From positions 248,001-312,000 of the forward strand of contig NZ_CP116256.1 of assembly GCF_027947575.1 (NCBI RefSeq): DNA of 64,000 nt, written 5' to 3'. Position 1 is the stretch's first letter; each line of letters starts with the position of its first letter. The notes beneath the pieces are model-generated. The model was given only the letters and a program-made list of their open reading frames with translations, did no database searches and was not told where the DNA came from. The position numbers and the translations under genes were made by a program. This document shows positions 1-64,000 of the stretch, piece after piece. The DNA comes from Streptomyces rubrogriseus (lineage in GTDB: Bacteria; Actinomycetota; Actinomycetes; Streptomycetales; Streptomycetaceae).

Positions 1-550
1 CGCCCGCGACCCCGAGTCCGAGGGCCGACGCGCCGACCGCTCCCTGTCCGGCCAGTCCGACGGCGATCAGCAGCGCCAGTACGGCGTTGGCGACCGCCGC
101 CGCCAGCAGCGCCGCCGTGAGCGGGGCCCGCCGGCCGACCATTCCGGAGGCGACGACCTCCTGCCGACCGCTCTCCTCCTCGTCCCGGGTGTGCCGTACG
201 ACGATCAGCAGGCTCATCACCGCGGCGAGCGCCCCCGCGTACAGGCCGACCCGCCAGGCGGTGAGCGCACCGAGACCGTCGTCGAAGACGGGGCCGACCA
301 GCGCGCGCAGCGAGGAGTTGGTCTCCATCTGCCGCATCAGGTCGGCGCGTTCCGCGGCGGTGCCGTACAGGCCCTTGATGGTGCCCGGCATGGACAGCAC
401 CATGAGCGCGTTCACCCCGACCCAGACGGGGATCAGTACGCGGTCGCGGCGCAGGGCGAAGCGCAGCAGCGTGCCGGTGCCGGCCAGTTGGCGCGAGCCT
501 CCGGACCGGGCCGCGAAGGTGCCGGCGGCGGTTTCGGCGGTGGCGGTCAT
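1..550 (-). CDS. ABC transporter permease, 3' end cut off by window edge
   Basis: Integral-membrane subunit of an ABC exporter, paired with the ATPase gene just upstream. Reading on the minus strand from the ATG at 550, the first 183 codons are present. They give an Ala/Thr-rich cytoplasmic N-terminus, then hydrophobic segments around residues 40-55 and 105-120 and again near the edge (an Ala/Leu/Val stretch around 150-180). The charged stretch [14 protein letters not shown] lies between the last two; it resembles the polyketide-antibiotic exporter permeases of actinomycetes that work with DrrA-like ATPases. The start codon overlaps the ATPase stop as ATGA (547-550), so the two are translationally coupled. 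The C-terminal part lies outside the window, so total length and number of membrane segments are unknown. Confidence 0.85.
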
Positions 551-1467
551 CGCGCCGTCACCTCCGCGCCGGACTCCGTCTCGTCGGTGGCCTGGTAGTG
601 CCGCAGGAACAGCTCCTCCAGCGTCGGCGGCGTCGACGTCAGCGAGCGCACGCCCGTCTCGCTCAGCGACCTGAGGACGGCGTCCAGCTTGTCGGTGTCG
701 ACCTGGAGCCGGACCCGGTGGCCCTGGACGTCGAGGTCGTGCACGCCGGGCAGGCGGGTGAGGCCGTTCGGGGCGCCCGCGAGTTCGGCGGTGACGCTGG
801 TCCGGGTCAGGTGGCGCAGGTCGGCGAGCGATCCGCTCTCGACGGTCCGTCCCTTGCGGATGATGCTGACCCGGTCGCACAGCTCCTCGACCTCGCTGAG
901 GATGTGGGAGGAGAGCAGCACGGTCCGGCCGCGCTCGCGCTCCTCCGCCACGCAGCGCTGGAAGACCTCCTCCATCAGCGGGTCGAGTCCGGAGGTGGGT
1001 TCGTCGAGGATCAGCAGGTCGACGTCCGAGGCGAAGGCGGCCACCAGGGCCACCTTCTGGCGGTTGCCCTTGGAGTACGTGCGGCCCTTCTTGGTCGGGT
1101 CGAGTTCGAACCGCTCGACCAGCTCCGCGCGCCGCCGGGTGTCGAGTCCGCCGCGCAGCCTGCCGTAGAGGTCCATGACCTCGCCGCCGGAGAGGTTGCG
1201 CCACAGCGTCACGTCACCGGGGACGTACGCGATCCGCCGGTGCGCCTCCACCGCGTCCGCCCACGGGTCGCGGCCGAGCACCTGAGCGGCGCCGGCGTCG
1301 GCGCGCAGCAGGCCGAGCAGGACCCGGATGGTGGTGGACTTGCCGGCTCCGTTGGGCCCGAGGAATCCGTGGACCTCGCCGGTCTCGACCTCCAGGTCGA
1401 GGCCGTCCAGAGCGTGCGTGCGTCCGAACGACTTGTGGAGTCCGGAGACGCTGATTGCCTTCGTCAT
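547..1467 (-). CDS. ABC transporter ATP-binding protein (DrrA-like exporter ATPase)
   Basis: ATPase subunit of the exporter whose permease follows it. It is 306 aa, normal for the DrrA/CcmA class. Walker A is GPNGAGKST at 37-45, the Q-loop region follows, the signature is the degenerate YSKGNRQKV (130-138) instead of LSGGQ, Walker B is [13 protein letters not shown] (about 150-162), and the H-loop is [11 protein letters not shown]-terminal extension of about 90 aa after the ABC fold is usual for antibiotic or lipid exporter ATPases. The ATG at 1467 abuts a near-perfect inverted repeat (1469-1495), so initiation of the operon is probably repressed by the divergent MarR-like protein. The substrate cannot be read from the sequence; drug or lipid export is inferred from the family. 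Confidence 0.93.
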
Positions 1468-1468
1468 G

Positions 1469-1495
1469 TTTCGGAAAGTACGCTACTTTCAGAAA
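1469..1495. promoter_or_regulatory. Operator for the MarR-like regulator / ABC exporter operon
   Basis: A 12-bp inverted repeat with a 3-nt centre and one mismatch: TTTCGGAAAGTA at 1469-1480 and TACTTTCAGAAA at 1484-1495. It is markedly AT-rich against the surrounding DNA and ends 1 bp from the exporter ATPase start codon. A MarR-like gene diverges about 60 bp away. The size and symmetry fit binding by a dimeric winged-helix repressor. The binding protein is inferred from position. Confidence 0.75.
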
Positions 1496-1555
1496 CTTGT
1501 GAAGTTAAGAAACCGTCAGGATGATGAGCGACGCAGGGTGAGAGATGATCGACGG

Positions 1556-2065
1556 ATGACGAAGGAAGCAGCGGGAGCGGCGGGGCCGGGGCGCGACCCC
1601 GAGGCGGTGTCGAAGTTCGTGGAGGGCTTCGCGGCCCAACTCGTCGAGGCCGGGATGCAGCGCATGCCCGCCCGGGTCTTCGCCGCCCTGCTCGCCTCCG
1701 ACTCGGGCACGCTGACCTCGGCGGAGCTGGGTGAGAGCCTTCGGGTCAGCCCGGCCGCCGTCTCCGGCGCCGTGCGCTACCTCTCGCAGCAGCACATGGT
1801 CTCGCGCGAGCGCGAACCCGGCTCGCGCCGGGAGCGCTACCGGGTGCACAGCAACCAGTGGTACGAGGCGCTCACCAACCGCGAGGCCGTCCTCAAGCGC
1901 TGGGAGAGCGCCCTGAGCGACGGCGTCGCCAGTCTCGGCGCCGACACCCCGGCGGGCCGGCGCATGGCCGAGACCCTCGCCTTCTTCGAGTTCGTCGACG
2001 GGGAGATCGTGGCGATGATGGAACGCTGGCGGGTGCACCGGGAGGAGCGGTTCGGGCGAGCGTGA
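1556..2065 (+). CDS. MarR/GbsR-like winged-helix transcriptional regulator
   Basis: DNA-binding regulator of 169 aa. Residues about 30-95 form a winged HTH: SGTLTSAELGESLRVSPAAVSGAVRYL is the helix-turn-helix, followed by a basic wing (SREREPGSRRERYRV). The rest is helical, with a C-terminal segment (AETLAFFEFVDGEIVAMMERW) that would serve as the dimer interface. It diverges from the ABC exporter operon, with a strong inverted repeat between them, so it probably represses the exporter and releases it on ligand binding. I chose ATG 1556; an in-frame GTG at 1538 is possible and neither has a strong ribosome-binding site. The ligand is unknown. Confidence 0.85.
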   Translation: MTKEAAGAAGPGRDPEAVSKFVEGFAAQLVEAGMQRMPARVFAALLASDSGTLTSAELGESLRVSPAAVSGAVRYLSQQHMVSREREPGSRRERYRVHSNQWYEALTNREAVLKRWESALSDGVASLGADTPAGRRMAETLAFFEFVDGEIVAMMERWRVHREERFGRA

Positions 2066-2117
2066 CCGGTCCGCTACGCCGAGTTGCGACTGGTCCGCAT
2101 CAGGGGGAGGGCGCATC

Positions 2118-2708
2118 ATGACTGTCATGGCGGAGCGACCGACGATGAGCGGCACTGAGTACCAGGGCTTCGAGGAACTGCTGGTAGCCCTCGACGAACT
2201 GGCTGTACCCGACGGCTACAGGGCCGAGATCATGAGGGGGAGCATCGTTGTGTCGCCGTGGTCCAGGGGTTACTACACCCTCGTGATGCGCCTGGTGTGC
2301 GAGCAGTTGGAGCCGCACCTGCCAGATGGGCATGTGATCGACCGCGCGCCGAGTCTCTTCGTATTCCCCGGCGTTGAAAGGGCGTTCGGGCCGGACGTCT
2401 ACGCCGCGGAGGCGACCGCGCTGGCGACCGTCAGCAACCACCTGGACGGGGAAGCCCTCTCCTTCGTGGCCGAGCTGACCTCCTTCTCCACCCGGCACGA
2501 CGACCTGACCGACAAGGTCGAGACGTACGCGAAGGCCGGCGTCCCCGTCTACCTGCTCCTCGACATGCAGGAGGAGCAGGCCACGGTCCTGTGGACGCCG
2601 TCCGCCAAGGGATACGAATCCCGCCTCACCATGCCCTTCGGCGAGAAACTGCCCATCCCCGCCCCGTTCGACTGCCTGCTGGACACCGCCGGTTTCAAGG
2701 CGCCCTGA
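2118..2708 (+). CDS. Uma2-family (DUF820) restriction-endonuclease-fold protein
   Basis: A 196-aa protein of the Uma2/DUF820 family, a PD-(D/E)xK nuclease-fold group that is expanded in streptomycetes and cyanobacteria. Characteristic elements are visible: an N-terminal glutamate in GYRAEIMRGSIVVSP (about 35-48), PDVYAAE (about 94-100), the core FVAELTSFSTRHDDLTDKVETYAKAG (about 115-140), and YLLLD after it. ATG 2118 has an AGGGGGAGGG ribosome-binding site about 7 bp upstream. It stands alone between a MarR gene and a convergent gene. The cellular role of the family is not established; neither a nuclease nor a defence role should be assumed from the fold alone. Confidence 0.85.
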   Translation: MTVMAERPTMSGTEYQGFEELLVALDELAVPDGYRAEIMRGSIVVSPWSRGYYTLVMRLVCEQLEPHLPDGHVIDRAPSLFVFPGVERAFGPDVYAAEATALATVSNHLDGEALSFVAELTSFSTRHDDLTDKVETYAKAGVPVYLLLDMQEEQATVLWTPSAKGYESRLTMPFGEKLPIPAPFDCLLDTAGFKAP

Positions 2709-2726
2709 GCGGCCCTACCCCCGGCC

Positions 2727-3632
2727 CTACCCCGCCGGCAGCGTCAGCCCCCACGCCCCCTCGCGCGCCACCCACGTCCGGGTCCCGACCGGCCCGCACA
2801 CCACCGCGTCGGCCCGGTAGCGGAAGTGCGCCCCCGACACGGTCACCGTCCGTCCGCTCGCCGTCAGCGGCGACGCCTGCGCGCCCACCGACAGGGGCCG
2901 CACCTCCACCACGGCCACCCCCGCCGCGCCCGGCGTCACCGACACCCCCTCGACCGGCTGGTCCAGGTCCACCAGCGTCACCCCGTCGACCTCGACCCGC
3001 AGCCGGGCCGGACCGGGCGTCCCCGGCGCCACGGCGGTCCGGGCCGTACGCGAGGAGGCCAGCGTCCGTACGAGCGACTGGCAGGTCCGCAGCCAGGGGC
3101 GGACCGACGACGTCCCCTCAGGACCGGGGCCCGCGTCCGCCCGCACCGGTACCGGCACGGGAGCGGGCGGAATCCCCACCGTCCCCAGCACCACCCCGTC
3201 GCTGTCGTCGACGAGCAGGTCCAGGCGCCGCTCCGCCCCGTCGAGCACGGCCCGCGCCGCCGCCACCGCCCCCGTCGGCAGCCCCAGGGACCGGGCGAGG
3301 CCGAGCGCCGACCCCACCGGAACCACGGACAGCACGCAGCCCGCCAGCTCCCGCCGCCGGTGCAGCAGGGCCACGGCCCGCAGCAGCGCACTGTCGTCAC
3401 CGATCACCACCGGGCGCCGCGAACCGCGCCGCCCGAGCGCCCGCGCGAACTCCTCCGGGTCGTCCGGCAGACACACCTTCGTGTGCGACGCACCCGCGCT
3501 GAGCACGTCTTTCGCGATCCGGACGGACTCCCCGTCCATGCGTCGGGCGACCGGATCGACGACCACCAGAAGCTGATCGGACCTCGCGGAAGAGTTCGCG
3601 GAAGAGCTCGCGGAAGTCGCCACCTCGGCCAT
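2727..3632 (-). CDS. Diacylglycerol/lipid kinase-like protein
   Basis: A 301-aa protein with features of the diacylglycerol kinase catalytic (DAGK/NAD-kinase-like) fold: an N-terminal [12 protein letters not shown] strand followed by a substrate loop, [17 protein letters not shown] (equivalent to the GGDGT nucleotide loop but without the GGDGT sequence), [17 protein letters not shown] (the P-x-G-S/T-x-N-x-x-A element, in degenerate form), and a C-terminal beta-rich domain. Because the canonical GGDGT is replaced by IGDDS, enzymatic activity is uncertain. ATG 3632 was chosen because conserved-looking sequence begins there and longer readings run into the purA promoter. It is transcribed divergently from purA and convergent with the Uma2 gene. 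Confidence 0.7.
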
Positions 3633-3817
3633 GCCTCGCTTCCTCGGGTAGCATCTTTGTGCAAGAGCCCCTTGCGCTGTTGCGCCAGGGGCTTCGTCTA
3701 TTCCGGGGCACCCGGTCCGACGGTTGGCGGCCAACGACGGTCGCGGTGTACGTGGCGGAAACCCGTCGCATACGCCCTCGACCATGGACATGCCCCGCCC
3801 GGAAGGGGTGTACGCGC

Positions 3818-5101
3818 GTGCCCGCACTTGTGCTGCTCGGTGCTCAGTGGGGTGACGAAGGCAAGGGAAAGGCGACGGACCTGCTCGGTGGTTCCGTCGA
3901 CTATGTGGTGCGCTACCAGGGCGGCAACAACGCCGGCCACACGGTAGTCGTGGGCGACCAGAAGTACGCCCTTCACCTGCTCCCTTCCGGGATTCTCTCC
4001 CCCGGCTGCACGCCGGTTATCGGAAACGGCGTCGTCGTCGACCCGTCGGTCCTGTTCTCCGAGCTGAGCGGGCTGAACGAGCGCGGCGTCGACACGTCCA
4101 AGCTCCTGATCAGCGGCAACGCTCACATCATCACGCCGTACAACGTCACCGTCGACAAGGTGACGGAACGCTTCCTCGGCAAGCGCAAGATCGGCACCAC
4201 CGGGCGCGGCATCGGCCCGACCTACGCCGACAAGATCAACCGCGTGGGCATCCGGGTCCAGGACCTCTACGACGAGTCGATCCTCACCCAGAAGGTCGAG
4301 GCGGCGCTCGACGTCAAGAACCAGATGCTCACCAAGCTCTACAACCGCCGCGCCATCGCCACCGGCCAGGTCGTCGAGGAGCTGCTGGGCTACGCCGACA
4401 AGCTCGCCCCGTACGTCGCCGACACCGTCCTGGTCCTCAACCAGGCCCTCGACGACGACAAGGTGGTCCTCTTCGAGGGCGGCCAGGGCACGCTCCTGGA
4501 CATCGACCACGGCACGTACCCCTTCGTCACCTCGTCGAACCCGACCGCGGGCGGCGCCTGCACCGGCGCCGGCGTGGGCCCGACGAAGATCAGCCGGGTC
4601 ATCGGCATCCTCAAGGCGTACACGACCCGCGTCGGCGCCGGACCGTTCCCGACCGAGCTGTTCGACGAGGACGGCGAGGCCCTGCGCCGCATCGGCGGCG
4701 AGCGCGGCGTCACCACCGGCCGCGACCGGCGCTGCGGCTGGTTCGACGCGGTGATCGCCCGCTACGCCACCCGCGTCAACGGCCTCACCGACTTCTTCCT
4801 CACCAAGCTCGACGTCCTCACCGGCTGGGAGCAGATCCCGGTCTGCGTGGCCTACGAGATCGACGGCAAGCGCGTCGAGGAGCTGCCGTACTCGCAGTCC
4901 GACTTCCACCACGCGAAGCCGGTCTACGAGACGCTGCCCGGCTGGAGCGAGGACATCACCAAGGCGAAGTCCTTCTCCGACCTGCCGAAGAACGCCCAGG
5001 CGTACGTCAAGGCCCTGGAGGAGATGTCCGGCGCCCCGATCTCCGCGATCGGCGTCGGCCCGGGCCGGGACGAGACGATCGAGATCAACTCGTTCCTGTA
5101 G
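3818..5101 (+). CDS. purA: Adenylosuccinate synthetase
   Basis: Converts IMP plus aspartate and GTP to adenylosuccinate, the first committed step from IMP to AMP, in the cytoplasm. It is 427 aa, the normal bacterial length. The GDEGKGK phosphate-binding motif lies at residues 12-18, then the GGNNAGHT loop, the IMP-binding [10 protein letters not shown] region, and the aspartate-loop sequence [14 protein letters not shown]. The start is GTG 3818 with GGAAGGGG about 9 bp upstream; an upstream in-frame ATG would add about 53 unconserved residues. The spacing of about 185 bp from the divergent kinase-like gene leaves room for its promoter. A strong hairpin follows the stop. Confidence 0.98.
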
Positions 5102-5118
5102 GCACGGCGCACGCACCA

Positions 5119-5154
5119 CGGCGGTCGGGACCCCGCACGGGGCCCCGGCCGCCG
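5119..5154 (+). terminator. Probable purA terminator
   Basis: A 17-bp inverted repeat (5119-5135 and 5138-5154) with two mismatches, almost all G and C, starting 17 bp after the purA stop. It lacks a U-tract, as many Streptomyces terminators do. Confidence 0.65.
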
Positions 5155-5232
5155 CCGTCGGGACGGCGGATACGCTGGCCGGAGCCGCCCTCCCGGCGGA
5201 CGAACGGCACGGACAGCACGGAGCGAGCGGAC

Positions 5233-5724
5233 ATGCGGAAGCCCACCACCCGGACGTGGATCTGGCTGGCCGCGGCGGTCGTCGTCGTGACCGGCGGGGC
5301 CTTCTACGTCGACGGCCACCGGGTCTCCGCCGCGCCGCACGCCGGCGACCCCAAGTGCGACGAGGTCGTCTCCCGCCTCCCGGACGACATACCCGGCGCC
5401 TCGCGCGACTGGGCCCTCGGGGACGGGGTCGCGTCCTGGGGCGGCCAGAAGGCGGTGTTCCGCTGCGGCGCCGAGGAACTGCAGCCCAACGTCAACCTCT
5501 GCGTCACCGCGGACGGCGTCGACTGGGTCCTGGACGAGGCACGGCTCAAGCGCGACGGCGTGAGCGTCCTGCGGACGTACGGCCGCTCACCGGCCGTGGA
5601 GTTCACGTACTCCGGTCCGCGCGAGGAGGTGGGCGGCATCCTCGCCGCGCTGGACCCCGCCGTGAAGTGGATCCCGCAGGAACGCAAGTGCATCGGCCTC
5701 GACGACGCCGCCACCGTCCTGTAG
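5233..5724 (+). CDS. DUF3515-family membrane-anchored protein
   Basis: A 163-aa protein with an N-terminal signal anchor (TWIWLAAAVVVVTGGAFYV, about 8-26) and an extracytoplasmic domain. Four cysteines in that domain (about residues 42, 78, 91 and 154) could form disulfides. The pattern WGGQKAVFRCGAEE, then CVTADGVDWVLDE and RTYGRSPAVEFTY, matches the DUF3515 family of actinobacterial exported proteins (WGDPxxVLRCG, GVDW, TYGRxPAVE). Function is unknown. ATG 5233 follows a GGAGCGAG ribosome-binding site. Elsewhere in actinobacteria such genes are often near thiL or ddl; no such neighbour occurs here. Confidence 0.8.
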   Translation: MRKPTTRTWIWLAAAVVVVTGGAFYVDGHRVSAAPHAGDPKCDEVVSRLPDDIPGASRDWALGDGVASWGGQKAVFRCGAEELQPNVNLCVTADGVDWVLDEARLKRDGVSVLRTYGRSPAVEFTYSGPREEVGGILAALDPAVKWIPQERKCIGLDDAATVL

Positions 5725-5800
5725 CCGTTCGCTCCCCGCGGCCCTTCGTTCGGCCCCCTTCGCCGGGCGTCGGCGTGCCCGGTGGTGTCGGATCGGAGAC

Positions 5801-6001
5801 ATGACCGACCGCTACAGCGCCGCTTCCTGCCGGGGCCCGTACGGCGGCGAGAACGGCCTCGAGGACTGCGGGGACCCGGTCCGCTTCGAGGTCGCCCGGC
5901 ACCTGCGGGCGCCGCTGCGGGTGTGCCCCGTCCACCTGGGACCCGCCCTGCTGCTGGCCACCGGGGTGCTGTGGCCGCCGGGCATCGTCCTGGTGCGGTG
6001 A
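5801..6001 (+). CDS. Small hypothetical protein, 66 aa
   Basis: An open reading frame with a GATCGGAGAC ribosome-binding region just before ATG 5801. The product begins MTDRYSAASCRGPYGG and ends in a hydrophobic stretch (LGPALLLATGVLWPPGIVLV) that could be a single membrane segment. Three cysteines (C10, C23, C42) lie in the N-terminal part. No family is recognised. It ends exactly where a 15-bp tandem repeat begins. Coding is plausible from the ribosome-binding site and third-position GC but not certain. Confidence 0.5.
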   Translation: MTDRYSAASCRGPYGGENGLEDCGDPVRFEVARHLRAPLRVCPVHLGPALLLATGVLWPPGIVLVR

Positions 6002-6060
6002 GACGTGGTGTGCCGAGACGTGGTGTGCCGAGACGTGGTGCGCCGAGACCTGGTGCGCCG
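6001..6060. repeat. Four tandem 15-bp repeats
   Basis: Units of the form AGACGTGGTGYGCCG at 6001-6015, 6016-6030, 6031-6045 and 6046-6060, with single-base variation in the last two. They lie between the small gene and the ECF sigma gene, immediately after the stop codon of the former. No protein or hairpin role is evident. Confidence 0.9.
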
Positions 6061-6145
6061 AGACCGCCGCGGTCGCGCGCACGCCGGGATGGTTCACTGG
6101 GGCGACGCGCCCCCGAGGGCGCCGGAGGCGGAAGGAACCCGTACG

Positions 6146-7030
6146 GTGCCCGCACGATCCGACGACATGGCCCGGCAGTTCGAGCTGGACCGGCCCCGGC
6201 TGCGGGCGGTCGCGTACCGGATCCTCGGCTCGCTCGGTGAGGCGGACGACGCCCTCCAGGAGGCGTGGCTGCGGGCCGACCGGGCGGACACCTCCGAGGT
6301 GGGCAATCCCTCGGGCTGGCTCACCACGGTCGTGGCCCGGGTCTGCCTCAACCTGCTCCGCGCCCGCGACACCCGGCGCGAGGAGCCGCTGGACGACGCG
6401 GCCCGCAGGCAACCGGCCGCCACCGGCACCGCCGCGGACCCGGCCGAGGAGGCGCAGCTCGCCGACGAGGTGGGGATCGCGCTGCTGATCGTCCTGGACA
6501 CCCTCGGCCCCGCCGAGCGGCTCGCGTTCGTCCTGCACGACATGTTCGACGTGCCCTTCGACGACATCGCCGCGATGCTCGACAAGACCCCCGCCGCCAC
6601 CCGCCAGCTGGCCAGCCGCGCCCGCCGCCGGGTCCGGGGCGTCCCCGCGCCCGAAGCCGACCTGCCCCGCAGGCGCCGCGCCGTCGACGCCTACCTGGCG
6701 GCCACCCGCGGCGGCGACTTCGACGCGCTGGTGGCCCTGCTGCACCCGGACGTCGTCCTGAGTGCGGACGCGGCGGTCGTCCCGACGCCCGGACCCGTCA
6801 CCGTCAGCGGCATGGAGCAGGTGGCCAGGGGCGCGATGGCCTCGATGGCCCGGGCCAGGTCCGCCGCCGTCGTCCTGGTCGACGGCCGGGTGGGCATGGC
6901 GATGGCCGAGAACGGCAGGCTGCGCGTCGTGCTCCGCTTCGACTTCGCCGCCGACGGCCGCATCACCGGCATCGACGTGATCGCGGAACCCGCTCGCCTG
7001 AACGAACTGGACATCACGGGCATAGGCTGA
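6146..7030 (+). CDS. SigJ-like ECF sigma factor with C-terminal SnoaL domain
   Basis: An extracytoplasmic-function sigma factor of 294 aa. Region 2 (FELDRPRLRAVAYRILGSLGEADDALQEAWLR) binds the -10 element and core polymerase; region 4 (LAFVLHDMFDVPFDDIAAMLDKTPAATRQLASRARRRVR) is the -35-reading HTH. After it comes a SnoaL/NTF2-like domain (VDAYLAATRGGDFDALVALLHPDVV...) of about 110 aa, the hallmark of the SigJ/ECF41/ECF56 groups, where the tail acts as a built-in regulator. No anti-sigma gene is adjacent, as expected for these groups. GTG 6146 was chosen for the GGCGGAAGGA ribosome-binding site upstream; ATG 6167 is the alternative. The next gene follows 38 bp later and may be co-transcribed. 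Confidence 0.9.
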   Translation: MPARSDDMARQFELDRPRLRAVAYRILGSLGEADDALQEAWLRADRADTSEVGNPSGWLTTVVARVCLNLLRARDTRREEPLDDAARRQPAATGTAADPAEEAQLADEVGIALLIVLDTLGPAERLAFVLHDMFDVPFDDIAAMLDKTPAATRQLASRARRRVRGVPAPEADLPRRRRAVDAYLAATRGGDFDALVALLHPDVVLSADAAVVPTPGPVTVSGMEQVARGAMASMARARSAAVVLVDGRVGMAMAENGRLRVVLRFDFAADGRITGIDVIAEPARLNELDITGIG

Positions 7031-7068
7031 ATTCGTACACGTCGCGTCGGCAGAAGAAGGTGAGTGCG

Positions 7069-7359
7069 ATGCGCGTGCTGCTCAAGGCGACGCTGGACAC
7101 CGAGAAGTCGAACGAGGTGATCCGCAGCGGCAGGATGGAGGCCCTGATCAAGGAGACCGTCGACCGCATCGGGCCGGAGGCCGCCTACTTCGGCACCATC
7201 GACGGACGGCGGACCGCCCTGCTGGTCCTCGACATGCAGGACAGCTCGCAGATGCCGCCGATCGGAGAACCGTTCCTCATGGAGCTGAACGCCGAGGTCG
7301 ACCTCTGCCCGATCATGAACATCGACGACCTGGCGAAGGGCCTCTCCCAGCTGGGCTGA
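7069..7359 (+). CDS. Small DUF3303/GYD-like conserved protein
   Basis: A 96-aa protein beginning MRVLLKATLDTEKSNEVIRS. The sequence alternates beta and alpha and ends LMELNAEVDLCPIMNIDDLA, which looks like a small ferredoxin-like alpha/beta-barrel dimer protein. The catalytic role is unknown. ATG 7069 has a GAAGAAGG ribosome-binding site; an in-frame GTG at 7060 is less well placed. Its position directly downstream of the SigJ-type sigma gene suggests it is the usual partner gene of that sigma factor; ECF41 sigmas commonly sit beside a small oxidoreductase-like or carboxymuconolactone-decarboxylase-like gene. The link is inferred. Confidence 0.75.
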   Translation: MRVLLKATLDTEKSNEVIRSGRMEALIKETVDRIGPEAAYFGTIDGRRTALLVLDMQDSSQMPPIGEPFLMELNAEVDLCPIMNIDDLAKGLSQLG

Positions 7360-7374
7360 CGGCCCTTCGGCGGA

Positions 7375-8025
7375 TCAGCTGAAGACGATCATCGACCCCT
7401 GCGCCAGGCTTCGTGTCGCCGCCGCGTGCAGACCCAGCCACACATGGCGCTCCCGGGCGAACGGGCTGGAGTCGTGCGGTGCGGGCACCGCCGGCTCCTC
7501 CAGCTCCGTCGGTGCGAGCGGCGGCTGCGGCGGGGCCGGCGGGTTGGCCGGGTCGATGCCGAGGGCCGGGGCGACGGCCTCCAGTTCCCGCAGCAGGGTG
7601 TGCGAGGAGCCCAACGGGCCGCCGCCCGACAGGAGTTCGTCACTGGAGAGCGGGTGCGGGAAGTCGACCGGCACGTAGGCGCCCGCGTGGTCGTAGTGCC
7701 AGACCAGGTGGGACTGCTGGGCCGTCGACTCGAACATCTCCAGCAACTGCTCGTAGTCGCCGCCGAGTTCGTCCACCGGCGTCACCGGGAGGCCGCACAC
7801 CTGGAGGAGGTGCGCCCGGCGCAGGAAGTGCAGCGCGTCGTAGTCGAAGCCGGCCACCGGCGCGACCTCGCCGGAGAGCCCCGGCATGTACTGGTACACC
7901 GGCACCGGCGGCAGCCCGGCCTCGGCCAGCACCTTGTCGTACTGCGCGAGTTCCTCGGCGAACGGGTTGTCCGGCGTGTGGCACAAGACGTCGACGAGCG
8001 GTACCAGCCACAGGTCACAGGCCAA
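7375..8025 (-). CDS. Conserved hypothetical protein
   Basis: A 216-aa soluble protein beginning (M)ACDLWLVPLVDVLCH. It has no transmembrane segment and no motif I recognise. There is a Pro-rich linker near residues 165-185 (NPPAPPQPPLAPTELEEPAVPAP) and a conserved-looking C-terminus HVWLGLHAAATRSLAQGSMIVFS. The start is a TTG at 8025 with GAGGAG 7 nt upstream; an in-frame GTG at 8040 overlaps that ribosome-binding site and is less likely. It is convergent with the gene at 7069. Function unknown. Confidence 0.75.
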   Translation of the reverse strand: MACDLWLVPLVDVLCHTPDNPFAEELAQYDKVLAEAGLPPVPVYQYMPGLSGEVAPVAGFDYDALHFLRRAHLLQVCGLPVTPVDELGGDYEQLLEMFESTAQQSHLVWHYDHAGAYVPVDFPHPLSSDELLSGGGPLGSSHTLLRELEAVAPALGIDPANPPAPPQPPLAPTELEEPAVPAPHDSSPFARERHVWLGLHAAATRSLAQGSMIVFS

Positions 8026-8141
8026 AAGAGGGCTCCTCACACAGCACGGTGGTCAGGGCAGCGTAGTCGGTGTGCGCCGGGGCGCGTCGCGTGCAGAACC
8101 CATACCCATCTGGGGCCGGGCCACGACACGTCCGGCGTTGG

Positions 8142-8843
8142 TCATTCGCCGGCGAGCCCCTCGATCAGGGCGAGCGAGTGGCTGTTGTACGCGTCGACGA
8201 GCGCACGCGCGCCCGGGACGTCCCGCCGGGCCAGGGCGTCGACCAGCGCGGTGTGCCCGGACCACAGCGCGCCGCGCAGCTCGCTGAGCCGGCGCAGGTG
8301 CTGCACGGTGCACACCCAGCTCTGCACGCGCAGCCGGTGCAGGAAGTCGCAGAGGTAGGGGTTGCCGAAGAGAGTGGCCAGCTCGCGCCAGTAGCGCAGG
8401 TCGTAGCCGATCAGGACGGTCAGGTCCCCGGCCGCGGCGGCGCGCTGGGCCTCCTCGCCTCGCCGGCGGACCCCGGCGAGGGCGGCGGCGATCCGCGGGT
8501 CGGCCGGGTCGGGACCCCCCGGCAGGTCGGCGGCCAGCGAGAGGAACATGCCGTCGGTCACGAGACTGCGGGCCTCGATCATGCCGCGGAAGTCGTCGAC
8601 CGAGTACTCGTGGACGCGGAAGCCGCGGTGGTGGTCGGCGTCCAGGAGTCCCTGCGCGGACAGGTCGACCAGGGCCTCGCGCACCGGCGTCGCGGACACG
8701 CCGTACTGCTCGGCGATCTCCTTGACCGTGAACTCCTGCCCCGGCTGGAGCCGGCCGGCCAGCACCTCGTCACGGAGCGCGTCGGCGATCTGCTGCCGCA
8801 GGGTGCTGCGCGTGACGGCACCGGTACCGCTGGGACCGGGCAT
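8142..8843 (-). CDS. GntR-family (FCD/FadR subfamily) transcriptional regulator
   Basis: A 233-aa regulator. Residues about 12-75 are the GntR winged HTH (TLRQQIADALRDEVLAGRLQPGQEFTVKEIAEQYGVSATPVREALVDL). The rest is an all-helical FCD ligand domain; an R-x-x-x-E/D near EARSLVTDGM and later His residues (SGHTALVDAL, about 198-205) could supply the metal or ligand site. GAGGAG lies upstream of ATG 8843. It is downstream of a class III aminotransferase gene on the same strand, so it probably controls catabolism of an amino compound by that enzyme. A perfect 13-bp inverted repeat precedes it. The ligand is unknown. Confidence 0.92.
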   Translation of the reverse strand: MPGPSGTGAVTRSTLRQQIADALRDEVLAGRLQPGQEFTVKEIAEQYGVSATPVREALVDLSAQGLLDADHHRGFRVHEYSVDDFRGMIEARSLVTDGMFLSLAADLPGGPDPADPRIAAALAGVRRRGEEAQRAAAAGDLTVLIGYDLRYWRELATLFGNPYLCDFLHRLRVQSWVCTVQHLRRLSELRGALWSGHTALVDALARRDVPGARALVDAYNSHSLALIEGLAGE

Positions 8844-8896
8844 GGGCGGGCGTCTCCTCGTCGCGTTCGGGGCGTCGCCCGGAGGCGTCGCCCGGG

Positions 8897-8935
8897 GGCG
8901 TGCTCGTACACATGTCTACCGCGTACGAGCACGCC
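8897..8935. promoter_or_regulatory. Perfect 13-bp inverted repeat upstream of gntR
   Basis: GGCGTGCTCGTAC at 8897-8909 and its exact complement at 8923-8935, with a 13-nt spacer. It lies 54-92 bp before the GntR start and 35 bp after the aminotransferase stop. It could be an autoregulatory operator (the half-sites carry CGTAC/GTACG as in many GntR sites) or a terminator for the upstream gene. No T-run follows, which leaves both readings open. Confidence 0.6.
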
Positions 8936-8969
8936 ACCCTACGCGCTCGGTCCCCTCGGCCCGTTCCGC

Positions 8970-10325
8970 CTACTCCGTGTACTCGTCCGCCACGGACAGT
9001 GCCGTGTCCAGGGCCGCCAGGCCCTCCTTCAGCTCCGCCTCGGAGACGTTGCACGGCGGGACCACGTGGGTCCGGTTCATGTTCACGAACGGCCACAGGC
9101 CGTGCGCCTTGGCGGAGGCGGCGAACGCCGACATGGGCGTGGCCGCCTGCCCGGTCGCGTTGTACGGCACCAGCGGCTCCCGGGTCTCCCGGCTGCGCAC
9201 CAGCTCCAGCGCCCAGAACATGCCGGTCCCGCGCACCTCGCCCACGCTCGGGTGGCGCTCGGCCAGCTCCCGCAGCGCCGGTTCGACGACCTCGGCGCCG
9301 AGCCGCGCCGCGTGCTCGACGACGCCCTCCTCCGCCATCACGTTGATCGTGGCGACGGCGGCGGCGCAGGCCAACGGGTGCCCGGAGTACGTCAGTCCGC
9401 CGGGGTAGGGCCGCTCGGCGAAGGTCGCGGCGATCTCGGCCGAGATCGCGACGCCGCCGAGGGGCACGTAGCCCGAGTTCACGCCCTTGGCGAAGGTCAT
9501 CAGGTCGGGCACGACGTCGTACAGGTCGGCGGCGAACCAGGTGCCGGTGCGGCCGAATCCGGCCATGACCTCGTCGAGCACGAAGACGATGCCGTACTTG
9601 TCGCAGATCTCGCGCACCCCGGCCAGGTAGCCGGCCGGCGGCATCATGATCCCCGCGGTGCCCGGGATCGTCTCCAGGACGATCGCGGCGACGGTCCCCG
9701 GGCCCTCGAAGGCGATCGTCGTCTCCAGGTGCTCCAGCGCCCGCGCGCACTCCTGCTCCTCGGTCTCGGCGTAGAAGCGCGAGCGGTACAGGAACGGCGC
9801 CCAGAAGTGCACGACCCCGGCCGTGCCGGTGTCGGAGGCCCAGCGGCGCGGGTCACCGGTGACGTTGACCGCCTGCTGGGTGCCGCCGTGGTACGAGCGG
9901 TAGGCGGAGAGCACCTTGGGCCGGCCGGTGTGCAGCCGGGCCATGCGCAGGGCGTGCTCGACGGCGTCGGCGCCGCCGTTGGTGAAGAAGATCTTGTCCA
10001 GGTCGCCGGGCGTCCGCTCGGCGATCAGCCGGGCCGCCTCCGAGCGCGCCTCGACGGCGAACGCGGGCGCGAACGTCGTCATCCGCGCCGCCTGCTCCTG
10101 GATCGCGGCGACGACCTTGGGGTGCTGGTAGCCGATGTTGGTGTAGACGAGCCCGCTGGAGAAGTCGAGGTAGCGCTTGCCTTCGTAGTCCCAGAAGTAC
10201 GACCCCTCGGCGCCGGCGACGGCGAGCGGGTCGATCAGCTCTTGGGCTGACCAGGAGTGGAAGACGTGCGCGCGGTCCGCGGCCTTCACGGCGGCGCTGG
10301 CCTGGGGGGAGGGCTGAGGGGTCAT
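8970..10325 (-). CDS. Class III (omega) aminotransferase
   Basis: A PLP-dependent transaminase of 451 aa. The PLP phosphate loop is seen as FTNGGADAVEHALRMAR (about 114-130), the aromatic stacking element as YRSYHGG, the PLP-ring aspartate in FVLDEVMAGFGRTG (about 245-258), and the Schiff-base lysine in MTFAKGVNSGYVPLGG (about 275-290). Members of this group transfer amino groups from taurine, beta-alanine, putrescine or other omega-amino compounds to pyruvate. The substrate cannot be fixed here. Its GntR neighbour suggests inducible catabolism. Start ATG 10325. Confidence 0.93.
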   Translation of the reverse strand: MTPQPSPQASAAVKAADRAHVFHSWSAQELIDPLAVAGAEGSYFWDYEGKRYLDFSSGLVYTNIGYQHPKVVAAIQEQAARMTTFAPAFAVEARSEAARLIAERTPGDLDKIFFTNGGADAVEHALRMARLHTGRPKVLSAYRSYHGGTQQAVNVTGDPRRWASDTGTAGVVHFWAPFLYRSRFYAETEEQECARALEHLETTIAFEGPGTVAAIVLETIPGTAGIMMPPAGYLAGVREICDKYGIVFVLDEVMAGFGRTGTWFAADLYDVVPDLMTFAKGVNSGYVPLGGVAISAEIAATFAERPYPGGLTYSGHPLACAAAVATINVMAEEGVVEHAARLGAEVVEPALRELAERHPSVGEVRGTGMFWALELVRSRETREPLVPYNATGQAATPMSAFAASAKAHGLWPFVNMNRTHVVPPCNVSEAELKEGLAALDTALSVADEYTE

Positions 10326-10562
10326 GCGGCCGAGGGTAGATGTCCGCGATGCGGAAACGGAATCGGCGTCCTGTCTGCGGTCGGGGGCTTTCCACGACAG
10401 GTTGTCGACGCGGCGACCGACGCGGCGCGGACGCGGTGCCGACGCGGCGGGGGCGCGCGGGGCCCCTCCGTTACGGAACCGTGGACGAGCGGCGACCTAC
10501 CGCCGGGCCGCCCCGCACTATCCTCGGCCTGTTGCTCATGTTCGGGGGGAAGGCGGCGCGGC

Positions 10563-12743
<2,181 letters not shown>

Positions 12744-12781
12744 CGGGGCGGGCGGCGGCCGGGGCGCGCGCCGCCTCGGGG

Positions 12782-13546
12782 TCAGCGGGGCTCCGGCGGA
12801 CGCTGGCGGGGCATGTTCGGACGGGTGCCGTTCTGCGGGGGGAGCGGGAACCGCCCGGTGGCGCCCGTGCCCGCGCCGTCCGGGCGCGGCCCGTCGGCCG
12901 CCGCCGCGGCGTGCGGTCCCAGCGGCCCCGGCCCCGGACGGAAGCACACCATCCAGTCCGCCGTCTCCGCCCGCACCAGCTCCGTCACGTCCTCCGAGAA
13001 CCGCCGCAGCACCAGCAGGCACCGCTCCGCCGCCTCGCTCGCCGTCCCGTCCGCCGGGCCCAGCACCTCCCGCACGCTCTCCGACGCCCAGTCGAACTGG
13101 AGCGCCTGGAGCCGCCGCTGCACCGCCTGCGCCGTGGCCACGTCCCGCATCCAGCCGGACGTCACCCCGAAGTACCGGTCGCCCGCCACACACGCCACCG
13201 CCCACAGCAGCGCCAGATACCCCCAGGGCGCGACCCCGCCCACCGCGCCCGACAGGTCGAGCAGCGGCAGCGCCGCCCCGGCCGCCGCACCCACCGCGGC
13301 CCCGCCCCGCAGCAGTACGGCACCGCGCCGCTTCCACACCCGGTCCGCGAGGTACCAGGCCGCCGTGTCCAGCGCGCCCCGCTCCACCCACCGGTACAGC
13401 TCGTCCAGCCGCTCGGCGGGCAGTGCCCAGTCCCCGAGGGGAAACGTCCGCCCGGTCAGGTCGCCCGGCCGCGTCCCGGCCGCCCCGCCCTCGCCGTCCC
13501 GCCCGCGCTGCGGCGGCCCCTCGGGCTGCATCTCCGGCTGACCCAC
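12782..13546 (-). CDS. SLATT/DUF4231-like two-helix membrane protein
   Basis: A 254-aa protein with two closely spaced membrane segments (GAVLLRGGAAVGAAAGAALPLL and APWGYLALLWAVACVAGDRYF, about 77-125), preceded by an amphipathic region (LDELYRWVERGALDTAAWYLADRVWKRRG) and followed by a long helical cytoplasmic domain. This arrangement resembles the SLATT superfamily, which comparative-genomics work has linked to nucleotide-sensing conflict systems as predicted membrane effectors. GTG 13546 has GGGAG 6 nt upstream. The gene is convergent with the Ser/Thr kinase gene. The assignment to SLATT is by pattern, not by search; no cyclase or other partner is adjacent. Confidence 0.65.
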   Translation of the reverse strand: MGQPEMQPEGPPQRGRDGEGGAAGTRPGDLTGRTFPLGDWALPAERLDELYRWVERGALDTAAWYLADRVWKRRGAVLLRGGAAVGAAAGAALPLLDLSGAVGGVAPWGYLALLWAVACVAGDRYFGVTSGWMRDVATAQAVQRRLQALQFDWASESVREVLGPADGTASEAAERCLLVLRRFSEDVTELVRAETADWMVCFRPGPGPLGPHAAAAADGPRPDGAGTGATGRFPLPPQNGTRPNMPRQRPPEPR

Positions 13547-13816
13547 CCGGCACTCCCTACTGCTCGCCACTGCTCGCCGTACCGCTCGCCGTCCCTGAGG
13601 ACTCGTACGCCGGAACCCCGCGCCGGAACCCTTCCTACCGCCCAATGGGTGGCGAAGGGCCGGGTTCCGTCGCTTTTCCGCCCGGAAGAGGGCGTTGATC
13701 AGGTATAGGGCACCCAGGGCATCACTCGAAAGAGTGCTGGGGCGAGGGCCGCCCGGACCACGTAGGCTCGTGCCGAACGGCAAAACGGTAGTGACCGGAC
13801 GCGATGGGAGCTGAAC

Positions 13817-14164
13817 GTGATCCCCGGTGGTGGCCAGCCCAACATGCAGCAGCTGCTCCAGCAGGCCCAGAAGATGCAGCAGGACCTGGCGAAGGCCCAG
13901 GAGGAACTGGCACAGACCGAGGTCGACGGCCAGGCGGGCGGCGGCCTGGTGAGGGCCACGGTCACCGGCTCCGGCGAGCTGCGCGGCCTCGTCATCGACC
14001 CGAAGGCGGTGGACCCGGAGGACACCGAGACCCTCGCCGACCTGGTCGTCGCCGCAGTCCAGGCGGCCAACGAGAACGCGCAGAACCTCCAGCAGCAGAA
14101 GCTCGGACCGCTCGCCCAGGGCCTCGGCGGTGGCGGCAGCGGCATCCCCGGCCTGCCGTTCTGA
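13817..14164 (+). CDS. YbaB/EbfC-family nucleoid-associated protein
   Basis: A 115-aa DNA-binding protein of the YbaB/EbfC family. The N-terminal helix [25 protein letters not shown] is the diagnostic dimerising coiled coil, followed by the beta-sheet core ([21 protein letters not shown]) and a second helix ([19 protein letters not shown]); the tail is Gly-rich. In many bacteria it lies in dnaX-ybaB-recR; here dnaX is absent and recR follows after 95 bp. It is thought to bind DNA and assist RecR-linked repair or nucleoid organisation. GTG 13817 with GGGAGCTGA upstream. Confidence 0.95.
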
Positions 14165-14259
14165 GTCCGCGTCCCCGGCTTTCCGGGTTCGCCTTTCTCA
14201 GACCGGCCGAAGCCATCTACCGTACGTAGTGCACGAACCTCAGGAAGGACGGCAGTCCG

Positions 14260-14859
14260 TTGTACGAAGGCGTGGTCCAGGACCTCATCGACGAACTCGG
14301 GCGGCTGCCCGGCGTCGGTCCCAAGAGCGCGCAGCGGATCGCCTTCCACATCCTCCAGGCGGAGCCGGTCGACGTACGGCGGCTCGCCCAGGCCCTCATG
14401 GAAGTGAAGGCCAAGGTCCGCTTCTGCGCGACCTGCGGGAACGTCGCGCAGGAGGAGCAGTGCAACATCTGCCGCGACGCCCGGCGCGACCCTTCCGTCA
14501 TCTGCGTGGTGGAGGAACCGAAGGACGTCGTCGCCATCGAGCGGACCCGCGAGTTCCGCGGGCGGTACCACGTGCTCGGCGGCGCGATCAGCCCGATCGA
14601 CGGGGTCGGCCCGGACGACCTGCGCATCCGTGAGCTGCTGGCCCGCCTGGCGGACGGCACGGTCACGGAGCTGATCCTGGCCACGGACCCGAATCTTGAG
14701 GGCGAGGCCACGGCCACGTACCTCGCCCGCATGATCAAGCCCATGGGCCTCAAGGTCACCCGCCTGGCCAGCGGCCTCCCGGTGGGCGGCGACCTGGAAT
14801 ACGCGGACGAGGTGACCCTCGGCCGCGCCTTCGAGGGGAGACGACTCCTAGATGTCTGA
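14260..14859 (+). CDS. recR: Recombination mediator protein RecR
   Basis: A 199-aa protein that acts with RecO (and RecF) to load RecA on gapped DNA. The HhH motif is in [24 protein letters not shown] (about 9-32). The four-cysteine zinc finger is [16 protein letters not shown] (about 56-71), the Toprim core is [15 protein letters not shown], and the Walker-B-like part is [20 protein letters not shown]. The start is TTG 14260 with AGGAAGGA about 11 nt upstream; this matches the usual [14 protein letters not shown] start of the family. Its 3' end overlaps the next gene by 8 bp. Confidence 0.97.
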
Positions 14860-15511
14860 CGCCACGCTGCACGCGACCGACCAGAACCCGGACGACTTCG
14901 CGGTCCAGATCGCCGACCAGATCGAGAGCTTCCTGGTGGCCGTCACCGAGGTGGCGAAGGGCGACGAGCCCGACTCGGCCGTCCCCTTCCTCCTCCTGGA
15001 GGTCTCCCAGCTGATGCTGGCCGGCGGCCGGCTGGGCGCCCACGAGGACATCGTCCCGGACGAGCGCTACGAGCCCGACCCGGGCCCGGAACTCGACGTG
15101 GACGAGATCCGCGAGAACCTGGCCCGCATCCTCGACCCGGTCGACGTCTACTCCGAGGTCTTCGACCCCTACGAGCCGCGCAAGGCCCCGGTCCCGGCCC
15201 GCATCTCCGACGACCTCACCGACGTCATCACCGATCTCCGCCACGGCATGGTCCACTACAAGGCCGGCCGCACCACGGAGGCCCTGTGGTGGTGGCAGTT
15301 CTCCTACTTCTCCAACTGGGGCTCCACCGCCTCCGCGACGCTGCGCGCCCTCCAGTCGGTCGTCGCCCACGTCCGCCTGAACCAGCCCCTGGAGGAGCTG
15401 GACGGCCTCGACACCGACCAGGAGCTGGGCGACGAGACCCTGGAGTCGGAGGCCGGCCGGGTCATGGTCCGGGAGATCGCGGGACCGCTGGGCCTGCGGC
15501 CGGTCAAGTAG
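14852..15511 (+). CDS. DUF5063 domain protein
   Basis: A 219-aa acidic, soluble protein immediately after recR with an 8-bp overlap, so translationally coupled. This recR-DUF5063 order is common in actinobacteria. The sequence is mostly helical: [20 protein letters not shown] at the N-terminus, [13 protein letters not shown] in the middle, and the Trp-rich [26 protein letters not shown] (about 140-165). No catalytic motif is visible. The function is unknown; the conserved coupling suggests a role in recombination or repair, which is inference. Confidence 0.88.
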
Positions 15512-15892
15512 CGGCGCCTTCCGGGGGTTCCGGGGCATCCAGGGAGTCCGGGCCATCCGCATCAGCGGCGCCGGCAGCACCCGTCGGAACGTGGCGCGGG
15601 CGCCGTCTTCGCGGGTGTGGTCGTGAGGCGTCGGACGCACCAGGGGCCGCAAGGGTTGTACGTTCAACCAACCCGGTCTTCCACGTGGCGGGAAGCCACT
15701 TGTGAACGTGTGACACACCGCACTTTCCCGAGTGACCCGCGTCCCCCTGGGCATGAGCCACCCCGAACAGTGGGCGGTCCGGAGTCTCACCATGCGATAC
15801 CGCAGGGGTGAAACCCGGACGCTCGGTAAAATGAGCCGACCGCAGTACATATACGTACGTGCGGAAAGAGACGGATTGAGCGAGGAGCGCAC
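15512..15892. other. Intergenic leader of the ask-asd operon
   Basis: A 381-bp stretch with no convincing gene. The first part is low-complexity TCCGGG/CATCC sequence after the DUF5063 stop. From about 15655 the base composition becomes less GC-rich, with TTGTACG and GGTAAAATGAG sequences that could belong to promoters. A GAGCGAGGAGCGCAC ribosome-binding site precedes ask. I find no T-box, lysine-riboswitch core or attenuator peptide by eye. Confidence 0.5.
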
Positions 15893-17169
<1,277 letters not shown>

Positions 17170-17170
<1 letters not shown>

Positions 17171-18258
17171 TGTCCGCCAGGCAAGACACCGGCCGGGACG
17201 GCGGCCGTACCGGCCGGCCCACGCTCGCCGTCGTGGGCGCGACCGGTGCCGTCGGCTCGGTCATGCTCCAGATCCTGTCCCAGCACGCGGACGTCTGGGG
17301 CGACATCCGCCTGATCGCCTCCCCGCGCTCGGCCGGCCGCAAGCTGGCCGTGCGCGGGGAGGAGGTCGAGGTCGTCGCGCTGAGCGAAGAGGCCTTCGAC
17401 GGGGTCGACGTCGCCATGTTCGACGTGCCCGACGAGGTCGCCGCCCAGTGGGCGCCGCTCGCCGCCGCCAAGGGCGCGGTGGTGGTCGACAACTCCGGCG
17501 CCTTCCGGATGGACCCGGAGGTGCCGCTGGTCGTGCCCGAGGTCAATCCGCACGCGGTGCGGATGCGGCCGCGCGGGATCGTCGCCAACCCGAACTGCAC
17601 GACGCTGTCCATGATCGTGGCGCTGGGCGCGCTGCACGCCGAGTTCGGGCTGCGCGAGCTGGTCGTCTCCTCGTACCAGGCGGTCAGCGGGGCCGGGCGG
17701 GACGGCGTGGACACGCTGCGCCGGCAGCTGTCGCTGGTGGCCGGCACCGAGCTGGGGACGCACCCCGGTGACGTGCGGCGGGCCGTCGGCGACGACACCG
17801 GGCCGTTCCCGGAGCCGGTCGCGCTGAACGTCGTACCGTGGGCCGGATCGCTGCGGGAGGACGGCTGGTCCTCGGAGGAGATGAAGGTGCGGGACGAGTC
17901 CCGCAAGATCCTCGGGCTGCCGAACCTCCCGGTCGCGGTGACGTGCGTACGGGTGCCGGTCGTCACCACGCACTCCCTGACCGTGCACGCCCGCTTCGAG
18001 GGCGAGGTCAGTGTCCAGGGGGCCCGGGAGATCCTGGCCACCGCCCCCGGCGTCGTCCTGTTCGACAACCCGGCCGCGGGGGAGTTCCCGACGCCCGCCG
18101 ACGCGGTCGGCACCGACCCGACCTGGGTCGGCCGGGTGCGCCGGGCCCTGGACGACCCGACCGCGCTCGAACTCTTCGTCTGCGGGGACAATCTGCGCAA
18201 GGGCGCCGCGCTCAACACCGCGCAGATCGCGGAGCTGGTGGCGGCCGAGTTCGGCTGA
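17170..18258 (+). CDS. asd: Aspartate-semialdehyde dehydrogenase
   Basis: Reduces aspartyl phosphate to aspartate semialdehyde with NADPH, the step after aspartokinase. It is 362 aa; the N-terminal nucleotide-binding motif is [12 protein letters not shown] (about 20-31). The catalytic cysteine lies in [17 protein letters not shown] (about 136-152), the following [11 protein letters not shown] segment is conserved, and the acid/base His is in [13 protein letters not shown]. It begins at the ATG overlapping the ask stop and forms a two-gene operon with ask. A first segment of about 16 residues ([16 protein letters not shown]) is a poorly conserved extension. Confidence 0.97.
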
Positions 18259-18384
18259 ACCGGGATCAGAGAGGCGAAAAGGCCCGGCGGCCGTGGGTTT
18301 CGTTTGTAGGATCCATGGACGAGATGTGATCCGGAAGTTGGTCCGGACTACTTGTACCGGGCACCCGCGCCGTCAGAGGATTTC

Positions 18385-18420
18385 CTCCCCGCCCTCCGCA
18401 ACCGTGCGAGCGGCGGGGAG
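18385..18420 (+). terminator. Possible terminator of ask-asd
   Basis: A perfect 9-bp inverted repeat (CTCCCCGCC at 18385-18393, GGCGGGGAG at 18412-18420) with an 18-nt loop, about 127 bp after the asd stop. No T-run follows. Its distance from the stop makes the assignment moderate. Confidence 0.45.
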
Positions 18421-18527
18421 CGTCTTTGCGGTCACCCATTCGTGGCGCGGGGCGTGGTTCGGCGCGGGGACGCCGAGGGCGGGCGTGGGGACGCCCGTTC
18501 ACATGGAACACAGGGGAAGAGCGGACG

Positions 18528-18752
18528 ATGAGGGCCTATGACGCACCGTCAGCCGGGTGGCCGCCCGGGCGGCTGCCCGACGGACACGGGAACGTGACGC
18601 CCGGCACGTACAACCCTCACGGGGGTGGACGTGTCCAACTGGCGTGGCAGAGGTTCTCGATTTCACCGCAGGCACGCGGGGCGCGGCTCTGCGCCCTCCC
18701 GTCCGGTCCGTCCGTCCCCGTGTGGCCGGTCCGGCCGGTGGCATGCCGGTGA
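18528..18752 (+). CDS. Putative leader ORF, 74 aa, overlapping the sigma factor start
   Basis: An open frame with one of the best ribosome-binding sites of the region (CAGGGGAAGAGC, 18511-18522) before ATG 18528. It encodes MRAYDAPSAGWPPGRLPDGH and continues in a Gly/Pro/Arg-rich way, and its stop overlaps the presumed sigma start at 18743 by 10 bp in a different frame. The sigma gene itself has no good ribosome-binding site. This could be a translated leader coupling ribosomes into the sigma gene, or it could mark the true sigma N-terminus with a frameshift. No family is recognised. Confidence 0.4.
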   Translation: MRAYDAPSAGWPPGRLPDGHGNVTPGTYNPHGGGRVQLAWQRFSISPQARGARLCALPSGPSVPVWPVRPVACR

Positions 18753-19315
18753 TCGCGCCGATGCCCGCAGCGCGGCCGGCCCGCATATCGAACCAGCGCG
18801 ACGGCGCCGAGGACGTGGCGGCGGGCACCACCGTCGACCACCTCACCGAGACCTACCGGGCGCACTACCGCTCGCTGCTCGGTCTCGCCGCCCTCCTCCT
18901 CGACGACACGGCCTCCTGCGAGGACGTCGTCCAAGAGGCCTTCATCCGGGTGCACTCGGCGCGCAAACGCGTCCGCGACCCGGAGAAGACCCTGGCGTAC
19001 CTGCGGCAGACCGTCGTCAACCTCTCGCGCTCGGCGCTGCGCCGCCGCATCCTCGGCCTCAAGCTCCTCTCCAAGCCCATGCCGGACATGGCGAGCGCGG
19101 AGGAGGGGGCGTACGACCAGCTGGAGCGCGACTCCCTGATCAAGGCGATGAAGGGGCTCCAGCGCCGGCAGCGCGAGGTGCTGGTCCTGCGCTACTTCGC
19201 CGACATGACGGAGGCCCAGGTCGCCGAGACGCTCGGCATATCCCTGGGCTCGGTCAAGGCCTACGGGTCGCGCGGGATCGCGGCGCTCAGGGTGGCCATG
19301 GAGGCTCCCGCATGA
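18743..19315 (+). CDS. ECF sigma factor (SigE-like)
   Basis: A 190-aa ECF sigma factor. Region 2 is LTETYRAHYRSLLGLAALLLDDTASCEDVVQEAFIRVH (about 34-71); region 4 is LQRRQREVLVLRYFADMTEAQVAETLGISLGSVKAYGSRGIAALR (about 138-182). The start is uncertain: ATG 18743 is the first reasonable methionine, but no Shine-Dalgarno sequence precedes it, while a leader ORF with a strong one ends over it. The stop overlaps the next gene as ATGA (19312-19315), tying it to a membrane protein that probably acts as its anti-sigma factor or signalling partner. Confidence 0.9.
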   Translation: MPVIAPMPAARPARISNQRDGAEDVAAGTTVDHLTETYRAHYRSLLGLAALLLDDTASCEDVVQEAFIRVHSARKRVRDPEKTLAYLRQTVVNLSRSALRRRILGLKLLSKPMPDMASAEEGAYDQLERDSLIKAMKGLQRRQREVLVLRYFADMTEAQVAETLGISLGSVKAYGSRGIAALRVAMEAPA

Positions 19316-20649
19316 GCGACGGCAACGACGCGCGACCGGACGCCCGCGACGGGCGTGATCCGGGGTCGGACGTCCACGACGGGCGTGACCCGGGGCCGGT
19401 GGCCCGCGACGGGCGTGACCCGGGGGCGGACGCCCGTGACGGGCACGACGCAGGACCGGACGCCCGCGACGGTCACGACGCAGGACCGGACGCCCGTGAC
19501 GGGCATGGCGCGCCCGCCGGACCGGCCGGGCGGGAACAGCAGAAGCACACGCACGACACGCACGCTGGGAAGGGAACTGTGAACCACGGCCCCGCCGCGC
19601 AGGGCCCCGACGCTCCCGGGGCCGACGGGCCGGCCACCGACGAGGCCGCCCTGCGCGCGATGATGCAACGGGCGGTCCGGGAGATGGAACCGAGCGACGG
19701 CACCCTGGAGCACCTGCGGCGCGCGGTGCCCGCCCGGCGGGCCCGCAAGCGCCAGGCACTCGTCGGCGCGGCGGCCGCCGCCCTCTTCCTCGGCACGGCG
19801 GTCCCGGCCCTCGTACACGTCTCCAACGCCACCGGCGCGGGAGCCGACCCGTCCGTCGCGGGCAACGCCTCACAGGCCCAGGGCGGCGCCTCCCAGGGCA
19901 AGGACCCGGCCGGCGGGCAGAGCGGCGTCGCCGGCTCCGGGGACACGCCCGAGGACCCGGACAAGGTCGGCCCCAAGGAGACGCCCGGCGGCAAGGAGCC
20001 CGGCGCCGCGACGGGCGCGCCCCCCTCGGGCGTCCCCAGCGCCAGCAGCCCCGCCGACGTCCCCGCGTGCGCGCCGGGGTCGCTCGGCCCGGCCGTCGCG
20101 AGCAGTGCCGAGCCCGACTCCACGGGCGTGGTCTACGGCTCCTTCCGCGTCACCAACGTCTCCTCGGACGGCTGTACCGTCACCGGCCCCGGCAACGTGG
20201 TCACCGCTTCGCTGGGCGCCGCCGAGGCCACCAGGATCGGCACCGCACGGCACGCCGCCGGGGACGCCGCGGCCGGACTGCCCGACCCGTCGCTGGAGAC
20301 CGCCTCGCTGGCCCTGGCGCCGGGCGCCGCGTACGAGGTGCAGTTCGCCTGGGTGCCCTCGGAGACCTGTCCCACCACCGGCGGCACCACGGGAGGCAGC
20401 AGCGGCGGGCCCTCGCCCGATCCCTCGCCCACCGCGGACACGACCGCCGCGGGCGGCACCTCCGCGGGCGGTGGCGAGGCCGGACCCACGACCCAGCTGA
20501 TCACCGAGGACGGCCCGGCCGAGGGCAGCGTGTCGGTGACGTACACGCCGGAGGGCGGTTCCGGATCGGCGACGGCCACGGTGTCCAACGCGTGCGTGGG
20601 GACCGTCTACTGGACCGGCCTGCTGGCGGACTCGGGCTCGGGAGCGTAG
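19312..20649 (+). CDS. Membrane protein partner of the ECF sigma factor, with tandem-repeat N-terminus
   Basis: Read from ATG 19312 (coupled to the sigma stop) this is 445 aa. Residues about 4-63 are six 10-aa repeats (GRDPGxxARD / GHDAGPDARD), very hydrophilic. A second start, GTG 19579 with GGGAAGGGA just upstream, would remove the repeats and give about 356 aa. After it comes a helical segment (DEAALRAMMQRAVREMEPSDGTLEHLRRAV), one transmembrane helix (ALVGAAAAALFLGTAVPALVHV, about 148-170), and an exported Gly/Ser/Pro-rich region with a C-terminal beta domain like DUF4232, with several cysteines. Its location suggests an anti-sigma or sensor role; no ZAS zinc motif is present. Confidence 0.78.
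   Translation: MSDGNDARPDARDGRDPGSDVHDGRDPGPVARDGRDPGADARDGHDAGPDARDGHDAGPDARDGHGAPAGPAGREQQKHTHDTHAGKGTVNHGPAAQGPDAPGADGPATDEAALRAMMQRAVREMEPSDGTLEHLRRAVPARRARKRQALVGAAAAALFLGTAVPALVHVSNATGAGADPSVAGNASQAQGGASQGKDPAGGQSGVAGSGDTPEDPDKVGPKETPGGKEPGAATGAPPSGVPSASSPADVPACAPGSLGPAVASSAEPDSTGVVYGSFRVTNVSSDGCTVTGPGNVVTASLGAAEATRIGTARHAAGDAAAGLPDPSLETASLALAPGAAYEVQFAWVPSETCPTTGGTTGGSSGGPSPDPSPTADTTAAGGTSAGGGEAGPTTQLITEDGPAEGSVSVTYTPEGGSGSATATVSNACVGTVYWTGLLADSGSGA
19321..19500. repeat. Six exact-period 30-bp tandem repeats (in frame)
   Basis: Six consecutive 30-bp units at 19321, 19351, 19381, 19411, 19441 and 19471, each ending in a GYCCRYGAC-type sequence and encoding ten residues such as GHDAGPDARD. 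The two last units are nearly identical, showing recent duplication. Whether they are translated depends on which start of the host gene is used. Confidence 0.92.
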
Positions 20650-20675
20650 CCCCCGCGGGGCAAACCGCGCGGGGG
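20650..20675 (+). terminator. Terminator after the sigma-factor operon
   Basis: CCCCCGCG at 20650-20657 pairs perfectly with CGCGGGGG at 20668-20675 around a 10-nt loop; it begins immediately at the stop codon. Convergent genes flank it. Confidence 0.65.
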
Positions 20676-20759
20676 AGGTCCCCGTGGGTCAGGCCCCGCG
20701 GACGCAGGTCCCGTGGGTCAGGCCCCGCGGACGCAGTTCCCGTGGGTCAGGCCCCGCGG
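20676..20759. repeat. Three tandem repeats of 29-30 bp in a convergent intergenic region
   Basis: Units of 30, 29 and 25 bp starting at 20676, 20706 and 20735, each containing CCCGTGGGTCAGGCCCCGCG. They fill the space between two convergent genes right up to the stop codon of the SURF1 gene. No coding or hairpin-only explanation fits; they look like a minisatellite. Confidence 0.9.
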
Positions 20760-20760
20760 G

Positions 20761-21579
20761 TCAGGAGACGAGCCCCGCCCTGGCCCGTCCGGCGTCCTCG
20801 TCCTCCGTGTCCTCCCCGTCCTCCGCGACCAGGCCCAGCTCGGCGTCCCGGGCGAGTTCGACCTCGCGGCGCAGCAGCCGGAACCACATGAAGATCACGA
20901 AGCCGACGAACGCGAACCACTCGGCGGTGTAGCCGAGGTTCTGGAAGGCCTTCAGGTCGAGGCCGGTGTTCTGCGGCGCGCTCACGGGCACGGTCCGCAT
21001 CCCCGAGTCGCCCTCGTTCAGCGTGACCCAGGCGTCGTACACGTCGTAGGGCACGAGGTTCAGCAGCGTCGCCGCGCTGATCGCGCCGGTCTGCCCGTCG
21101 GGCCACCCGGAGCGCCCGCTGACGCCGCCCGCGCCGGGGGACTCGGCGGCCTGGAGCGCCCCGGTGACGGTGACCTCGCCGGTGGGCGGGGCCGGGGCCT
21201 TGGCCGGGTCGGGTTCGCCGGGGAGCCAGCCCCGCACGACCGGCAGGGCCTCACCGCTGTCGGTGCGCAGCAGCGTGAGGACGTAGAAGCCCTCCCGGTC
21301 GTCGAGCTTCCGCTCCGGGACCAATAGCTGATCGTCGTACCGGCCGGTGACGGTGGTCTGCCTGCCGACCGTCGCCTTGTCCACGGGCAGCAGCTCGGTC
21401 AGCGGGCGTGCGGCGTCCCGGGCGGCCGACTCCTGCTGCGTGGAGGCCGTCTCGTGGTCCTGCACCCGGTCCTCGAAACGGCCGAGCTGCCAGGAACCCA
21501 TGAAGATGCAGAAGGGGATGGACAGGACGACGAAGACGTTGATCCCCCACCATCGGGGCGTCAGCAGAAACCGGTACAC
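20761..21579 (-). CDS. SURF1-family cytochrome oxidase assembly protein
   Basis: A 272-aa membrane protein of the SURF1/Shy1 family, which helps heme a insertion and assembly of aa3 cytochrome oxidase. The N-terminus MYRFLLTPRWWGINVFVVLSIPFCIFMGSWQLGRFE (about 1-36) has the first membrane helix and the family G-x-W-Q-x-x-R motif. RGWLPG lies in the middle and a second helix (EWFAFVGFVIFMWFRLLRRE, about 215-235) near the end. The C-terminal tail is acidic. GTG 21579 is chosen because the family begins at this point; an in-frame GTG three codons upstream (21588) is possible. It is transcribed away from the S9 peptidase gene. Confidence 0.92.
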   Translation of the reverse strand: MYRFLLTPRWWGINVFVVLSIPFCIFMGSWQLGRFEDRVQDHETASTQQESAARDAARPLTELLPVDKATVGRQTTVTGRYDDQLLVPERKLDDREGFYVLTLLRTDSGEALPVVRGWLPGEPDPAKAPAPPTGEVTVTGALQAAESPGAGGVSGRSGWPDGQTGAISAATLLNLVPYDVYDAWVTLNEGDSGMRTVPVSAPQNTGLDLKAFQNLGYTAEWFAFVGFVIFMWFRLLRREVELARDAELGLVAEDGEDTEDEDAGRARAGLVS

Positions 21580-21711
21580 GCTCTCCACGGTACGGTGCGC
21601 GCCCGGACCACCCGGCCGCGGGGCTGTGGAAAACGTGACGGACGGAGGAGGTTGTCCACAGGCTGGGGATCTCTTCTGCGCGGTGTCGCCGGGTCGGGGC
21701 AGTATGGGGCC

Positions 21712-23532
21712 ATGACTGAGAGCAACGGGTTGCGGCAGACGCAGGGCGAGCAGGTGCCCGACTGGGAGAAGCGGTTCCGGGCGCCGAGGGTGTCGCTGCC
21801 CGACTGGGCCGAGGACGCCCCGGACCGCTCCCTGTTCGTCTCGAACGCGACGGGGACGTACGAGCTGTACGCCTGGGACCGGTCGAGCGGGGAGCAGCGC
21901 CAGGTCACGGACCGGCCCAACGGCACGACGGACGGCGTGCTCGCGCCGGACGGCGACTGGATCTGGTGGTTCGACGACAAGGACGGCGACGAGTTCGGCG
22001 TCTGGCGCCGCCAGCCCTTCGCGGGCGGCGCGGACGAGGAGGCCGTGCCCGGTCTCGACCCCTCCTATCCGGCGGGCCTCGCCCTCGGCCGGGACGGCCG
22101 CACGGCGGTGATCGGCCGCTCCACCGACGAGGACGGTACGACGATCCACCTCGCGCGCGGGGACGGCGGCGCCCCGGCGGAGATCTACCGGCACCGCGAG
22201 TCCGCGGGCGTCGGCGACCTCTCCCACGACGGCTCCCTGATCGCGATCGAGCACACCGAGCACGGCGACGCCATGCACTCGGCGCTGCGCGTCCTGCGTC
22301 CCGACGGCAGCACGGTCGCCGAGCTGGACGACACCAGGGGCGGCGAGGAGGAGCTGGGCCTGGAGGTGCTGGGCTTCGCGCCGGTCGACGGCGACACCCG
22401 GCTGCTCATCGGCCATCAGCGCCGGGGCCGCTGGGAGCCCCTGGTGTGGGACGTGGCGACGGGCGAGCAGACCGACCTGGCCCTGGAGCTGCCCGGTGAC
22501 GTCAGCGCCGAGTGGTATCCGGACGGTTCCGGCCTGCTGATCGTGCACGGTTTCGAGGCCCGCAGCGAGCTGTTCCGCTACGACTTCGCCGAGCGCGGCC
22601 TGACGGAGATCGACACCCCCGCCGGCACCGTCTCGGGGGCCACGGCCCGCCCCGACGGCAGCGTGGAGTACCTGTGGTCCTCGGCCGCCGAGCCGTCGGC
22701 CGTCCGCTCCACCACCGGCCGCGTCGTCCTCGACCCGCCCGGCATGAAGTCGCCCCGCTCGGTCCCGGTGGAGGACGTGTGGGTCGAGGGGCCGGGAGGC
22801 CGCATCCACGCCCTGGTCCAGAAGCCGGCCGGGGCGGCCGGTCCGCTCCCGACGGTCTTCGACATCCACGGCGGCCCGACCTGGCACGACAGCGACTCCT
22901 TCGCCGCGGGCCCGGCCGCCTGGGTCGACCACGGGTACGCGGTGGTCCGGGTCAACTACCGGGGCTCCACCGGTTACGGCCGCGCGTGGACCGACGCCCT
23001 CAAGCACCGGGTGGGCCTCATCGAGCTGGAGGACATCGCGGCGGTGCGGGAATGGGCGGTCGCCTCGGGCCTCGCGGACCCCGAGCGCCTGATCCTCACC
23101 GGCGGCTCCTGGGGCGGCTACCTCACCCTCCTCGGCATCGGCACCCAGCCCGAGGCGTGGACGCTGGGCATCGCGGCCGTGCCGGTCGCCGACTACGTCA
23201 CCGCGTACCACGACGAGATGGAGGGGCTCAAGGCACTCGACCGCACCCTGCTGGGCGGCACCCCCGAGGAGGTCCCCGAGCGCTTCGAGGCATCCTCCCC
23301 GCTGACCTACGTCGACGAGGTCAAGGCCCCGGTGTACATCTCGGCGGGCGTCAACGACCCGCGCTGCCCGATCCGCCAGGTAGAGAACTACGTCGAGCGC
23401 CTGGAGGCCAGGGGCGCCGTCCACGAGGTCTACCGCTACGACGCGGGTCACGGTTCCCTGGTCGTCGACGAACGCATCAAGCAGGTCCGTCTGGAACTGG
23501 ACTTCGCGGAGAGGAACTTGCCGAAGAGCTAG
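21712..23532 (+). CDS. S9-family prolyl oligopeptidase / acylaminoacyl peptidase
   Basis: A 606-aa cytoplasmic serine peptidase. The N-terminal half is a beta-propeller (repeated blades such as SNATGTYELYAWDRSSGEQRQVT), and the C-terminal half is an alpha/beta hydrolase: IHGGPTWHD (oxyanion region), LTGGSWGGYLTL with catalytic S466, SAGVNDPRCP with D549, and YDAGHGSLV with H580. There is no signal peptide. It would hydrolyse short peptides behind proline or N-acylated residues. ATG 21712 is the first start in the conserved frame. Two GC-rich hairpins follow the stop. Confidence 0.93.
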   Translation: MTESNGLRQTQGEQVPDWEKRFRAPRVSLPDWAEDAPDRSLFVSNATGTYELYAWDRSSGEQRQVTDRPNGTTDGVLAPDGDWIWWFDDKDGDEFGVWRRQPFAGGADEEAVPGLDPSYPAGLALGRDGRTAVIGRSTDEDGTTIHLARGDGGAPAEIYRHRESAGVGDLSHDGSLIAIEHTEHGDAMHSALRVLRPDGSTVAELDDTRGGEEELGLEVLGFAPVDGDTRLLIGHQRRGRWEPLVWDVATGEQTDLALELPGDVSAEWYPDGSGLLIVHGFEARSELFRYDFAERGLTEIDTPAGTVSGATARPDGSVEYLWSSAAEPSAVRSTTGRVVLDPPGMKSPRSVPVEDVWVEGPGGRIHALVQKPAGAAGPLPTVFDIHGGPTWHDSDSFAAGPAAWVDHGYAVVRVNYRGSTGYGRAWTDALKHRVGLIELEDIAAVREWAVASGLADPERLILTGGSWGGYLTLLGIGTQPEAWTLGIAAVPVADYVTAYHDEMEGLKALDRTLLGGTPEEVPERFEASSPLTYVDEVKAPVYISAGVNDPRCPIRQVENYVERLEARGAVHEVYRYDAGHGSLVVDERIKQVRLELDFAERNLPKS

Positions 23533-23581
23533 CTTCTCGGCCGACCGAGTCGGGTGGTGGGTCGGCACAGGCCGGGGGCCA

Positions 23582-23627
23582 GGGGGCGGCGCCCCCCCTG
23601 GCGGGGCCGTAGGGGCGGCGCCCCTAC
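23582..23627. terminator. Double hairpin between convergent genes
   Basis: Two perfect inverted repeats: GGGGGC (23582-23587) with GCCCCC (23591-23596), and GTAGGGGC (23609-23616) with GCCCCTAC (23620-23627). Both have GGC loops. They sit between the S9 peptidase and the RCK-domain gene and can act in both directions; the second covers the stop codon of the latter. Confidence 0.7.
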
Positions 23628-25597
23628 ACGTCCACCCCTCGCCGGGCGGCCCGCCGCCCCAGCAACTCCGCCAGCCCCCTCCGCGTCGCCGCCAGCACCA
23701 CCCGGTCCGAGCCCCGCAGGACATACGTGTCGGGCAGCTCCCACACCAACCGCGACTCCCGCGCCCGCTCCGGCGCACCGCCCTGCGCCCGCCCACCGTC
23801 GGAGACCTCGCCGTCGGGGACCTCGAGCGCCAGTACCCGCCACGCCCCCGCCCGGAACGCCTCCCCGACCGTCTTCCCCTCCAGCTGCGGATGCCCCGCC
23901 ACCTCCACCGCCGCGAACAGCAGCACCCGCCGCTCCACGGGGATCGCCCCGAGGATCTGCCGGCCCATCATCGCCCCGGCGAAGGACGGCGCCGCCAGGT
24001 GCGTCACGCTCCGGCTGCGGGTGAGCGCGCCCGGGTGGGCGGCCCGCAGGGTGCGGTACACGGCGGTCGCGAAGTCGTCGTCGTACAGGCGCAGTACCAC
24101 CCGCAGCCGCGACCGTACGGACCGCGCGTACAGCACCGCCTCCAGGTTGGTGGTGTCCACGCTGGTCAGCGCGAGCAGGGAGTGCGCGCGGTGGATCTTG
24201 GCGGCCTCCAGGACGCCCTCCTGGGTGACGTCCCCGAGTACCACCGGCACCCGCAGCCGCCGCGCGGTCGCCATGCCGCGCGCCTCGGGGTCCGCCTCGA
24301 CGCACACCACGGGGATGTCCATCTCCCGCAGCCGGGTCAGGACGCGGGTGCCGATCTTGCCGAGACCCAGCAGTACGACATGCCCGCCGAGCCCGCGCGG
24401 CGGCTTCCGCAGTGCCGACGCGCTGCGGAAGGTTCCGAGCGCCTCCAGCACGGCGGCCAGCAGGACGGGCAGCAGCAGCAGTCCGACGAACCCGGAGAGG
24501 AGCTGGAGGATCTGACGGCCGGTGTCCTTGTTGTGCGCGGGTTCGTTGATGGAGAACAGATCGAGCAGTGTCACGTACGTGGCGTGCAGGGGATGGTCGC
24601 CGGTGACCAGCATCAGTGCCACGGCGAGGGCGACCACGCAGGCCGCCAGGCCGGCCAGCGACCACCGCAGCCGCCGTGAGAACAGTTCGCCGAAGGCGGG
24701 CACACCGGCCCGCCCGGCGGGCAGCGGCGGCCCGGAGTACGACACCTGCTCCAGGGCCACGGTCCCGCGTCCGGTGGCCGCCTCCACCGCCGCCGCGTCG
24801 GGCAGCAGTTGCGGCCCGTGCTCGCCGCTGCCCTCCGAACCGTCCGCACCGGCCGGGTCGTTGCTCGTCGCGGACAGCAGCGCCAGAGTGCACAGCCCCG
24901 GGTCGGCCACCTCGCCGGGGCGGGGCGGATTGCGTTCGACCGCGCGCAGCAGCAGACCGTCCGTCTCGACGACCTTGCTGGTGCCGACGAGGGCGGTGGC
25001 CGCCAGCGCGGGCGCGGCGGTGTCGGCGTCGGACAGGACGGTCGTGGACCCGGCTCCGGTGCCGGTGCCGGAGCCGGTACCGGACCCGGGCCCGTCGCCC
25101 GTCGCCAAGGTCGCGCTCTGATCGAGGAGTTCCTCGATGTGCTGGCCCAGACGCCGGTTGTACAGCCGCAGGACCAGCCGCAGCCGGGGGTTGAGCCGAC
25201 GGGCGGTCAGGGCGGCCCGGATGTTGGTCTCGTCGTCGTCGTACACCAGGGCCAGCGCGGTGGCCCGCTCGACACCGGCGTCCGCGAGTACGTCCTCGGT
25301 CGGCTCGGTGGCGTCCAGTTCTCGGTCGGCGCCGCCCGGATCGGCGTTGCCCGTCCGGTTGACCGCCGCGTTGACCATGTCCAGCAGCGCCGCCGAGGCC
25401 GCGCGGGCCCGCCCGACCACCGGCTGGCGCACCCGGCGCCCGGCGGGCGGGACGACGAGTGTGACCTGTTCGCGGTAGACGCCGCGCAGTTCGGCGGCCA
25501 GCCGGTGGGCCAGCCCGTCGTCGCCGCACACCACCATGTGCGCGTACTCGTCGCCCTGCGGAACCTGGTTCGGAACGCTCCCCGTATGAGTCCCCAT
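23624..25597 (-). CDS. Two-RCK (TrkA-N) membrane protein, putative ion-channel subunit
   Basis: A 657-aa protein with an N-terminal Rossmann/RCK domain (MVVCGDDGLAHRLAAELRG, about 20-40), a variable Gly/Ser-rich insert, two or three membrane segments in the middle (LAGLAACVVALAVALMLVTG and ILQLLSGFVGLLLLPVLLAAVLEAL, about 300-385), and a second RCK/TrkA-N domain with GHVVLLGLGKIGTRVL (about 405-420). The domain order resembles CASTOR/POLLUX-type and other actinobacterial NAD-binding potassium-channel proteins. A short pore-like stretch lies between the two helices (THATYVTLLDLFSIN region). Start ATG 25597 is uncertain; upstream in-frame ATGs exist and none has a clear ribosome-binding site. 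Ion specificity is inferred. Confidence 0.8.
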   Translation of the reverse strand: MGTHTGSVPNQVPQGDEYAHMVVCGDDGLAHRLAAELRGVYREQVTLVVPPAGRRVRQPVVGRARAASAALLDMVNAAVNRTGNADPGGADRELDATEPTEDVLADAGVERATALALVYDDDETNIRAALTARRLNPRLRLVLRLYNRRLGQHIEELLDQSATLATGDGPGSGTGSGTGTGAGSTTVLSDADTAAPALAATALVGTSKVVETDGLLLRAVERNPPRPGEVADPGLCTLALLSATSNDPAGADGSEGSGEHGPQLLPDAAAVEAATGRGTVALEQVSYSGPPLPAGRAGVPAFGELFSRRLRWSLAGLAACVVALAVALMLVTGDHPLHATYVTLLDLFSINEPAHNKDTGRQILQLLSGFVGLLLLPVLLAAVLEALGTFRSASALRKPPRGLGGHVVLLGLGKIGTRVLTRLREMDIPVVCVEADPEARGMATARRLRVPVVLGDVTQEGVLEAAKIHRAHSLLALTSVDTTNLEAVLYARSVRSRLRVVLRLYDDDFATAVYRTLRAAHPGALTRSRSVTHLAAPSFAGAMMGRQILGAIPVERRVLLFAAVEVAGHPQLEGKTVGEAFRAGAWRVLALEVPDGEVSDGGRAQGGAPERARESRLVWELPDTYVLRGSDRVVLAATRRGLAELLGRRAARRGVDV

Positions 25598-25770
25598 TTG
25601 GGGAAGGACAGTACAGGCATCGGGCGCGGTTCCAGGAGCGCCGGAAGAGATCGAGGGCGGCATCAAAGACGCGTAAAGATTGCCGGTACTCGGCAATGAC
25701 GTGCTGTCGCGCCGCGTGTGACGATTCATCTCACCGAAGCTCAGCGACGGGCGGGAGGGGGACGGCACGC

Positions 25771-26280
25771 ATGGCCTGGTTTCTCGGGCTGGGTATCACG
25801 GGGGTCGTGCTGCTCGCCCTGTCGCTGGTCTTCGACGGACTGCTGGAAGGCGTCTTCGACGGAGTGCTGGACGGCGTCCTGGAGGGGTGGCTGTCGCTGC
25901 CGGTCGTCGCCGGGTTCGTGGCGATGACCGGCTTCGGTGGCGCCATCGCCCTCGGCACCGGCTGGACCGGTCCCGCGGGCGCCGCCGGCGTCGGCGCGGT
26001 CGCCGGAGTGGGGGCCGGCTGGCTGACGTACCGCTTCGGCCGCGCCCTGATGCGCGACCGGACCGCCGTCACGCCTCGTACCGACGACCTCCTCGGCACG
26101 TCCGGCAAGGTCGTGACCGCCATCCCGGCGGACGGCTACGGCGAGGTCCTGCTCCGGCTCGCCGGGCAGCCGCTGAAGTGCGCGGCGCGCAGCACGGTGC
26201 CGCTGGCGCGGGGCGCCGAGGTGTGGGTCGAGGCGGTGCCGACGGGGACGTCGGTGCTGGTGCGCCCGGTGGACCGCTGA
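25771..26280 (+). CDS. NfeD-like membrane protein, partner of flotillin
   Basis: A 169-aa protein with membrane segments at the N-terminus (LGLGITGVVLLALSLVF, LPVVAGFVAMTGFGGAIALGTG, AAGVGAVAGVGAGWLTYRFG) and a C-terminal OB-fold domain (LLGTSGKVVTAIPADGYGEVLLRLAGQPLKCAARS ... RGAEVWVEAVPTGTSVLVRPV), the NfeDb layout without a protease domain. NfeD proteins are genetically linked to flotillin/SPFH proteins, and the next gene is a flotillin, 106 bp away. The pair is thought to organise membrane microdomains. ATG 25771 with GGGAGGGGG. Confidence 0.88.
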   Translation: MAWFLGLGITGVVLLALSLVFDGLLEGVFDGVLDGVLEGWLSLPVVAGFVAMTGFGGAIALGTGWTGPAGAAGVGAVAGVGAGWLTYRFGRALMRDRTAVTPRTDDLLGTSGKVVTAIPADGYGEVLLRLAGQPLKCAARSTVPLARGAEVWVEAVPTGTSVLVRPVDR

Positions 26281-26286
26281 GGCCCG

Positions 26287-26370
26287 CGCCTTCTCTGCCG
26301 TCTCTGCCTTCACTCGTTCTCTGTTTGTTCTGTTCTCTCTGCTCTCTGTTCTCTCTGTTCTCTCTGTGTG
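26287..26370. repeat. Pyrimidine-rich TCTCTGTT repeat leader before flotillin
   Basis: About 84 bp composed almost only of C, T and scattered G, with repeated TCTCTGTT / GTTCTCTC units. This is extreme for DNA of about 72% GC, in the 5' leader of the flotillin gene. It would be unstructured in mRNA and strand-asymmetric. Confidence 0.85.
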
Positions 26371-26386
26371 ATTCGGGGGCGTTGTC

Positions 26387-27889
26387 ATGAGTCCTGTCGT
26401 CATCGCGGTGGTGGGAGTCGTCGTACTCCTGGTGCTGCTCGCCCTGGTGGTGGTCAGCCGCTACAAGGTGGCCGGTCCGAGCGAGGCGTTCATCGTCACC
26501 GGGCGGCGCGGCAAGAGGTCCACCGACCCGGAGACGGGCCGGGTGTTCACCGACAACAGCGGCCAGAAGGTCGTGGTGGGCGGCGGCGTGTTCGTCGTGC
26601 CGTTCGTGCAGCAGCGGTTCACGCTCGACCTCTCCTCCCGGCACATCCCGGTCGCTGTGCGCGGCGCGGTGACGCTGCGCGGGGTGAAGGCCAATCTCGA
26701 AGGCGTCGCCATCGTCAAGGTCGGCGGCACGGAGGACGCGATCCGCGCCGCCGCGCAGCGGTTCCTGATGCAGCAGGACGGCATCGTCGGCTTCACCCAG
26801 GAGGTGCTGTCCGGCGCGCTGCGCGCGATCGTCGGCCGGATGTCCGTGGAGGACGTCATCCGGGACCGGGCCGCCTTCGCCGGCCAGGTCGCCGAGGAGG
26901 CGGAGGCGAGCCTGTCCGGGCAGGGCCTGGTGCTCGACGCCTTCCAGATCCAGGACATCACCACCGAGGGTTCCTACCTGGAGGACCTCGGCCGTCCCGA
27001 AGCGGCACGCGCGAAGCAGGAGGCCGACATCGCGGAGGCGGTCGCCCGGCGGGCGGCCGAGCAGGCGCGGCTGAAGGCGGAGGAGGAGATCGCGGTCGCA
27101 CAGCGGACCCTCTACCTGAAGCAGGCCGAGATCAAGGCCGAGACCGACCAGGCCGAGGCCCGCGCCAACGCCTCGGGTCCCCTCGCGGAGGCGGCCCGGC
27201 AGCAGGACATCCTCGCCGAGCAGGAGAAGGTCGCCGAGCGGCAGGCCGCGCTGAAGGACCGCCAGTTGGACACCGAGGTGCGCAAGCCCGCCGACGCCCA
27301 GCGGTACGCCGCCGAGCAGGAGGCGGAGGCCCGCCGGGTGGCGCGGGTGAAGCAGGCCGAGGCCGAGCGCGCCGCCGGTATCGCCGCGGCCCAGGCGGAG
27401 GCCGAGCGGGCCCGCCTGACCGGTGAGGGCGAGAAGCAGCGGCGCAGCGCCCTGGCGGACGCCGTACGGCTGGAGGGTGACGCCGAGGCCGCCGCGATCG
27501 GTGCCAGGGGCGCGGCCGAGGCCGAGGCGATGGAGAAGAAGGCGGACGCCTTCGACCGGTACGGCGACGCCGCGGTGCTGCAGATGCTGGTCGAGGTGCT
27601 GCCGCAGGTGGTGGCGAAGGCGTCCGAGCCGCTGGCGGCCGTGGACAAGATGACGGTCATCTCCACGGACGGCGCGAGCCGGCTCACCCGCACGGTCGCC
27701 GACAACGTGGCGCAGGGCATGGAACTGCTGGGCTCGACCACGGGCGTCGACCTGGCGTCCCTGCTGAAGGGCATCACGGCCAAGGAGGGCACGGCCAAGG
27801 AGGGCATCACGGCCAAGGAAGGCATCACGGCCAAGGGCGAGGCAGGCCGGGACACCTCCGAGAACGGCAAGGTGGAGATCACGGACTGA
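26387..27889 (+). CDS. Flotillin-like SPFH-domain protein
   Basis: A 500-aa membrane-associated scaffold. An N-terminal membrane segment (VIAVVGVVVLLVLLALVVVSRY) is followed by the SPFH/PHB domain (PSEAFIVTGRRG ... FVVPFVQQRFTLDLSSRHIPV ... about 25-200). A long Ala/Glu/Arg/Lys coiled coil with flotillin-type EA repeats (AEARRVARVKQAEAERAAGIAAAQAEAER, about 205-380) follows, then a C-terminal hydrophobic stretch. The end carries repeats of KEGITA. With NfeD immediately upstream it is likely to form oligomers at the inner membrane (functional membrane microdomains). Confidence 0.94.
   Translation: MSPVVIAVVGVVVLLVLLALVVVSRYKVAGPSEAFIVTGRRGKRSTDPETGRVFTDNSGQKVVVGGGVFVVPFVQQRFTLDLSSRHIPVAVRGAVTLRGVKANLEGVAIVKVGGTEDAIRAAAQRFLMQQDGIVGFTQEVLSGALRAIVGRMSVEDVIRDRAAFAGQVAEEAEASLSGQGLVLDAFQIQDITTEGSYLEDLGRPEAARAKQEADIAEAVARRAAEQARLKAEEEIAVAQRTLYLKQAEIKAETDQAEARANASGPLAEAARQQDILAEQEKVAERQAALKDRQLDTEVRKPADAQRYAAEQEAEARRVARVKQAEAERAAGIAAAQAEAERARLTGEGEKQRRSALADAVRLEGDAEAAAIGARGAAEAEAMEKKADAFDRYGDAAVLQMLVEVLPQVVAKASEPLAAVDKMTVISTDGASRLTRTVADNVAQGMELLGSTTGVDLASLLKGITAKEGTAKEGITAKEGITAKGEAGRDTSENGKVEITD
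27768..27838. repeat. In-frame KEGITA repeats at the flotillin C-terminus
   Basis: Four near-identical 15-18 bp units of the AAGGAGGGCATCACGGCC type encode KGITAKEGTAKEGITAKEGITAKG split over units, between the coiled coil and the acidic tail. They are in frame and probably vary in number among strains. Confidence 0.8.
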
Positions 27890-27928
27890 CGCCCCCGGGC
27901 CGACCGGTCGCCGGGAGGGCCCGCGAGG

Positions 27929-29011
27929 CTAGATCTCCTGGGCGGGCCACCCCAGCAGCCGGGCTCCGATGACCGCGGTCTGCAGCGTGTAGCGGTGGAC
28001 CGGGTCGGAGGCGTTCGCCCCGGTCAGCTGGTGGATGCGGTCCAGCCGGTAGGTGAGCGCCCGCACGCTGAGCGTGAGACGCCGGGCGGCCTCGGCCGCG
28101 GTGCAGCCGGCGTCGAAGTACACCTCCAGGGTCCGCAGCAGCGGTTCGGCACCGCCGCGGGCCTCGCGCAGCGGACCCAGCACGCTCAGCACCAGGTCGG
28201 CCATCGCCTGCCGGTCCCGGGCCAGGACCGGGTAGACCAGCATGTCCGCGGCACGCACCACCGGCTCCTCCAAGCCCAGCCGGTCGGCGAGTTCGAGGGT
28301 GCTGAGCGCCTCCTCGTAGCTGTGCACGACGCCGCCCGCGCCGTTCTGCGGCCGCCCGACGGCCACCCGGTTGCCGTCCGTGGCGGCGTAGGCCTGCTTG
28401 GCGAAGAAGGTGAGGACCTCGTCCTGGTCGCCGGGCGCGATGCAGATCAACTGCCCGTTCTTGGTGGTGATCAGGACGCGCCGGTCGCCGAAGCGGGAGA
28501 TGAGCGCGCTCTCCACGATCCGTGTGACCGGGGCGGTGTCGTCGTACGCCTCGGGCCCCTGGGCCACCGCGACGGCGTGGGCGTGGGAGAGGACGAGCCC
28601 GAAGCGCTCGGCCCGTTCGGCGAGGCGGCCGAGGTCGCTGCGCCCGTAGAGCAGGTCGTCGATGAACTCCCGCCGCGCGGCCTCCTCCTGGCGTACGGCG
28701 AGCCGCTGCGCGCGTTCGTAGCCCTCCGCGAAGGCGTCCACGGCCTGGGCGACGGCGGCGAGCACGGTGCCCGTGACGTCGGTGCCGGAGACCGCCGCAC
28801 CGCGGCCGGGCCAGGACGTGCGGGTGGCGTCCAGGTGCAGCCGGACGAGACTGCGCAGGCTGTGACCGGCCTCCGCGGCCTGCTCTCCGAAGAGCCTGCG
28901 CTCCTCCAGCTCGTCGCGGGTCAGCCGGCGCCCCGTGTCGGCGACGCCCGCCAGGATCTCGGCGTACCCGGCCAGGTACGTCTCCCGCTGCTCCGTCTGC
29001 AGGTCCGTCAC
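27929..29011 (-). CDS. PucR/CdaR-family transcriptional regulator
   Basis: A 360-aa regulator. The C-terminus is the PucR HTH_30 DNA-binding domain (YFDAGCTAAEAARRLTLSVRALTYRLDRIHQLTG, about 295-335). Before it lies a GGDEF-like/CdaR middle domain (VAVGRPQNGAGGVVHSYEEALSTLELADRLG), and the N-terminal half is helical, resembling RsbRD-type sensor regions. It is convergent with the flotillin gene. A direct repeat plus inverted repeat (29051-29093) lies upstream and may be its own operator. Ligand and targets are unknown. Confidence 0.9.
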   Translation of the reverse strand: MTDLQTEQRETYLAGYAEILAGVADTGRRLTRDELEERRLFGEQAAEAGHSLRSLVRLHLDATRTSWPGRGAAVSGTDVTGTVLAAVAQAVDAFAEGYERAQRLAVRQEEAARREFIDDLLYGRSDLGRLAERAERFGLVLSHAHAVAVAQGPEAYDDTAPVTRIVESALISRFGDRRVLITTKNGQLICIAPGDQDEVLTFFAKQAYAATDGNRVAVGRPQNGAGGVVHSYEEALSTLELADRLGLEEPVVRAADMLVYPVLARDRQAMADLVLSVLGPLREARGGAEPLLRTLEVYFDAGCTAAEAARRLTLSVRALTYRLDRIHQLTGANASDPVHRYTLQTAVIGARLLGWPAQEI

Positions 29012-29050
29012 CCCGCGCCTCCCCTGCCGTTCACGCCCGGTGCGCGGTGT

Positions 29051-29093
29051 CCGGCAACGTGAGGGTAGTCAACGCTGCCGGAAACCGGCAACG
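29051..29093. promoter_or_regulatory. Repeated CCGGCAACG elements upstream of the PucR gene
   Basis: CCGGCAACG occurs at 29051-29059 and 29085-29093. The second is part of the inverted repeat TGCCGG-AAA-CCGGCA (29076-29090). The cluster lies 40-82 bp before the PucR start, where an autoregulatory site would sit. Confidence 0.5.
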
Positions 29094-29132
29094 CGGAAGG
29101 CAGGGGGCAGCGGCTAACCTCCGCCGCCCTCG

Positions 29133-29417
29133 CTAGGGCCGCTGGTACGGCTGCTGACCGGACGGCCCGTACGCCTGACCACCGGCCTCCTGCGCCTGGA
29201 GCTGCTCCGCCTGCTCCCTGGTCACCTGCTGCTCGGCGCCGCAGAAGGTGCACTGGGTCGCGTACTTCGTCGAGAAGGGGAACAGCGGCACGAAGAACAG
29301 GGTGAACTTCGTGACCCGCTTCCTGAGCGTGTGCGCGGCGGGGTTGCCGCACCGGTCGCACACCAGGGTCAGTATCGCGAGTTGGTAGAGGTATCCCTTG
29401 GTGCCAAAAACGATCAC
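29133..29417 (-). CDS. Zinc-ribbon protein of unknown function
   Basis: A 94-aa protein with two cysteine pairs, CDRC (C20, C23) and CTFC (about C56, C59), separated by a basic/hydrophobic stretch (FTLFFVPLFPFSTKY). This is the zinc-ribbon_15 pattern of membrane-associated small proteins. The C-terminus is Gln/Gly-rich. ATG 29417; it diverges from the DUF3040 gene. No specific function is known. Confidence 0.82.
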   Translation of the reverse strand: MIVFGTKGYLYQLAILTLVCDRCGNPAAHTLRKRVTKFTLFFVPLFPFSTKYATQCTFCGAEQQVTREQAEQLQAQEAGGQAYGPSGQQPYQRP

Positions 29418-29699
29418 GAGCTGGTCCTTCCCGGTCGGCCCCCTGCGGGCGCGCAGGACACCCGGATCACGTACGGATCACGTGCGTCTACACGTACACC
29501 TACAGGTCGCAGGCCGCCGTATTTGGGTGCCGCCCCGGATGGCCCGGACATGCCCGTGCGGGCGAGTCTGGAACCCACTCCCCTTACCCGGCCGCTCCGT
29601 CCTGGTGTGATCGTGATGCCCCACCCCGCAAGGAGAGCACATGGCCCGCCCCGCTGACCGCGTCGCCCGTCCAGGGCCCCGCGTCGGGAGGAGGACCCC

Positions 29700-29990
29700 A
29701 TGCCCGTACCCGAAGACCGTCGGCTCGACGAGATCGAGTCCCGCCTGCACCGCGAGGATCCCCAGTTCGCCCGTGCCATCGCCGACGGCCGGCCCTGCCG
29801 CCCGCGCGAGTACCGGTACCACCGGGCTTGGCTGCTGCTCGCCGCCGCCCTGGGCGCGCTGGCCGCCGGCCTGTTCCTGGCCCACGGGCTGCTCATCGCC
29901 GCCGGGCTGGTCTTCGCCGGAGTCGCCGGTGAACTCTTCGACCCGCACCGGCGCGAGCGCGGTACCCGGTGCCCGCCGTCCGGGTCCTGA
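29700..29990 (+). CDS. DUF3040 membrane protein
   Basis: A 96-aa protein with the DUF3040 pattern: RLDEIESRLHREDPQFARAI at the N-terminus (the L-x-x-IE-x-x-L-x-x-DDP-x-F-A motif), then two transmembrane segments (AWLLLAAALGALAAGLFLA and LLIAAGLVFAGVAGELF). GGGAGGAGG precedes ATG 29700. These small actinobacterial membrane proteins have no known function. Confidence 0.88.
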   Translation: MPVPEDRRLDEIESRLHREDPQFARAIADGRPCRPREYRYHRAWLLLAAALGALAAGLFLAHGLLIAAGLVFAGVAGELFDPHRRERGTRCPPSGS

Positions 29991-30001
29991 ACCCGGCGGG
30001 C

Positions 30002-30049
30002 ACGGGGCGGTGGGCACGGGCGTGTACGGGGCGGTGGGCACTGGCGTGT
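30002..30049. repeat. Two tandem 24-bp repeats
   Basis: ACGGGGCGGTGGGCAC plus GGGCGTGT at 30002-30025 is repeated with one change (CTGG for CGGG) at 30026-30049, and more degenerate copies run on to about 30110. They lie between the DUF3040 gene and the antiporter gene, in a stretch with no credible gene. Confidence 0.8.
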
Positions 30050-30137
30050 ACGTGGTCGTGGAGACGGCCGCGTACGGGACTGCGCACGCCGGTTACGGGG
30101 CTGTGCACGCGGGCGCGGGCGGCCCGGAGCGCGTCCG

Positions 30138-31679
30138 ATGACCCTGTCCGAGCTGTACGTGATGCTGCTGATCGGCGGCACGGTCCTGCTGGCCAGCATC
30201 GCCGCGGCCCGCGCCGCCCACCGCATCGGCCTGCCCAGCCTGCTGCTGTTCCTGTGCGTCGGGCTCGTCGCGGGCGAGGACGGGCTCGGTCTGCGCTTCG
30301 ACGACGCCCAGCTGGCCCAGGCACTGGGTGCCGCCGCCCTCGCGCTCATCCTGGTCGAGGGCGGGCTGACCACCCGGTGGAGCGACGTCCGGAGCCTGCT
30401 CGCTCCGGCCGGAGTGCTCGCCACGGTGGGCGTGGTGATCTCCGTGGTGGTGACCGCCGCGGGCGCGCACTGGCTGCTGGGGATCGACTGGCGGCTGGCC
30501 CTGCTGATCGGTGCGATCGTCTCCTCCACCGACGCCGCCGCCGTCTTCGCCGTACTGCGCGCCCTGCCGCTGCCGCGCAAGGTGAGCGTGCTGGTGGAGG
30601 CCGAGTCCGGCTTCAACGACGCGCCCACCATCATCCTGGTCCTGCTCTTCTCCACCACCTCCGATCTGCCGGGCCCGCTCCCCGTCGTGGGCAACCTCCT
30701 CTTCCAGCTCGTGGTCGGCGGCGTCCTGGGCGTGGTGACCGGCCGCCTGGGCGTCGCCGCGCTGCGGCACATCGCCCTGCCCGCGACCGGCCTGTACCCG
30801 CTGGCCACCGTCGGGTTCGGCGTCATCGCCTTCGCCGCCGCCGGAGCGCTGGGCGCCAGCGGCATCATCGCCGCCTACCTCTCCGGGCTCGTCCTCGGCA
30901 ACGCCAAGCTGCCCCACCGCGCGGCCACCCGCTCCTTCTCCGAGGGTGTCGGCTGGCTGGCCCAGATCGGGCTGTTCGTCATGCTCGGCCTGCTCGTCGA
31001 CCCGAGCGAACTGCCCTCCGCGATCCTCCCGGCCCTGGTCGTGGGCCTGGTCCTGCTGCTGCTCGCCCGGCCGGTGTCGGTACTGCTCTGCCTGCTGCCG
31101 TTCCGCGTGCCCTGGCGCGAGCAGGTCTTCATCTCCTGGGCCGGTCTGCGCGGCGCGGTCCCCATCGTGCTCACGACCTTCCCGGTCGTGGCGGGGGTGA
31201 CCGGCGCGCGCGACGCCCTGAACATCGTGTTCGTGCTCGTCGTCCTCTTCACCCTGCTCCAGGGGCCCACCCTGCCCGCCGTGGCCCGGTGGACGGGGGT
31301 GACCCGTCCGGACGCGCTGCGCGAGATCCAGGTCGAGACGGCGCCGCTCGACCTCCTGGACGCCGACCTGCTCACCGTGTCCGTCCCGCCGGGTTCACGG
31401 CTGCACGGCGTCACCGTCTTCGAACTGCGGCTGCCGCACCCGACGGCCGTCACCCTGGTCGTCCGCGACGGCGCCAGTCTCGTCCCCGACCGCGACACCG
31501 TGCTGCGCGCCGGTGACGAACTGCTCCTCATCACCACACCCCAGGTCCGGGAGGCGGCGGAACGCCGACTGCGCGCCGTCGGCCGCCGCGGCAAACTGGC
31601 CCGCTGGCTGGGCGAGCACGGCACTCCGGAGTCCGAGCCATTGCTCCCCATGCACCCCGAAAAGCATCACAATGCGTAA
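30138..31679 (+). CDS. Monovalent cation/H+ antiporter of the NhaP/CvrA type
   Basis: A 513-aa CPA1-type transporter. Hydrophobic segments extend over residues 1-390, about 12 helices, with conserved GLVAGEDGLGL, SSTDAAAVFAVLRALPLPRKVSVLVEAESGFNDAP (the acidic DAAA and ESxxND core for ion binding), and SWAGLRGAVPIVLTT. The C-terminal 110 aa form an RCK-C/TrkA-C-like domain (LLTVSVPPGSRLHGVTVFELRLPHPTAVTLVVRDG ... LRAGDELLLITTP), the layout of K+/H+ antiporter NhaP2/CvrA. It would exchange K+ or Na+ for protons at the membrane. ATG 30138. An AT-rich hairpin follows. Confidence 0.93.
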   Translation: MTLSELYVMLLIGGTVLLASIAAARAAHRIGLPSLLLFLCVGLVAGEDGLGLRFDDAQLAQALGAAALALILVEGGLTTRWSDVRSLLAPAGVLATVGVVISVVVTAAGAHWLLGIDWRLALLIGAIVSSTDAAAVFAVLRALPLPRKVSVLVEAESGFNDAPTIILVLLFSTTSDLPGPLPVVGNLLFQLVVGGVLGVVTGRLGVAALRHIALPATGLYPLATVGFGVIAFAAAGALGASGIIAAYLSGLVLGNAKLPHRAATRSFSEGVGWLAQIGLFVMLGLLVDPSELPSAILPALVVGLVLLLLARPVSVLLCLLPFRVPWREQVFISWAGLRGAVPIVLTTFPVVAGVTGARDALNIVFVLVVLFTLLQGPTLPAVARWTGVTRPDALREIQVETAPLDLLDADLLTVSVPPGSRLHGVTVFELRLPHPTAVTLVVRDGASLVPDRDTVLRAGDELLLITTPQVREAAERRLRAVGRRGKLARWLGEHGTPESEPLLPMHPEKHHNA

Positions 31680-31706
31680 TAAGTGATGCGGTAAACTTCT
31701 TTACCG
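31664..31706. promoter_or_regulatory. AT-rich double inverted repeat after the antiporter gene
   Basis: GCATCAC (31664-31670) pairs with GTGATGC (31683-31689), and CGGTAAA (31689-31695) pairs with TTTACCG (31700-31706) around CTTC; another GTGATGC occurs at 31711-31717. This AT-rich patch stands out in the local DNA. It could be a terminator for the antiporter gene or a regulatory site. Confidence 0.55.
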
Positions 31707-32197
31707 AGCCGTGATGCTCCGTCGAGCGGACGGGCGATCAGTTCACCCAGACGGTACGGCAGTTCGAGGAGACGGGGGCAAGCCGGATGCACCAGACGCA
31801 CCGAGCCGCCCCGACCGTCAGCCCCGCCGACCCCGTGAACCCCACGCGCATCGACAACACGGCCCGAGACAGCGTCCCCGAATCCTGACGCACCTCCTCG
31901 CTCCACCTCAGCCACGAGCAACGGCAGGCATCCGCCGAACGCCGTGGTAACCGCGGACAGCCGCCACGCCGTCGTTGGCCACCCGCCGCGACACCGGGCA
32001 TCCGTCGGCCGCTGTCGTAGCTGAGGGCAGCCGCAACGCCGCTGCCGCTGCGGGCAGTCATGCCGTTGGGGGCGGCACGGGTGGACGCAGCGGCGGCCCT
32101 GCAACGCCGGGCAGCGCCCCCGCCCGGCCCGCACCCCGTACCCCGCCCCGCGGCCCCGCGCGCCCGCCGCCACCGACCCCCCGGAGGACAGACGCCC
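31707..32197. other. Gene-poor stretch between two antiporter genes
   Basis: About 490 bp without a convincing gene. Part of it (31960-32070) has runs of CCGCYGCCG/GGCAGCC that look like degenerate repeats. A minus-strand frame ending at 31667 gives a protein-like tail (RLGELIARPLDGASRLGKEV) but with un-Streptomyces-like codons, and no credible start was found. A GGAGGA ribosome-binding site at 32183-32188 leads into the next gene. Confidence 0.5.
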
Positions 32198-33406
32198 GTG
32201 CACAACACCACCGCCGTGCTCATCGAACTCGGAGCGATCATCCTCGCCCTGGGCCTCCTCGGCCGCATCGCCGGCCGCGTGGGCTTCTCGCCCATCCCCC
32301 TCTACCTCCTGGCCGGCCTCGCCTTCGGCCACGGCGGCATCCTGCCCATGCAGGCCAGCGAGGAGTTCACCGCCACGGGCGCGGAAATCGGCGTCATCCT
32401 GCTCCTGCTCCTGCTCGGCCTCGAGTACAGCGCCTCCGAACTGGTCACCAACCTCAAGACCCAGTACCCCTCCGGCGCGGTCGACTTCGTGCTGAACGCC
32501 GTACCCGGCGCCGTGGCGGCACTGGTCCTGGGCTGGGGCCCGGTGGCCGCCGTCGCACTCGCGGGTGTCACCTGGATCTCGTCCTCCGGCGTGATCGCCA
32601 AGGTCCTCGGCGACCTGGGCCGGCTGGGCAACCGCGAGACCCCCGTCGTCCTCGGCGTCCTCGTCATCGAGGACCTCGCCATGGCCGTCTACCTGCCGAT
32701 CCTCACGGCCCTGCTGGCCGGCGTCAGCCTGGCCGGCGGCGCCGTCACCTTGCTGATCTCCCTGGGCACCGTCGGCGCCGTCCTCTACCTCGCGCTGCGC
32801 CACGGGCGGCTGATCAGCCGCGCGGTCTCCTCCGACAGCGCGGAAACGCTCCTGCTGGTGGTCCTCGGCCTGACCCTCGTCGTGGCGGGCATCGCCCAGG
32901 AACTCCAGGTCTCCGCGGCGGTCGGCGCGTTCCTCGTCGGCATCGCGCTGTCCGGCGAGGTCGCCGAGGGCGCCAGCAGCCTCCTCACCCCGCTGCGCGA
33001 CCTGTTCGCCGCCGTCTTCTTCGTCTTCTTCGGCCTGTCCACCAACCCGGCCGACATCCCGCCGGTCCTGGTCCCGGCCCTGCTCCTCGCCGCCGTCACC
33101 GCTCTCACCAAGGTCGCCACCGGCTGGTACGCGGCCCACCGCGCCGGCCTGCGCGGCGCGGGCCGCTGGCGGGCGGGCGGCACGCTGGTGGCCCGCGGCG
33201 AGTTCTCGATCGTCATCGCCGGGCTCGCGGTGGGGGTCGAGCCCCGCATCGGCCCGCTGGCGACGGCGTACGTCCTCATCCTCGTCGTACTCGGTCCGCT
33301 GACGGCGCGTTTCACCGAGCCCCTCGCCCGCCGCCTCACCCGTGGCCCCCGCAAGGCCGCGCCGGCCACCGCGGCTCCCGCGGAGTCGACGCACGCCAAC
33401 GCGTGA
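32198..33406 (+). CDS. CPA2-family cation:proton antiporter (KhtU/KefB-like)
   Basis: A 402-aa membrane transporter of the CPA2 family. It has about 12 helices and typical elements: RVGFSPIPLYLLAGLAFGHGGI, LLLLGLEYSASEL, TWISSSGVIAKVLGDLGRL, VVLGVLVIEDLAMAVYLP (the acidic VIEDL carboxylate used for ion translocation), and FFVFFGLSTNPADIP. It has no C-terminal TrkA domain; that function is presumably supplied by the KhtT-like gene just downstream on the other strand. GTG 32198 with GGAGGA 9 nt upstream. It is predicted to export K+ in exchange for H+. Confidence 0.93.
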   Translation: MHNTTAVLIELGAIILALGLLGRIAGRVGFSPIPLYLLAGLAFGHGGILPMQASEEFTATGAEIGVILLLLLLGLEYSASELVTNLKTQYPSGAVDFVLNAVPGAVAALVLGWGPVAAVALAGVTWISSSGVIAKVLGDLGRLGNRETPVVLGVLVIEDLAMAVYLPILTALLAGVSLAGGAVTLLISLGTVGAVLYLALRHGRLISRAVSSDSAETLLLVVLGLTLVVAGIAQELQVSAAVGAFLVGIALSGEVAEGASSLLTPLRDLFAAVFFVFFGLSTNPADIPPVLVPALLLAAVTALTKVATGWYAAHRAGLRGAGRWRAGGTLVARGEFSIVIAGLAVGVEPRIGPLATAYVLILVVLGPLTARFTEPLARRLTRGPRKAAPATAAPAESTHANA

Positions 33407-33448
33407 GGTCGGGGCGGCGGCCCGGCGCACCGGCGCGAGGGGCCGGGT

Positions 33449-33934
33449 TCACTCCCGCCCGAGGATCTCCGCGGCCGCGTCGACGCCCTCCCGCGTACCG
33501 ATCACGATCAGTGTGTCGCCGTCGGCCAGCCGGAAGTCCGGCCCCGGGGACGGGAGCGCCTCGGCCCGCCGCAGCACCGCGACGACGGACACGCCGGTCT
33601 CGGTACGGGTACGGGTGTCGCCCAGCAGGCGCCCGTTCCAGTGCGACGCCGCCGACAGCCCGATTCGCTCCGCGACCAGGCCCAGCTCGGCCGTCGACAG
33701 CAGGCTCGGACTGTGCTGGGCGGGCCTGAGGGCGTCGACGACCGCGGCCGCCTCCTCCGCGTCCAGCCGCAGCGAGAGCGCGGCGTCGTCCGGAGCGTCC
33801 CTGCGGTACGCGCTCAGCGTCCGCGCCCCGCCCTGCTCCGCCACCACCGACAGCCGGCGCCGCTCACGGGTGACCAGGTCGTAGCGCACGCCCGTCCCCG
33901 GCAACGGTGTCCTGCTCGTACGCGCAGCACCCAC
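33449..33934 (-). CDS. KhtT-like regulatory subunit (RCK-C/TrkA-C domain)
   Basis: A 161-aa soluble protein. The C-terminal part is a TrkA-C domain (VVAVLRRAEALPSPGPDFRLADGDTLIVIGTREGVDAAAEIL, about 108-157). The N-terminus (LPGTGVRYDLVTRERRRLSVVAEQGGARTL, about 11-40) matches the region before the KhtT RCK domain. In Bacillus, KhtT regulates the KhtU antiporter. Here the two genes face each other, separated by about 40 bp, instead of forming an operon. GTG 33934 with AGGGAGG upstream. Confidence 0.88.
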   Translation of the reverse strand: MGAARTSRTPLPGTGVRYDLVTRERRRLSVVAEQGGARTLSAYRRDAPDDAALSLRLDAEEAAAVVDALRPAQHSPSLLSTAELGLVAERIGLSAASHWNGRLLGDTRTRTETGVSVVAVLRRAEALPSPGPDFRLADGDTLIVIGTREGVDAAAEILGRE

Positions 33935-34038
33935 GGCCGCCTCCCTGTCTCTCCAGGCCAGTCCTTCCGGCAATCCGGGACACCCTAGATCCTGTCCGGC
34001 CGGGCGCCACCATCCCGTGCCACTCCCATACGCCTCCC

Positions 34039-34587
34039 TTACGCCGTACCGCCCTCCTTGTCCGGCATGACGACGAGACTGATGAGGTGGCGGACGCGGC
34101 CGTCGTCCGGTCTGCGCCCGGTGCGACGGGCGACCACGGCCTCCAGCTCCGCGACGAGTTCGGTGAACTCCTCGCCCGTCAGCCAGACCGCGCCCTGCCG
34201 GTAGAGGACGCCTTCGCGTACGGGCTCGGTGTCGTCGCGGGAGAGGTAGCGGTCGAAGTCGGCCATGAGGGCGCCGGTGAAGACGGTGAAGGCCTGCCGG
34301 TGGTCGTCCTTGGTCATGGCGGCGCGGGCGTCCTCGTCGACGAGGGCCTCGTCCTGGCGGACCCGGTAGCTGCGCTCGACGGTGCCGCGCACCCGCTTCT
34401 CCTGGCTCACCTCCAGGACACCGGCCTCGGTGAGCGTGGCCATGTGCCGGTACATGGACGCGGGCGAGACGTCGGGGAGCCGCTCGCGCAGCTGAGCCGT
34501 GGTCAGTTCGCCTGCGCCGACCAGGGTTTGGAGGATGCGCATGCGGACCGGGTGGAGGAGGAGATTCGAGGTAGCCATGAGACTCAT
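34039..34587 (-). CDS. ArsR-like winged-helix regulator
   Basis: A 182-aa protein with an HTH in the first 75 residues: LLLHPVRMRILQTLVGAGELTTAQLRERLPDVSPASMYRHMATLTEAGVLEVS. This is the ArsR/PadR-like arrangement where M-Y-R-H recognises DNA. The remainder is helical and resembles the C-terminal ligand or dimer domain of helix-turn-helix regulators next to hydrolase or transporter genes. It diverges from the hydrolase gene across a short AT-rich region holding ATGAG-A-CTCAT (34577-34587). ATG 34587 is chosen; ATG 34578 is also possible. It probably controls its neighbour. Confidence 0.83.
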   Translation of the reverse strand: MSLMATSNLLLHPVRMRILQTLVGAGELTTAQLRERLPDVSPASMYRHMATLTEAGVLEVSQEKRVRGTVERSYRVRQDEALVDEDARAAMTKDDHRQAFTVFTGALMADFDRYLSRDDTEPVREGVLYRQGAVWLTGEEFTELVAELEAVVARRTGRRPDDGRVRHLISLVVMPDKEGGTA

Positions 34588-34642
34588 GTTCTCACATCTG
34601 ATAACGTTCTCGTAGTTGAGAGCGATCGAGAGAGGCGGAGCC

Positions 34643-35599
34643 TTGCCCGAAACCGACCTGACGGTCACCGCGGACGACGGGACCTCACTGGCCGGCACCC
34701 TGAGCCTTCCCGCCGGCCCCGGACCGCACCCCGCCGTCCTCCTGCTGCACGGTTCGGGCCCCCTGGACCGCGAGGGCAACACGCCCAGGCTGCCGCTGAA
34801 CCTCGGGCGCCCGTTGGCCGACGCCCTGGCCGCGGCGGGCGTCGCCACGCTGCGCTACGACCGGCGCGGCGCGGGGTCCACGCCCGGCGTCTGGGAGGAG
34901 AGCGGCTTCACCGACAACCGCCGCGACGCCAGCGCCGCCCTGCGCGCCCTGGCCGCGCACCCGGACATACGCCCCGACGCCGTCGGCGTCGTCGGCCACA
35001 GCGAAGGCGCCCTCCACGCCATGACCCTCGCCGCCCGGCAGGAGGTGGCGGCGGTGGTACTGCTGGCCGGGTTCGCCCGCGAGGGCGAGGCGGCCTTCCG
35101 CTGGCAGGCGGCGTCGGTCTTCGGGGGCATGCCCGCCCCGGTCCGCCTCCTGCGCCGCCCGCTGGGCGCTCTGGGCGAGCGCGTCCTGGCCCGCGTCAAG
35201 CGCACCCGCACCGACGTGGCGCGCATCGCCGGTCTCCGGGTCAACGCCCGCTGGATGCGCGAGATGCTCGTCCACGACACCCGTGACGACCTGGCCGCCG
35301 TTCCGGCCGTGGTCCCCGTGCTCGCCGTCACCGGCGACAAGGACGTCCAGGTTCCTCCCGCCGACCTGGACGAGATCCGGCGCCTGGTGCCCGGCGGTCA
35401 CGCCGAGATCCACCGCATCCCCGACCTGACCCACGTACTGCGCCGCGACCCGGGCCCGCCCACGCTCCGTGCCTACCGTCGCCTCCTGCGTGAGCCGGTC
35501 GACCCGGAACTGCTCGCCCTCGTCGCCACCTGGCTCCAGGCCGGCCTGCGCGAGCCCTCGGGCGCCCCTGCGGCGGAGCGGCGTACGACCCGCTCCTGA
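34643..35599 (+). CDS. Alpha/beta hydrolase
   Basis: A 318-aa cytoplasmic hydrolase. Elements are AVLLLHGSGPLDREGN (oxyanion region), RYDRRGAGSTPG, GVVGHSEGALHAM with nucleophile Ser in G-H-S-E-G (about residues 121-125), AVTGDKDVQVPP with the acid Asp, and PDLTHVLRRD with the catalytic His. TTG 34643 is used, with GAGAGGCGG just upstream; no ATG fits the conserved start. It diverges from the ArsR-like gene and precedes a CPBP gene by 129 bp. Substrate unknown; esterase or peptidase-like. Confidence 0.88.
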   Translation: MPETDLTVTADDGTSLAGTLSLPAGPGPHPAVLLLHGSGPLDREGNTPRLPLNLGRPLADALAAAGVATLRYDRRGAGSTPGVWEESGFTDNRRDASAALRALAAHPDIRPDAVGVVGHSEGALHAMTLAARQEVAAVVLLAGFAREGEAAFRWQAASVFGGMPAPVRLLRRPLGALGERVLARVKRTRTDVARIAGLRVNARWMREMLVHDTRDDLAAVPAVVPVLAVTGDKDVQVPPADLDEIRRLVPGGHAEIHRIPDLTHVLRRDPGPPTLRAYRRLLREPVDPELLALVATWLQAGLREPSGAPAAERRTTRS

Positions 35600-35641
35600 C
35601 CGCAGCGCAACGAAACAGCGTCGGGCGCGCACGACACGCAT

Positions 35642-35710
35642 CACCCACGACATCCGCCACCCACGACATCCACCACCACGACCCCCATTACCGCGACCTC
35701 CATCACCACG
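35642..35710. repeat. Low-complexity CACCCACGACATCC repeats
   Basis: The unit CACCCACGACATCC occurs twice (35642 and 35658) and in shorter forms (CACCACGAC, CATCACCACGGAC) in the leader of the CPBP gene. No function is evident. Confidence 0.7.
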
Positions 35711-35728
35711 GACAACCGAAGGTTTGGC

Positions 35729-36598
35729 ATGCCCACTTCACGCACGGCGTCGCACGGCACCACACTCGGCGCATCCGCCCACACCGTCGCACCGGCCCCC
35801 GGCCGCAACTACCGCGCCGACCTGACCCTCTTCATGGTCATCGCCTTCGCCGTGAGCTGGCTCTCCTGGGGTACGGCGATCGCGCTGGGCGGCACGGAGA
35901 CGAACGAAGCCGCCAACGCCCCCTACATGCTCGGCGCCTTCGGCCCCCTGATAGGCGCCCTCGTCATCCGCGTGCGCCGCCGCCGACGCGGCGAACCCGT
36001 CCCGGAACACGTGGTCCCCTTTCGGGCGGCACACCTGCTCAAGGCCGTACTGCTGCTGGTACTGGGCTCGGCGACCGTACTGGCCGCCGCCCTGCTCGCG
36101 AGCCGCGCGGGCGGCCCCGAACTGAGCCTGGACGTGGCCAAGGACGCCGTCGAGGACTTCGGCGGGCCCGCCGCGTTCCTGGTCGGCATGCTGGTCAGCG
36201 GCCCGCTGTCCGAGGAGCCGGGCTGGCGGGGCACCGCCTACCCGCGGCTGCGCGAGAAGCTGGGCACCCTCCAGGTCTGCCTGGTCCTGGGCGTCACCTG
36301 GGCCGTGTGGCACCTCCCGCTCTTCTTCATCGACGGCACCGTCCAGCACGACCTGGGCCTCGCCACCCCGAGCGGTGTCCTGTTCGTCGTCAGCAACATC
36401 CCGATGGCCATGCTGGTCACCGCCGCCTACGAGCGCGCCGGCATCGCCGCCTCGATCGCCGTGCACTTCGCGGTCAACGCGACGATGATCCTGCTCGCCG
36501 TGGAGGAGCCCGAGGTGCAGGCCATGATCCTCGGCATCCAGGCTCTGACGGTGGCGGCCCTCCTGCTCACCCACCGCACGGGACGGCAGCGCTCGTAG
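35729..36598 (+). CDS. CPBP-family intramembrane glutamic endopeptidase
   Basis: A 289-aa integral membrane protein, about 8 helices, of the CPBP (CAAX protease / bacteriocin-processing) family. The catalytic motifs are SEEPGWRG (E-E-x-x-W/G-R, about 158-165), WAVWHLPLFF (H about 193-195), and HFAVN (about 246-250). These give an intramembrane Glu-protease active site. Targets are unknown; in related systems it removes C-terminal or leader peptides or confers bacteriocin self-immunity. ATG 35729. The next gene starts 12 bp after the stop. Confidence 0.9.
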   Translation: MPTSRTASHGTTLGASAHTVAPAPGRNYRADLTLFMVIAFAVSWLSWGTAIALGGTETNEAANAPYMLGAFGPLIGALVIRVRRRRRGEPVPEHVVPFRAAHLLKAVLLLVLGSATVLAAALLASRAGGPELSLDVAKDAVEDFGGPAAFLVGMLVSGPLSEEPGWRGTAYPRLREKLGTLQVCLVLGVTWAVWHLPLFFIDGTVQHDLGLATPSGVLFVVSNIPMAMLVTAAYERAGIAASIAVHFAVNATMILLAVEEPEVQAMILGIQALTVAALLLTHRTGRQRS

Positions 36599-36609
36599 AC
36601 TCCGCGACC

Positions 36610-37457
<848 letters not shown>

Positions 37458-37461
<4 letters not shown>

Positions 37462-37477
37462 GCGTGGCTCCGCTCAC
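37458..37477. terminator. Hairpin between MBL gene and vanX
   Basis: GTGAGCG (37458-37464) with its exact complement CGCTCAC (37471-37477) around a 6-nt loop. It overlaps the MBL stop codon and lies between convergent genes. Confidence 0.55.
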
Positions 37478-37497
37478 TCGGCCCCTCGCCCGCACGC

Positions 37498-38106
37498 CTA
37501 CGCGATGGGAAAGTCGAAGTAGGTGTCCGGGTGAGGTTCCTTCTTCAGCGTGTAGTGCCACCACTCGCAGTCGTACGAGGCGAAACCGCAGGCGGCCATG
37601 ATCGAGCGCAGATGCCGTCGGTTCGCCGCCTCGGCCCGCGAGACGGCTGGGGCGTCGTGATGCGATATCGCGTCCATGAGGTCGTGGTCGCCGCCCATGG
37701 CCGCGAGTTCACCGGTGGTCAGGTGGTACAGCGTCAAGTCGACGGTGCCACCTCGGCTGTGGCCCGACCTGGCGGCCACGTACCCCCTGTCGAACATCTC
37801 GGCCCTGCCGATGTTCGGATAGTGCCGGGCCTTCGTCCGCCCGTCCTCCGGCTGTTGTGACCAGCGGAGGAAACTGTCCACGGCGCGTTGCGGGCGGTAG
37901 CCGTCCCAGAGGAGCAGCCCGAAGCCGAGGTCTTCGGCCCGTTCTTGTGCCCTTCCCAGAGCCGCGCACAGGGCCTTGGTGCCGACGATCCGGTTCGCCA
38001 GGTATCCGTCCACGGGTTTGCCGGTGAAGTTGTCCCAGGTGGCGTACTTGGCGTCCCACCGGATTCCGGACACCAACTCGTCCACGAAGGCGAAGTCCCC
38101 GGTCAT
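37498..38106 (-). CDS. vanX: D-Ala-D-Ala dipeptidase
   Basis: Zinc dipeptidase that hydrolyses D-Ala-D-Ala so only D-Ala-D-Lac precursors are built. It is 202 aa, the same length as VanX. All catalytic residues are at the canonical positions: R71 in DGYRPQ, H116 and D123 in SGHSRGGTVD, E181 and H184 in EWWH. It is the last gene of vanHAX; its ATG overlaps the vanA stop as ATGA (38103-38106). It has no signal peptide, as expected for a cytoplasmic enzyme. Expression should follow the VanR-controlled vanH promoter. Confidence 0.98.
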   Translation of the reverse strand: MTGDFAFVDELVSGIRWDAKYATWDNFTGKPVDGYLANRIVGTKALCAALGRAQERAEDLGFGLLLWDGYRPQRAVDSFLRWSQQPEDGRTKARHYPNIGRAEMFDRGYVAARSGHSRGGTVDLTLYHLTTGELAAMGGDHDLMDAISHHDAPAVSRAEAANRRHLRSIMAACGFASYDCEWWHYTLKKEPHPDTYFDFPIA

Positions 38107-39161
38107 CGGAGCTTCCCCGTCAACGCCAGGGACAGCAGCCGGTCGATCACCTCGGACAGTGGCATCCCCGCGGCCGCCATCATTCTCGGATAACGGCTGT
38201 ACGAGGTCATGCCGGGCAGGGTGTTGACCTCGTTGAGGACGACTTCCCCGTCCTCCTTGAGGAACATGTCCACGCGGGACAGCCCTCGGCATCCCAGCGC
38301 TCGGTACACGGTCTTCGCGGTCTCCTGGACGAGCGACCGCTTCTCCGCCGGGATGTCGGCGGGAACGACCGGCGTCGAGTTCTCCGAGCCGTTCTCGGGC
38401 TGCTCCTCCTGGTGGATCCGGAAGAATCCGTGGGAGAGCGCGATGCGGTCCACCTCGCCCGCGATCAGGTCGGGGTCGTTCCCCAGGATGGCGCAGCCGA
38501 TCTCGCTGCCGACGACGGCCGCCTCGATCAGCACCTTCGTGTCGTACCGCCGGGCGGACTCCACCGCGGTCGCCAGGTCTTCCGGCCGGGACACCTTGCT
38601 GACGCCGAAGGACGACCCCGAACGGGCCGGCTTCACGAAGACGGGATATGTGAGCCGGCCGGGATCGACGGTCTCGTCCCCCGTCACGGTCCAGAAATCC
38701 GGAGTGGCGATCCCCGCGCTCCTGGCGACGACGTACGCGAGGGATTTGTCCATGCACAGGGCGGAGCTCTGGACGTCGCAGCCCACGTACGGAATGCCGG
38801 AGAGCTCCAGCAGCCCCTGCGTCGCACCGTCCTCACCGAGGGTGCCGTGCAGGACGGGAAGGACGACGTCCAGGCGGACCGACCGATACCGCCCCTGCTC
38901 CAGGACGAGCAGCCCGTGCAGGCTCCGGTCCGGTGACAGCACGACCGGACGGCAGTCACCGTTCTCCCAGTCCGGGCCTGGACCGTCGCAGAGTCTCCAG
39001 GCGCCGTCCTTCGTGATCCCCACGAAGAAGGGCTGGTATTTTTCCGTGTCGAGGTTGCGCGCGACCTCCTGGGCGGACTTGACGGAAACGACGTGTTCTT
39101 CGGAAGAGCCCCCGAATACAATGCCGACCTTCAACCTGGCCAACTTGTCCGACTCAGCCAT
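38103..39161 (-). CDS. vanA: D-alanine-D-lactate ligase
   Basis: ATP-dependent ligase that joins D-Ala to D-lactate for the drug-resistant depsipeptide ends. It is 352 aa. It has the ATP-grasp ligase fold with EEHVVSVKSA (about 21-30), and FVKPARSGSSFGVSKV. The omega-loop FRIHQEEQPENGSEN has a histidine at position 250, equivalent to the VanA His that favours D-lactate over D-alanine; ordinary D-Ala-D-Ala ligases have Tyr here. The metal-binding region is VDMFLKEDGEVVLNEVNTLPG. It overlaps vanH by 8 bp and vanX by 4 bp. Confidence 0.98.
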   Translation of the reverse strand: MAESDKLARLKVGIVFGGSSEEHVVSVKSAQEVARNLDTEKYQPFFVGITKDGAWRLCDGPGPDWENGDCRPVVLSPDRSLHGLLVLEQGRYRSVRLDVVLPVLHGTLGEDGATQGLLELSGIPYVGCDVQSSALCMDKSLAYVVARSAGIATPDFWTVTGDETVDPGRLTYPVFVKPARSGSSFGVSKVSRPEDLATAVESARRYDTKVLIEAAVVGSEIGCAILGNDPDLIAGEVDRIALSHGFFRIHQEEQPENGSENSTPVVPADIPAEKRSLVQETAKTVYRALGCRGLSRVDMFLKEDGEVVLNEVNTLPGMTSYSRYPRMMAAAGMPLSEVIDRLLSLALTGKLR

Positions 39162-40185
39162 ACTGTTTCCTGCTTCCGAAATTGAGGCAGTTGATGATGG
39201 AGTTCTCGACCGTGTCCCTCAGGGCGTGGTCGGTGTAATAGGCGGTGTGCGGGCTGATGAGTACGTTCGGCATCTTTTGCAGCCGTGAGAGCCACGTGCT
39301 TTCGATGGTTCTGTTTCTGCAGTCGGCGTAGAAGATTCCTTCCTCGCCCTCGACGACATCCAGCGCCGCGCCACTCAATTTGCCGCTCTCCAACGCCGGT
39401 ACCAGTGCCTCGGTGTCGATGAGCGGGCCGCGTCCGGTATTGATGACGAACGCGCCCTTTTTCATCCGTCGGATACGTCTTTGATCGAGAAGGTGATGCG
39501 TGTCCGGGGTCAGCGGTACGTGAAGCGAAACGATGTCGCTCGACCGCAGCAACTCGTCGAGCGAGACGTAATCTGCCGCGATGGTGGGCCGATTTCCGTG
39601 GGCCAGCACGCGGGAGCCAAAACCCCGCAGCCTGTCCACGACCGCCGCACCGATACGCCCCGTCCCGATCACCCCGACGGTCAGGTCGCGCAGCTCCTTA
39701 CCGCGTATCTCGTTCAGCCGGTAGTCGTGCAGCTCCACGCGGCGAACGGTGGATTTCGCGTTGCGCACCGCCATCAGCATGAGCATCAGGGTGTAGTCGG
39801 CCACGCTGGCGGGGGAGTAGGCGACGTTCTCGACGGATATCCCCAGGCCGGCCGCGTATGCCACATCGATGTGGTTGTAACCGATACTCCGGGTGGATAT
39901 GTACGTCACGCCGGCTCGGTGGAGTGCACGGAGAGTGGCAGGCGTGACCGGGGCCTTGTGGTCAATGCTGATGCATTGATGTCCGGCCGCCAGCTCGGCG
40001 TTCTCTTCGCATACGGCGGCCTCCGTGAGATTTGCATCGACGCCGAAACGGGGCGCCGTGCGGCGGAACAATGCGGCCTCGTCCAGTCCGCAGCCGTAAA
40101 TCGTGATTTCCGTTACCGGAAGGGGCGATGACGGGGGAGGGGTCGAGGAGGGCGAAGAGGCCGAGGAGGACGAAGAGAAGGTCAT
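39154..40185 (-). CDS. vanH: D-lactate dehydrogenase VanH
   Basis: Reduces pyruvate to D-lactate with NADH/NADPH for VanA. It is 343 aa. A Ser/Pro-rich N-terminus (residues 2-24) precedes the catalytic domain. The Rossmann motif is VGVIGTGRIGAAVVDRL (about 160-176), and the D-2-hydroxyacid dehydrogenase catalytic elements are NTGRGPLIDTEAL (Arg), DVVEGEEGIFY (Glu) and LISPHTAYYTDHAL (His). It starts the vanHAX operon; a VanR box ends 23 bp upstream of ATG 40185. The base composition is somewhat lower in GC than neighbouring genes, perhaps reflecting transfer. Confidence 0.97.
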   Translation of the reverse strand: MTFSSSSSASSPSSTPPPSSPLPVTEITIYGCGLDEAALFRRTAPRFGVDANLTEAAVCEENAELAAGHQCISIDHKAPVTPATLRALHRAGVTYISTRSIGYNHIDVAYAAGLGISVENVAYSPASVADYTLMLMLMAVRNAKSTVRRVELHDYRLNEIRGKELRDLTVGVIGTGRIGAAVVDRLRGFGSRVLAHGNRPTIAADYVSLDELLRSSDIVSLHVPLTPDTHHLLDQRRIRRMKKGAFVINTGRGPLIDTEALVPALESGKLSGAALDVVEGEEGIFYADCRNRTIESTWLSRLQKMPNVLISPHTAYYTDHALRDTVENSIINCLNFGSRKQYG

Positions 40186-40207
40186 GCCTCTATTCAAGGC
40201 GTCTCGG

Positions 40208-40250
40208 TGTTGCCGTCCCGTATGCGCTTTTCGATATCCTGACGATATAT
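40208..40250. promoter_or_regulatory. VanR box upstream of vanH
   Basis: A 43-bp element shared with two other sites in the cluster. Its core CGTATGCGCTTTTCGATA continues through TCCTGACGATATAT, with two CGATAT direct repeats 11 bp apart, as expected for an OmpR-type regulator dimer. It begins 23 bp from the vanH start codon. Confidence 0.88.
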
Positions 40251-40282
40251 TACCTACCAGTAATGTCGGGTGGGGGGGCGGC

Positions 40283-41476
40283 TCATCGACCACGTCGCTT
40301 CATATAGAGGTCGAAGGTCCGGTACACCAACGGCCGCAGCGGCAGGTCCCACTCGCCCACGTACCGCACGGCCCGACCCCCGGTGCCGACCTTGAACTTG
40401 ATCAGTCCGACGTGCGGATCGTCCGCGTCGAGGGTCGGAGTGATGCCGCGCAGGTCGTAGACGTCGCAGTCGGCGGCGAACGCGTCGCGGATCATCGCCC
40501 ACTGGCAGGCGTTGGAGCCACGCACCTCACGCTTCCCGGTGGACGAGGCGCCGTAGGCGTACACGGCCCGGGTGCCGACCCGGACCATGACGGTGGCGGC
40601 GACCAGGTCGCCGTGGTGGCGGGCCAGGTAGAGCTTGATCCGCTCGGGGTCCTCGGCACCGAGCACGGTGAACATGGTCGCGAAGTAGCTCAGCGGCCGG
40701 GGGGTGAAGCGGTCCCGGTCGGCGGTGTGGACGTAGAGGTCGTGGAACGCCTTCACGTCGTCCGCGACCGCCGCCTCCCCGACCGCGGCATACCCAGGCG
40801 TGGCGTTACCGAGCGTGACCTCGACGCCCTCCTTGGCTGCCTTCCGTATGTTGCGCCGCCAGAGCTGGTTCATGCCCTTGAGCAGGTCGTCCTCAGTTCT
40901 TCCGGCCAGTGGCACCTCGTACTTGAACTGCGGATGCCCGACCCCGAAGCCGTCTTCCGGGCTCTGCGGCAGCCAGCCGGCGTCCCTGAGCCGACCGGTC
41001 ACGTGGGCGCCGACCGGATCCGTCCACCGAGTGGGCAGTCCGGTGAGTCGCCGCGTGCCCGGATCGGCGATGCCCACCTTGATCTCGTCCGCGCTCCACA
41101 CGTCCGTGCACACCGGCGGACCGACCCGTATCGCGAACGCACCACGCGCCTTGAGATACGCGGCCAGCGGATCGAGCCACGCGTCGATGTCACCGGTCCA
41201 GTCGATGACCGGCCCCTCGGGCAGATAGGCCAGCGTGAAGCGCTCGAGCCGTGGCACCGGCCGGTGCAGGACGAGCCCGGCACCGACCAGCCGCCCGCCG
41301 TCGAACCAGCCCAGGGACTCGCTGCGCCACTCGGTCTTGACACGCCCCCAGGCGGGGGTCTGCAGGAAGCTGACCGTGCGCTGCGCCCGCACGAACGCCA
41401 GGTGCTCTGCTGCGCTGATCGGCCGGACGGTCGGCCGCGCCGGGGCCGCTGTTCGTACTGGTTCGCTGTAGGCCAT
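40283..41476 (-). CDS. vanK: FemX-like peptidyltransferase VanK
   Basis: A FemAB/FmhB-type aminoacyl-tRNA:peptidoglycan transferase that adds the cross-bridge glycine to precursors ending in D-Lac, which the housekeeping FemX cannot use. It is 397 aa. The two GNAT-like domains carry TPAWGRVKTEWRSESLGWFDGG and LLKGMNQLWRRNIRKAAKEGVEV (the family's W-R-R-N-I-R-K-A helix), then YLARHHGDLVAATVMVRVGTRAVYAYGASSTGKREVRGSNACQW. ATG 41476 (an in-frame TTG four codons upstream is less likely). A VanR box precedes it with the same 23-bp spacing as vanH. Confidence 0.96.
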   Translation of the reverse strand: MAYSEPVRTAAPARPTVRPISAAEHLAFVRAQRTVSFLQTPAWGRVKTEWRSESLGWFDGGRLVGAGLVLHRPVPRLERFTLAYLPEGPVIDWTGDIDAWLDPLAAYLKARGAFAIRVGPPVCTDVWSADEIKVGIADPGTRRLTGLPTRWTDPVGAHVTGRLRDAGWLPQSPEDGFGVGHPQFKYEVPLAGRTEDDLLKGMNQLWRRNIRKAAKEGVEVTLGNATPGYAAVGEAAVADDVKAFHDLYVHTADRDRFTPRPLSYFATMFTVLGAEDPERIKLYLARHHGDLVAATVMVRVGTRAVYAYGASSTGKREVRGSNACQWAMIRDAFAADCDVYDLRGITPTLDADDPHVGLIKFKVGTGGRAVRYVGEWDLPLRPLVYRTFDLYMKRRGR

Positions 41477-41498
41477 GGCCCCAGTCAAGGCGGCGGGG

Positions 41499-41541
41499 TG
41501 TTGTCGACGCGTATGCGGTTTTCGATACGCCGACGATATGT
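41499..41541. promoter_or_regulatory. VanR box upstream of vanK
   Basis: Second copy of the 43-bp element; core CGTATGCGGTTTTCGATA then CGCCGACGATATGT. It begins 23 bp from the vanK ATG. The short leader (CCAGTCAAGGCGGCGG read on the plus strand) is almost the same as the vanJ leader. Confidence 0.9.
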
Positions 41542-41671
41542 TCCCGGCCGGGCTGGGGGCTGGGGCTGGGGCTGGGCCGGGACGGACCGAACCGACCCCG
41601 CCCCCTGCCCCGTCAGACGATGCTCACAATCGGGCCGACCAAGTCGACCAGGCCAACGAGGCTCACCAGGC

Positions 41672-42760
41672 TCACCAGCTGACCCCGGCCGCCACGGGCA
41701 GATGGTCGCTGCCGGTGGCGGGGAGCGTCCATGAACCCGTCGGCTCCACGCCGCGGACCAGGATCTGGTCGATCCGCGCCACCGGGAACTTCGCCGGCCA
41801 GCTGAAGCCGAACCCGTCCCCGGCCGTTTCCTGCACCGAGTGCAGCTGCGAGGTGATGCCCGTCAACGCGCGGTCGTCCACAGTGCCGTTCAGGTCGCCG
41901 AGCAGCGCGACCCGCTCACTGCGGTCGGCGGCGAGGGCCGCGCCGAGCGCCCGCGCGTTCCGGTCGCGGGAGTCCGTCCAGAATCCCGACCGGGGATTGA
42001 GCCGTACAGAGCCCAGGTGGGCCACGTACACCACCAGTGGGCCCTTGTCCGTGGCCACCGTGGTGCGCAGCGCGCGATTGCCGGCCATCGTGACGTCGGC
42101 CGGTTTGGTCTCCGCCAACGGCCCGTAGTCCGTCGCGATGTCGACCGGCCGGGTGCCCGACAACGGCAGCTTGCTCCACACCCCGACCGTGCCCTGCACC
42201 GTGTGGTAGGGATACTCCCTGGCCAGCCCCTTCTCGTACACCTCCCGGTCCTGGGCGGTGATCTCCTCCAGCGCCAGTACGTCCACTCCGGAGGCGGCCA
42301 GGTCGCGGGCGGTGCCGGCCGGGTCCGGGTTCTCGGCGCCAACGTTGTGGGAGGCCATGGTGAGGTCGCCGCCCGAGCCGGACTTGTCGCCGAGCAGTCC
42401 GCCGAAGAGGCTCAGCCACACCGTGACCGGCAGCACCAGCGCGGTCACCGCGGCGGGGGAGCGGCGCCACAGCGCTCCGGTGGCCAGCACGGGGAGGAAC
42501 AGGCCGAACCACGGCAGGAAGGTTTCGACCAGGCTGCCGACGGACCCGAACCGGTTCGGAATCTCCGCGTGCAGCATCATCACGAGGCCCAGCAGCAGCG
42601 CCGACACCGTGAGTACCGGCGCACGCCTCCAGAGCTCCGGCCGGGCGGCGCTGCGGAGCGCTGTCCGGGAAAGCCGTCTCCGTGCCGGTGCCGGTACCGC
42701 TGCGGTCGGCGGCAGTGGGACTGCTGGTGCTGGCGGCGGCGGTGGTGAGGTCTGACGCAT
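41672..42760 (-). CDS. vanJ: Teicoplanin-resistance membrane protein VanJ
   Basis: A 362-aa membrane protein. The Pro-rich N-terminus is followed by three membrane segments (APVLTVSALLLGLVMMLHA, VETFLPWFGLFLPVLATGAL, AAVTALVLPVTVWLSLFGGLLG, about 45-122), then an extracytoplasmic endonuclease/exonuclease/phosphatase-fold domain: TMASHNVGAENPDP, DVLALEEITAQD, VALLGDLNGTVDD, and ATGSDHLPVAAG (the D-H pair of the active site). VanJ of S. coelicolor is described as giving teicoplanin resistance independently of vanHAX, perhaps by acting on undecaprenyl-linked intermediates. ATG 42760; a VanR box begins 23 bp upstream. Confidence 0.95.
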   Translation of the reverse strand: MRQTSPPPPPAPAVPLPPTAAVPAPARRRLSRTALRSAARPELWRRAPVLTVSALLLGLVMMLHAEIPNRFGSVGSLVETFLPWFGLFLPVLATGALWRRSPAAVTALVLPVTVWLSLFGGLLGDKSGSGGDLTMASHNVGAENPDPAGTARDLAASGVDVLALEEITAQDREVYEKGLAREYPYHTVQGTVGVWSKLPLSGTRPVDIATDYGPLAETKPADVTMAGNRALRTTVATDKGPLVVYVAHLGSVRLNPRSGFWTDSRDRNARALGAALAADRSERVALLGDLNGTVDDRALTGITSQLHSVQETAGDGFGFSWPAKFPVARIDQILVRGVEPTGSWTLPATGSDHLPVAAGVSW

Positions 42761-42782
42761 GCGCCCAGTCAACGCGGCGGCG

Positions 42783-42825
42783 TGTTGCCGGCACGTATGC
42801 GGTTTTCGATATGCCGACGATATGT
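42783..42825. promoter_or_regulatory. VanR box shared by vanJ and vanR
   Basis: Third copy of the element; core CGTATGCGGTTTTCGATA then TGCCGACGATATGT. It lies between divergent vanJ and vanR, 23 bp from each start codon. It would let VanR-P activate vanJ and autoregulate vanRS. Confidence 0.92.
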
Positions 42826-42847
42826 GGCGACTCGTAACCTCGAAACC

Positions 42848-43543
42848 ATGCGTGTGCTGATTGTCGAGGACGAGCCCTACCTGGCGGAGGCGATCCGCGA
42901 CGGCCTGCGCCTGGAGGCCATCGCGGCCGACATCGCGGGCGACGGCGACACAGCGCTGGAGCTGCTGAGCGTCAACGCCTACGACATCGCCGTCCTCGAC
43001 CGCGACATCCCGGGCCCGTCCGGTGACGAGATCGCCGAACGCATCGTCGCCTCCGGCAGCGGCATGCCGATCCTCATGCTCACCGCGGCCGACCGCCTCG
43101 ACGACAAGGCGTCCGGCTTCGGACTCGGCGCCGACGACTACCTGACCAAGCCGTTCGAACTGCAGGAGCTCGCGCTCAGGCTCCGGGCACTCGACCGCAG
43201 GCGGGCCCACAGCAGGCCTCCGGTGCGGGAGATCGCCGGCCTGCGCCTGGACCCGTTCCGCAGGGAGGTCTACCGGGGCGGCCGCTACGTCGCGTTGACC
43301 AGAAAGCAGTTCGCCGTGCTCGAAGTCCTGGTCGCTGCCGACGGAGGCGTCGTCAGCGCAGAGGAACTTCTGGAACGCGCGTGGGACGAGAACGCCGACC
43401 CGTTCACCAACGCCGTCCGCATCACCGTCTCGGCCCTGCGCAAGCGACTGGGCGAACCGGGGATCATCGCCACCGTGCCGGGCGTCGGCTACCGCATCGA
43501 CACGGCACCCGTCACCGAGCAGGCGGGCGGCGACAGTGGATAG
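42848..43543 (+). CDS. vanR: Response regulator VanR
   Basis: OmpR-family response regulator of 231 aa. Receiver: MRVLIVEDEPYLAEAIRDGL (acidic pair E8-D9), phosphorylated D51 in AVLDRDIPGPSGDE, LTAADRLDDK with the conserved Thr, and K in YLTKPF. The C-terminal DNA-binding domain includes VALTRKQFAVLEVLVAADGGVVSAEELLERAWDEN and TVSALRKRLGEPGIIATVPGVGYR. It activates vanH, vanK, vanJ and its own operon through the three boxes. vanS overlaps its 3' end by 8 bp. Confidence 0.98.
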   Translation: MRVLIVEDEPYLAEAIRDGLRLEAIAADIAGDGDTALELLSVNAYDIAVLDRDIPGPSGDEIAERIVASGSGMPILMLTAADRLDDKASGFGLGADDYLTKPFELQELALRLRALDRRRAHSRPPVREIAGLRLDPFRREVYRGGRYVALTRKQFAVLEVLVAADGGVVSAEELLERAWDENADPFTNAVRITVSALRKRLGEPGIIATVPGVGYRIDTAPVTEQAGGDSG

Positions 43544-44630
43544 GAGACCCGGCCTGAGCGTCCGACTGAAGCTCACCCTCAGCTACGCGGGATTCCTCAT
43601 GCTCGCCGGTGCTCTGCTGCTCGCAGCCGTGGGGGTGTTCCTCGTACGACAGGGGTGGTTGATCACCAATGAATGGGGGTCGGTGCGAGCGACTCCCGGC
43701 ACGATCTTCCTCCGCAGTTTCGCGCCCACGGCAGCCTGGGTCATGGCGTTCCTCCTGGTGTTCGGCCTCGTGGGCGGATGGTTCCTCGCCGGACGCATGC
43801 TCGCCCCGCTGGACCGCATCACGGAGGCCACCCGCACGGCAGCGACCGGCTCCCTCGCCCACCGCATCCGGCTGCCGGGCCGCAGGGACGAGTACCGCGA
43901 ACTGGCCGACGCCTTCGACGAGATGCTCGCCCGCCTCGAAGCCCACGTGGCCGAACAGCGGCGCTTCGCGGCCAACGCCTCGCACGAGCTGCGCACCCCG
44001 CTGGCCGTCTCGAAGGCCATCCTCGACGTGGCCCGCACCGACCCGCACCAGGATCCCGGCGAGATCATCGACCGCCTCCACGCCGTGAACACCAGGGCGA
44101 TCGACCTCACCGAGGCCCTGCTCCTGCTCAGCCGCGCCGGCCAGCGCTCCTTCACCCGGGAGCAGGTCGACCTGTCCCTCCTCGCCGAGGAAGCCACCGA
44201 GACCCTGCTCCCCTTCGCCGAGAAGCACGGTGTCACCCTCGAAACCAGCGGCCACGTAACCCTGGCCCTCGGATCACCGGCCCTCCTCCTCCAACTGACC
44301 ACGAACCTCGTCCACAACGCGATCGTTCACAACCTCCCCGGCCGGGGCAGGGTCTGGATCCACACCGCCCCCGGCCCCCGAACCACGCGGCTCGTCGTCG
44401 AGAACACCGGCGACCTGATCAGCCCCGACCAGGCCTCGACCCTCACCGAACCCTTCCAGCGCGGTACCGAACGCGTACACACCGACCATCCCGGCGTCGG
44501 CCTGGGCCTGGCCATCGTCAACACCATCACCCAGGCCCATGACGGCACCCTCACCCTCACCCCACGCCACAGCGGGGGCCTCCGCGTCACGGTGGAGCTG
44601 CCCGAGGCCGCCCCGTACACCGGCAGATGA
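43536..44630 (+). CDS. vanS: Vancomycin-sensing histidine kinase VanS
   Basis: A 364-aa membrane kinase/phosphatase for VanR. Two transmembrane helices (about 14-36 and 64-87) enclose a short external loop of about 27 aa (RQGWLITNEWGSVRATPGTI) that is the presumed drug-sensing region. The HAMP-like segment (GRMLAPLDRITEATRTAATGSLAHRI) leads to the H-box with H150 in ANASHELRTPLAVSK, and the ATPase domain has the N-box LTTNLVHNAIVHN, G1 around VVENTGD and G2 around HPGVGLGLAIVNTI. GTG 43536 overlaps vanR. No separate sensor lipoprotein or accessory vanY/vanW gene follows. Confidence 0.97.
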   Translation: MDRRPGLSVRLKLTLSYAGFLMLAGALLLAAVGVFLVRQGWLITNEWGSVRATPGTIFLRSFAPTAAWVMAFLLVFGLVGGWFLAGRMLAPLDRITEATRTAATGSLAHRIRLPGRRDEYRELADAFDEMLARLEAHVAEQRRFAANASHELRTPLAVSKAILDVARTDPHQDPGEIIDRLHAVNTRAIDLTEALLLLSRAGQRSFTREQVDLSLLAEEATETLLPFAEKHGVTLETSGHVTLALGSPALLLQLTTNLVHNAIVHNLPGRGRVWIHTAPGPRTTRLVVENTGDLISPDQASTLTEPFQRGTERVHTDHPGVGLGLAIVNTITQAHDGTLTLTPRHSGGLRVTVELPEAAPYTGR

Positions 44631-44644
44631 GCGCCAAGGCCCGC

Positions 44645-44689
44645 CCACCGCTGGTGAGCACCGCGTCCCGCACAGCGGCTCAGCGGTGG
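44645..44689. terminator. Inverted repeat between vanS and the esterase gene
   Basis: CCACCGCTG (44645-44653) is matched by CAGCGGTGG (44681-44689) around a 27-nt loop, in the short gap between convergent genes and overlapping the esterase stop codon. No T-run follows. Confidence 0.45.
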
Positions 44690-46047
44690 CTCTGACCGTC
44701 CTCGACGCTTGTGAACGCCCGGAGGCGGGCCGCCTCGACGCGGTGCAGGTGGATGACTATGTCGTAGGAGCGGCCCAGGGCGGTCTCCGGATCCTGGTCG
44801 GACCAGTACAGGCCGTAGGAACGGGTGGGGCGGGCGGTGTCGAGCCAGGCCCGGGCCGCGGGCGGGGCGGTGCGCAGGTCCAGGGCGAAGTCGCGGTGGC
44901 GGACCTGGTCCAGGGTGTGCTCGTTGTGCCCGGCCGGAGCGGGGTCCACGGCGTACTTCTGCGGCTGCTGTGCGGTGAAGTCGGGCAGGGCGTTGAGGCT
45001 GCCCTCGTTGAAGGTCAGGCCGACGCTCACGTACTTCCCGCCGAGCTTCCTGCGCAGGAACGCGCCGACCGGTTCGGGAAACTCCTGCGGGTTGTCGCTG
45101 GTGTAGGCGACGTGACCGTTGTTGGAGGCGAGCAGGATCCTGCCGTTCGTGTGGGCCAGCCACCAGGCGGTGTTGTCGGCCATGACCTGGTCCCGGTAGC
45201 GCATCCGCTCCGGGAACTCCTCGTCGGGAAAGGCATACCCGGTGAAGCTCTGGGCGACGGCGGTGGCGTTCTGGACGGCCCAGTCGTAGGCCCGGCCCGC
45301 GGAGCCCCGTGGCCGCCCCGACGCGCGCAGGACGGTGAGGGCCCGCTCCGCACGGTCGGCCTCGGTCCGGCGGGACGCCGGATTCTTGCCCAGCTGCTGC
45401 CCCATCCAGGTACCGGCCGACGCGTCCCGGGCAGGCCGTAGCCCGCCGTACAGGGCGGCAATCCGCCCGGCGACACCGGGCCGGTGCGCGGTGACGTACG
45501 AGGTGACCTGGTCGAAGGCTTCGGGCCCGGGATAGCCGAGGTCGTTGCCGACGAAACGGAGCGACGGCCGGCCGGGGTGGCTGACGTTGTAGTGCCGCAT
45601 CCACCGGATGAGATCCAGGTACTCGTCGGTGTTCCAGAAGACGTACTGGCCCTGGAACTCCTCACGCATGATCTGTTCCGGGTCACCGAGACCGCGGGTC
45701 ACGTAGGTGTCCAGACGCGACCCGGCGCTCCAACTCGCCTCCAGGACGAACGTGGTGAAGCCCCGCGTGGCCAGCCTCTTGAAGAGGCGCGCCTTGAGCG
45801 CGAAGAACTCGTGGCCGCTGTGGCTCGCCTCGCCCAGGGCCACCACCCGCGCGTCGCCGAGCATCCGCACGACGCCGTCCAGATCGCCCAGGGGCACGGC
45901 GCGCCGCTGCAGCGCGTCGACCACTGGGTCCGGCTTCCCGGCGGCGGCCCCGGCGGAGGCGGTGCTCGCGGAGGCGGTGCCGACGGGCAGGAGGGTTCCT
46001 GCGGTGAGTGCGGCGGCGGTGAGCGCGAGCAGACGACGGCGGTTCAT
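44680..46047 (-). CDS. Secreted erythromycin-esterase-family protein
   Basis: A 455-aa protein of the Ere family, whose characterised members (EreA/EreB) open the macrolide lactone. A signal peptide is seen (NRRRLLALTAAALTAGTLLPVGTASA, 2-27), so it is exported, unlike EreB. The catalytic motif VVALGEASHSGHEFF (about 74-88) has the E and H of the family's GE-x-x-H; later SNNGHVAYTSD and the R/E region LRFVGNDL are conserved. Many Ere-family members act on other esters, so macrolide hydrolysis is not assured. GGGAG precedes ATG 46047. A TetR gene diverges from it and probably regulates it. It lies right beside vanS, in a resistance neighbourhood. Confidence 0.9.
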   Translation of the reverse strand: MNRRRLLALTAAALTAGTLLPVGTASASTASAGAAAGKPDPVVDALQRRAVPLGDLDGVVRMLGDARVVALGEASHSGHEFFALKARLFKRLATRGFTTFVLEASWSAGSRLDTYVTRGLGDPEQIMREEFQGQYVFWNTDEYLDLIRWMRHYNVSHPGRPSLRFVGNDLGYPGPEAFDQVTSYVTAHRPGVAGRIAALYGGLRPARDASAGTWMGQQLGKNPASRRTEADRAERALTVLRASGRPRGSAGRAYDWAVQNATAVAQSFTGYAFPDEEFPERMRYRDQVMADNTAWWLAHTNGRILLASNNGHVAYTSDNPQEFPEPVGAFLRRKLGGKYVSVGLTFNEGSLNALPDFTAQQPQKYAVDPAPAGHNEHTLDQVRHRDFALDLRTAPPAARAWLDTARPTRSYGLYWSDQDPETALGRSYDIVIHLHRVEAARLRAFTSVEDGQSHR

Positions 46048-46108
46048 GGCAACTCCCGGAGGTCCCGAAGGCATTGGTCGATGCGAACGGGACGACCATA
46101 GCCAGCCT

Positions 46109-46124
46109 TTGCGCGGACGCGCAA
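46109..46124. promoter_or_regulatory. Inverted repeat between esterase and TetR genes
   Basis: TTGCGCG-GA-CGCGCAA, a perfect 7-bp inverted repeat, followed by TACACTTGTATAGATC, which could include a -10 element. It lies 63 bp before the TetR start and 62 bp before the esterase start. A TetR dimer could bind here and control both. Confidence 0.6.
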
Positions 46125-46186
46125 TACACTTGTATAGATCGCATGCCTAAGGCGTACGCGCCAGCCCTCCGGTAGCCTGCCCTGCC

Positions 46187-46774
46187 ATGGGAAACCGCGA
46201 AGATCTGCTCTCCGGAGCCCGGCGCTGCCTGGAGGAAAAGGGCTGGGCGCGGATCACCGTGCGCGACATCGCCGCCGCCTCGGGCGTGAGCATGGCCGCG
46301 ATCGGCTACCACTTCGGCTCCCGCGAGGCACTGCTCACCTCGGCCCTCATCGAGGCGATCGACGAATGGGGCACCCGGCTCGGCCGGACCCTGTCCGCGT
46401 ACGGCACCGAAGGCGCGAGCGCAGCCGAGCATTACGAGGCCCTGTGGGCAGCGGTCATCCGGTCGTTCACCGAGGACCGCACGCTCTGGCTCGCCACACT
46501 CGAAGCCCTCGTGCAGGCCGAACACTCCGACGACCTGCGCCGCTACCTCGCCACCGGCCAGGCCCAGGGCCGCCGAGGTCTCGCCGCCCTCCTGCGCGGC
46601 ACCCCCGAGGACGACATCGACGACGCGACCGCTCGCACCCTCGGCTCGACCCAACTGGCCCTCTTCACCGGCCTGATGGCCCAATGGCTCACCGACCCCG
46701 ATCAGGCCCCCCGAGCCCCCGAGGTCGTCTCCGGCCTACGAGCCCTCACGCGCCTCGTCCACTCGGAGGCCTAA
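46187..46774 (+). CDS. TetR-family transcriptional regulator
   Basis: A 195-aa regulator. The TetR HTH is in the first 50 residues: LLSGARRCLEEKGWARITVRDIAAASGVSMAAIGYHFGSREALLTSAL. The C-terminal ligand domain is helical with the closing region STQLALFTGLMAQWLTDPDQAP, resembling TetR_C_6-type proteins. ATG 46187. It is divergent from the erythromycin-esterase-family gene with a short inverted repeat between, so it probably represses that gene. The inducing compound is unknown. Confidence 0.93.
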   Translation: MGNREDLLSGARRCLEEKGWARITVRDIAAASGVSMAAIGYHFGSREALLTSALIEAIDEWGTRLGRTLSAYGTEGASAAEHYEALWAAVIRSFTEDRTLWLATLEALVQAEHSDDLRRYLATGQAQGRRGLAALLRGTPEDDIDDATARTLGSTQLALFTGLMAQWLTDPDQAPRAPEVVSGLRALTRLVHSEA

Positions 46775-47030
46775 CGGCCCGACGTGCACGCGCGAAGCTG
46801 CCGCCCAGGAACGCGGCCGCGCTTCGGAATGCTTCCTCTACGACGGCGCGTGCGGCATCAATCGCCTCCATGTGCCAACTATCAGCACGGCTTCGTGTAC
46901 GTGTCACACAGCGGGAAGGAGACCGCGCGGCAGCGGGGGACTCTCTGCCAGGAAGGCACGTTCAACGGAGGGCAGCTGGTCTGTCGCGGGACAAGGCACG
47001 TGCAGAGTGTCCCCTGCCCCCGGAACCACT
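46775..47030. other. No gene identified, between TetR and tRNA-Pro
   Basis: A 256-bp stretch with a slightly lower GC level and short open frames only. One plus-strand frame (about 46870-47060) encodes CANYQHGFVYVSHSGKE and similar, without a ribosome-binding site or family. I see no integrase fragment or direct repeat of the tRNA 3' end. Confidence 0.5.
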
Positions 47031-47065
47031 CAGGGGCCCGACCCGCTAAGCGGATCAGGCCCCTG
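47031..47065 (-). terminator. Terminator of tRNA-Pro
   Basis: CAGGGGCC (47031-47038) pairs with GGCCCCTG (47058-47065), enclosing a second hairpin CCGC-TAA-GCGG (47043-47053). It lies 17 nt beyond the 3' end of the minus-strand tRNA gene. Confidence 0.75.
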
Positions 47066-47081
47066 ACCTGGTACTTCACTG

Positions 47082-47155
<74 letters not shown>

Positions 47156-47222
47156 ATCGTCGCTGCTCGTCGCGGCGACGTCGTTTACTTTAGCCCACCG
47201 GTGGCCGGAGACGAAATCCGGT

Positions 47223-47975
47223 TTATCGGGGGCGGCGGACCGGGTCCGGGCGGATGTGGTCCAGGGCCACGAGGAGTACGGCCAGGGCGTAGAGGGCGAG
47301 GCCGACGAGGAGGGCGTTGCCGAGGACGATCTTGTAGCCGTGCTGGGCGACGTCGAGAAAGGGGTAGAGGTAGCGGTCCTGGGCGCCAGGGGGGAGCAGC
47401 TCGCCGCGGGCCAGGGTGAAGGCCAGGTAGGCCAGGGGGTACAGGAGCCATGCGGGCGCCTGGCGCAGGTGCAGGCGGCCGGCGGGGGTGAGGAGGAGCC
47501 AGTCCAGGGCCGCGGCCACCGGTACCGCCGTGTGGAGGATGTGGGTCGCGGCGGTCTGCCATGCCGTGCCGGTGACGTCGGGCGTGGCGAACGGGCTGGA
47601 CGCGTGGGCCAGGAGCACGTGGTGGACCAGGGCGGCGGCGATGACGTAGAAGAGGGCCGCGCCCGTGAGGGCGCCCGGCAGCGGGTGGTGGGCGGACCAG
47701 GCGCACCGGGCGGAGGCGAGCATGACCAGCGCGAGCAGGATGCCGCTCTGGATCGTGAAGTGGCTCAGGGCCGTCGTGGGCGGGATGTCGGCGGCGAGCA
47801 GCTCGATCGCCATGCCGGTCAGGGCCAGCAGGGCGATCAGGCCTCGGAAGGCGGCGACCGTGCGACGGCGGGCCGGGATCAGTACGGCCCGTGCCGGTAC
47901 GACGGTGGGCGGCAGGACGACGTGGCCCGGGATCGGGGGGAGGTCCGGGATGTCCCTGGGTATCGGGGCTGTCAT
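47223..47975 (-). CDS. Pr6Pr-like multi-pass membrane protein
   Basis: A 250-aa protein with six or so transmembrane segments (FRGLIALLALTGMAIELLA, FTIQSGILLALVMLASARC, ALTGAALFYVIAAALVHHVLLA, ILHTAVPVAAALDWLLL, WLLYPLAYLAFTLARG, IVLGNALLVGLALYALAVLLVAL). The pattern TIQSGIL, H-x-x-x-P and YPFLDVAQHGYK matches the Pr6Pr family related to AIG1/FAR-17a. Eukaryotic relatives hydrolyse fatty-acid esters of hydroxy fatty acids; activity here is unknown. ATG 47975. Confidence 0.82.
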   Translation of the reverse strand: MTAPIPRDIPDLPPIPGHVVLPPTVVPARAVLIPARRRTVAAFRGLIALLALTGMAIELLAADIPPTTALSHFTIQSGILLALVMLASARCAWSAHHPLPGALTGAALFYVIAAALVHHVLLAHASSPFATPDVTGTAWQTAATHILHTAVPVAAALDWLLLTPAGRLHLRQAPAWLLYPLAYLAFTLARGELLPPGAQDRYLYPFLDVAQHGYKIVLGNALLVGLALYALAVLLVALDHIRPDPVRRPR

Positions 47976-48097
47976 GGCCTCAACGTAGACAGACCGGACA
48001 TAGTGGGCTATGTGGGTGGGCCGTGTGGGTTACTCGGTTGCCCGGCTACCCCGGTGACCGTCTGGATCCGCCCGCAACCTCCCCCCCCGGGGGTCGG

Positions 48098-49027
48098 TCA
48101 GCCCTCCCGGCCCACCAGCGTCAGCAGCGTCGCCTCCGGTGGGCAGGCGAAGCGGAACGGGGTGTATCGGTTCGCGCCGCAGCCGGCCGAGACGTGGAGG
48201 TGGGCCGTGTGACCGTCGGACGTGTGCGTGGACAGGCCCTTCACGCGGTCGGTGTCCAGGTCGCAGTTGGTGACGAGGGCGCCGTAGAAGGGGATGCACA
48301 GCTGGCCGCCGTGGGTGTGGCCGGCCAGGATCAGGGGGTAGCCGTCCGCCGTGTAGGCGTCCAGGACGCGCAGGTACGGCGCGTGGACCACGCCCATCGA
48401 GAAGTCGGCCGTGGCGGACGGGCCGCCGGACACCTCGGTGTACCGGTCCCGCTTGATGTGCGGGTCGTCCAGTCCCGTCAGCTCGACCGACACGCCCTCG
48501 ATCTTGAGCGTGCCGCGGGTGTTCGTCAGGTTCTGCCAGCCCGCGGCGTCGAAACCGTCGCGCAGGTCCTCCCACGGGTTGTGGACGGCACCGACGACGG
48601 GCGGGTTGCCGTTGAGGCCGTGGCGGCCCTGGACCTTCTCGAGCAGGTACCGGGCGGGGTTGCGGGGCCGCGGACCGTAGTAGTCGTTGGAGCCGAAGAC
48701 GTAGGCGCCCGGGAATTCCATCAGGGGGCCCAGGGCGTCCAGGACCTCGGGGACCCCCTCCGGGTCGGACAGGTTGTCGCCGGTGTTGATCACGAAGTCG
48801 GGACGCAGCCCGGCCAGCGACCGCAGCCAGCGCTGCTTCTTGCGCTGACCGCCGACCATGTGGATGTCGGAGACCTGGAGCACCCGCAGGGGACGCATCC
48901 CGGACGGGAGGACGGGGACCGTCACCCGCCGGAGGCGGAAGGAGCGGGGCTCGATCCCCGCCGCGTAGACCAGACCGGCGGCGCCAACCGCCGTGACTCC
49001 CAGGGGTACTCCATATCGCGCGCGCAT
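48098..49027 (-). CDS. Calcineurin-like metallophosphoesterase
   Basis: A 309-aa protein. An N-terminal hydrophobic segment (VPLGVTAVGAAGLVYAAG) may anchor it in the membrane, with the catalytic domain after it: LQVSDIHMV (D-x-H), VINTGDNLSD (GDN), FGSNDYYGPRP (GN(D/H) variant), and ILAGHTHGGQLCIP (GH-x-H). These are the five metallophosphoesterase motifs, for a dinuclear metal site. Relatives (YkuE-like) act on lipid or UDP-sugar phosphates. It is convergent with Pr6Pr only in orientation to neighbours; YqeY lies divergently 120 bp away. Confidence 0.93.
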   Translation of the reverse strand: MRARYGVPLGVTAVGAAGLVYAAGIEPRSFRLRRVTVPVLPSGMRPLRVLQVSDIHMVGGQRKKQRWLRSLAGLRPDFVINTGDNLSDPEGVPEVLDALGPLMEFPGAYVFGSNDYYGPRPRNPARYLLEKVQGRHGLNGNPPVVGAVHNPWEDLRDGFDAAGWQNLTNTRGTLKIEGVSVELTGLDDPHIKRDRYTEVSGGPSATADFSMGVVHAPYLRVLDAYTADGYPLILAGHTHGGQLCIPFYGALVTNCDLDTDRVKGLSTHTSDGHTAHLHVSAGCGANRYTPFRFACPPEATLLTLVGREG

Positions 49028-49147
49028 ACGTCCATCGTGTCAGAAGCGGCGGGGGAAGCGGCGCCGGGAGGCCGGCCGCGGTCGCCGTCACCGTGGGCAC
49101 GGAAATCGGCGGGCGCCGTTCCTCGCGTACCTGCGACAATCAGGTCC

Positions 49148-49612
49148 ATGACCACGCTCAAGGCGAAGCTGCACGACGACCTCAACTCCTCGATCAAGGA
49201 GCGCGACGAGCTCCGCTCCTCCACGCTCCGGCTGACGCTGGCCGCGATCACCAAGGAGGAGGTCGCGGGGAAGGAGAAGCGCGAGCTCTCCGACGACGAG
49301 GTGCAGAAGGTGATCACCCGCGAGGCGAAGAAGCGCCGCGAGGCCGCCGAGGCCTTCGCCCAGGGCGGCCGCGCCGAGCAGGCCGAGCGGGAGAAGGCGG
49401 AGGGCGAGGTGCTGGCCGCCTACCTGCCGAAGCAGCTCTCCGACGACGAGCTGAACGCGATCGTCGCGCAGGCCGTGCAGGAGGCGAAGGCGGGCGGCGC
49501 CGAGGGACCGCGGGCCATGGGCGCCGTGATGAAGATCGTGAACCCGAAGGTGGCCGGGCAGGCCGAGGGCGGCCGGGTCGCCGCCGCGGTCAAGAGGCTC
49601 CTGGCCGGCTGA
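49148..49612 (+). CDS. GatB/YqeY domain protein
   Basis: A 154-aa protein of the GatB/YqeY family, made of the C-terminal domain seen in amidotransferase subunit GatB. Typical elements: LHDDLNSSIKERDELRSSTLRLTLAAI at the N-terminus, LSDDEVQKVITREAKKRREAAEAF in the middle, and GAVMKIVNPKVAGQAEGGRVAAAVKRLL at the end. It is suggested to bind tRNA and may help in mistranslation control. ATG 49148. A very strong hairpin follows 58 bp later. Confidence 0.92.
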   Translation: MTTLKAKLHDDLNSSIKERDELRSSTLRLTLAAITKEEVAGKEKRELSDDEVQKVITREAKKRREAAEAFAQGGRAEQAEREKAEGEVLAAYLPKQLSDDELNAIVAQAVQEAKAGGAEGPRAMGAVMKIVNPKVAGQAEGGRVAAAVKRLLAG

Positions 49613-49670
49613 GCCGTCGCGGCGTCGTCCTTACGACACGGCCGAAGCCGGTCCCGCCGTAACGTCGGAA

Positions 49671-49716
49671 ACGTGTGAGGGCCCTCTCCGCAGTCGCGGG
49701 GAGGGCCCTCACACGT
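49671..49716. terminator. Strong bidirectional terminator between yqeY and the PBP gene
   Basis: A perfect 16-bp inverted repeat (49671-49686 and 49701-49716) with a 14-nt loop, in the gap between convergent genes. It ends 13 bp from the PBP stop codon. Confidence 0.85.
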
Positions 49717-49728
49717 GAAGGGAACGGG

Positions 49729-51993
49729 TCAGCGTCGTCCGCCGGGTCCGTTGCCCGGGCCCTGGATCAGGTTGCCCGGGAAGCCGCCGTCCCCGCCGCC
49801 GTTGCCGGTGCCGCCGTCGGTCAGACCGGCGATGAAGCCGTCGTCGTCGCCGTTGTTCCCGTCGTCGGGCTTGTCCTCGTCGCGGCCCTTGTCCTTGTCC
49901 TTGTCTTTGTCCTTGTTCTTGTCGCCGTCCGGGATGTCGACGAGGTTGAACGAGGGGGAGTCCTTGCCCGACAGGGCGCCGGTCATGGCGTCCTTCCAGA
50001 TCGGGCCCGGGACCGCGCCACCGAAGACGAGGGGGTGGTAGACGCCGCCGATCGTGATGTTCTTCATCTCGACCTCCTGGCTGGCGCTGCCGACCCAGAC
50101 GGCGCCCGACATGTTCGGCGTGTAGCCGACGAACCAGGCGTTCTTGCGCTCGTCGGTCGTACCCGTCTTGCCGGCGTTGGCGCGGTCGCTCAGACCGGCT
50201 GCCTTACCGGTACCGGAGTCGACCACGCCCTGCAGCAGGGTGTTCACGCTGTCCGCGGTCTTCTCCGTCATGGCGCGCGAGCACGTCGACTTCGGCACCT
50301 CGAGCGACTTCTGCTTGTTGCCGACCTTCTGGGTGATCGACTCGATCGCGACCGGCGTGCAGTACATGCCGCGCGAGGCGAAGGTCGCGTAGGCGCTCGC
50401 CATCGTCAGCGGGGACATACCGACCGAGCCGAGGGCGAGGGCCGAGGGGTTCTGCGGCAGCTTGTCCCCGTTGCCCTGGTGGACGTGGAGCTTGTCCGCC
50501 ATGGACGCGACCGGGCACAGGCCGATGTCGGCGAGCATCTGGACGAAGTAGGTGTTGACCGACTTGGCCATCGCCTCCTTCAGCCGGTACGGGCCGACCT
50601 CCGACTCGTTCTCGTTCTCGAGGCGGTAGCCCGAGTCGTTGATCCAGGGCTTGTCACAGGTCTGGATGGGGCTCGGGTAGTCCATGTCGTACGGCGACGA
50701 GTACTCCTTCGTCGCCGGTACGTTCTCCTCCAGGGCCGCGGCCGCCAGGAACGGCTTGAACGTCGAGCCCGTCGGGAAGCCGTAGTTGGAGCCGCCGACC
50801 GCGTGGTCGACCGAGTAGTTGATCTCGGTCTCGTTCTTGCCGTAGCCGTACGGCTTCGACTGGCCCATGGCGACGATCCGGCCGGTGCCGGGCTCGACCA
50901 GGGTGCTGGCCGCGGCGACCGAGTCCGACTTGTTGACGTGGTCCTTGAGGGACTGGTGCACCGACTCCTGGGCCTGCGGGTCGAGCGTCGTGCGGACGGT
51001 CAGGCCGCCCTGGTTCCAGACCTTGGCCCGGTCCTTGCGGGTCTTGCCGAAGACCGGTTCGCTCAGGAAGACCTCGCGCACGTAGTCGCAGAAGAAGCTC
51101 GCGTCGTTCACGGCCGTGATGCAGCCGTTCTTCGGCTTGCTGACCTTCAGCCCGAGCGGTGCCTTCTTCGCCTTGTCGGCCTGGGCCGGGGAGATGTCGC
51201 CGACCTGGGCCATGCGTGTCAGGACGACGTTGCGCCGCTTGGTGGCCTCCGCCTCGTCGTTGACCGGGTCGTACCGGCTCGGCGACTGGACGATGCCGGC
51301 CAGGAGGGCGGCCTCCTGGACGTTGAGGTCCTTGGCGTGCTTGGAGAAGTAGCGCTGCGAGGCGGCCTCGACCCCGTAGGCCTGCTGGCCGAAGAACGTG
51401 ATGTTCAGGTAGTTCTCGAGGATCTTCTTCTTGCCCAGCTCCTCCTCGACCTGGATCGCGAGCTTCAGCTCCTGGATCTTGCGGCCGATGGTCTGCTGGG
51501 TGGCCTGGGCGACCTTCGTCGGGTCGTCGCCCGCCTCCTCCACGAAGACGTTCTTGACGTACTGCTGGGTGAGGGTGGAGGCGCCCTCGGAGACCCCGCC
51601 GCTGCGCGCGTTCTTGTTGAGGGCGCGCAGGACGCCCTTCAGGTCGACCGCGCCGTGCTCGTAGAAGCGCGAGTCCTCGATCGCGACGATCGCCTTCTGC
51701 ATGTACGGCGAGATGTCCTTGAGGTCGACCACCGTGCGGTCGCGCGAGTAGACCGTGGCGATGGTGCCGCCCTCGGCGTCGAGGATGGCGGTGCGCTGGC
51801 TCAGCGGGGGAGTCTTCAAGTTGGTCGGGAGGGCGTCGAAGCTCTCCACCGACCCCTTGGCGGCCAGCCCCAGCGCGCCCACGGCGGGCAACGCGATGCC
51901 GGCCAGCACTGCTCCCGCGAGCACACTGACACCGAGGAACTTGGCGGCCTGCTGCGTTGGCGACAGACCACCGCCCGAGCGCTTCTTTGGCAT
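49729..51993 (-). CDS. Bifunctional class A penicillin-binding protein (glycosyltransferase/transpeptidase)
   Basis: A 754-aa membrane-bound peptidoglycan synthase. A short cytoplasmic tail and one membrane segment (FLGVSVLAGAVLAGIALPAVGAL, 19-41) precede the GT51 transglycosylase domain with catalytic E106 in IEDSRFYEHGAVD. The transpeptidase domain carries S410-T-F-K413 (in TGSTFKPF), SVNTYF, and K609-T-G (in GKTGTTDE). The C-terminus has a (DK)n-rich spacer and a Gly-rich tail (DKNKDKDKDKDKGRDEDK). It polymerises and cross-links cell wall. ATG 51993; divergent from wblA over a 460-bp region. Confidence 0.96.
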   Translation of the reverse strand: MPKKRSGGGLSPTQQAAKFLGVSVLAGAVLAGIALPAVGALGLAAKGSVESFDALPTNLKTPPLSQRTAILDAEGGTIATVYSRDRTVVDLKDISPYMQKAIVAIEDSRFYEHGAVDLKGVLRALNKNARSGGVSEGASTLTQQYVKNVFVEEAGDDPTKVAQATQQTIGRKIQELKLAIQVEEELGKKKILENYLNITFFGQQAYGVEAASQRYFSKHAKDLNVQEAALLAGIVQSPSRYDPVNDEAEATKRRNVVLTRMAQVGDISPAQADKAKKAPLGLKVSKPKNGCITAVNDASFFCDYVREVFLSEPVFGKTRKDRAKVWNQGGLTVRTTLDPQAQESVHQSLKDHVNKSDSVAAASTLVEPGTGRIVAMGQSKPYGYGKNETEINYSVDHAVGGSNYGFPTGSTFKPFLAAAALEENVPATKEYSSPYDMDYPSPIQTCDKPWINDSGYRLENENESEVGPYRLKEAMAKSVNTYFVQMLADIGLCPVASMADKLHVHQGNGDKLPQNPSALALGSVGMSPLTMASAYATFASRGMYCTPVAIESITQKVGNKQKSLEVPKSTCSRAMTEKTADSVNTLLQGVVDSGTGKAAGLSDRANAGKTGTTDERKNAWFVGYTPNMSGAVWVGSASQEVEMKNITIGGVYHPLVFGGAVPGPIWKDAMTGALSGKDSPSFNLVDIPDGDKNKDKDKDKDKGRDEDKPDDGNNGDDDGFIAGLTDGGTGNGGGDGGFPGNLIQGPGNGPGGRR

Positions 51994-52453
51994 GGAGGCA
52001 GCCTACGTTCTCATTCGCCGGACACGCGTATATGCCTTGGCCTAAGCTGCACTCAACTGTCACAGCAGTGAGGCCACGTATCAATACGTCCGGCGACCCC
52101 GAATCGTTCCGGATCCGCTCGATTTTTTTCCGAGGGGCCCCGCTGGGGGGCGCGTTGGTGTGTACCGGCGCGTGCCACGGCGTGTGGGGTGCGTGTCCGA
52201 ATCCGCCTTGTGTGTCAATCGGTGTCCGTTGTGGCGCAACAGAGATGACCCGAATGTCTGGATCGTCGCGCATGTCGCCAGCTCACTCCCCCGGGTGATC
52301 TGCCGCTTACCCATAGTCCGTTCGGGCCATTCAAGATTGGGCCCGAAGGGGGTGTTGCGCTGTGCCCACCTTCCGTAACGTCCTCAACTGGCGGCGGTGA
52401 ATATGCCGCTGCCGCCGTGGGGGAGCCTCGATTCGGGAGAGGACGGCGCCGGT
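51994..52453. other. Divergent promoter region of PBP and wblA
   Basis: 460 bp without a gene. It has an AT-rich patch near 52020-52080, a T-run CGATTTTTTTCCG around 52118-52131, and a low-GC segment toward wblA, where several promoters are likely. Long leaders before wblA are known in Streptomyces. I saw no clear AdpA, BldD or other box that could be asserted. Confidence 0.55.
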
Positions 52454-52792
52454 ATGGGCTGGGTAACCGACTGGAGTGCGCAGGCCGCCTGCCGCACTAC
52501 CGATCCGGACGAACTGTTCGTTCAGGGAGCAGCGCAGAACAGGGCCAAGGCGGTGTGCACCGGATGTCCGGTGCGGACCGAGTGCCTGGCCGACGCGCTC
52601 GACAACCGCGTCGAGTTCGGCGTGTGGGGAGGCATGACGGAGCGGGAACGCCGCGCGCTGCTGCGCAGGCGGCCCACCGTGACCTCCTGGCGCCGGCTAC
52701 TCGAGACGGCGCGGACAGAGTACGAACGAGGGGTCGGCATCGTGCCCCTCGAGGACGACGAGGTGTACGAGAACTACGCGGCCGTGGTCTGA
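52454..52792 (+). CDS. wblA: WhiB-like Fe-S transcriptional regulator WblA
   Basis: A 112-aa WhiB-family protein that controls the switch from growth to sporulation and represses antibiotic production in Streptomyces. The four cluster-binding cysteines are C13, C35, C38 and C44 (in the CxGC-PVRTEC arrangement: CTGCPVRTEC). The family turn is EFGVWGGMTERERRAL. The C-terminus has a basic RRRPTVTSWRRLL region for DNA contact and an acidic tail LEDDEVYENYAA. ATG 52454 begins MGWVTDWSAQAAC, the known start; longer readings are possible but unconserved. Confidence 0.97.
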   Translation: MGWVTDWSAQAACRTTDPDELFVQGAAQNRAKAVCTGCPVRTECLADALDNRVEFGVWGGMTERERRALLRRRPTVTSWRRLLETARTEYERGVGIVPLEDDEVYENYAAVV

Positions 52793-52806
52793 GCCCCGAG
52801 GCCGGA

Positions 52807-54264
52807 TCAGGCGCCCGGCTCGGGCAGCTCGGGTCGGCCGGTGGCCAGGCGTGCCCCGATGTCCCGCAGTCCCGCGAGGTCGTGCACGTCGCCGGGCAGC
52901 GCGGCCACCTCGGTGACCGCCACCTCGGGATGACGCGCGGTGAAGCGGTCACGCGTGCGCTGCTCGCGGGCGAGCAGGTGCATGCGCTCCGCGTGCAGCC
53001 GTAGCAGGCCCGCGGCGAGCGCGTCGACCGACCGCTCCGCCGAGTCGGAAACCTCGGGTGAGGTGTCGGAAGCCTCCGGTGAGCTGTCGGAAGCCTCGGG
53101 AGGGGCGTTGGTGGCCCCGGGTGAGGTGTCGGGGGCCGAGTCGCCGGGCTCGGAGCCGGCCGGTTCTGAACTGCCGTACGTGTCGGGAGAGTTGCCGGAA
53201 GAGGTACGAAGTCCAGCTTTCCCGCCGTCCTGATCCACAATGCGGGGATCCTCAAGATTTTCCGCGGCGGCGAGTGCCCGCTCGGCCGACAGTCGGTCGG
53301 CGCCGCTGCCGTGGACCCGGTTGAGCACCAGACCGGCCAGCGGCATGTCCTCGGCCGCCAGCCGCTGAACGAAGTACGCGGCCTCGCGCAGGGCGTCCCG
53401 CTCCGGGGCCGCGACCACCAGGAACGCCGTCCCGGGCGCCTGGAGCAGCTTGTACGTCGCGTCCGCGCGCGTCCGGAAGCCGCCGAACATCGAGTCCATC
53501 GCGGCCACGAAGGTCTGCACGTCCTTGAGGAACTGCCCGCCCAGCACCTTCCCCAGGACGCCGGTCATCATCGACATGCCGACGTTCAGGAACTTCATTC
53601 CCGCCCGGCCGCCGACCTTCGCCGGGGCCAGCAGGACGCGGATCAGCTTGCCGTCCAGGAAGGAACCGAGGCGCTTGGGGGCGTCCAGGAAGTCCAGCGC
53701 CGAGCGGGACGGAGGCGTGTCGACGACGATGAGGTCCCACTCGTCCCTCGACCGCAGCTGCCCCAGCTTCTCCATCGCCATGTACTCCTGCGTGCCCGCG
53801 AAGCCCGCCGAGAGCGACTGGTAGAACGGGTTGCCGAGGATCGCCGCCGCCCGTTCGGGATCCGCGTGGGACTCGACGATCTCGTCGAAGGTCCGCTTCA
53901 TGTCGAGCATCATGGCGTGCAGCTCGCCGCCCGCCGCGTCGTCGACGCCCTTCACACGGCGCGGGGTGTTGTCGAGCGAGTCGATGCCCATGGACTGCGC
54001 CAGCCGCCGGGCCGGGTCGATGGTGAGGACGACCACCTTGCGGCCGCGCTCGGCCGCCCGCAGGCCCAGGGCCGCGGCCGTGGTCGTCTTGCCGACCCCG
54101 CCCGAACCGCAGCACACCACGATGCGGTTGCGCGGGTCCTCCAGCAGGGCGTCGACGTCGAGCACGCGCGCGGGGGCCAGACGGCGCGCGCCGCCCTCCT
54201 GGTGGCGGGCCTGGTGGCCGGCCTGGCCGCCCTTCTGATGACGGGCCGGGTCGTCCGGACTCAT
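52807..54264 (-). CDS. ArsA/GET3-like ATPase (second of pair)
   Basis: A 485-aa P-loop ATPase of the ArsA/ParA class. A basic His/Gln-rich N-terminus leads to the deviant Walker A VVCCGSGGVGKTTTAAALG (about 49-67), then TIDPARRLAQSMGID (switch I), VVDTPPSRSALDFLDAP (switch II), and APAKVGGRAG. There is a Ser/Pro/Glu-rich low-complexity insert (about 375-425, SPGATNAPPEASDSSPEAS). It begins at an ATG overlapping the stop of the partner ATPase as ATGA. Bacterial ArsA-like pairs next to WhiB genes are conserved in actinobacteria; the function is unknown and no arsenic genes are present. Confidence 0.92.
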   Translation of the reverse strand: MSPDDPARHQKGGQAGHQARHQEGGARRLAPARVLDVDALLEDPRNRIVVCCGSGGVGKTTTAAALGLRAAERGRKVVVLTIDPARRLAQSMGIDSLDNTPRRVKGVDDAAGGELHAMMLDMKRTFDEIVESHADPERAAAILGNPFYQSLSAGFAGTQEYMAMEKLGQLRSRDEWDLIVVDTPPSRSALDFLDAPKRLGSFLDGKLIRVLLAPAKVGGRAGMKFLNVGMSMMTGVLGKVLGGQFLKDVQTFVAAMDSMFGGFRTRADATYKLLQAPGTAFLVVAAPERDALREAAYFVQRLAAEDMPLAGLVLNRVHGSGADRLSAERALAAAENLEDPRIVDQDGGKAGLRTSSGNSPDTYGSSEPAGSEPGDSAPDTSPGATNAPPEASDSSPEASDTSPEVSDSAERSVDALAAGLLRLHAERMHLLAREQRTRDRFTARHPEVAVTEVAALPGDVHDLAGLRDIGARLATGRPELPEPGA

Positions 54265-55238
54265 GCGATCCCCTGCTTCCGCAGCTCGGTGGCCAGCTCG
54301 TACAGGCCCGCCAGGTCCATGCCCTCCGCGAGCAGCGGCAGTTCGTGCGTCGGCAGGCCCAGCTCGCCGAGGACCGCCCGCTGCTCCTGCTCCAGCGCGT
54401 ATCGCTCGGCGTACTCGCCGGCCTGGGCGAGGAGCGGGTCCACCAGCCGCTCGGCGTGGCCGCCCCGCCGTGCCCCGCCGAGTCCCGCCCCGGACAGGGA
54501 CCGGGCCAGCGCCGTACGCGGTGTCTCCCGGACCAGCTCCAGATCGGTGGCGTCCAGGACCTGCGGACGCACCATGTTGACGACGACCCGGCCCACCGGG
54601 AGCCCTGCCGTCCGCAGCTCGGCGATGCCGTCCACGGTCTCCTGGACCGGCATCTCCTCCAGCAGCGTCACCAGGTGCACGGCGGTCTCCCGCGACTTCA
54701 GCACCCGCATCACGGCCTGCGCCTGATTGTGTATGGGGCCGACCTTCGCGAGTCCCGCCACCTCGTCGTTGACGTTGAGGAAGCGCGTGATGCGACCGGT
54801 CGGCGGGGCGTCCATGACGACGTAGTCGTACACGAACCGCCCCTGCTTGTCCTTGCGCCGGACCGCCTCGCACGCCTTGCCGGTCAGCAGGACGTCCCTG
54901 ACCCCAGGCGCGATGGTGGTCGCGAAGTCGATCGCGCCGAGCTTCTTCAGGGCCCGTCCGGCGCTGCCGAGCTTGTAGAACATCTGGAGATAGTCCAAAA
55001 GGGCCAGTTCGGCGTCGATGGCGAGGGCGTACACCTCCCCGCCCCCGGGAGCGACGGCGATCTTCCGCTCCTCATAAGGCAGCGCCTCCGTTTCGAAGAG
55101 CTGCGCGATGCCCTGGCGGCCCTCGACCTCGACGAGAAGCGCGCGCTTCCCCTCGGTGGCCAGGGCCAGCGCGAGGGCCGCGGCCACCGTGGTCTTGCCG
55201 GTACCGCCCTTGCCGCTGACGACCTGGAGCCTGCTCAC
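54261..55238 (-). CDS. ArsA/GET3-like ATPase (first of pair)
   Basis: A 325-aa P-loop ATPase with MSRLQVVSGKGGTGKTTVAAALALALATEGKRALLVEVEGRQ (Walker A KGGTGKTT, about 9-16), DYVVMDAPPTGRITRFLNV (switch II, about 135-152), and VRPQVLDATDL. It forms a translationally coupled pair with the longer ATPase after it, so a heterodimer is likely. ATG 55238. The pair lies between wblA and a DUF4177 gene. Members of this family elsewhere handle tail-anchored membrane proteins or metals; here no cargo is evident. Confidence 0.92.
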   Translation of the reverse strand: MSRLQVVSGKGGTGKTTVAAALALALATEGKRALLVEVEGRQGIAQLFETEALPYEERKIAVAPGGGEVYALAIDAELALLDYLQMFYKLGSAGRALKKLGAIDFATTIAPGVRDVLLTGKACEAVRRKDKQGRFVYDYVVMDAPPTGRITRFLNVNDEVAGLAKVGPIHNQAQAVMRVLKSRETAVHLVTLLEEMPVQETVDGIAELRTAGLPVGRVVVNMVRPQVLDATDLELVRETPRTALARSLSGAGLGGARRGGHAERLVDPLLAQAGEYAERYALEQEQRAVLGELGLPTHELPLLAEGMDLAGLYELATELRKQGIA

Positions 55239-55390
55239 GTATTCGAGCGTAACCAGTCCGCGCGCGGAGTACGCCGGTGGCTGTGGACAACGTGGTCCCG
55301 GCCGGCGCCCGCGGGGGCCGGGCAGCGGCCGCGGACGGCCCCCGGACAGCGGCTGCGGAGGTGCCCCGGCCAGCGGCTAGAGTCGGCCGC

Positions 55391-55552
55391 ATGACCAAGT
55401 GGGAATACGCAACCGTGCCGCTGCTCGTCCACGCCACGAAGCAGATTCTGGACACCTGGGGCGAGGACGGCTGGGAGCTCGTCCAGGTCGTGCCCGGGCC
55501 GAACAACCCCGAGCAGCTCGTCGCCTACCTGAAGCGGGAGAAGCAGGCATGA
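55391..55552 (+). CDS. DUF4177 small protein
   Basis: A 53-aa protein: MTKWEYATVPLLVHATKQIL at the start, then the diagnostic DTWGEDGWELVQVVPGPN and a short tail. This W-E-Y-x-x-V and L-N-x-x-G-x-x-GWELV pattern defines DUF4177. ATG 55391; its stop overlaps the RidA start (ATGA, 55549-55552), so both are translated together. Function unknown. Confidence 0.88.
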   Translation: MTKWEYATVPLLVHATKQILDTWGEDGWELVQVVPGPNNPEQLVAYLKREKQA

Positions 55553-56016
55553 GCGCCGTCGAGGCGAAGCTCGCCGAGCTGGGCCTGACGCTGCCCGAGG
55601 TCGTTCCGCCGCTGGCCGCCTACCAGCCGGCCGTGCAGTCCGGCCCGTACGTCTACACGTCCGGCCAGCTGCCGATGCTGGGGGGCAAGCTTCCGGTCAC
55701 CGGCAAGGTCGGTGCCGAGGTCACTCCGGACGAGGCGAAGGAACTGGCCCGCACCTGCGCGCTGAACGCCCTGGCCGCCGTGAAGTCCGTCGCCGGTGAC
55801 CTCGACCGCGTCGCGCGTGTCGTCAAGGTCGTCGGCTTCGTCGCGTCCGCCGCCGACTTCACCGGCCAGCCCGGTGTGATCAACGGTGCCAGCGAACTCC
55901 TCGGCGAGGTCCTGGGCGACAAGGGCGTGCACGCCCGCAGCGCGGTCGGCGTGGCGGTCCTGCCGCTGGACGCGCCGGTGGAGGTCGAGATCCAGGTGGA
56001 GCTGGTCCAGCCGTAG
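55549..56016 (+). CDS. RidA/YjgF-family protein
   Basis: A 155-aa trimeric-barrel protein of the RidA group. The sequence has VVPPLAAYQPAVQSGPYVYTSGQLPM (about 18-43), GDLDRVARVVKVVGFVAS, and the C-terminal HARSAVGVAVLPLDAPVEVEIQVEL. The canonical Arg that binds enamine substrates is present in the HARSAVG position, as in the 'YER057c/UK114-like' family. RidA deaminates reactive imines from PLP enzymes, but this subgroup's activity is not certain. Start ATG 55549, coupled to DUF4177. Confidence 0.9.
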   Translation: MSAVEAKLAELGLTLPEVVPPLAAYQPAVQSGPYVYTSGQLPMLGGKLPVTGKVGAEVTPDEAKELARTCALNALAAVKSVAGDLDRVARVVKVVGFVASAADFTGQPGVINGASELLGEVLGDKGVHARSAVGVAVLPLDAPVEVEIQVELVQP

Positions 56017-56250
56017 CGGACCGGGCGTCCGGTACGCCGACTGGGCGGACTTCCCGCCGTACACCGACGGAGCGGGGAGAGCCGGCGCCGGGTGCGGCTG
56101 GCGCGTTGCCAGCCCGGCAACAAACCTCGCGCCCGCCGCACCGCCCCCCGCAGGATCGGTCCCGGTGCCCCGTACGGAGCGGTAGCCGGCCCAGGCCGGT
56201 CCTCCCGGTTCCGACGGGGGCCGTACCGACCGTATGCGCCAGGAGGAGCC

Positions 56251-57315
56251 ATGCCGCAGCCGCCCGTGACCGACCAGCAGACCGGCGAACGAGACGCCCG
56301 GCAGGACGGCGGGCCCGGACAGGCCGCCGACCGGCCCGTGCACCGGCTGGTGCCCTCACCCGCCGGCCGGATCCACCTGGTGGAGCAGGGCAGCGGGCCG
56401 CTGGTCCTGCTCGTGCACGGCTTCCCCGAGTCCTGGTACTCCTGGCGCCACCAGCTGCCCGCACTGGCCGCGGCCGGGTTCCGCGCCGTCGCCCTCGACG
56501 TACGCGGCTACGGGCGCTCCTCGCGGCCGGACGTCGTCGAGGCGTACCGGATGCTGGACCTGGTGGCGGACAACGTCGCCGTGGTGGAGGCGCTGGGAGA
56601 ACGCTCCGCCGTGGTCGTCGGCCACGACTGGGGCGCGAACATCGCCGCCCACTCCGCGCTGCTGCGGCCGGACGTGTTCCGCGCGGTGGGCCTGCTGAGC
56701 GTGCCGTACACCCCGCCGGGCGGACCGAGGCCAAGCGACGTCTTCGCCGGCATGAGCGACCCGGCCGGGCCTTTCGCCGGGCAGGAGTTCTACGTCTCCT
56801 ACTTCCAGGAGCCCGGCCGCGCCGAGGCCGAGATCGAGCCCGACGTACGAGGCTGGCTCGGCGGCCTCTACGCCGCCCTGTCCGCCGACACCATGCCCGG
56901 CCCGGAGGAGCCCGACCCGCACTTCGTCGCCCCCGGCGGCCGGATGCGCGACCGGTTCCCGGCCGCCGGGCGGCTGCCCTCCTGGCTGACCGAGGAGGAC
57001 CTGGACGTCTACGCCGGGGAGTTCGAGCGCACCGGCCTGACCGGCGCCCTCAACCGCTACCGCAACATGGACCGAGACTGGGCCGACCTGGCCGCGCACG
57101 AGGGCGCCCCGATCACCCAGCCGTCCCTGTTCCTCGGCGGCGCGCTGGACGCCTCCACGACCTGGCTGACCGACGCGATCGAGGCGTATCCGGTCACCCT
57201 GCCCGGGCTGCGCGCCTCGCACCTTCTCGACGGCTGCGGCCACTGGCTCCAGCAGGAGCGCCCCGAGGAGACGAACCGGCTGCTCACCGAGTGGCTGACC
57301 GGCCTGCCCTCCTGA
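56251..57315 (+). CDS. Epoxide-hydrolase-like alpha/beta hydrolase
   Basis: A 354-aa enzyme. LVLLVHGFPESWYSWRHQLPAL (HGFPxSW, oxyanion and Tyr/Trp cap region), LDVRGYGRSSRP, and VVVGHDWGANIAAHSALL (G-H-D-W-G with Asp nucleophile) identify the epoxide hydrolase / haloalkane dehalogenase group. The C-terminal His lies in LLDGCGHWLQQERP. The cap has Tyr residues that would activate an epoxide. AGGAGG precedes ATG 56251. The substrate is unknown. An intergenic region of about 234 bp separates it from RidA. Confidence 0.92.
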   Translation: MPQPPVTDQQTGERDARQDGGPGQAADRPVHRLVPSPAGRIHLVEQGSGPLVLLVHGFPESWYSWRHQLPALAAAGFRAVALDVRGYGRSSRPDVVEAYRMLDLVADNVAVVEALGERSAVVVGHDWGANIAAHSALLRPDVFRAVGLLSVPYTPPGGPRPSDVFAGMSDPAGPFAGQEFYVSYFQEPGRAEAEIEPDVRGWLGGLYAALSADTMPGPEEPDPHFVAPGGRMRDRFPAAGRLPSWLTEEDLDVYAGEFERTGLTGALNRYRNMDRDWADLAAHEGAPITQPSLFLGGALDASTTWLTDAIEAYPVTLPGLRASHLLDGCGHWLQQERPEETNRLLTEWLTGLPS

Positions 57316-57374
57316 CGCCCACCGGGTCCCTTGGGCCACTCGAACATCCGCCCGTCACCGGATAGCCTCCGGCC

Positions 57375-58313
57375 ATGGCGAATGGTCAGGCGAATGGTCA
57401 GTGGTACCCACCGGAATGGCCGGACCGTATCCGCGCGCTGGCGGCCGGCACCCTCACCCCGGTCACCCCGAAGCGCGCGGCCACCGTCATGCTCCTCAAG
57501 GACACCGGTACCGGCACCGAGCCCACCGGGGCCCGGTCCGGTCCCGCCGTCCACATGCTGCGCCGCCGTACCTCCATGGCGTTCGCCGGTGGCGCGTACG
57601 CCTACCCGGGCGGCGGGGTCGACCCGCGCGACGACGACCGCGCCGTCGGCTGGGCGGGCCCCACGCGCGCGTGGTGGGCGGACCGGCTGGGCGTCGACGA
57701 GGCGGGCGCCCAGGCGATCGTCTGCGCGGCCGTACGCGAGACGTACGAGGAGGCCGGTGTCCTGCTCGCGGGTCCGACCGGTGACTCGGTGGTCGGCGAC
57801 ACGACGGGCGCGGACTGGGAGGCCGACCGGGCCGCCCTGGTCGACCGTGAGCTGTCCTTCGCGGAGTTCCTGGACCGCCGGGGCCTGGTCCTGCGTTCCG
57901 ACCTGCTGGGGGCCTGGGCGCGCTGGATCACCCCGGAGTTCGAGTCCCGGCGCTACGACACCTGGTTCTTCGTGGCGGCGCTTCCCGCGGGGCAGCGCAC
58001 CCGCAACGCCTCCACCGAGGCCGACCGCACGGTGTGGATCACACCGGCCGACGCGACCGCCGGGTACGACAAGGGCGAACTGCTGATGATGCCGCCCACC
58101 GTCGCGACCCTGCGCGGTCTCGCCGGGTGCGCCACGGCGGCCGAGGCGCTGGCGTCGGCGCCCGGCCGCGACATGACGCCCGTGCTGGCGCGGGCACGGA
58201 TCGTCGACGGCGAGATCGTCCTGTCCTGGCCGGGTCACGAGGAGTTCACCAAGCACGTCCCGAGCACGGCACCGGCGACGCCCACCGACCCGACCGGGGG
58301 AGCCCCCGCATGA
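57375..58313 (+). CDS. NUDIX hydrolase (NUDT19-like)
   Basis: A 312-aa protein with a long insertion, like the RP2p/NUDT19 group. The Nudix box is split: GGAYAYPGGGVDPRD (about 73-86), then AIVCAAVRETYEEAGVLL with the R-E-x-x-E-E core (about 114-131). It probably hydrolyses a CoA or nucleotide diphosphate substrate. ATG 57375; the stop overlaps the next gene (ATGA, 58310-58313). This Nudix-MBL pair, followed by crp, is conserved in order in streptomycetes as far as I recall. Confidence 0.92.
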   Translation: MANGQANGQWYPPEWPDRIRALAAGTLTPVTPKRAATVMLLKDTGTGTEPTGARSGPAVHMLRRRTSMAFAGGAYAYPGGGVDPRDDDRAVGWAGPTRAWWADRLGVDEAGAQAIVCAAVRETYEEAGVLLAGPTGDSVVGDTTGADWEADRAALVDRELSFAEFLDRRGLVLRSDLLGAWARWITPEFESRRYDTWFFVAALPAGQRTRNASTEADRTVWITPADATAGYDKGELLMMPPTVATLRGLAGCATAAEALASAPGRDMTPVLARARIVDGEIVLSWPGHEEFTKHVPSTAPATPTDPTGGAPA

Positions 58314-59152
58314 CGGACGCAGCAGCACTGCCCGGACAGCCGCGCGGCGGCGTCCTGTCGGGACCGGCCACCGCGCGCGCGGTGAACGTCCTCGCGCCCA
58401 ACGCCTCCGCGATGACCCTGGACGGCACGAACACCTGGATCGTCGCCGAGCCCGACTCCGACCTGGCCGTCGTCGTCGACCCGGGCCCACTGGACGACGC
58501 CCACCTGCGGCACGTCGTCGACACGGCCGAGCGGGCCGGCAAGCGGGTCGCGCTGACGCTGCTGACGCACGGTCACCCGGACCACGCGGAGGGCGCCGCG
58601 CGCTTCGCCGAGCTGACCCGCACGAACGTACGGGCCCTGGATCCGGCGCTGCGGCTGGGCGACGAGGGCCTGGCGGCCGGTGACGTGATCGGGGTCGGCG
58701 GCCTGGAACTGAGGGTCGTGGCGACGCCGGGGCACACGGCGGACTCCCTGTGCTTCCATCTCCCGGCCGACCGTGCGGTCCTGACGGGCGACACCGTCCT
58801 GGGCCGCGGCACGACGGTGGTGGCCCACCCGGACGGCCGTCTCGGCGACTACCTGGACTCGCTGCGCCGGCTCAGGTCGCTCACGGCCGACGACGGGGTG
58901 CACACGGTGCTTCCGGGGCACGGGCCCGTCCTCGAGGACGCCCAGGGTGCCGTGGAGTACTACCTCGCCCATCGCGCCCACCGTCTCGCCCAGGTCGAGA
59001 CGGCGGTGGAGGACGGCCACCGCACGCCGCGCGAGGTCGTCGCCCACGTGTACGCGGACGTCGACCGCTCCCTGTGGCCGGCCGCGGAGCTGTCGGTGCG
59101 GGCGCAGCTGGAGTACCTGGGCGAACACGGGATCGTCCAGCTGCCCGAATAG
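58310..59152 (+). CDS. MBL-fold metallohydrolase (LACTB2-like)
   Basis: A 280-aa metallo-beta-lactamase-fold hydrolase. LTHGHPDHAEGAARF is the HxHxDH site (about 86-100), then VVATPGHTADSLCF, VLTGDTVLGRG (Asp ligand) and LPGHGPVLEDA (His ligand). The C-terminal helical part (HRTPREVVAHVYADVDRSLWPAAELSVRAQLEYL) is typical of LACTB2-type proteins, human relatives of which cut RNA. It is coupled to the Nudix gene upstream. The natural substrate is unknown. Confidence 0.93.
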   Translation: MTDAAALPGQPRGGVLSGPATARAVNVLAPNASAMTLDGTNTWIVAEPDSDLAVVVDPGPLDDAHLRHVVDTAERAGKRVALTLLTHGHPDHAEGAARFAELTRTNVRALDPALRLGDEGLAAGDVIGVGGLELRVVATPGHTADSLCFHLPADRAVLTGDTVLGRGTTVVAHPDGRLGDYLDSLRRLRSLTADDGVHTVLPGHGPVLEDAQGAVEYYLAHRAHRLAQVETAVEDGHRTPREVVAHVYADVDRSLWPAAELSVRAQLEYLGEHGIVQLPE

Positions 59153-59192
59153 GAGCCCCGGGTAGACCCCGAGGGGTCTGCGGGGCGGCGGA

Positions 59193-59867
59193 TCAGCGGG
59201 AGCGCTTGGCCAGTCGCTCCACGTCCAGGAGGATCACCGCGCGGGCCTCCAGGCGGAGCCAGCCGCGCTGGGCGAAGTCCGCCAGCGCCTTGTTGACCGT
59301 CTCGCGGGATGCGCCGACCAGCTGGGCCAGCTCCTCCTGCGTCAGGTCGTGCACCACGTGGATGCCCTCCTCCGACTGCACGCCGAAGCGGCGGGAGAGG
59401 TCGAGCAGGGCGCGGGCGACACGGCCGGGAACGTCCGAGAAGACCAGGTCCGACATGGCGTCGTTGGTCTTGCGCAGGCGGCGCGCGACGGCGCGCAGCA
59501 GCGCGGTGGCCACCTCGGGCCGGACGTTCAGCCAGGGCTGGAGGTCGCCGTGGCCGAGGGCGAGCAGCTTGACCTCGGTCAGCGCGGTGCCGGTCGCCGT
59601 GCGCGGGCCCGGGTCGAAGAGCGACAGCTCGCCGATCAGCTCGCTGGGGCCGACGACGGCCAGCATGTTCTCGCGCCCGTCGGGGGACGTGCGGTGGAGC
59701 TTGACCTTGCCTTCCGTGACCACGTAGAGGCGGTCTCCGGGGTCCCCCTCGTGGAACAGGGTGTCGCCGCGGGCGAGGGTCACCTCACTCATGGAGGCGC
59801 GGAGCTCCGCGGATTGCTCGTCGTCGAGCGCCGCGAAGAGCGGGTTGCGCCGCAGAACGTCGTCCAC
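59193..59867 (-). CDS. crp: Cyclic-AMP receptor protein Crp
   Basis: A 224-aa CRP/FNR-type regulator. The cNMP-binding domain spans about 5-125, with LGRGDTLF-like LARGDTLFHEGDPGDRLYVVTEGKV and the phosphate cassette GELSLFDPGPRTATGTAL (R and T/S for cAMP). The C-terminal HTH is LTQEELAQLVGASRETVNKALADFAQRGWLRLE. In Streptomyces coelicolor Crp controls germination and antibiotic production. GTG 59867 has AAGGAGA upstream. It diverges from nth, and a candidate Crp-binding site lies between the two. Confidence 0.98.
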   Translation of the reverse strand: MDDVLRRNPLFAALDDEQSAELRASMSEVTLARGDTLFHEGDPGDRLYVVTEGKVKLHRTSPDGRENMLAVVGPSELIGELSLFDPGPRTATGTALTEVKLLALGHGDLQPWLNVRPEVATALLRAVARRLRKTNDAMSDLVFSDVPGRVARALLDLSRRFGVQSEEGIHVVHDLTQEELAQLVGASRETVNKALADFAQRGWLRLEARAVILLDVERLAKRSR

Positions 59868-59957
59868 GAGTTCTCTCCTTGTCGACCGGCTCAGAGGATC
59901 TTGTTCCCCCGGTGTACCAGGGGTCCGTGGTGCCCATTTTGCCGGACAGTCCAAACA

Positions 59958-59971
59958 GTGTGATCTGTCAC
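59958..59971. promoter_or_regulatory. Candidate Crp-binding site
   Basis: GTGTGATCTGTCAC matches the motif GTG-N6-GNCAC that I recall for S. coelicolor Crp. It is 91 bp from crp and 104 bp from nth, so autoregulation and control of nth are both possible. It has a 4-bp gap between TGTGA and TCACA, not the 6-bp gap of the E. coli consensus. Confidence 0.65.
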
Positions 59972-60074
59972 AAGGATGCCGCACTGATGTCCCGGGGTAC
60001 GCGGCAGGGGTCCAATTGGGCGCCGGTCTTCGAGGTCCGGGGCGGATGTCGGTGCCGGGTCGTAGGCTGGCCGG

Positions 60075-61328
60075 GTGTCCAAATCGCCGGTGAGAGCACA
60101 GGCCGAGGGGGCTGCGCGGGTGAGTGCACATCGCGATTCCGCTGTGGGCGAACAGGGTCCCGATGGCGGTAGGAAAACGGCGAAAGCGACAAAGAAGGCA
60201 GTGCCTGCCAAGAGGGTGACTGCGGAGAAGGGTGCCGTGGAGAAGAGCGCCGCGAGTAAGAAGACCGCAGCGAACGCGAGTAGGAAGTCCGCCGCGAAGA
60301 AGAGCGCCGCGAAGAAGACGGCGGCCAAGGAGACCGAGGCGAAGAAGACGGCGGCCAAGAAGACCGCGGCGAAGGAGACGGCGGCGGCCAAGAAGACCGC
60401 CGGCAAGACGGGCGCCAAGGCGGCCGCCGCGAAGCAGGTCCCGCCCGTCAAGAGGCAGGCGCCCGCCAAGAAGCCCGCCGTCGCCCCGGGGAAGGCCACC
60501 GCCGCCGTCAAGGGCGTCGCCCCGGCGAAGACCGTCGCCCCTAAGCCGCCGCGCGGCGAGTCGCGCACCGCGCTGGTGCGCCGCGCCCGCCGTATCGACC
60601 GGGAGCTCGCCGAGGTCTACCCGTACGCCCACCCGGAGCTGGACTTCGAGAACCCGTTCCAGCTGGTCGTGGCCACGGTGCTGTCCGCCCAGACCACCGA
60701 CCTCAGGGTCAACCAGACGACGCCCGCCCTCTTCGCCAAGTACCCGACCCCCGAGGACCTGGCCGCCGCCGTCCCCGAGGAGGTCGAGGAGATCCTGCGT
60801 CCGACCGGCTTCTTCCGGGCCAAGACCAAGTCGGTCATAGGGCTGTCCAAGGCGCTCACGGAGGACTTCGGCGGCGAGGTCCCCGGGCGCCTCGAAGACC
60901 TCGTCAAACTGCCCGGCGTCGGCCGCAAGACCGCCTTCGTCGTGCTCGGCAACGCCTTCGGCCGCCCCGGCATCACCGTGGACACGCACTTCCAGCGCCT
61001 GGTGCGCCGCTGGCGCTGGACCGAGGAGACCGACCCGGACAAGATCGAGGCCGCCGTCGGCGCGCTCTTCCCGAAGAGCGACTGGACCGACCTCTCCCAC
61101 CACGTCATCTGGCACGGCCGCCGCATCTGCCACGCCCGCAAGCCGGCCTGCGGCGCCTGCCCCATCGCCCCGCTGTGCCCGGCGTACGGCGAGGGCGAGA
61201 CGGACCCGGAGAAGGCGAAGAAGCTGCTGAAGTACGAGAAGGGCGGCTTCCCGGGGCAGCGGCTGAAGCCCCCGCAGGCCTACCTGGACGCGGGCGGGAA
61301 GCCGGCGCCGCCGCTGGGGGCCGGGTGA
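60075..61328 (+). CDS. nth: Endonuclease III with histone-H1-like N-terminal tail
   Basis: DNA glycosylase/AP lyase that removes oxidised pyrimidines. It is 417 aa, about 160 more than usual. The C-terminal half (about 161-417) is canonical: Hh[19 protein letters not shown] with catalytic K285, D303 in ITVDTHFQ, and the 4Fe-4S cysteines C352, C359, C362, C368 (C-x6-C-x2-C-x5-C). The N-terminal 160 residues are Lys/Ala/Thr/Pro-rich with KKTAAK repeats, like the tail of histone H1 or mycobacterial HupB. This tail probably increases DNA binding. GTG 60075; GTG 60120 is a possible shorter start. Tail codons (AAG, GCG) form short repeats in the DNA. Confidence 0.95.
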
Positions 61329-61380
61329 CGGAACGATCTCGGGGGCTCGGGGCGTTGGAGTCTGCAGGACGGGGGTGGCG

Positions 61381-62124
61381 ATGACACGGGCGAGCGACAC
61401 TCAGGGTCCCGCGAGGGACCGCACTCGGGGCGCGCTGCTCAGCAAGGAGGGTCTGCCGGGCTGGCTGGACCCGGTGGTGCGGGCCGTCGAGACGGTCCGG
61501 CCGACCCAGCTGAGCCGCTTCCTGCCGCCGGCGGACGGCGCCGGCCGCCAGTCCGCCGTCCTGATCCTGTTCGGCGACGGCACGCGCGCGGGCGAGGGCG
61601 GCGAGGAGGCCGGCCGGGGCCCGGAGCTGCTGCTCATGGAGCGGGCCGGCTCCCTGCGCTCCCACCCCGGCCAGCCCGCCTTCCCGGGCGGCGCCCTGGA
61701 CCCGGAGGACGGTGATCCGCGCGGTGACGGCCCGTTGCGGGCCGCCCTGCGCGAGGCGGAAGAGGAGACCGGACTCGACCCGGCCGGCGTCCAGCTCTTC
61801 GGGGTGCTGCCCAAGCTCTACATCCCGGTGAGCGGTTTCGTCGTCTCCCCGGTGCTGGCCTGGTGGCGCGAGCCCACCCCGGTCGGTGTCGTGGACCCGG
61901 CCGAGACCGCACGCGTCTTCACGGTCCCCGTGGCCGATCTCACGGATCCCGCCAACAGGGTGACGACCATCCACCCCAGCGGGCACCGGGGTCCGGCATT
62001 CCTGGTCGAATCGGCGCTCGTGTGGGGCTTCACCGCCGGCATCATCGACCGTTTGCTGCACTTCGCGGGCTGGGAGCGGCCCTGGGACCGGGAGAAGCAG
62101 GTCCCGCTGGACTGGCGCGCATGA
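61381..62124 (+). CDS. NudL-like CoA pyrophosphatase (Nudix)
   Basis: A 247-aa Nudix hydrolase of the CoA pyrophosphatase subgroup. The UPF0035/NudL motif is LLLMERAGSLRSHPGQPAFPGGALDPEDG (about 86-113), followed by the Nudix helix AALREAEEETGLDPAG with the R-E-x-x-E-E core. It would cleave CoA or oxidised CoA to 4'-phosphopantetheine and 3',5'-ADP. ATG 61381 is chosen (GTG 61375 lies two codons upstream). The MarP-like protease gene follows, 45 bp after the stop. Confidence 0.9.
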   Translation: MTRASDTQGPARDRTRGALLSKEGLPGWLDPVVRAVETVRPTQLSRFLPPADGAGRQSAVLILFGDGTRAGEGGEEAGRGPELLLMERAGSLRSHPGQPAFPGGALDPEDGDPRGDGPLRAALREAEEETGLDPAGVQLFGVLPKLYIPVSGFVVSPVLAWWREPTPVGVVDPAETARVFTVPVADLTDPANRVTTIHPSGHRGPAFLVESALVWGFTAGIIDRLLHFAGWERPWDREKQVPLDWRA

Positions 62125-62169
62125 CAGGGTGGCCTGCGTACCGCAGACGACAAGGCGAGGCCTGAATCA

Positions 62170-63375
62170 GTGAACGTGCTGGACATCCTGTTGCTGCTGG
62201 CCGCCGTCTGGTTCGCGATCGTCGGCTTCCGGCAGGGCTTCGTCGTCGGCATCCTGTCGGTGATCGGCTTCCTCGGCGGCGGTCTCGTCGCCGTCTATCT
62301 GCTGCCGGTGATCTGGGACGCGTTGACGGACAACGCGGAGGTGAGTCAGACCGCCGCCGTCGTCGCGGTCGTCATCGTCATCGTGTGCGCCTCCGTCGGC
62401 CAGGCCCTGACGACCCATCTGGGCAACAAGCTGCGCCGCTACATCACGTGGTCCCCGGCCCGCGCCCTGGACGCCACCGGCGGCGCCCTGGTCAACGTCG
62501 TGGCCATGCTCCTGGTCGCCTGGCTGCTCGGCTCCGCCCTCGCGCGGACCACGATGCCGACGGTCGGCAAGGAGGTGCGGCAGTCCACGGTGCTGGCGGG
62601 GGTGCAGGAGGTGCTGCCCGCGCAGGCCGACACCTGGTTCGACAGCTTCACCTCGGTCCTCGCGGAGAACGGCTTCCCGCAGGTCTTCAGCCCGTTCTCC
62701 AACGAGCCGGTCCTCGACACGCCGCCGCCCGACCCCGCGCTGGTGAACAGCCCGGTCGCCGTCACCGCCAAGCGCTCCATCGTCAAGGTCATGGGCACCG
62801 CCCCCGACTGCGGCAAGGTCCTCGAGGGCACCGGGTTCGTCTTCGCCGACCGCCGGGTCATGACCAACGCGCATGTCGTGGGCGGCGTCGACGAGCCCAC
62901 GGTGCAGATAGGCGGCGAGGGCCGGAAGTACGACGCGACGGTCGTCCTCTACGACTGGCGGCGCGACATCGCCGTACTGGACGTGCCGGAACTGGACGCG
63001 CCCGCGCTGCGGTTCACCGGCGAGGACGAGGACGCGCGGGGCGACGACGACGCGATCGTCGCGGGCTTCCCGGAGAACGGGGCGTACGACGTCCGTGCCG
63101 CGCGGGTCCGCGGGCGCATCACGGCCAACGGACCGGACATCTACCACCGCGACACCGTCCGCCGGGACGTCTACTCGCTGTACGCGACCGTCCGTCAGGG
63201 CAACTCCGGTGGCCCGCTGCTGACGCCGGAGGGCGAGGTGTACGGCGTGGTCTTCGCCAAGTCCCTGGACGACCCCGACACCGGTTACGCGCTCACCGCG
63301 GACGAGATCCGCGAGGACATCAGCAAGGGCCGCACCGCCAGTCAGCAGGTGGACAGCGACAGCTGCGCGCTCTAG
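62170..63375 (+). CDS. MarP-like membrane serine protease (CvpA plus trypsin fold)
   Basis: A 401-aa protein. The N-terminal CvpA/colicin-V-production domain has four membrane helices (about 1-120: VLDILLLLAAVWFAIVGFRQGFVV and others). The external chymotrypsin-like protease has the triad H235 in TNAHVVGG, D266 in RRDIAVLDV, and S346 in RQGNSGGPLL. Two cysteines (C217 region CGKV and C399 near the end) could form the regulatory disulfide known in M. tuberculosis MarP (Rv3671c), a protease needed for acid and oxidant resistance and for activating a peptidoglycan hydrolase. GTG 62170. Confidence 0.94.
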   Translation: MNVLDILLLLAAVWFAIVGFRQGFVVGILSVIGFLGGGLVAVYLLPVIWDALTDNAEVSQTAAVVAVVIVIVCASVGQALTTHLGNKLRRYITWSPARALDATGGALVNVVAMLLVAWLLGSALARTTMPTVGKEVRQSTVLAGVQEVLPAQADTWFDSFTSVLAENGFPQVFSPFSNEPVLDTPPPDPALVNSPVAVTAKRSIVKVMGTAPDCGKVLEGTGFVFADRRVMTNAHVVGGVDEPTVQIGGEGRKYDATVVLYDWRRDIAVLDVPELDAPALRFTGEDEDARGDDDAIVAGFPENGAYDVRAARVRGRITANGPDIYHRDTVRRDVYSLYATVRQGNSGGPLLTPEGEVYGVVFAKSLDDPDTGYALTADEIREDISKGRTASQQVDSDSCAL

Positions 63376-63780
63376 CCCCGCGTCCGGGCAGGCCCGTGCA
63401 CGGGGGCGCCGGTGCGGCGTGTCTCAGGTCCGTGGATGGCGCAGGCGTACGGAGACCCAGCGGGCCCGGCGGCGCAGGATGCGCGGAATGCCCACCCGAA
63501 GGTCCGCACCCGCGAGTTGCGGGGTGCCGCCGCGTCGGTGGGTGCTGCTCACGCCGCTCGTGGAGCGGCCGTCGCGTGCTACGTCACTGTAGTCGTGCGT
63601 CCAGCCCATACCCGGACGTGTGCCCCCGCCCCAAGGTCGATAACCGTTCCCGGCGCCCCCAATTGGCCTATGCGCCGGGCAAGTGGCCGTTCATAGGACG
63701 AGCGTTCCGATTCGGATACCGGGTGCTTCCGTTCGGTGACCGAACGCTGACCGATCGCTCACCGAACGATCGCTGAACCG
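63376..63780. other. Convergent intergenic region
   Basis: Contains the weak minus-strand open frame and, from about 63690, a cluster of short repeats: TTCGGTGACCGAA (63733-63745) is an inverted repeat, and CCGAACG and CGATCGCT recur up to 63778. This end of the region is lower in GC than its surroundings and may hold a terminator for both flanking genes. Confidence 0.5.
63424..63609 (-). CDS. Putative small basic protein, 61 aa
   Basis: A minus-strand open frame in the 405-bp gap after the protease gene. The product begins MGWTHDYSDVARDGRSTSGV and ends with a basic segment (RVGIPRILRRRARWVSVRLRH), which looks more protein-like than random frames in this DNA. No clear ribosome-binding site is visible and no family is recognised, so it may be spurious. 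Confidence 0.35.
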   Translation of the reverse strand: MGWTHDYSDVARDGRSTSGVSSTHRRGGTPQLAGADLRVGIPRILRRRARWVSVRLRHPRT

Positions 63781-64000
63781 TCATCGATCGGGTTCGGGAT
63801 CCTTCAGCCAGTTGATCAGTTCGGTCGAGAAGGCGACCGGATCCTCTTCGTGCGGGAAGTGTCCGAGCCCGTCGAACAGCCGCCAGCGGTAGGGCGCTTC
63901 GACGTACTGCCCCGACCCGGCCGCGCTCCGCGTCCGCATCACGGGGTCCAGGGAGCCGTGCAGGTGCAGGGTCGGCACGCGCACCGGCCGCTTCATCCGG
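63781..64000 (-). CDS. Alpha/beta hydrolase, C-terminal part (cut by window edge)
   Basis: Only the last 73 or so codons are inside the window. They show VRVPTLHLHGSLDPVMRTR, with the catalytic Asp region of alpha/beta hydrolases (H-G-S-x-D-P), and LFDGLGHFPHEEDPVAF, with the catalytic His (G-H-F-P-H-E-E-x-P). The end is INWLKDPEPDR. The nucleophile and N-terminus lie beyond 64000. A perhydrolase/epoxide-hydrolase-like member is likely. It is convergent with the protease gene. Confidence 0.85.
   Translation of the reverse strand, partial: RMKRPVRVPTLHLHGSLDPVMRTRSAAGSGQYVEAPYRWRLFDGLGHFPHEEDPVAFSTELINWLKDPEPDR

Follow-up and report, generated by a model that had tools for sequence, protein, structure and literature searches.

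What keeps the distance between a regulatory sequence and the genes that it serves constant to the base? The van cluster of Streptomyces rubrogriseus raises this question within a window of 64,000 nucleotides (positions 248001-312000 of the single 8.41-Mb contig NZ_CP116256.1, assembly GCF_027947575.1; genome size 8,411,861 bp), in which vanX, vanA, vanH, vanK and vanJ lie in this order on the minus strand, followed by vanR and vanS on the plus strand. The names vanX and vanA rest on position and likeness, and VanR has vanR-O as its best NCBIfam model, at 457 bits, under the curated cut-off of 505. Three sequence boxes stand ahead of units known to be VanR-controlled in S. coelicolor A3(2), where the VanRS regulon comprises vanRS, vanJ, vanK and vanHAX (PMC10345050); the DNA sequences that S. 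coelicolor VanR recognizes were declared not yet known in a 2021 structure paper (PMC8329863). We report that the 43-bp element is, with high likelihood, a VanR operator belonging to a class II activated promoter of the OmpR/PhoB-like kind, whose transcript is predicted to have the A of the start codon as its first base.

Predicted features of the van cluster; coordinates are those of the window, and offsets are relative to the start codon.
Feature	Coordinates	Strand	A of ATG	Basis and remarks
vanH	39154..40185	-	40185	NCBIfam vanH-Sc, 724 bits (cut-off 650); S. coelicolor counterpart listed as leaderless (PMC3160421)
vanK, Fem-type ligase	40283..41476	-	41476	Pfam FemAB PF02388; S. coelicolor counterpart listed as leaderless (PMC3160421)
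vanJ	41672..42760	-	42760	NCBIfam vanJ equivalog, 726 bits (cut-off 700)
vanR, OmpR/PhoB-type response regulator	42848..43543	+	42848	Pfam PF00072 and PF00486; S. coelicolor counterpart listed as leaderless (PMC3160421)
vanS, sensor kinase	43536..44630	+		best NCBIfam model VanS-O, 459 bits, under its cut-off of 720
Candidate VanR box of vanHAX	40208..40250	-		-65 to -23 from the vanH start
Candidate VanR box of vanK	41499..41541	-		pattern, matrix score, genome search
Candidate VanR box common to vanJ and vanR	42783..42825	.		-65 to -23 from either start
Putative -10 hexamer of vanH, TTGAAT	40192..40197	-		-12 to -7; sequence and alignment of relatives
Putative -10 hexamer of vanK, TTGACT	41483..41488	-		sequence and alignment of relatives
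Putative -10 hexamer of vanJ, TTGACT	42767..42772	-		sequence and alignment of relatives
Putative -10 hexamer of vanR, TAACCT	42835..42840	+		-13 to -8; alignment of divergent starts

The original prediction, that three 43-bp boxes keep a constant distance to the start codons, holds, with a gap of 22 bp at vanH, vanK, vanJ and vanR alike, and the blocks TGTTG, CGTATGCG, TTTTCGATA and GACGATAT do share one register in all three boxes. The direct repeats of CGATAT that were also claimed are found in the vanH and vanJ/vanR boxes, while the first repeat of the vanK box reads CGATAC. The vanJ and vanK boxes are 91% identical; their 22-bp gaps, described as almost identical, agree at 82% (18/22), with 68% for vanH-vanK and 59% for vanH-vanJ. 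Using 21 fixed positions of the box as a pattern (TATCG-N6-TATCGAAAA-NN-GCATACG) with up to 3 mismatches, we recovered three matches in the window and none in 100 dinucleotide shuffles, and the genome-wide search that had been suggested (8,411,861 bp, same positions and tolerance) returned the same three boxes alone. At this tolerance the strain's sites are confined to the van cluster, three boxes for four genes. Under a matrix of 43 columns, derived from 128 boxes found in relatives and the window, the three reach 64.5 to 77.4 bits, with the next best position of the window at -30.1 bits and the top of ten base-shuffled windows at -17.8. A looser pattern of the repeats occurs at 17 places in this genome at up to 2 mismatches, those at up to 1 mismatch falling solely within the three boxes. 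A pattern made of the downstream half and the -10 was rejected as a target finder: it is noise, since it matched 183 places against 227 in the reversed control. One of its matches lies outside the cluster at 1 mismatch.

If VanR reads the box, the two should be found in the same genomes. We surveyed 392 genomes of the genus for the pattern (up to 2 mismatches) and for a VanR orthologue, defined as a best match with E below 1e-110, a cut-off chosen post hoc once the match list was known: some regulator is found at 1e-70 in 390 of the 392 genomes, and no best match falls between about 1e-99 and 1e-122. The box was present in 173 genomes (reversed control, zero) and VanR in 181, distributed as 164 with both, 17 with VanR alone, 9 with the box alone and 202 with neither (Fisher p 2e-77, a value that ignores kinship). 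Re-examining the locus in 12 of the 17 VanR-only genomes revealed a box at 3 mismatches in 8, a degenerate box (36.2 bits) in 1 and no box above 10 bits in 3. The loci of box-only genomes were inspected in four of nine cases (L116, L118, L152, L177), one of which, L118, has a VanS reduced to a 100-residue stretch. Beyond the genus, a sample of the phylum matched in 8 of 296 genomes; the 287 of these outside the genus contributed three matches, two of them beside VanR and the third, at 28.5 bits and with no van gene in its 3 kb, taken for these two reasons as chance.

The same association follows the divergence of the regulator. Among the first 33 of 80 loci in a collection of named genomes, all scored with the matrix, a box above 10 bits accompanies VanR in 14 of the 15 loci where the protein is at least 72% identical and in none of the 18 where identity is about 60% or less. 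The 14 loci include members of Streptomyces, Kitasatospora, Nocardia, Glycomyces, Actinoplanes, Solirubrobacter, Cellulomonas, Microbacterium and other Microbacteriaceae, and two of their boxes are weak (L013, 28.9 bits; L015, 23.2 bits). The presumed recognition helix, assigned by position, is unchanged in 11 of the 15 closer VanR proteins and differs at one position in L010 and in L014, at two in L015 and at three in L006, an Agromyces locus where VanR is 85% identical and a box above 10 bits was not found. A box read by VanR is expected to be absent where VanR and its presumed recognition helix diverge, as is seen here. The attribution of the boxes to VanR, part of the original prediction, is strongly supported by these comparisons of co-occurrence and of absence at about 60% identity or less, and the boxes are very probably VanR sites.

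The 22 bp between box and gene had been taken for very short leaders of similar size, a claim that did not survive. In S. coelicolor, vanH, vanK and vanR are among 13 documented leaderless genes that a later study lists and credits to Hong et al. 2004, although the predictor of that same study failed to recover vanH (PMC3160421). The promoter stretches published for these three genes are identical to those of the window at 22, 22 and 21 of 23 bases. With up to 3 mismatches allowed, 144 loci gave us 180 distinct boxes; these loci are the window, 13 loci of the named collection and 130 of the genus, 12 of the latter being those fetched for a VanR with no box at 2 mismatches. ATG occurs at p+62 in 134 of these boxes and at p+63 in 20, for a total of 154; the other 26 have GTG there (10), ATG at p+61 (2) or neither (14). 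Within the consensus TTGACT, T-12 and T-7 are present in 121 of 121 aligned boxes, and the hexamer lies 6 to 7 bases ahead of the start codon, as in a leaderless promoter. Because of the leaderless listing, the near identity of the sequences and the invariant -10, the 22 bp at vanH, vanK and vanR are best read as core promoter and not as mRNA: with TTGACT as the -10, transcription would begin with the A of the ATG, seven bases further along. We infer that the first base of the vanH message is that of its start codon, and by analogy the 22 bp of vanJ may also be promoter and its transcript leaderless. A scan of positions 40000-43000 against Rfam revealed no RNA family reaching its gathering score.

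Published reporters can be read against this geometry. A vanH reporter was reported to be induced about 20-fold and a vanJ fragment about 40-fold, the latter being more responsive on plates (PMC9779433). The genome is close to that of S. coelicolor: three of the four primers published for that species match it with 0 to 2 mismatches, while the fourth, at 4 mismatches or more, has no credible match; by its primer, the vanH fragment would end at -27, upstream of the -10. The weaker response of vanH fits a damaged promoter, as the fragment lacks the -10, although its residual activity speaks against our reading; the vector may have provided a -10.

The box between vanJ and vanR appears to be read from both sides, and its symmetrical use was correctly anticipated, since it occupies the same interval from either start. 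A divergent open reading frame of more than 100 codons is found at 68 boxes, 63 of which precede VanR on that side, with the first conserved T at 26 bp in 47 cases, at 25 bp in 20 and at 27 bp in 1. T-13, A-12 and T-8 are present in all 47 aligned divergent starts, 45 of them VanR. Between the -10 and the closest presumed half-site lie 10 bp on both sides. The repeat TATCG-TATCG has an exact 11-bp spacing (p 0.041 for the autocorrelation of the matrix at that lag), and the second pair is degenerate; on the exact axis the matrix correlates with its reverse complement at 0.054, and the peak of 0.338, compared with a 95% limit of 0.320, lies one base away. These signals hint faintly that the box might be built of two opposed pairs of half-sites.

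We propose that phosphorylated VanR would bind two half-sites spaced by 11 bp beside the -35 region, the proximal one placed 10 bp from the -10, and that a second pair, oriented oppositely, would enable a single box to drive both vanR and its neighbor. RNA polymerase would set +1 seven bases past the -10, on the start codon itself. With +1 and start codon being one and the same, drift in the spacing would cost leaderless translation, so the spacing would be locked. Genes starting further downstream would be reached through a leaderless mini-ORF joined to them by an RTGA overlap.

Short ORFs that could act in this way occur in relatives. The structural gene opens at the locked codon in 134 of the 180 boxes (126 ATG, 8 GTG); in 22 others the gene is unrecognized or a start is missing at the locked codon, one MurF gene is cut by the contig end, and in 23 the locked ATG opens a separate short open reading frame. 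After exclusion of L193, where this frame precedes a VanR fragment, 22 mini-ORFs of 14 to 63 codons remain. All except those of L115 and L138 (20/22) overlap the in-frame start of the gene by four bases, as RTGA, and the genes so joined are murF (8), vanK (7), vanJ (4) and vanY (1). Elsewhere in these loci, 168 of 1,107 out-of-frame positions (15%) show the same arrangement. The excess (p 3e-15, uncorrected) was computed at 14.6%, half of the RTGA share among 312 upstream stops, and is too strong a value given that the loci are related, yet it spans four genes and many ORF lengths. The window has none; apart from a single Glycomyces case (L004), the mini-ORFs come from its genus. They lend independent support to the message being translated from the locked ATG as its first codon, and, from their promoter, we infer that they are themselves leaderless.

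How do other readings fare? One would keep VanR on the boxes and give the genes genuine 22-nucleotide untranslated leaders, with transcription starting at the box edge and the spacing inherited from a recent duplication of the module. The constant 22-bp gap of the window and the likeness of vanJ to vanK, in boxes as in 22-mers, fit this account, which we nevertheless judge very improbable: three of the four genes are documented as leaderless in S. coelicolor, an invariant -10 lies inside the 22 bp, and the same ATG opens the RTGA mini-ORFs. Recent copying leaves no trace either, as boxes compared over 65 bp at 19 loci are 75.3% alike within a genome and 74.2% alike between different genes of different genomes (76.3% for the same gene across genomes). 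We therefore rejected recent duplication inside the locus for want of any such excess; the original idea that one promoter module was duplicated may still hold for an older event.

That the boxes are bound by another factor traveling with the van genes seems more improbable still. Nine of the 173 box-bearing genomes do yield no VanR under the E cut-off of 1e-110, but the box is kept in L002, L003 and L008, where vanR and vanS are the sole matches of seven van proteins in 20 kb, and it is absent where VanR and its presumed recognition helix have diverged. Somewhat unlikely, though well ahead of these two, is that VanR binds the TATCG repeats alone, CATACG and GCAAC being part of the promoter (-35 region) or the site of a second regulator; the repeats would then overlap the -35 for vanR and sit at -62 to -47 for vanJ, vanK and vanH. 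The halves of the box are indeed unlike in sequence, and the signals of symmetry and repetition are marginal, as would be the case here; against it, all blocks are kept together at one-sided and two-sided promoters, in other genera too. A VanR operator spanning the whole box remains our preferred reading.

Class II activated promoters of the PhoB/OmpR type are of the pho-box kind. The van promoters resemble them in having an OmpR/PhoB-type regulator, and may do so in putative half-sites repeated every 11 bp and in an operator that would end 10 bp short of the -10; they differ in that the candidate operator is longer (43 bp, with presumed half-sites), bidirectional and tied to a probably leaderless start. 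S. coelicolor A3(2) has the same four units and three core promoters nearly identical to those of the window; what is added to its VanR system is a box of defined register, traced in 392 genomes of the genus. In type A and B enterococci, VanR sites likewise activate resistance and regulatory promoters, and VanR shares less than 20% protein identity with that of S. coelicolor, with divergent upstream regions (PMC8329863). In mycobacteria, the term "coupled" has been used for a short leaderless ORF with its TGA stop in a four-base overlap with the following start (Shell et al., 2015, PMC4633059), and in M. tuberculosis an AUGA overlap couples translation on a leadered transcript (PMC11260477). 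Nearly all van mini-ORFs share the four-base stop/start overlap of the mycobacterial ones; unlike them, they recur within the regulon of one response regulator, at murF, vanK, vanJ and vanY, and their leaderlessness is deduced. Control by VanR, leaderless starts of van genes and coupling through RTGA were known before, while the open-access literature yielded no Streptomyces VanR box, locked geometry or van mini-ORFs, although an earlier promoter alignment may exist. The candidate site and its geometry are testable on the structurally solved S. coelicolor VanR, and they would make a rule of an odd spacing: with no leader between them, the start codon would be locked to the -10 and the operator. 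Repeated RTGA mini-ORFs would provide a natural experiment on how ribosomes are handed over from leaderless messages to the next gene.

By sequence comparison, the register of box, -10 and start codon is the same across VanR-bearing actinomycetes and six families of structural genes, the unit also being found ahead of vanZ, vanY and murF in relatives. The first gene recognized within 900 bp of the 180 boxes is VanZ in 38, VanY in 36, VanJ in 28, VanH in 26, VanK in 21, MurF in 14, VanA and VanR in 1 each, and none in 15; one VanY and one VanZ reference were checked by Pfam, and MurF was named from sequence. At the level of genes, vanRS traveling with vanY, vanZ and vanJ, and MurF genes beside van genes, are on record (PMC8698665). 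In genomes at large, the motif flags vanZ, vanY and murF as likely VanR targets besides the classic genes. We regard a broader proposal as evenly poised between right and wrong: box, -10 and start codon would form a portable unit that came to stand ahead of vanR and of six or more cell-wall genes unrelated to each other (vanH, vanK, vanJ, vanY, vanZ, murF), so that the glycopeptide response induced in actinomycetes would depend on leaderless translation and the mini-ORFs would be its required adapters. A message that begins at the codon would oblige a gene to start exactly there or to be joined through an RTGA mini-ORF. Against leaderless van promoters stands the report that leaderless transcripts, taken as a class, are under-represented among the glycopeptide-responsive genes of S. 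coelicolor (PMC7947799).

A further gene was noted among these loci. In L107, which is the same place as L129, a box lies about 110 bp upstream of a serine beta-lactamase-like gene (PF00144, found on the L129 copy), with no start codon at p+62. The gene in L110 has an N-terminus similar to that of L107, and L131 has a near-identical promoter region.

Boxes (43-bp putative VanR operators) that precede murF and vanK at four loci fetched from other genomes (L171, L156, L139 and L202) place the locked ATG, the start codon at fixed distance downstream, at the head of mini-ORFs of 14-41 codons, which are joined to murF or vanK through a four-base RTGA overlap. Several of these mini-ORFs begin M-S/T/P-Y-S-E, resembling the start of VanK itself. 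At L204, L197, L225 and L177, GTG replaces the locked ATG, and the start that it opens, similar to those of the mini-ORFs, is fused in frame to MurF. A well-preserved box also lies ~110 bp upstream of a serine beta-lactamase-like gene (PF00144, a family label checked in L129 only) at L107/L129, L110/L132 and L131, where the usual start codon at p+62 is absent.

Agromyces sp. Root81 (L006) encodes vanHAX and a VanR of 85% identity, and no box was found at this locus; its VanR carries three changes within the presumed recognition helix and is a candidate for switched binding specificity. L118 retains a box and vanJ, with vanS reduced to a 100-residue stretch beside the box; no VanR was found in its genome at E < 1e-110, and the regulator seems to have been lost.

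Coordinates of the vanH reporter fragment and of the single off-cluster one-mismatch match in the whole genome (G000)
Feature	Location	Remark
vanHp reporter (PMC9779433)	window 40212-40735	Stops at -27, without the -10
Partial box match	G000:C1:4866970-4867003	One mismatch to downstream half + -10; this short pattern is equally frequent in the reversed control

That the published vanH fragment (PMC9779433) ends before the -10 may explain its weaker response relative to the vanJ fragment.
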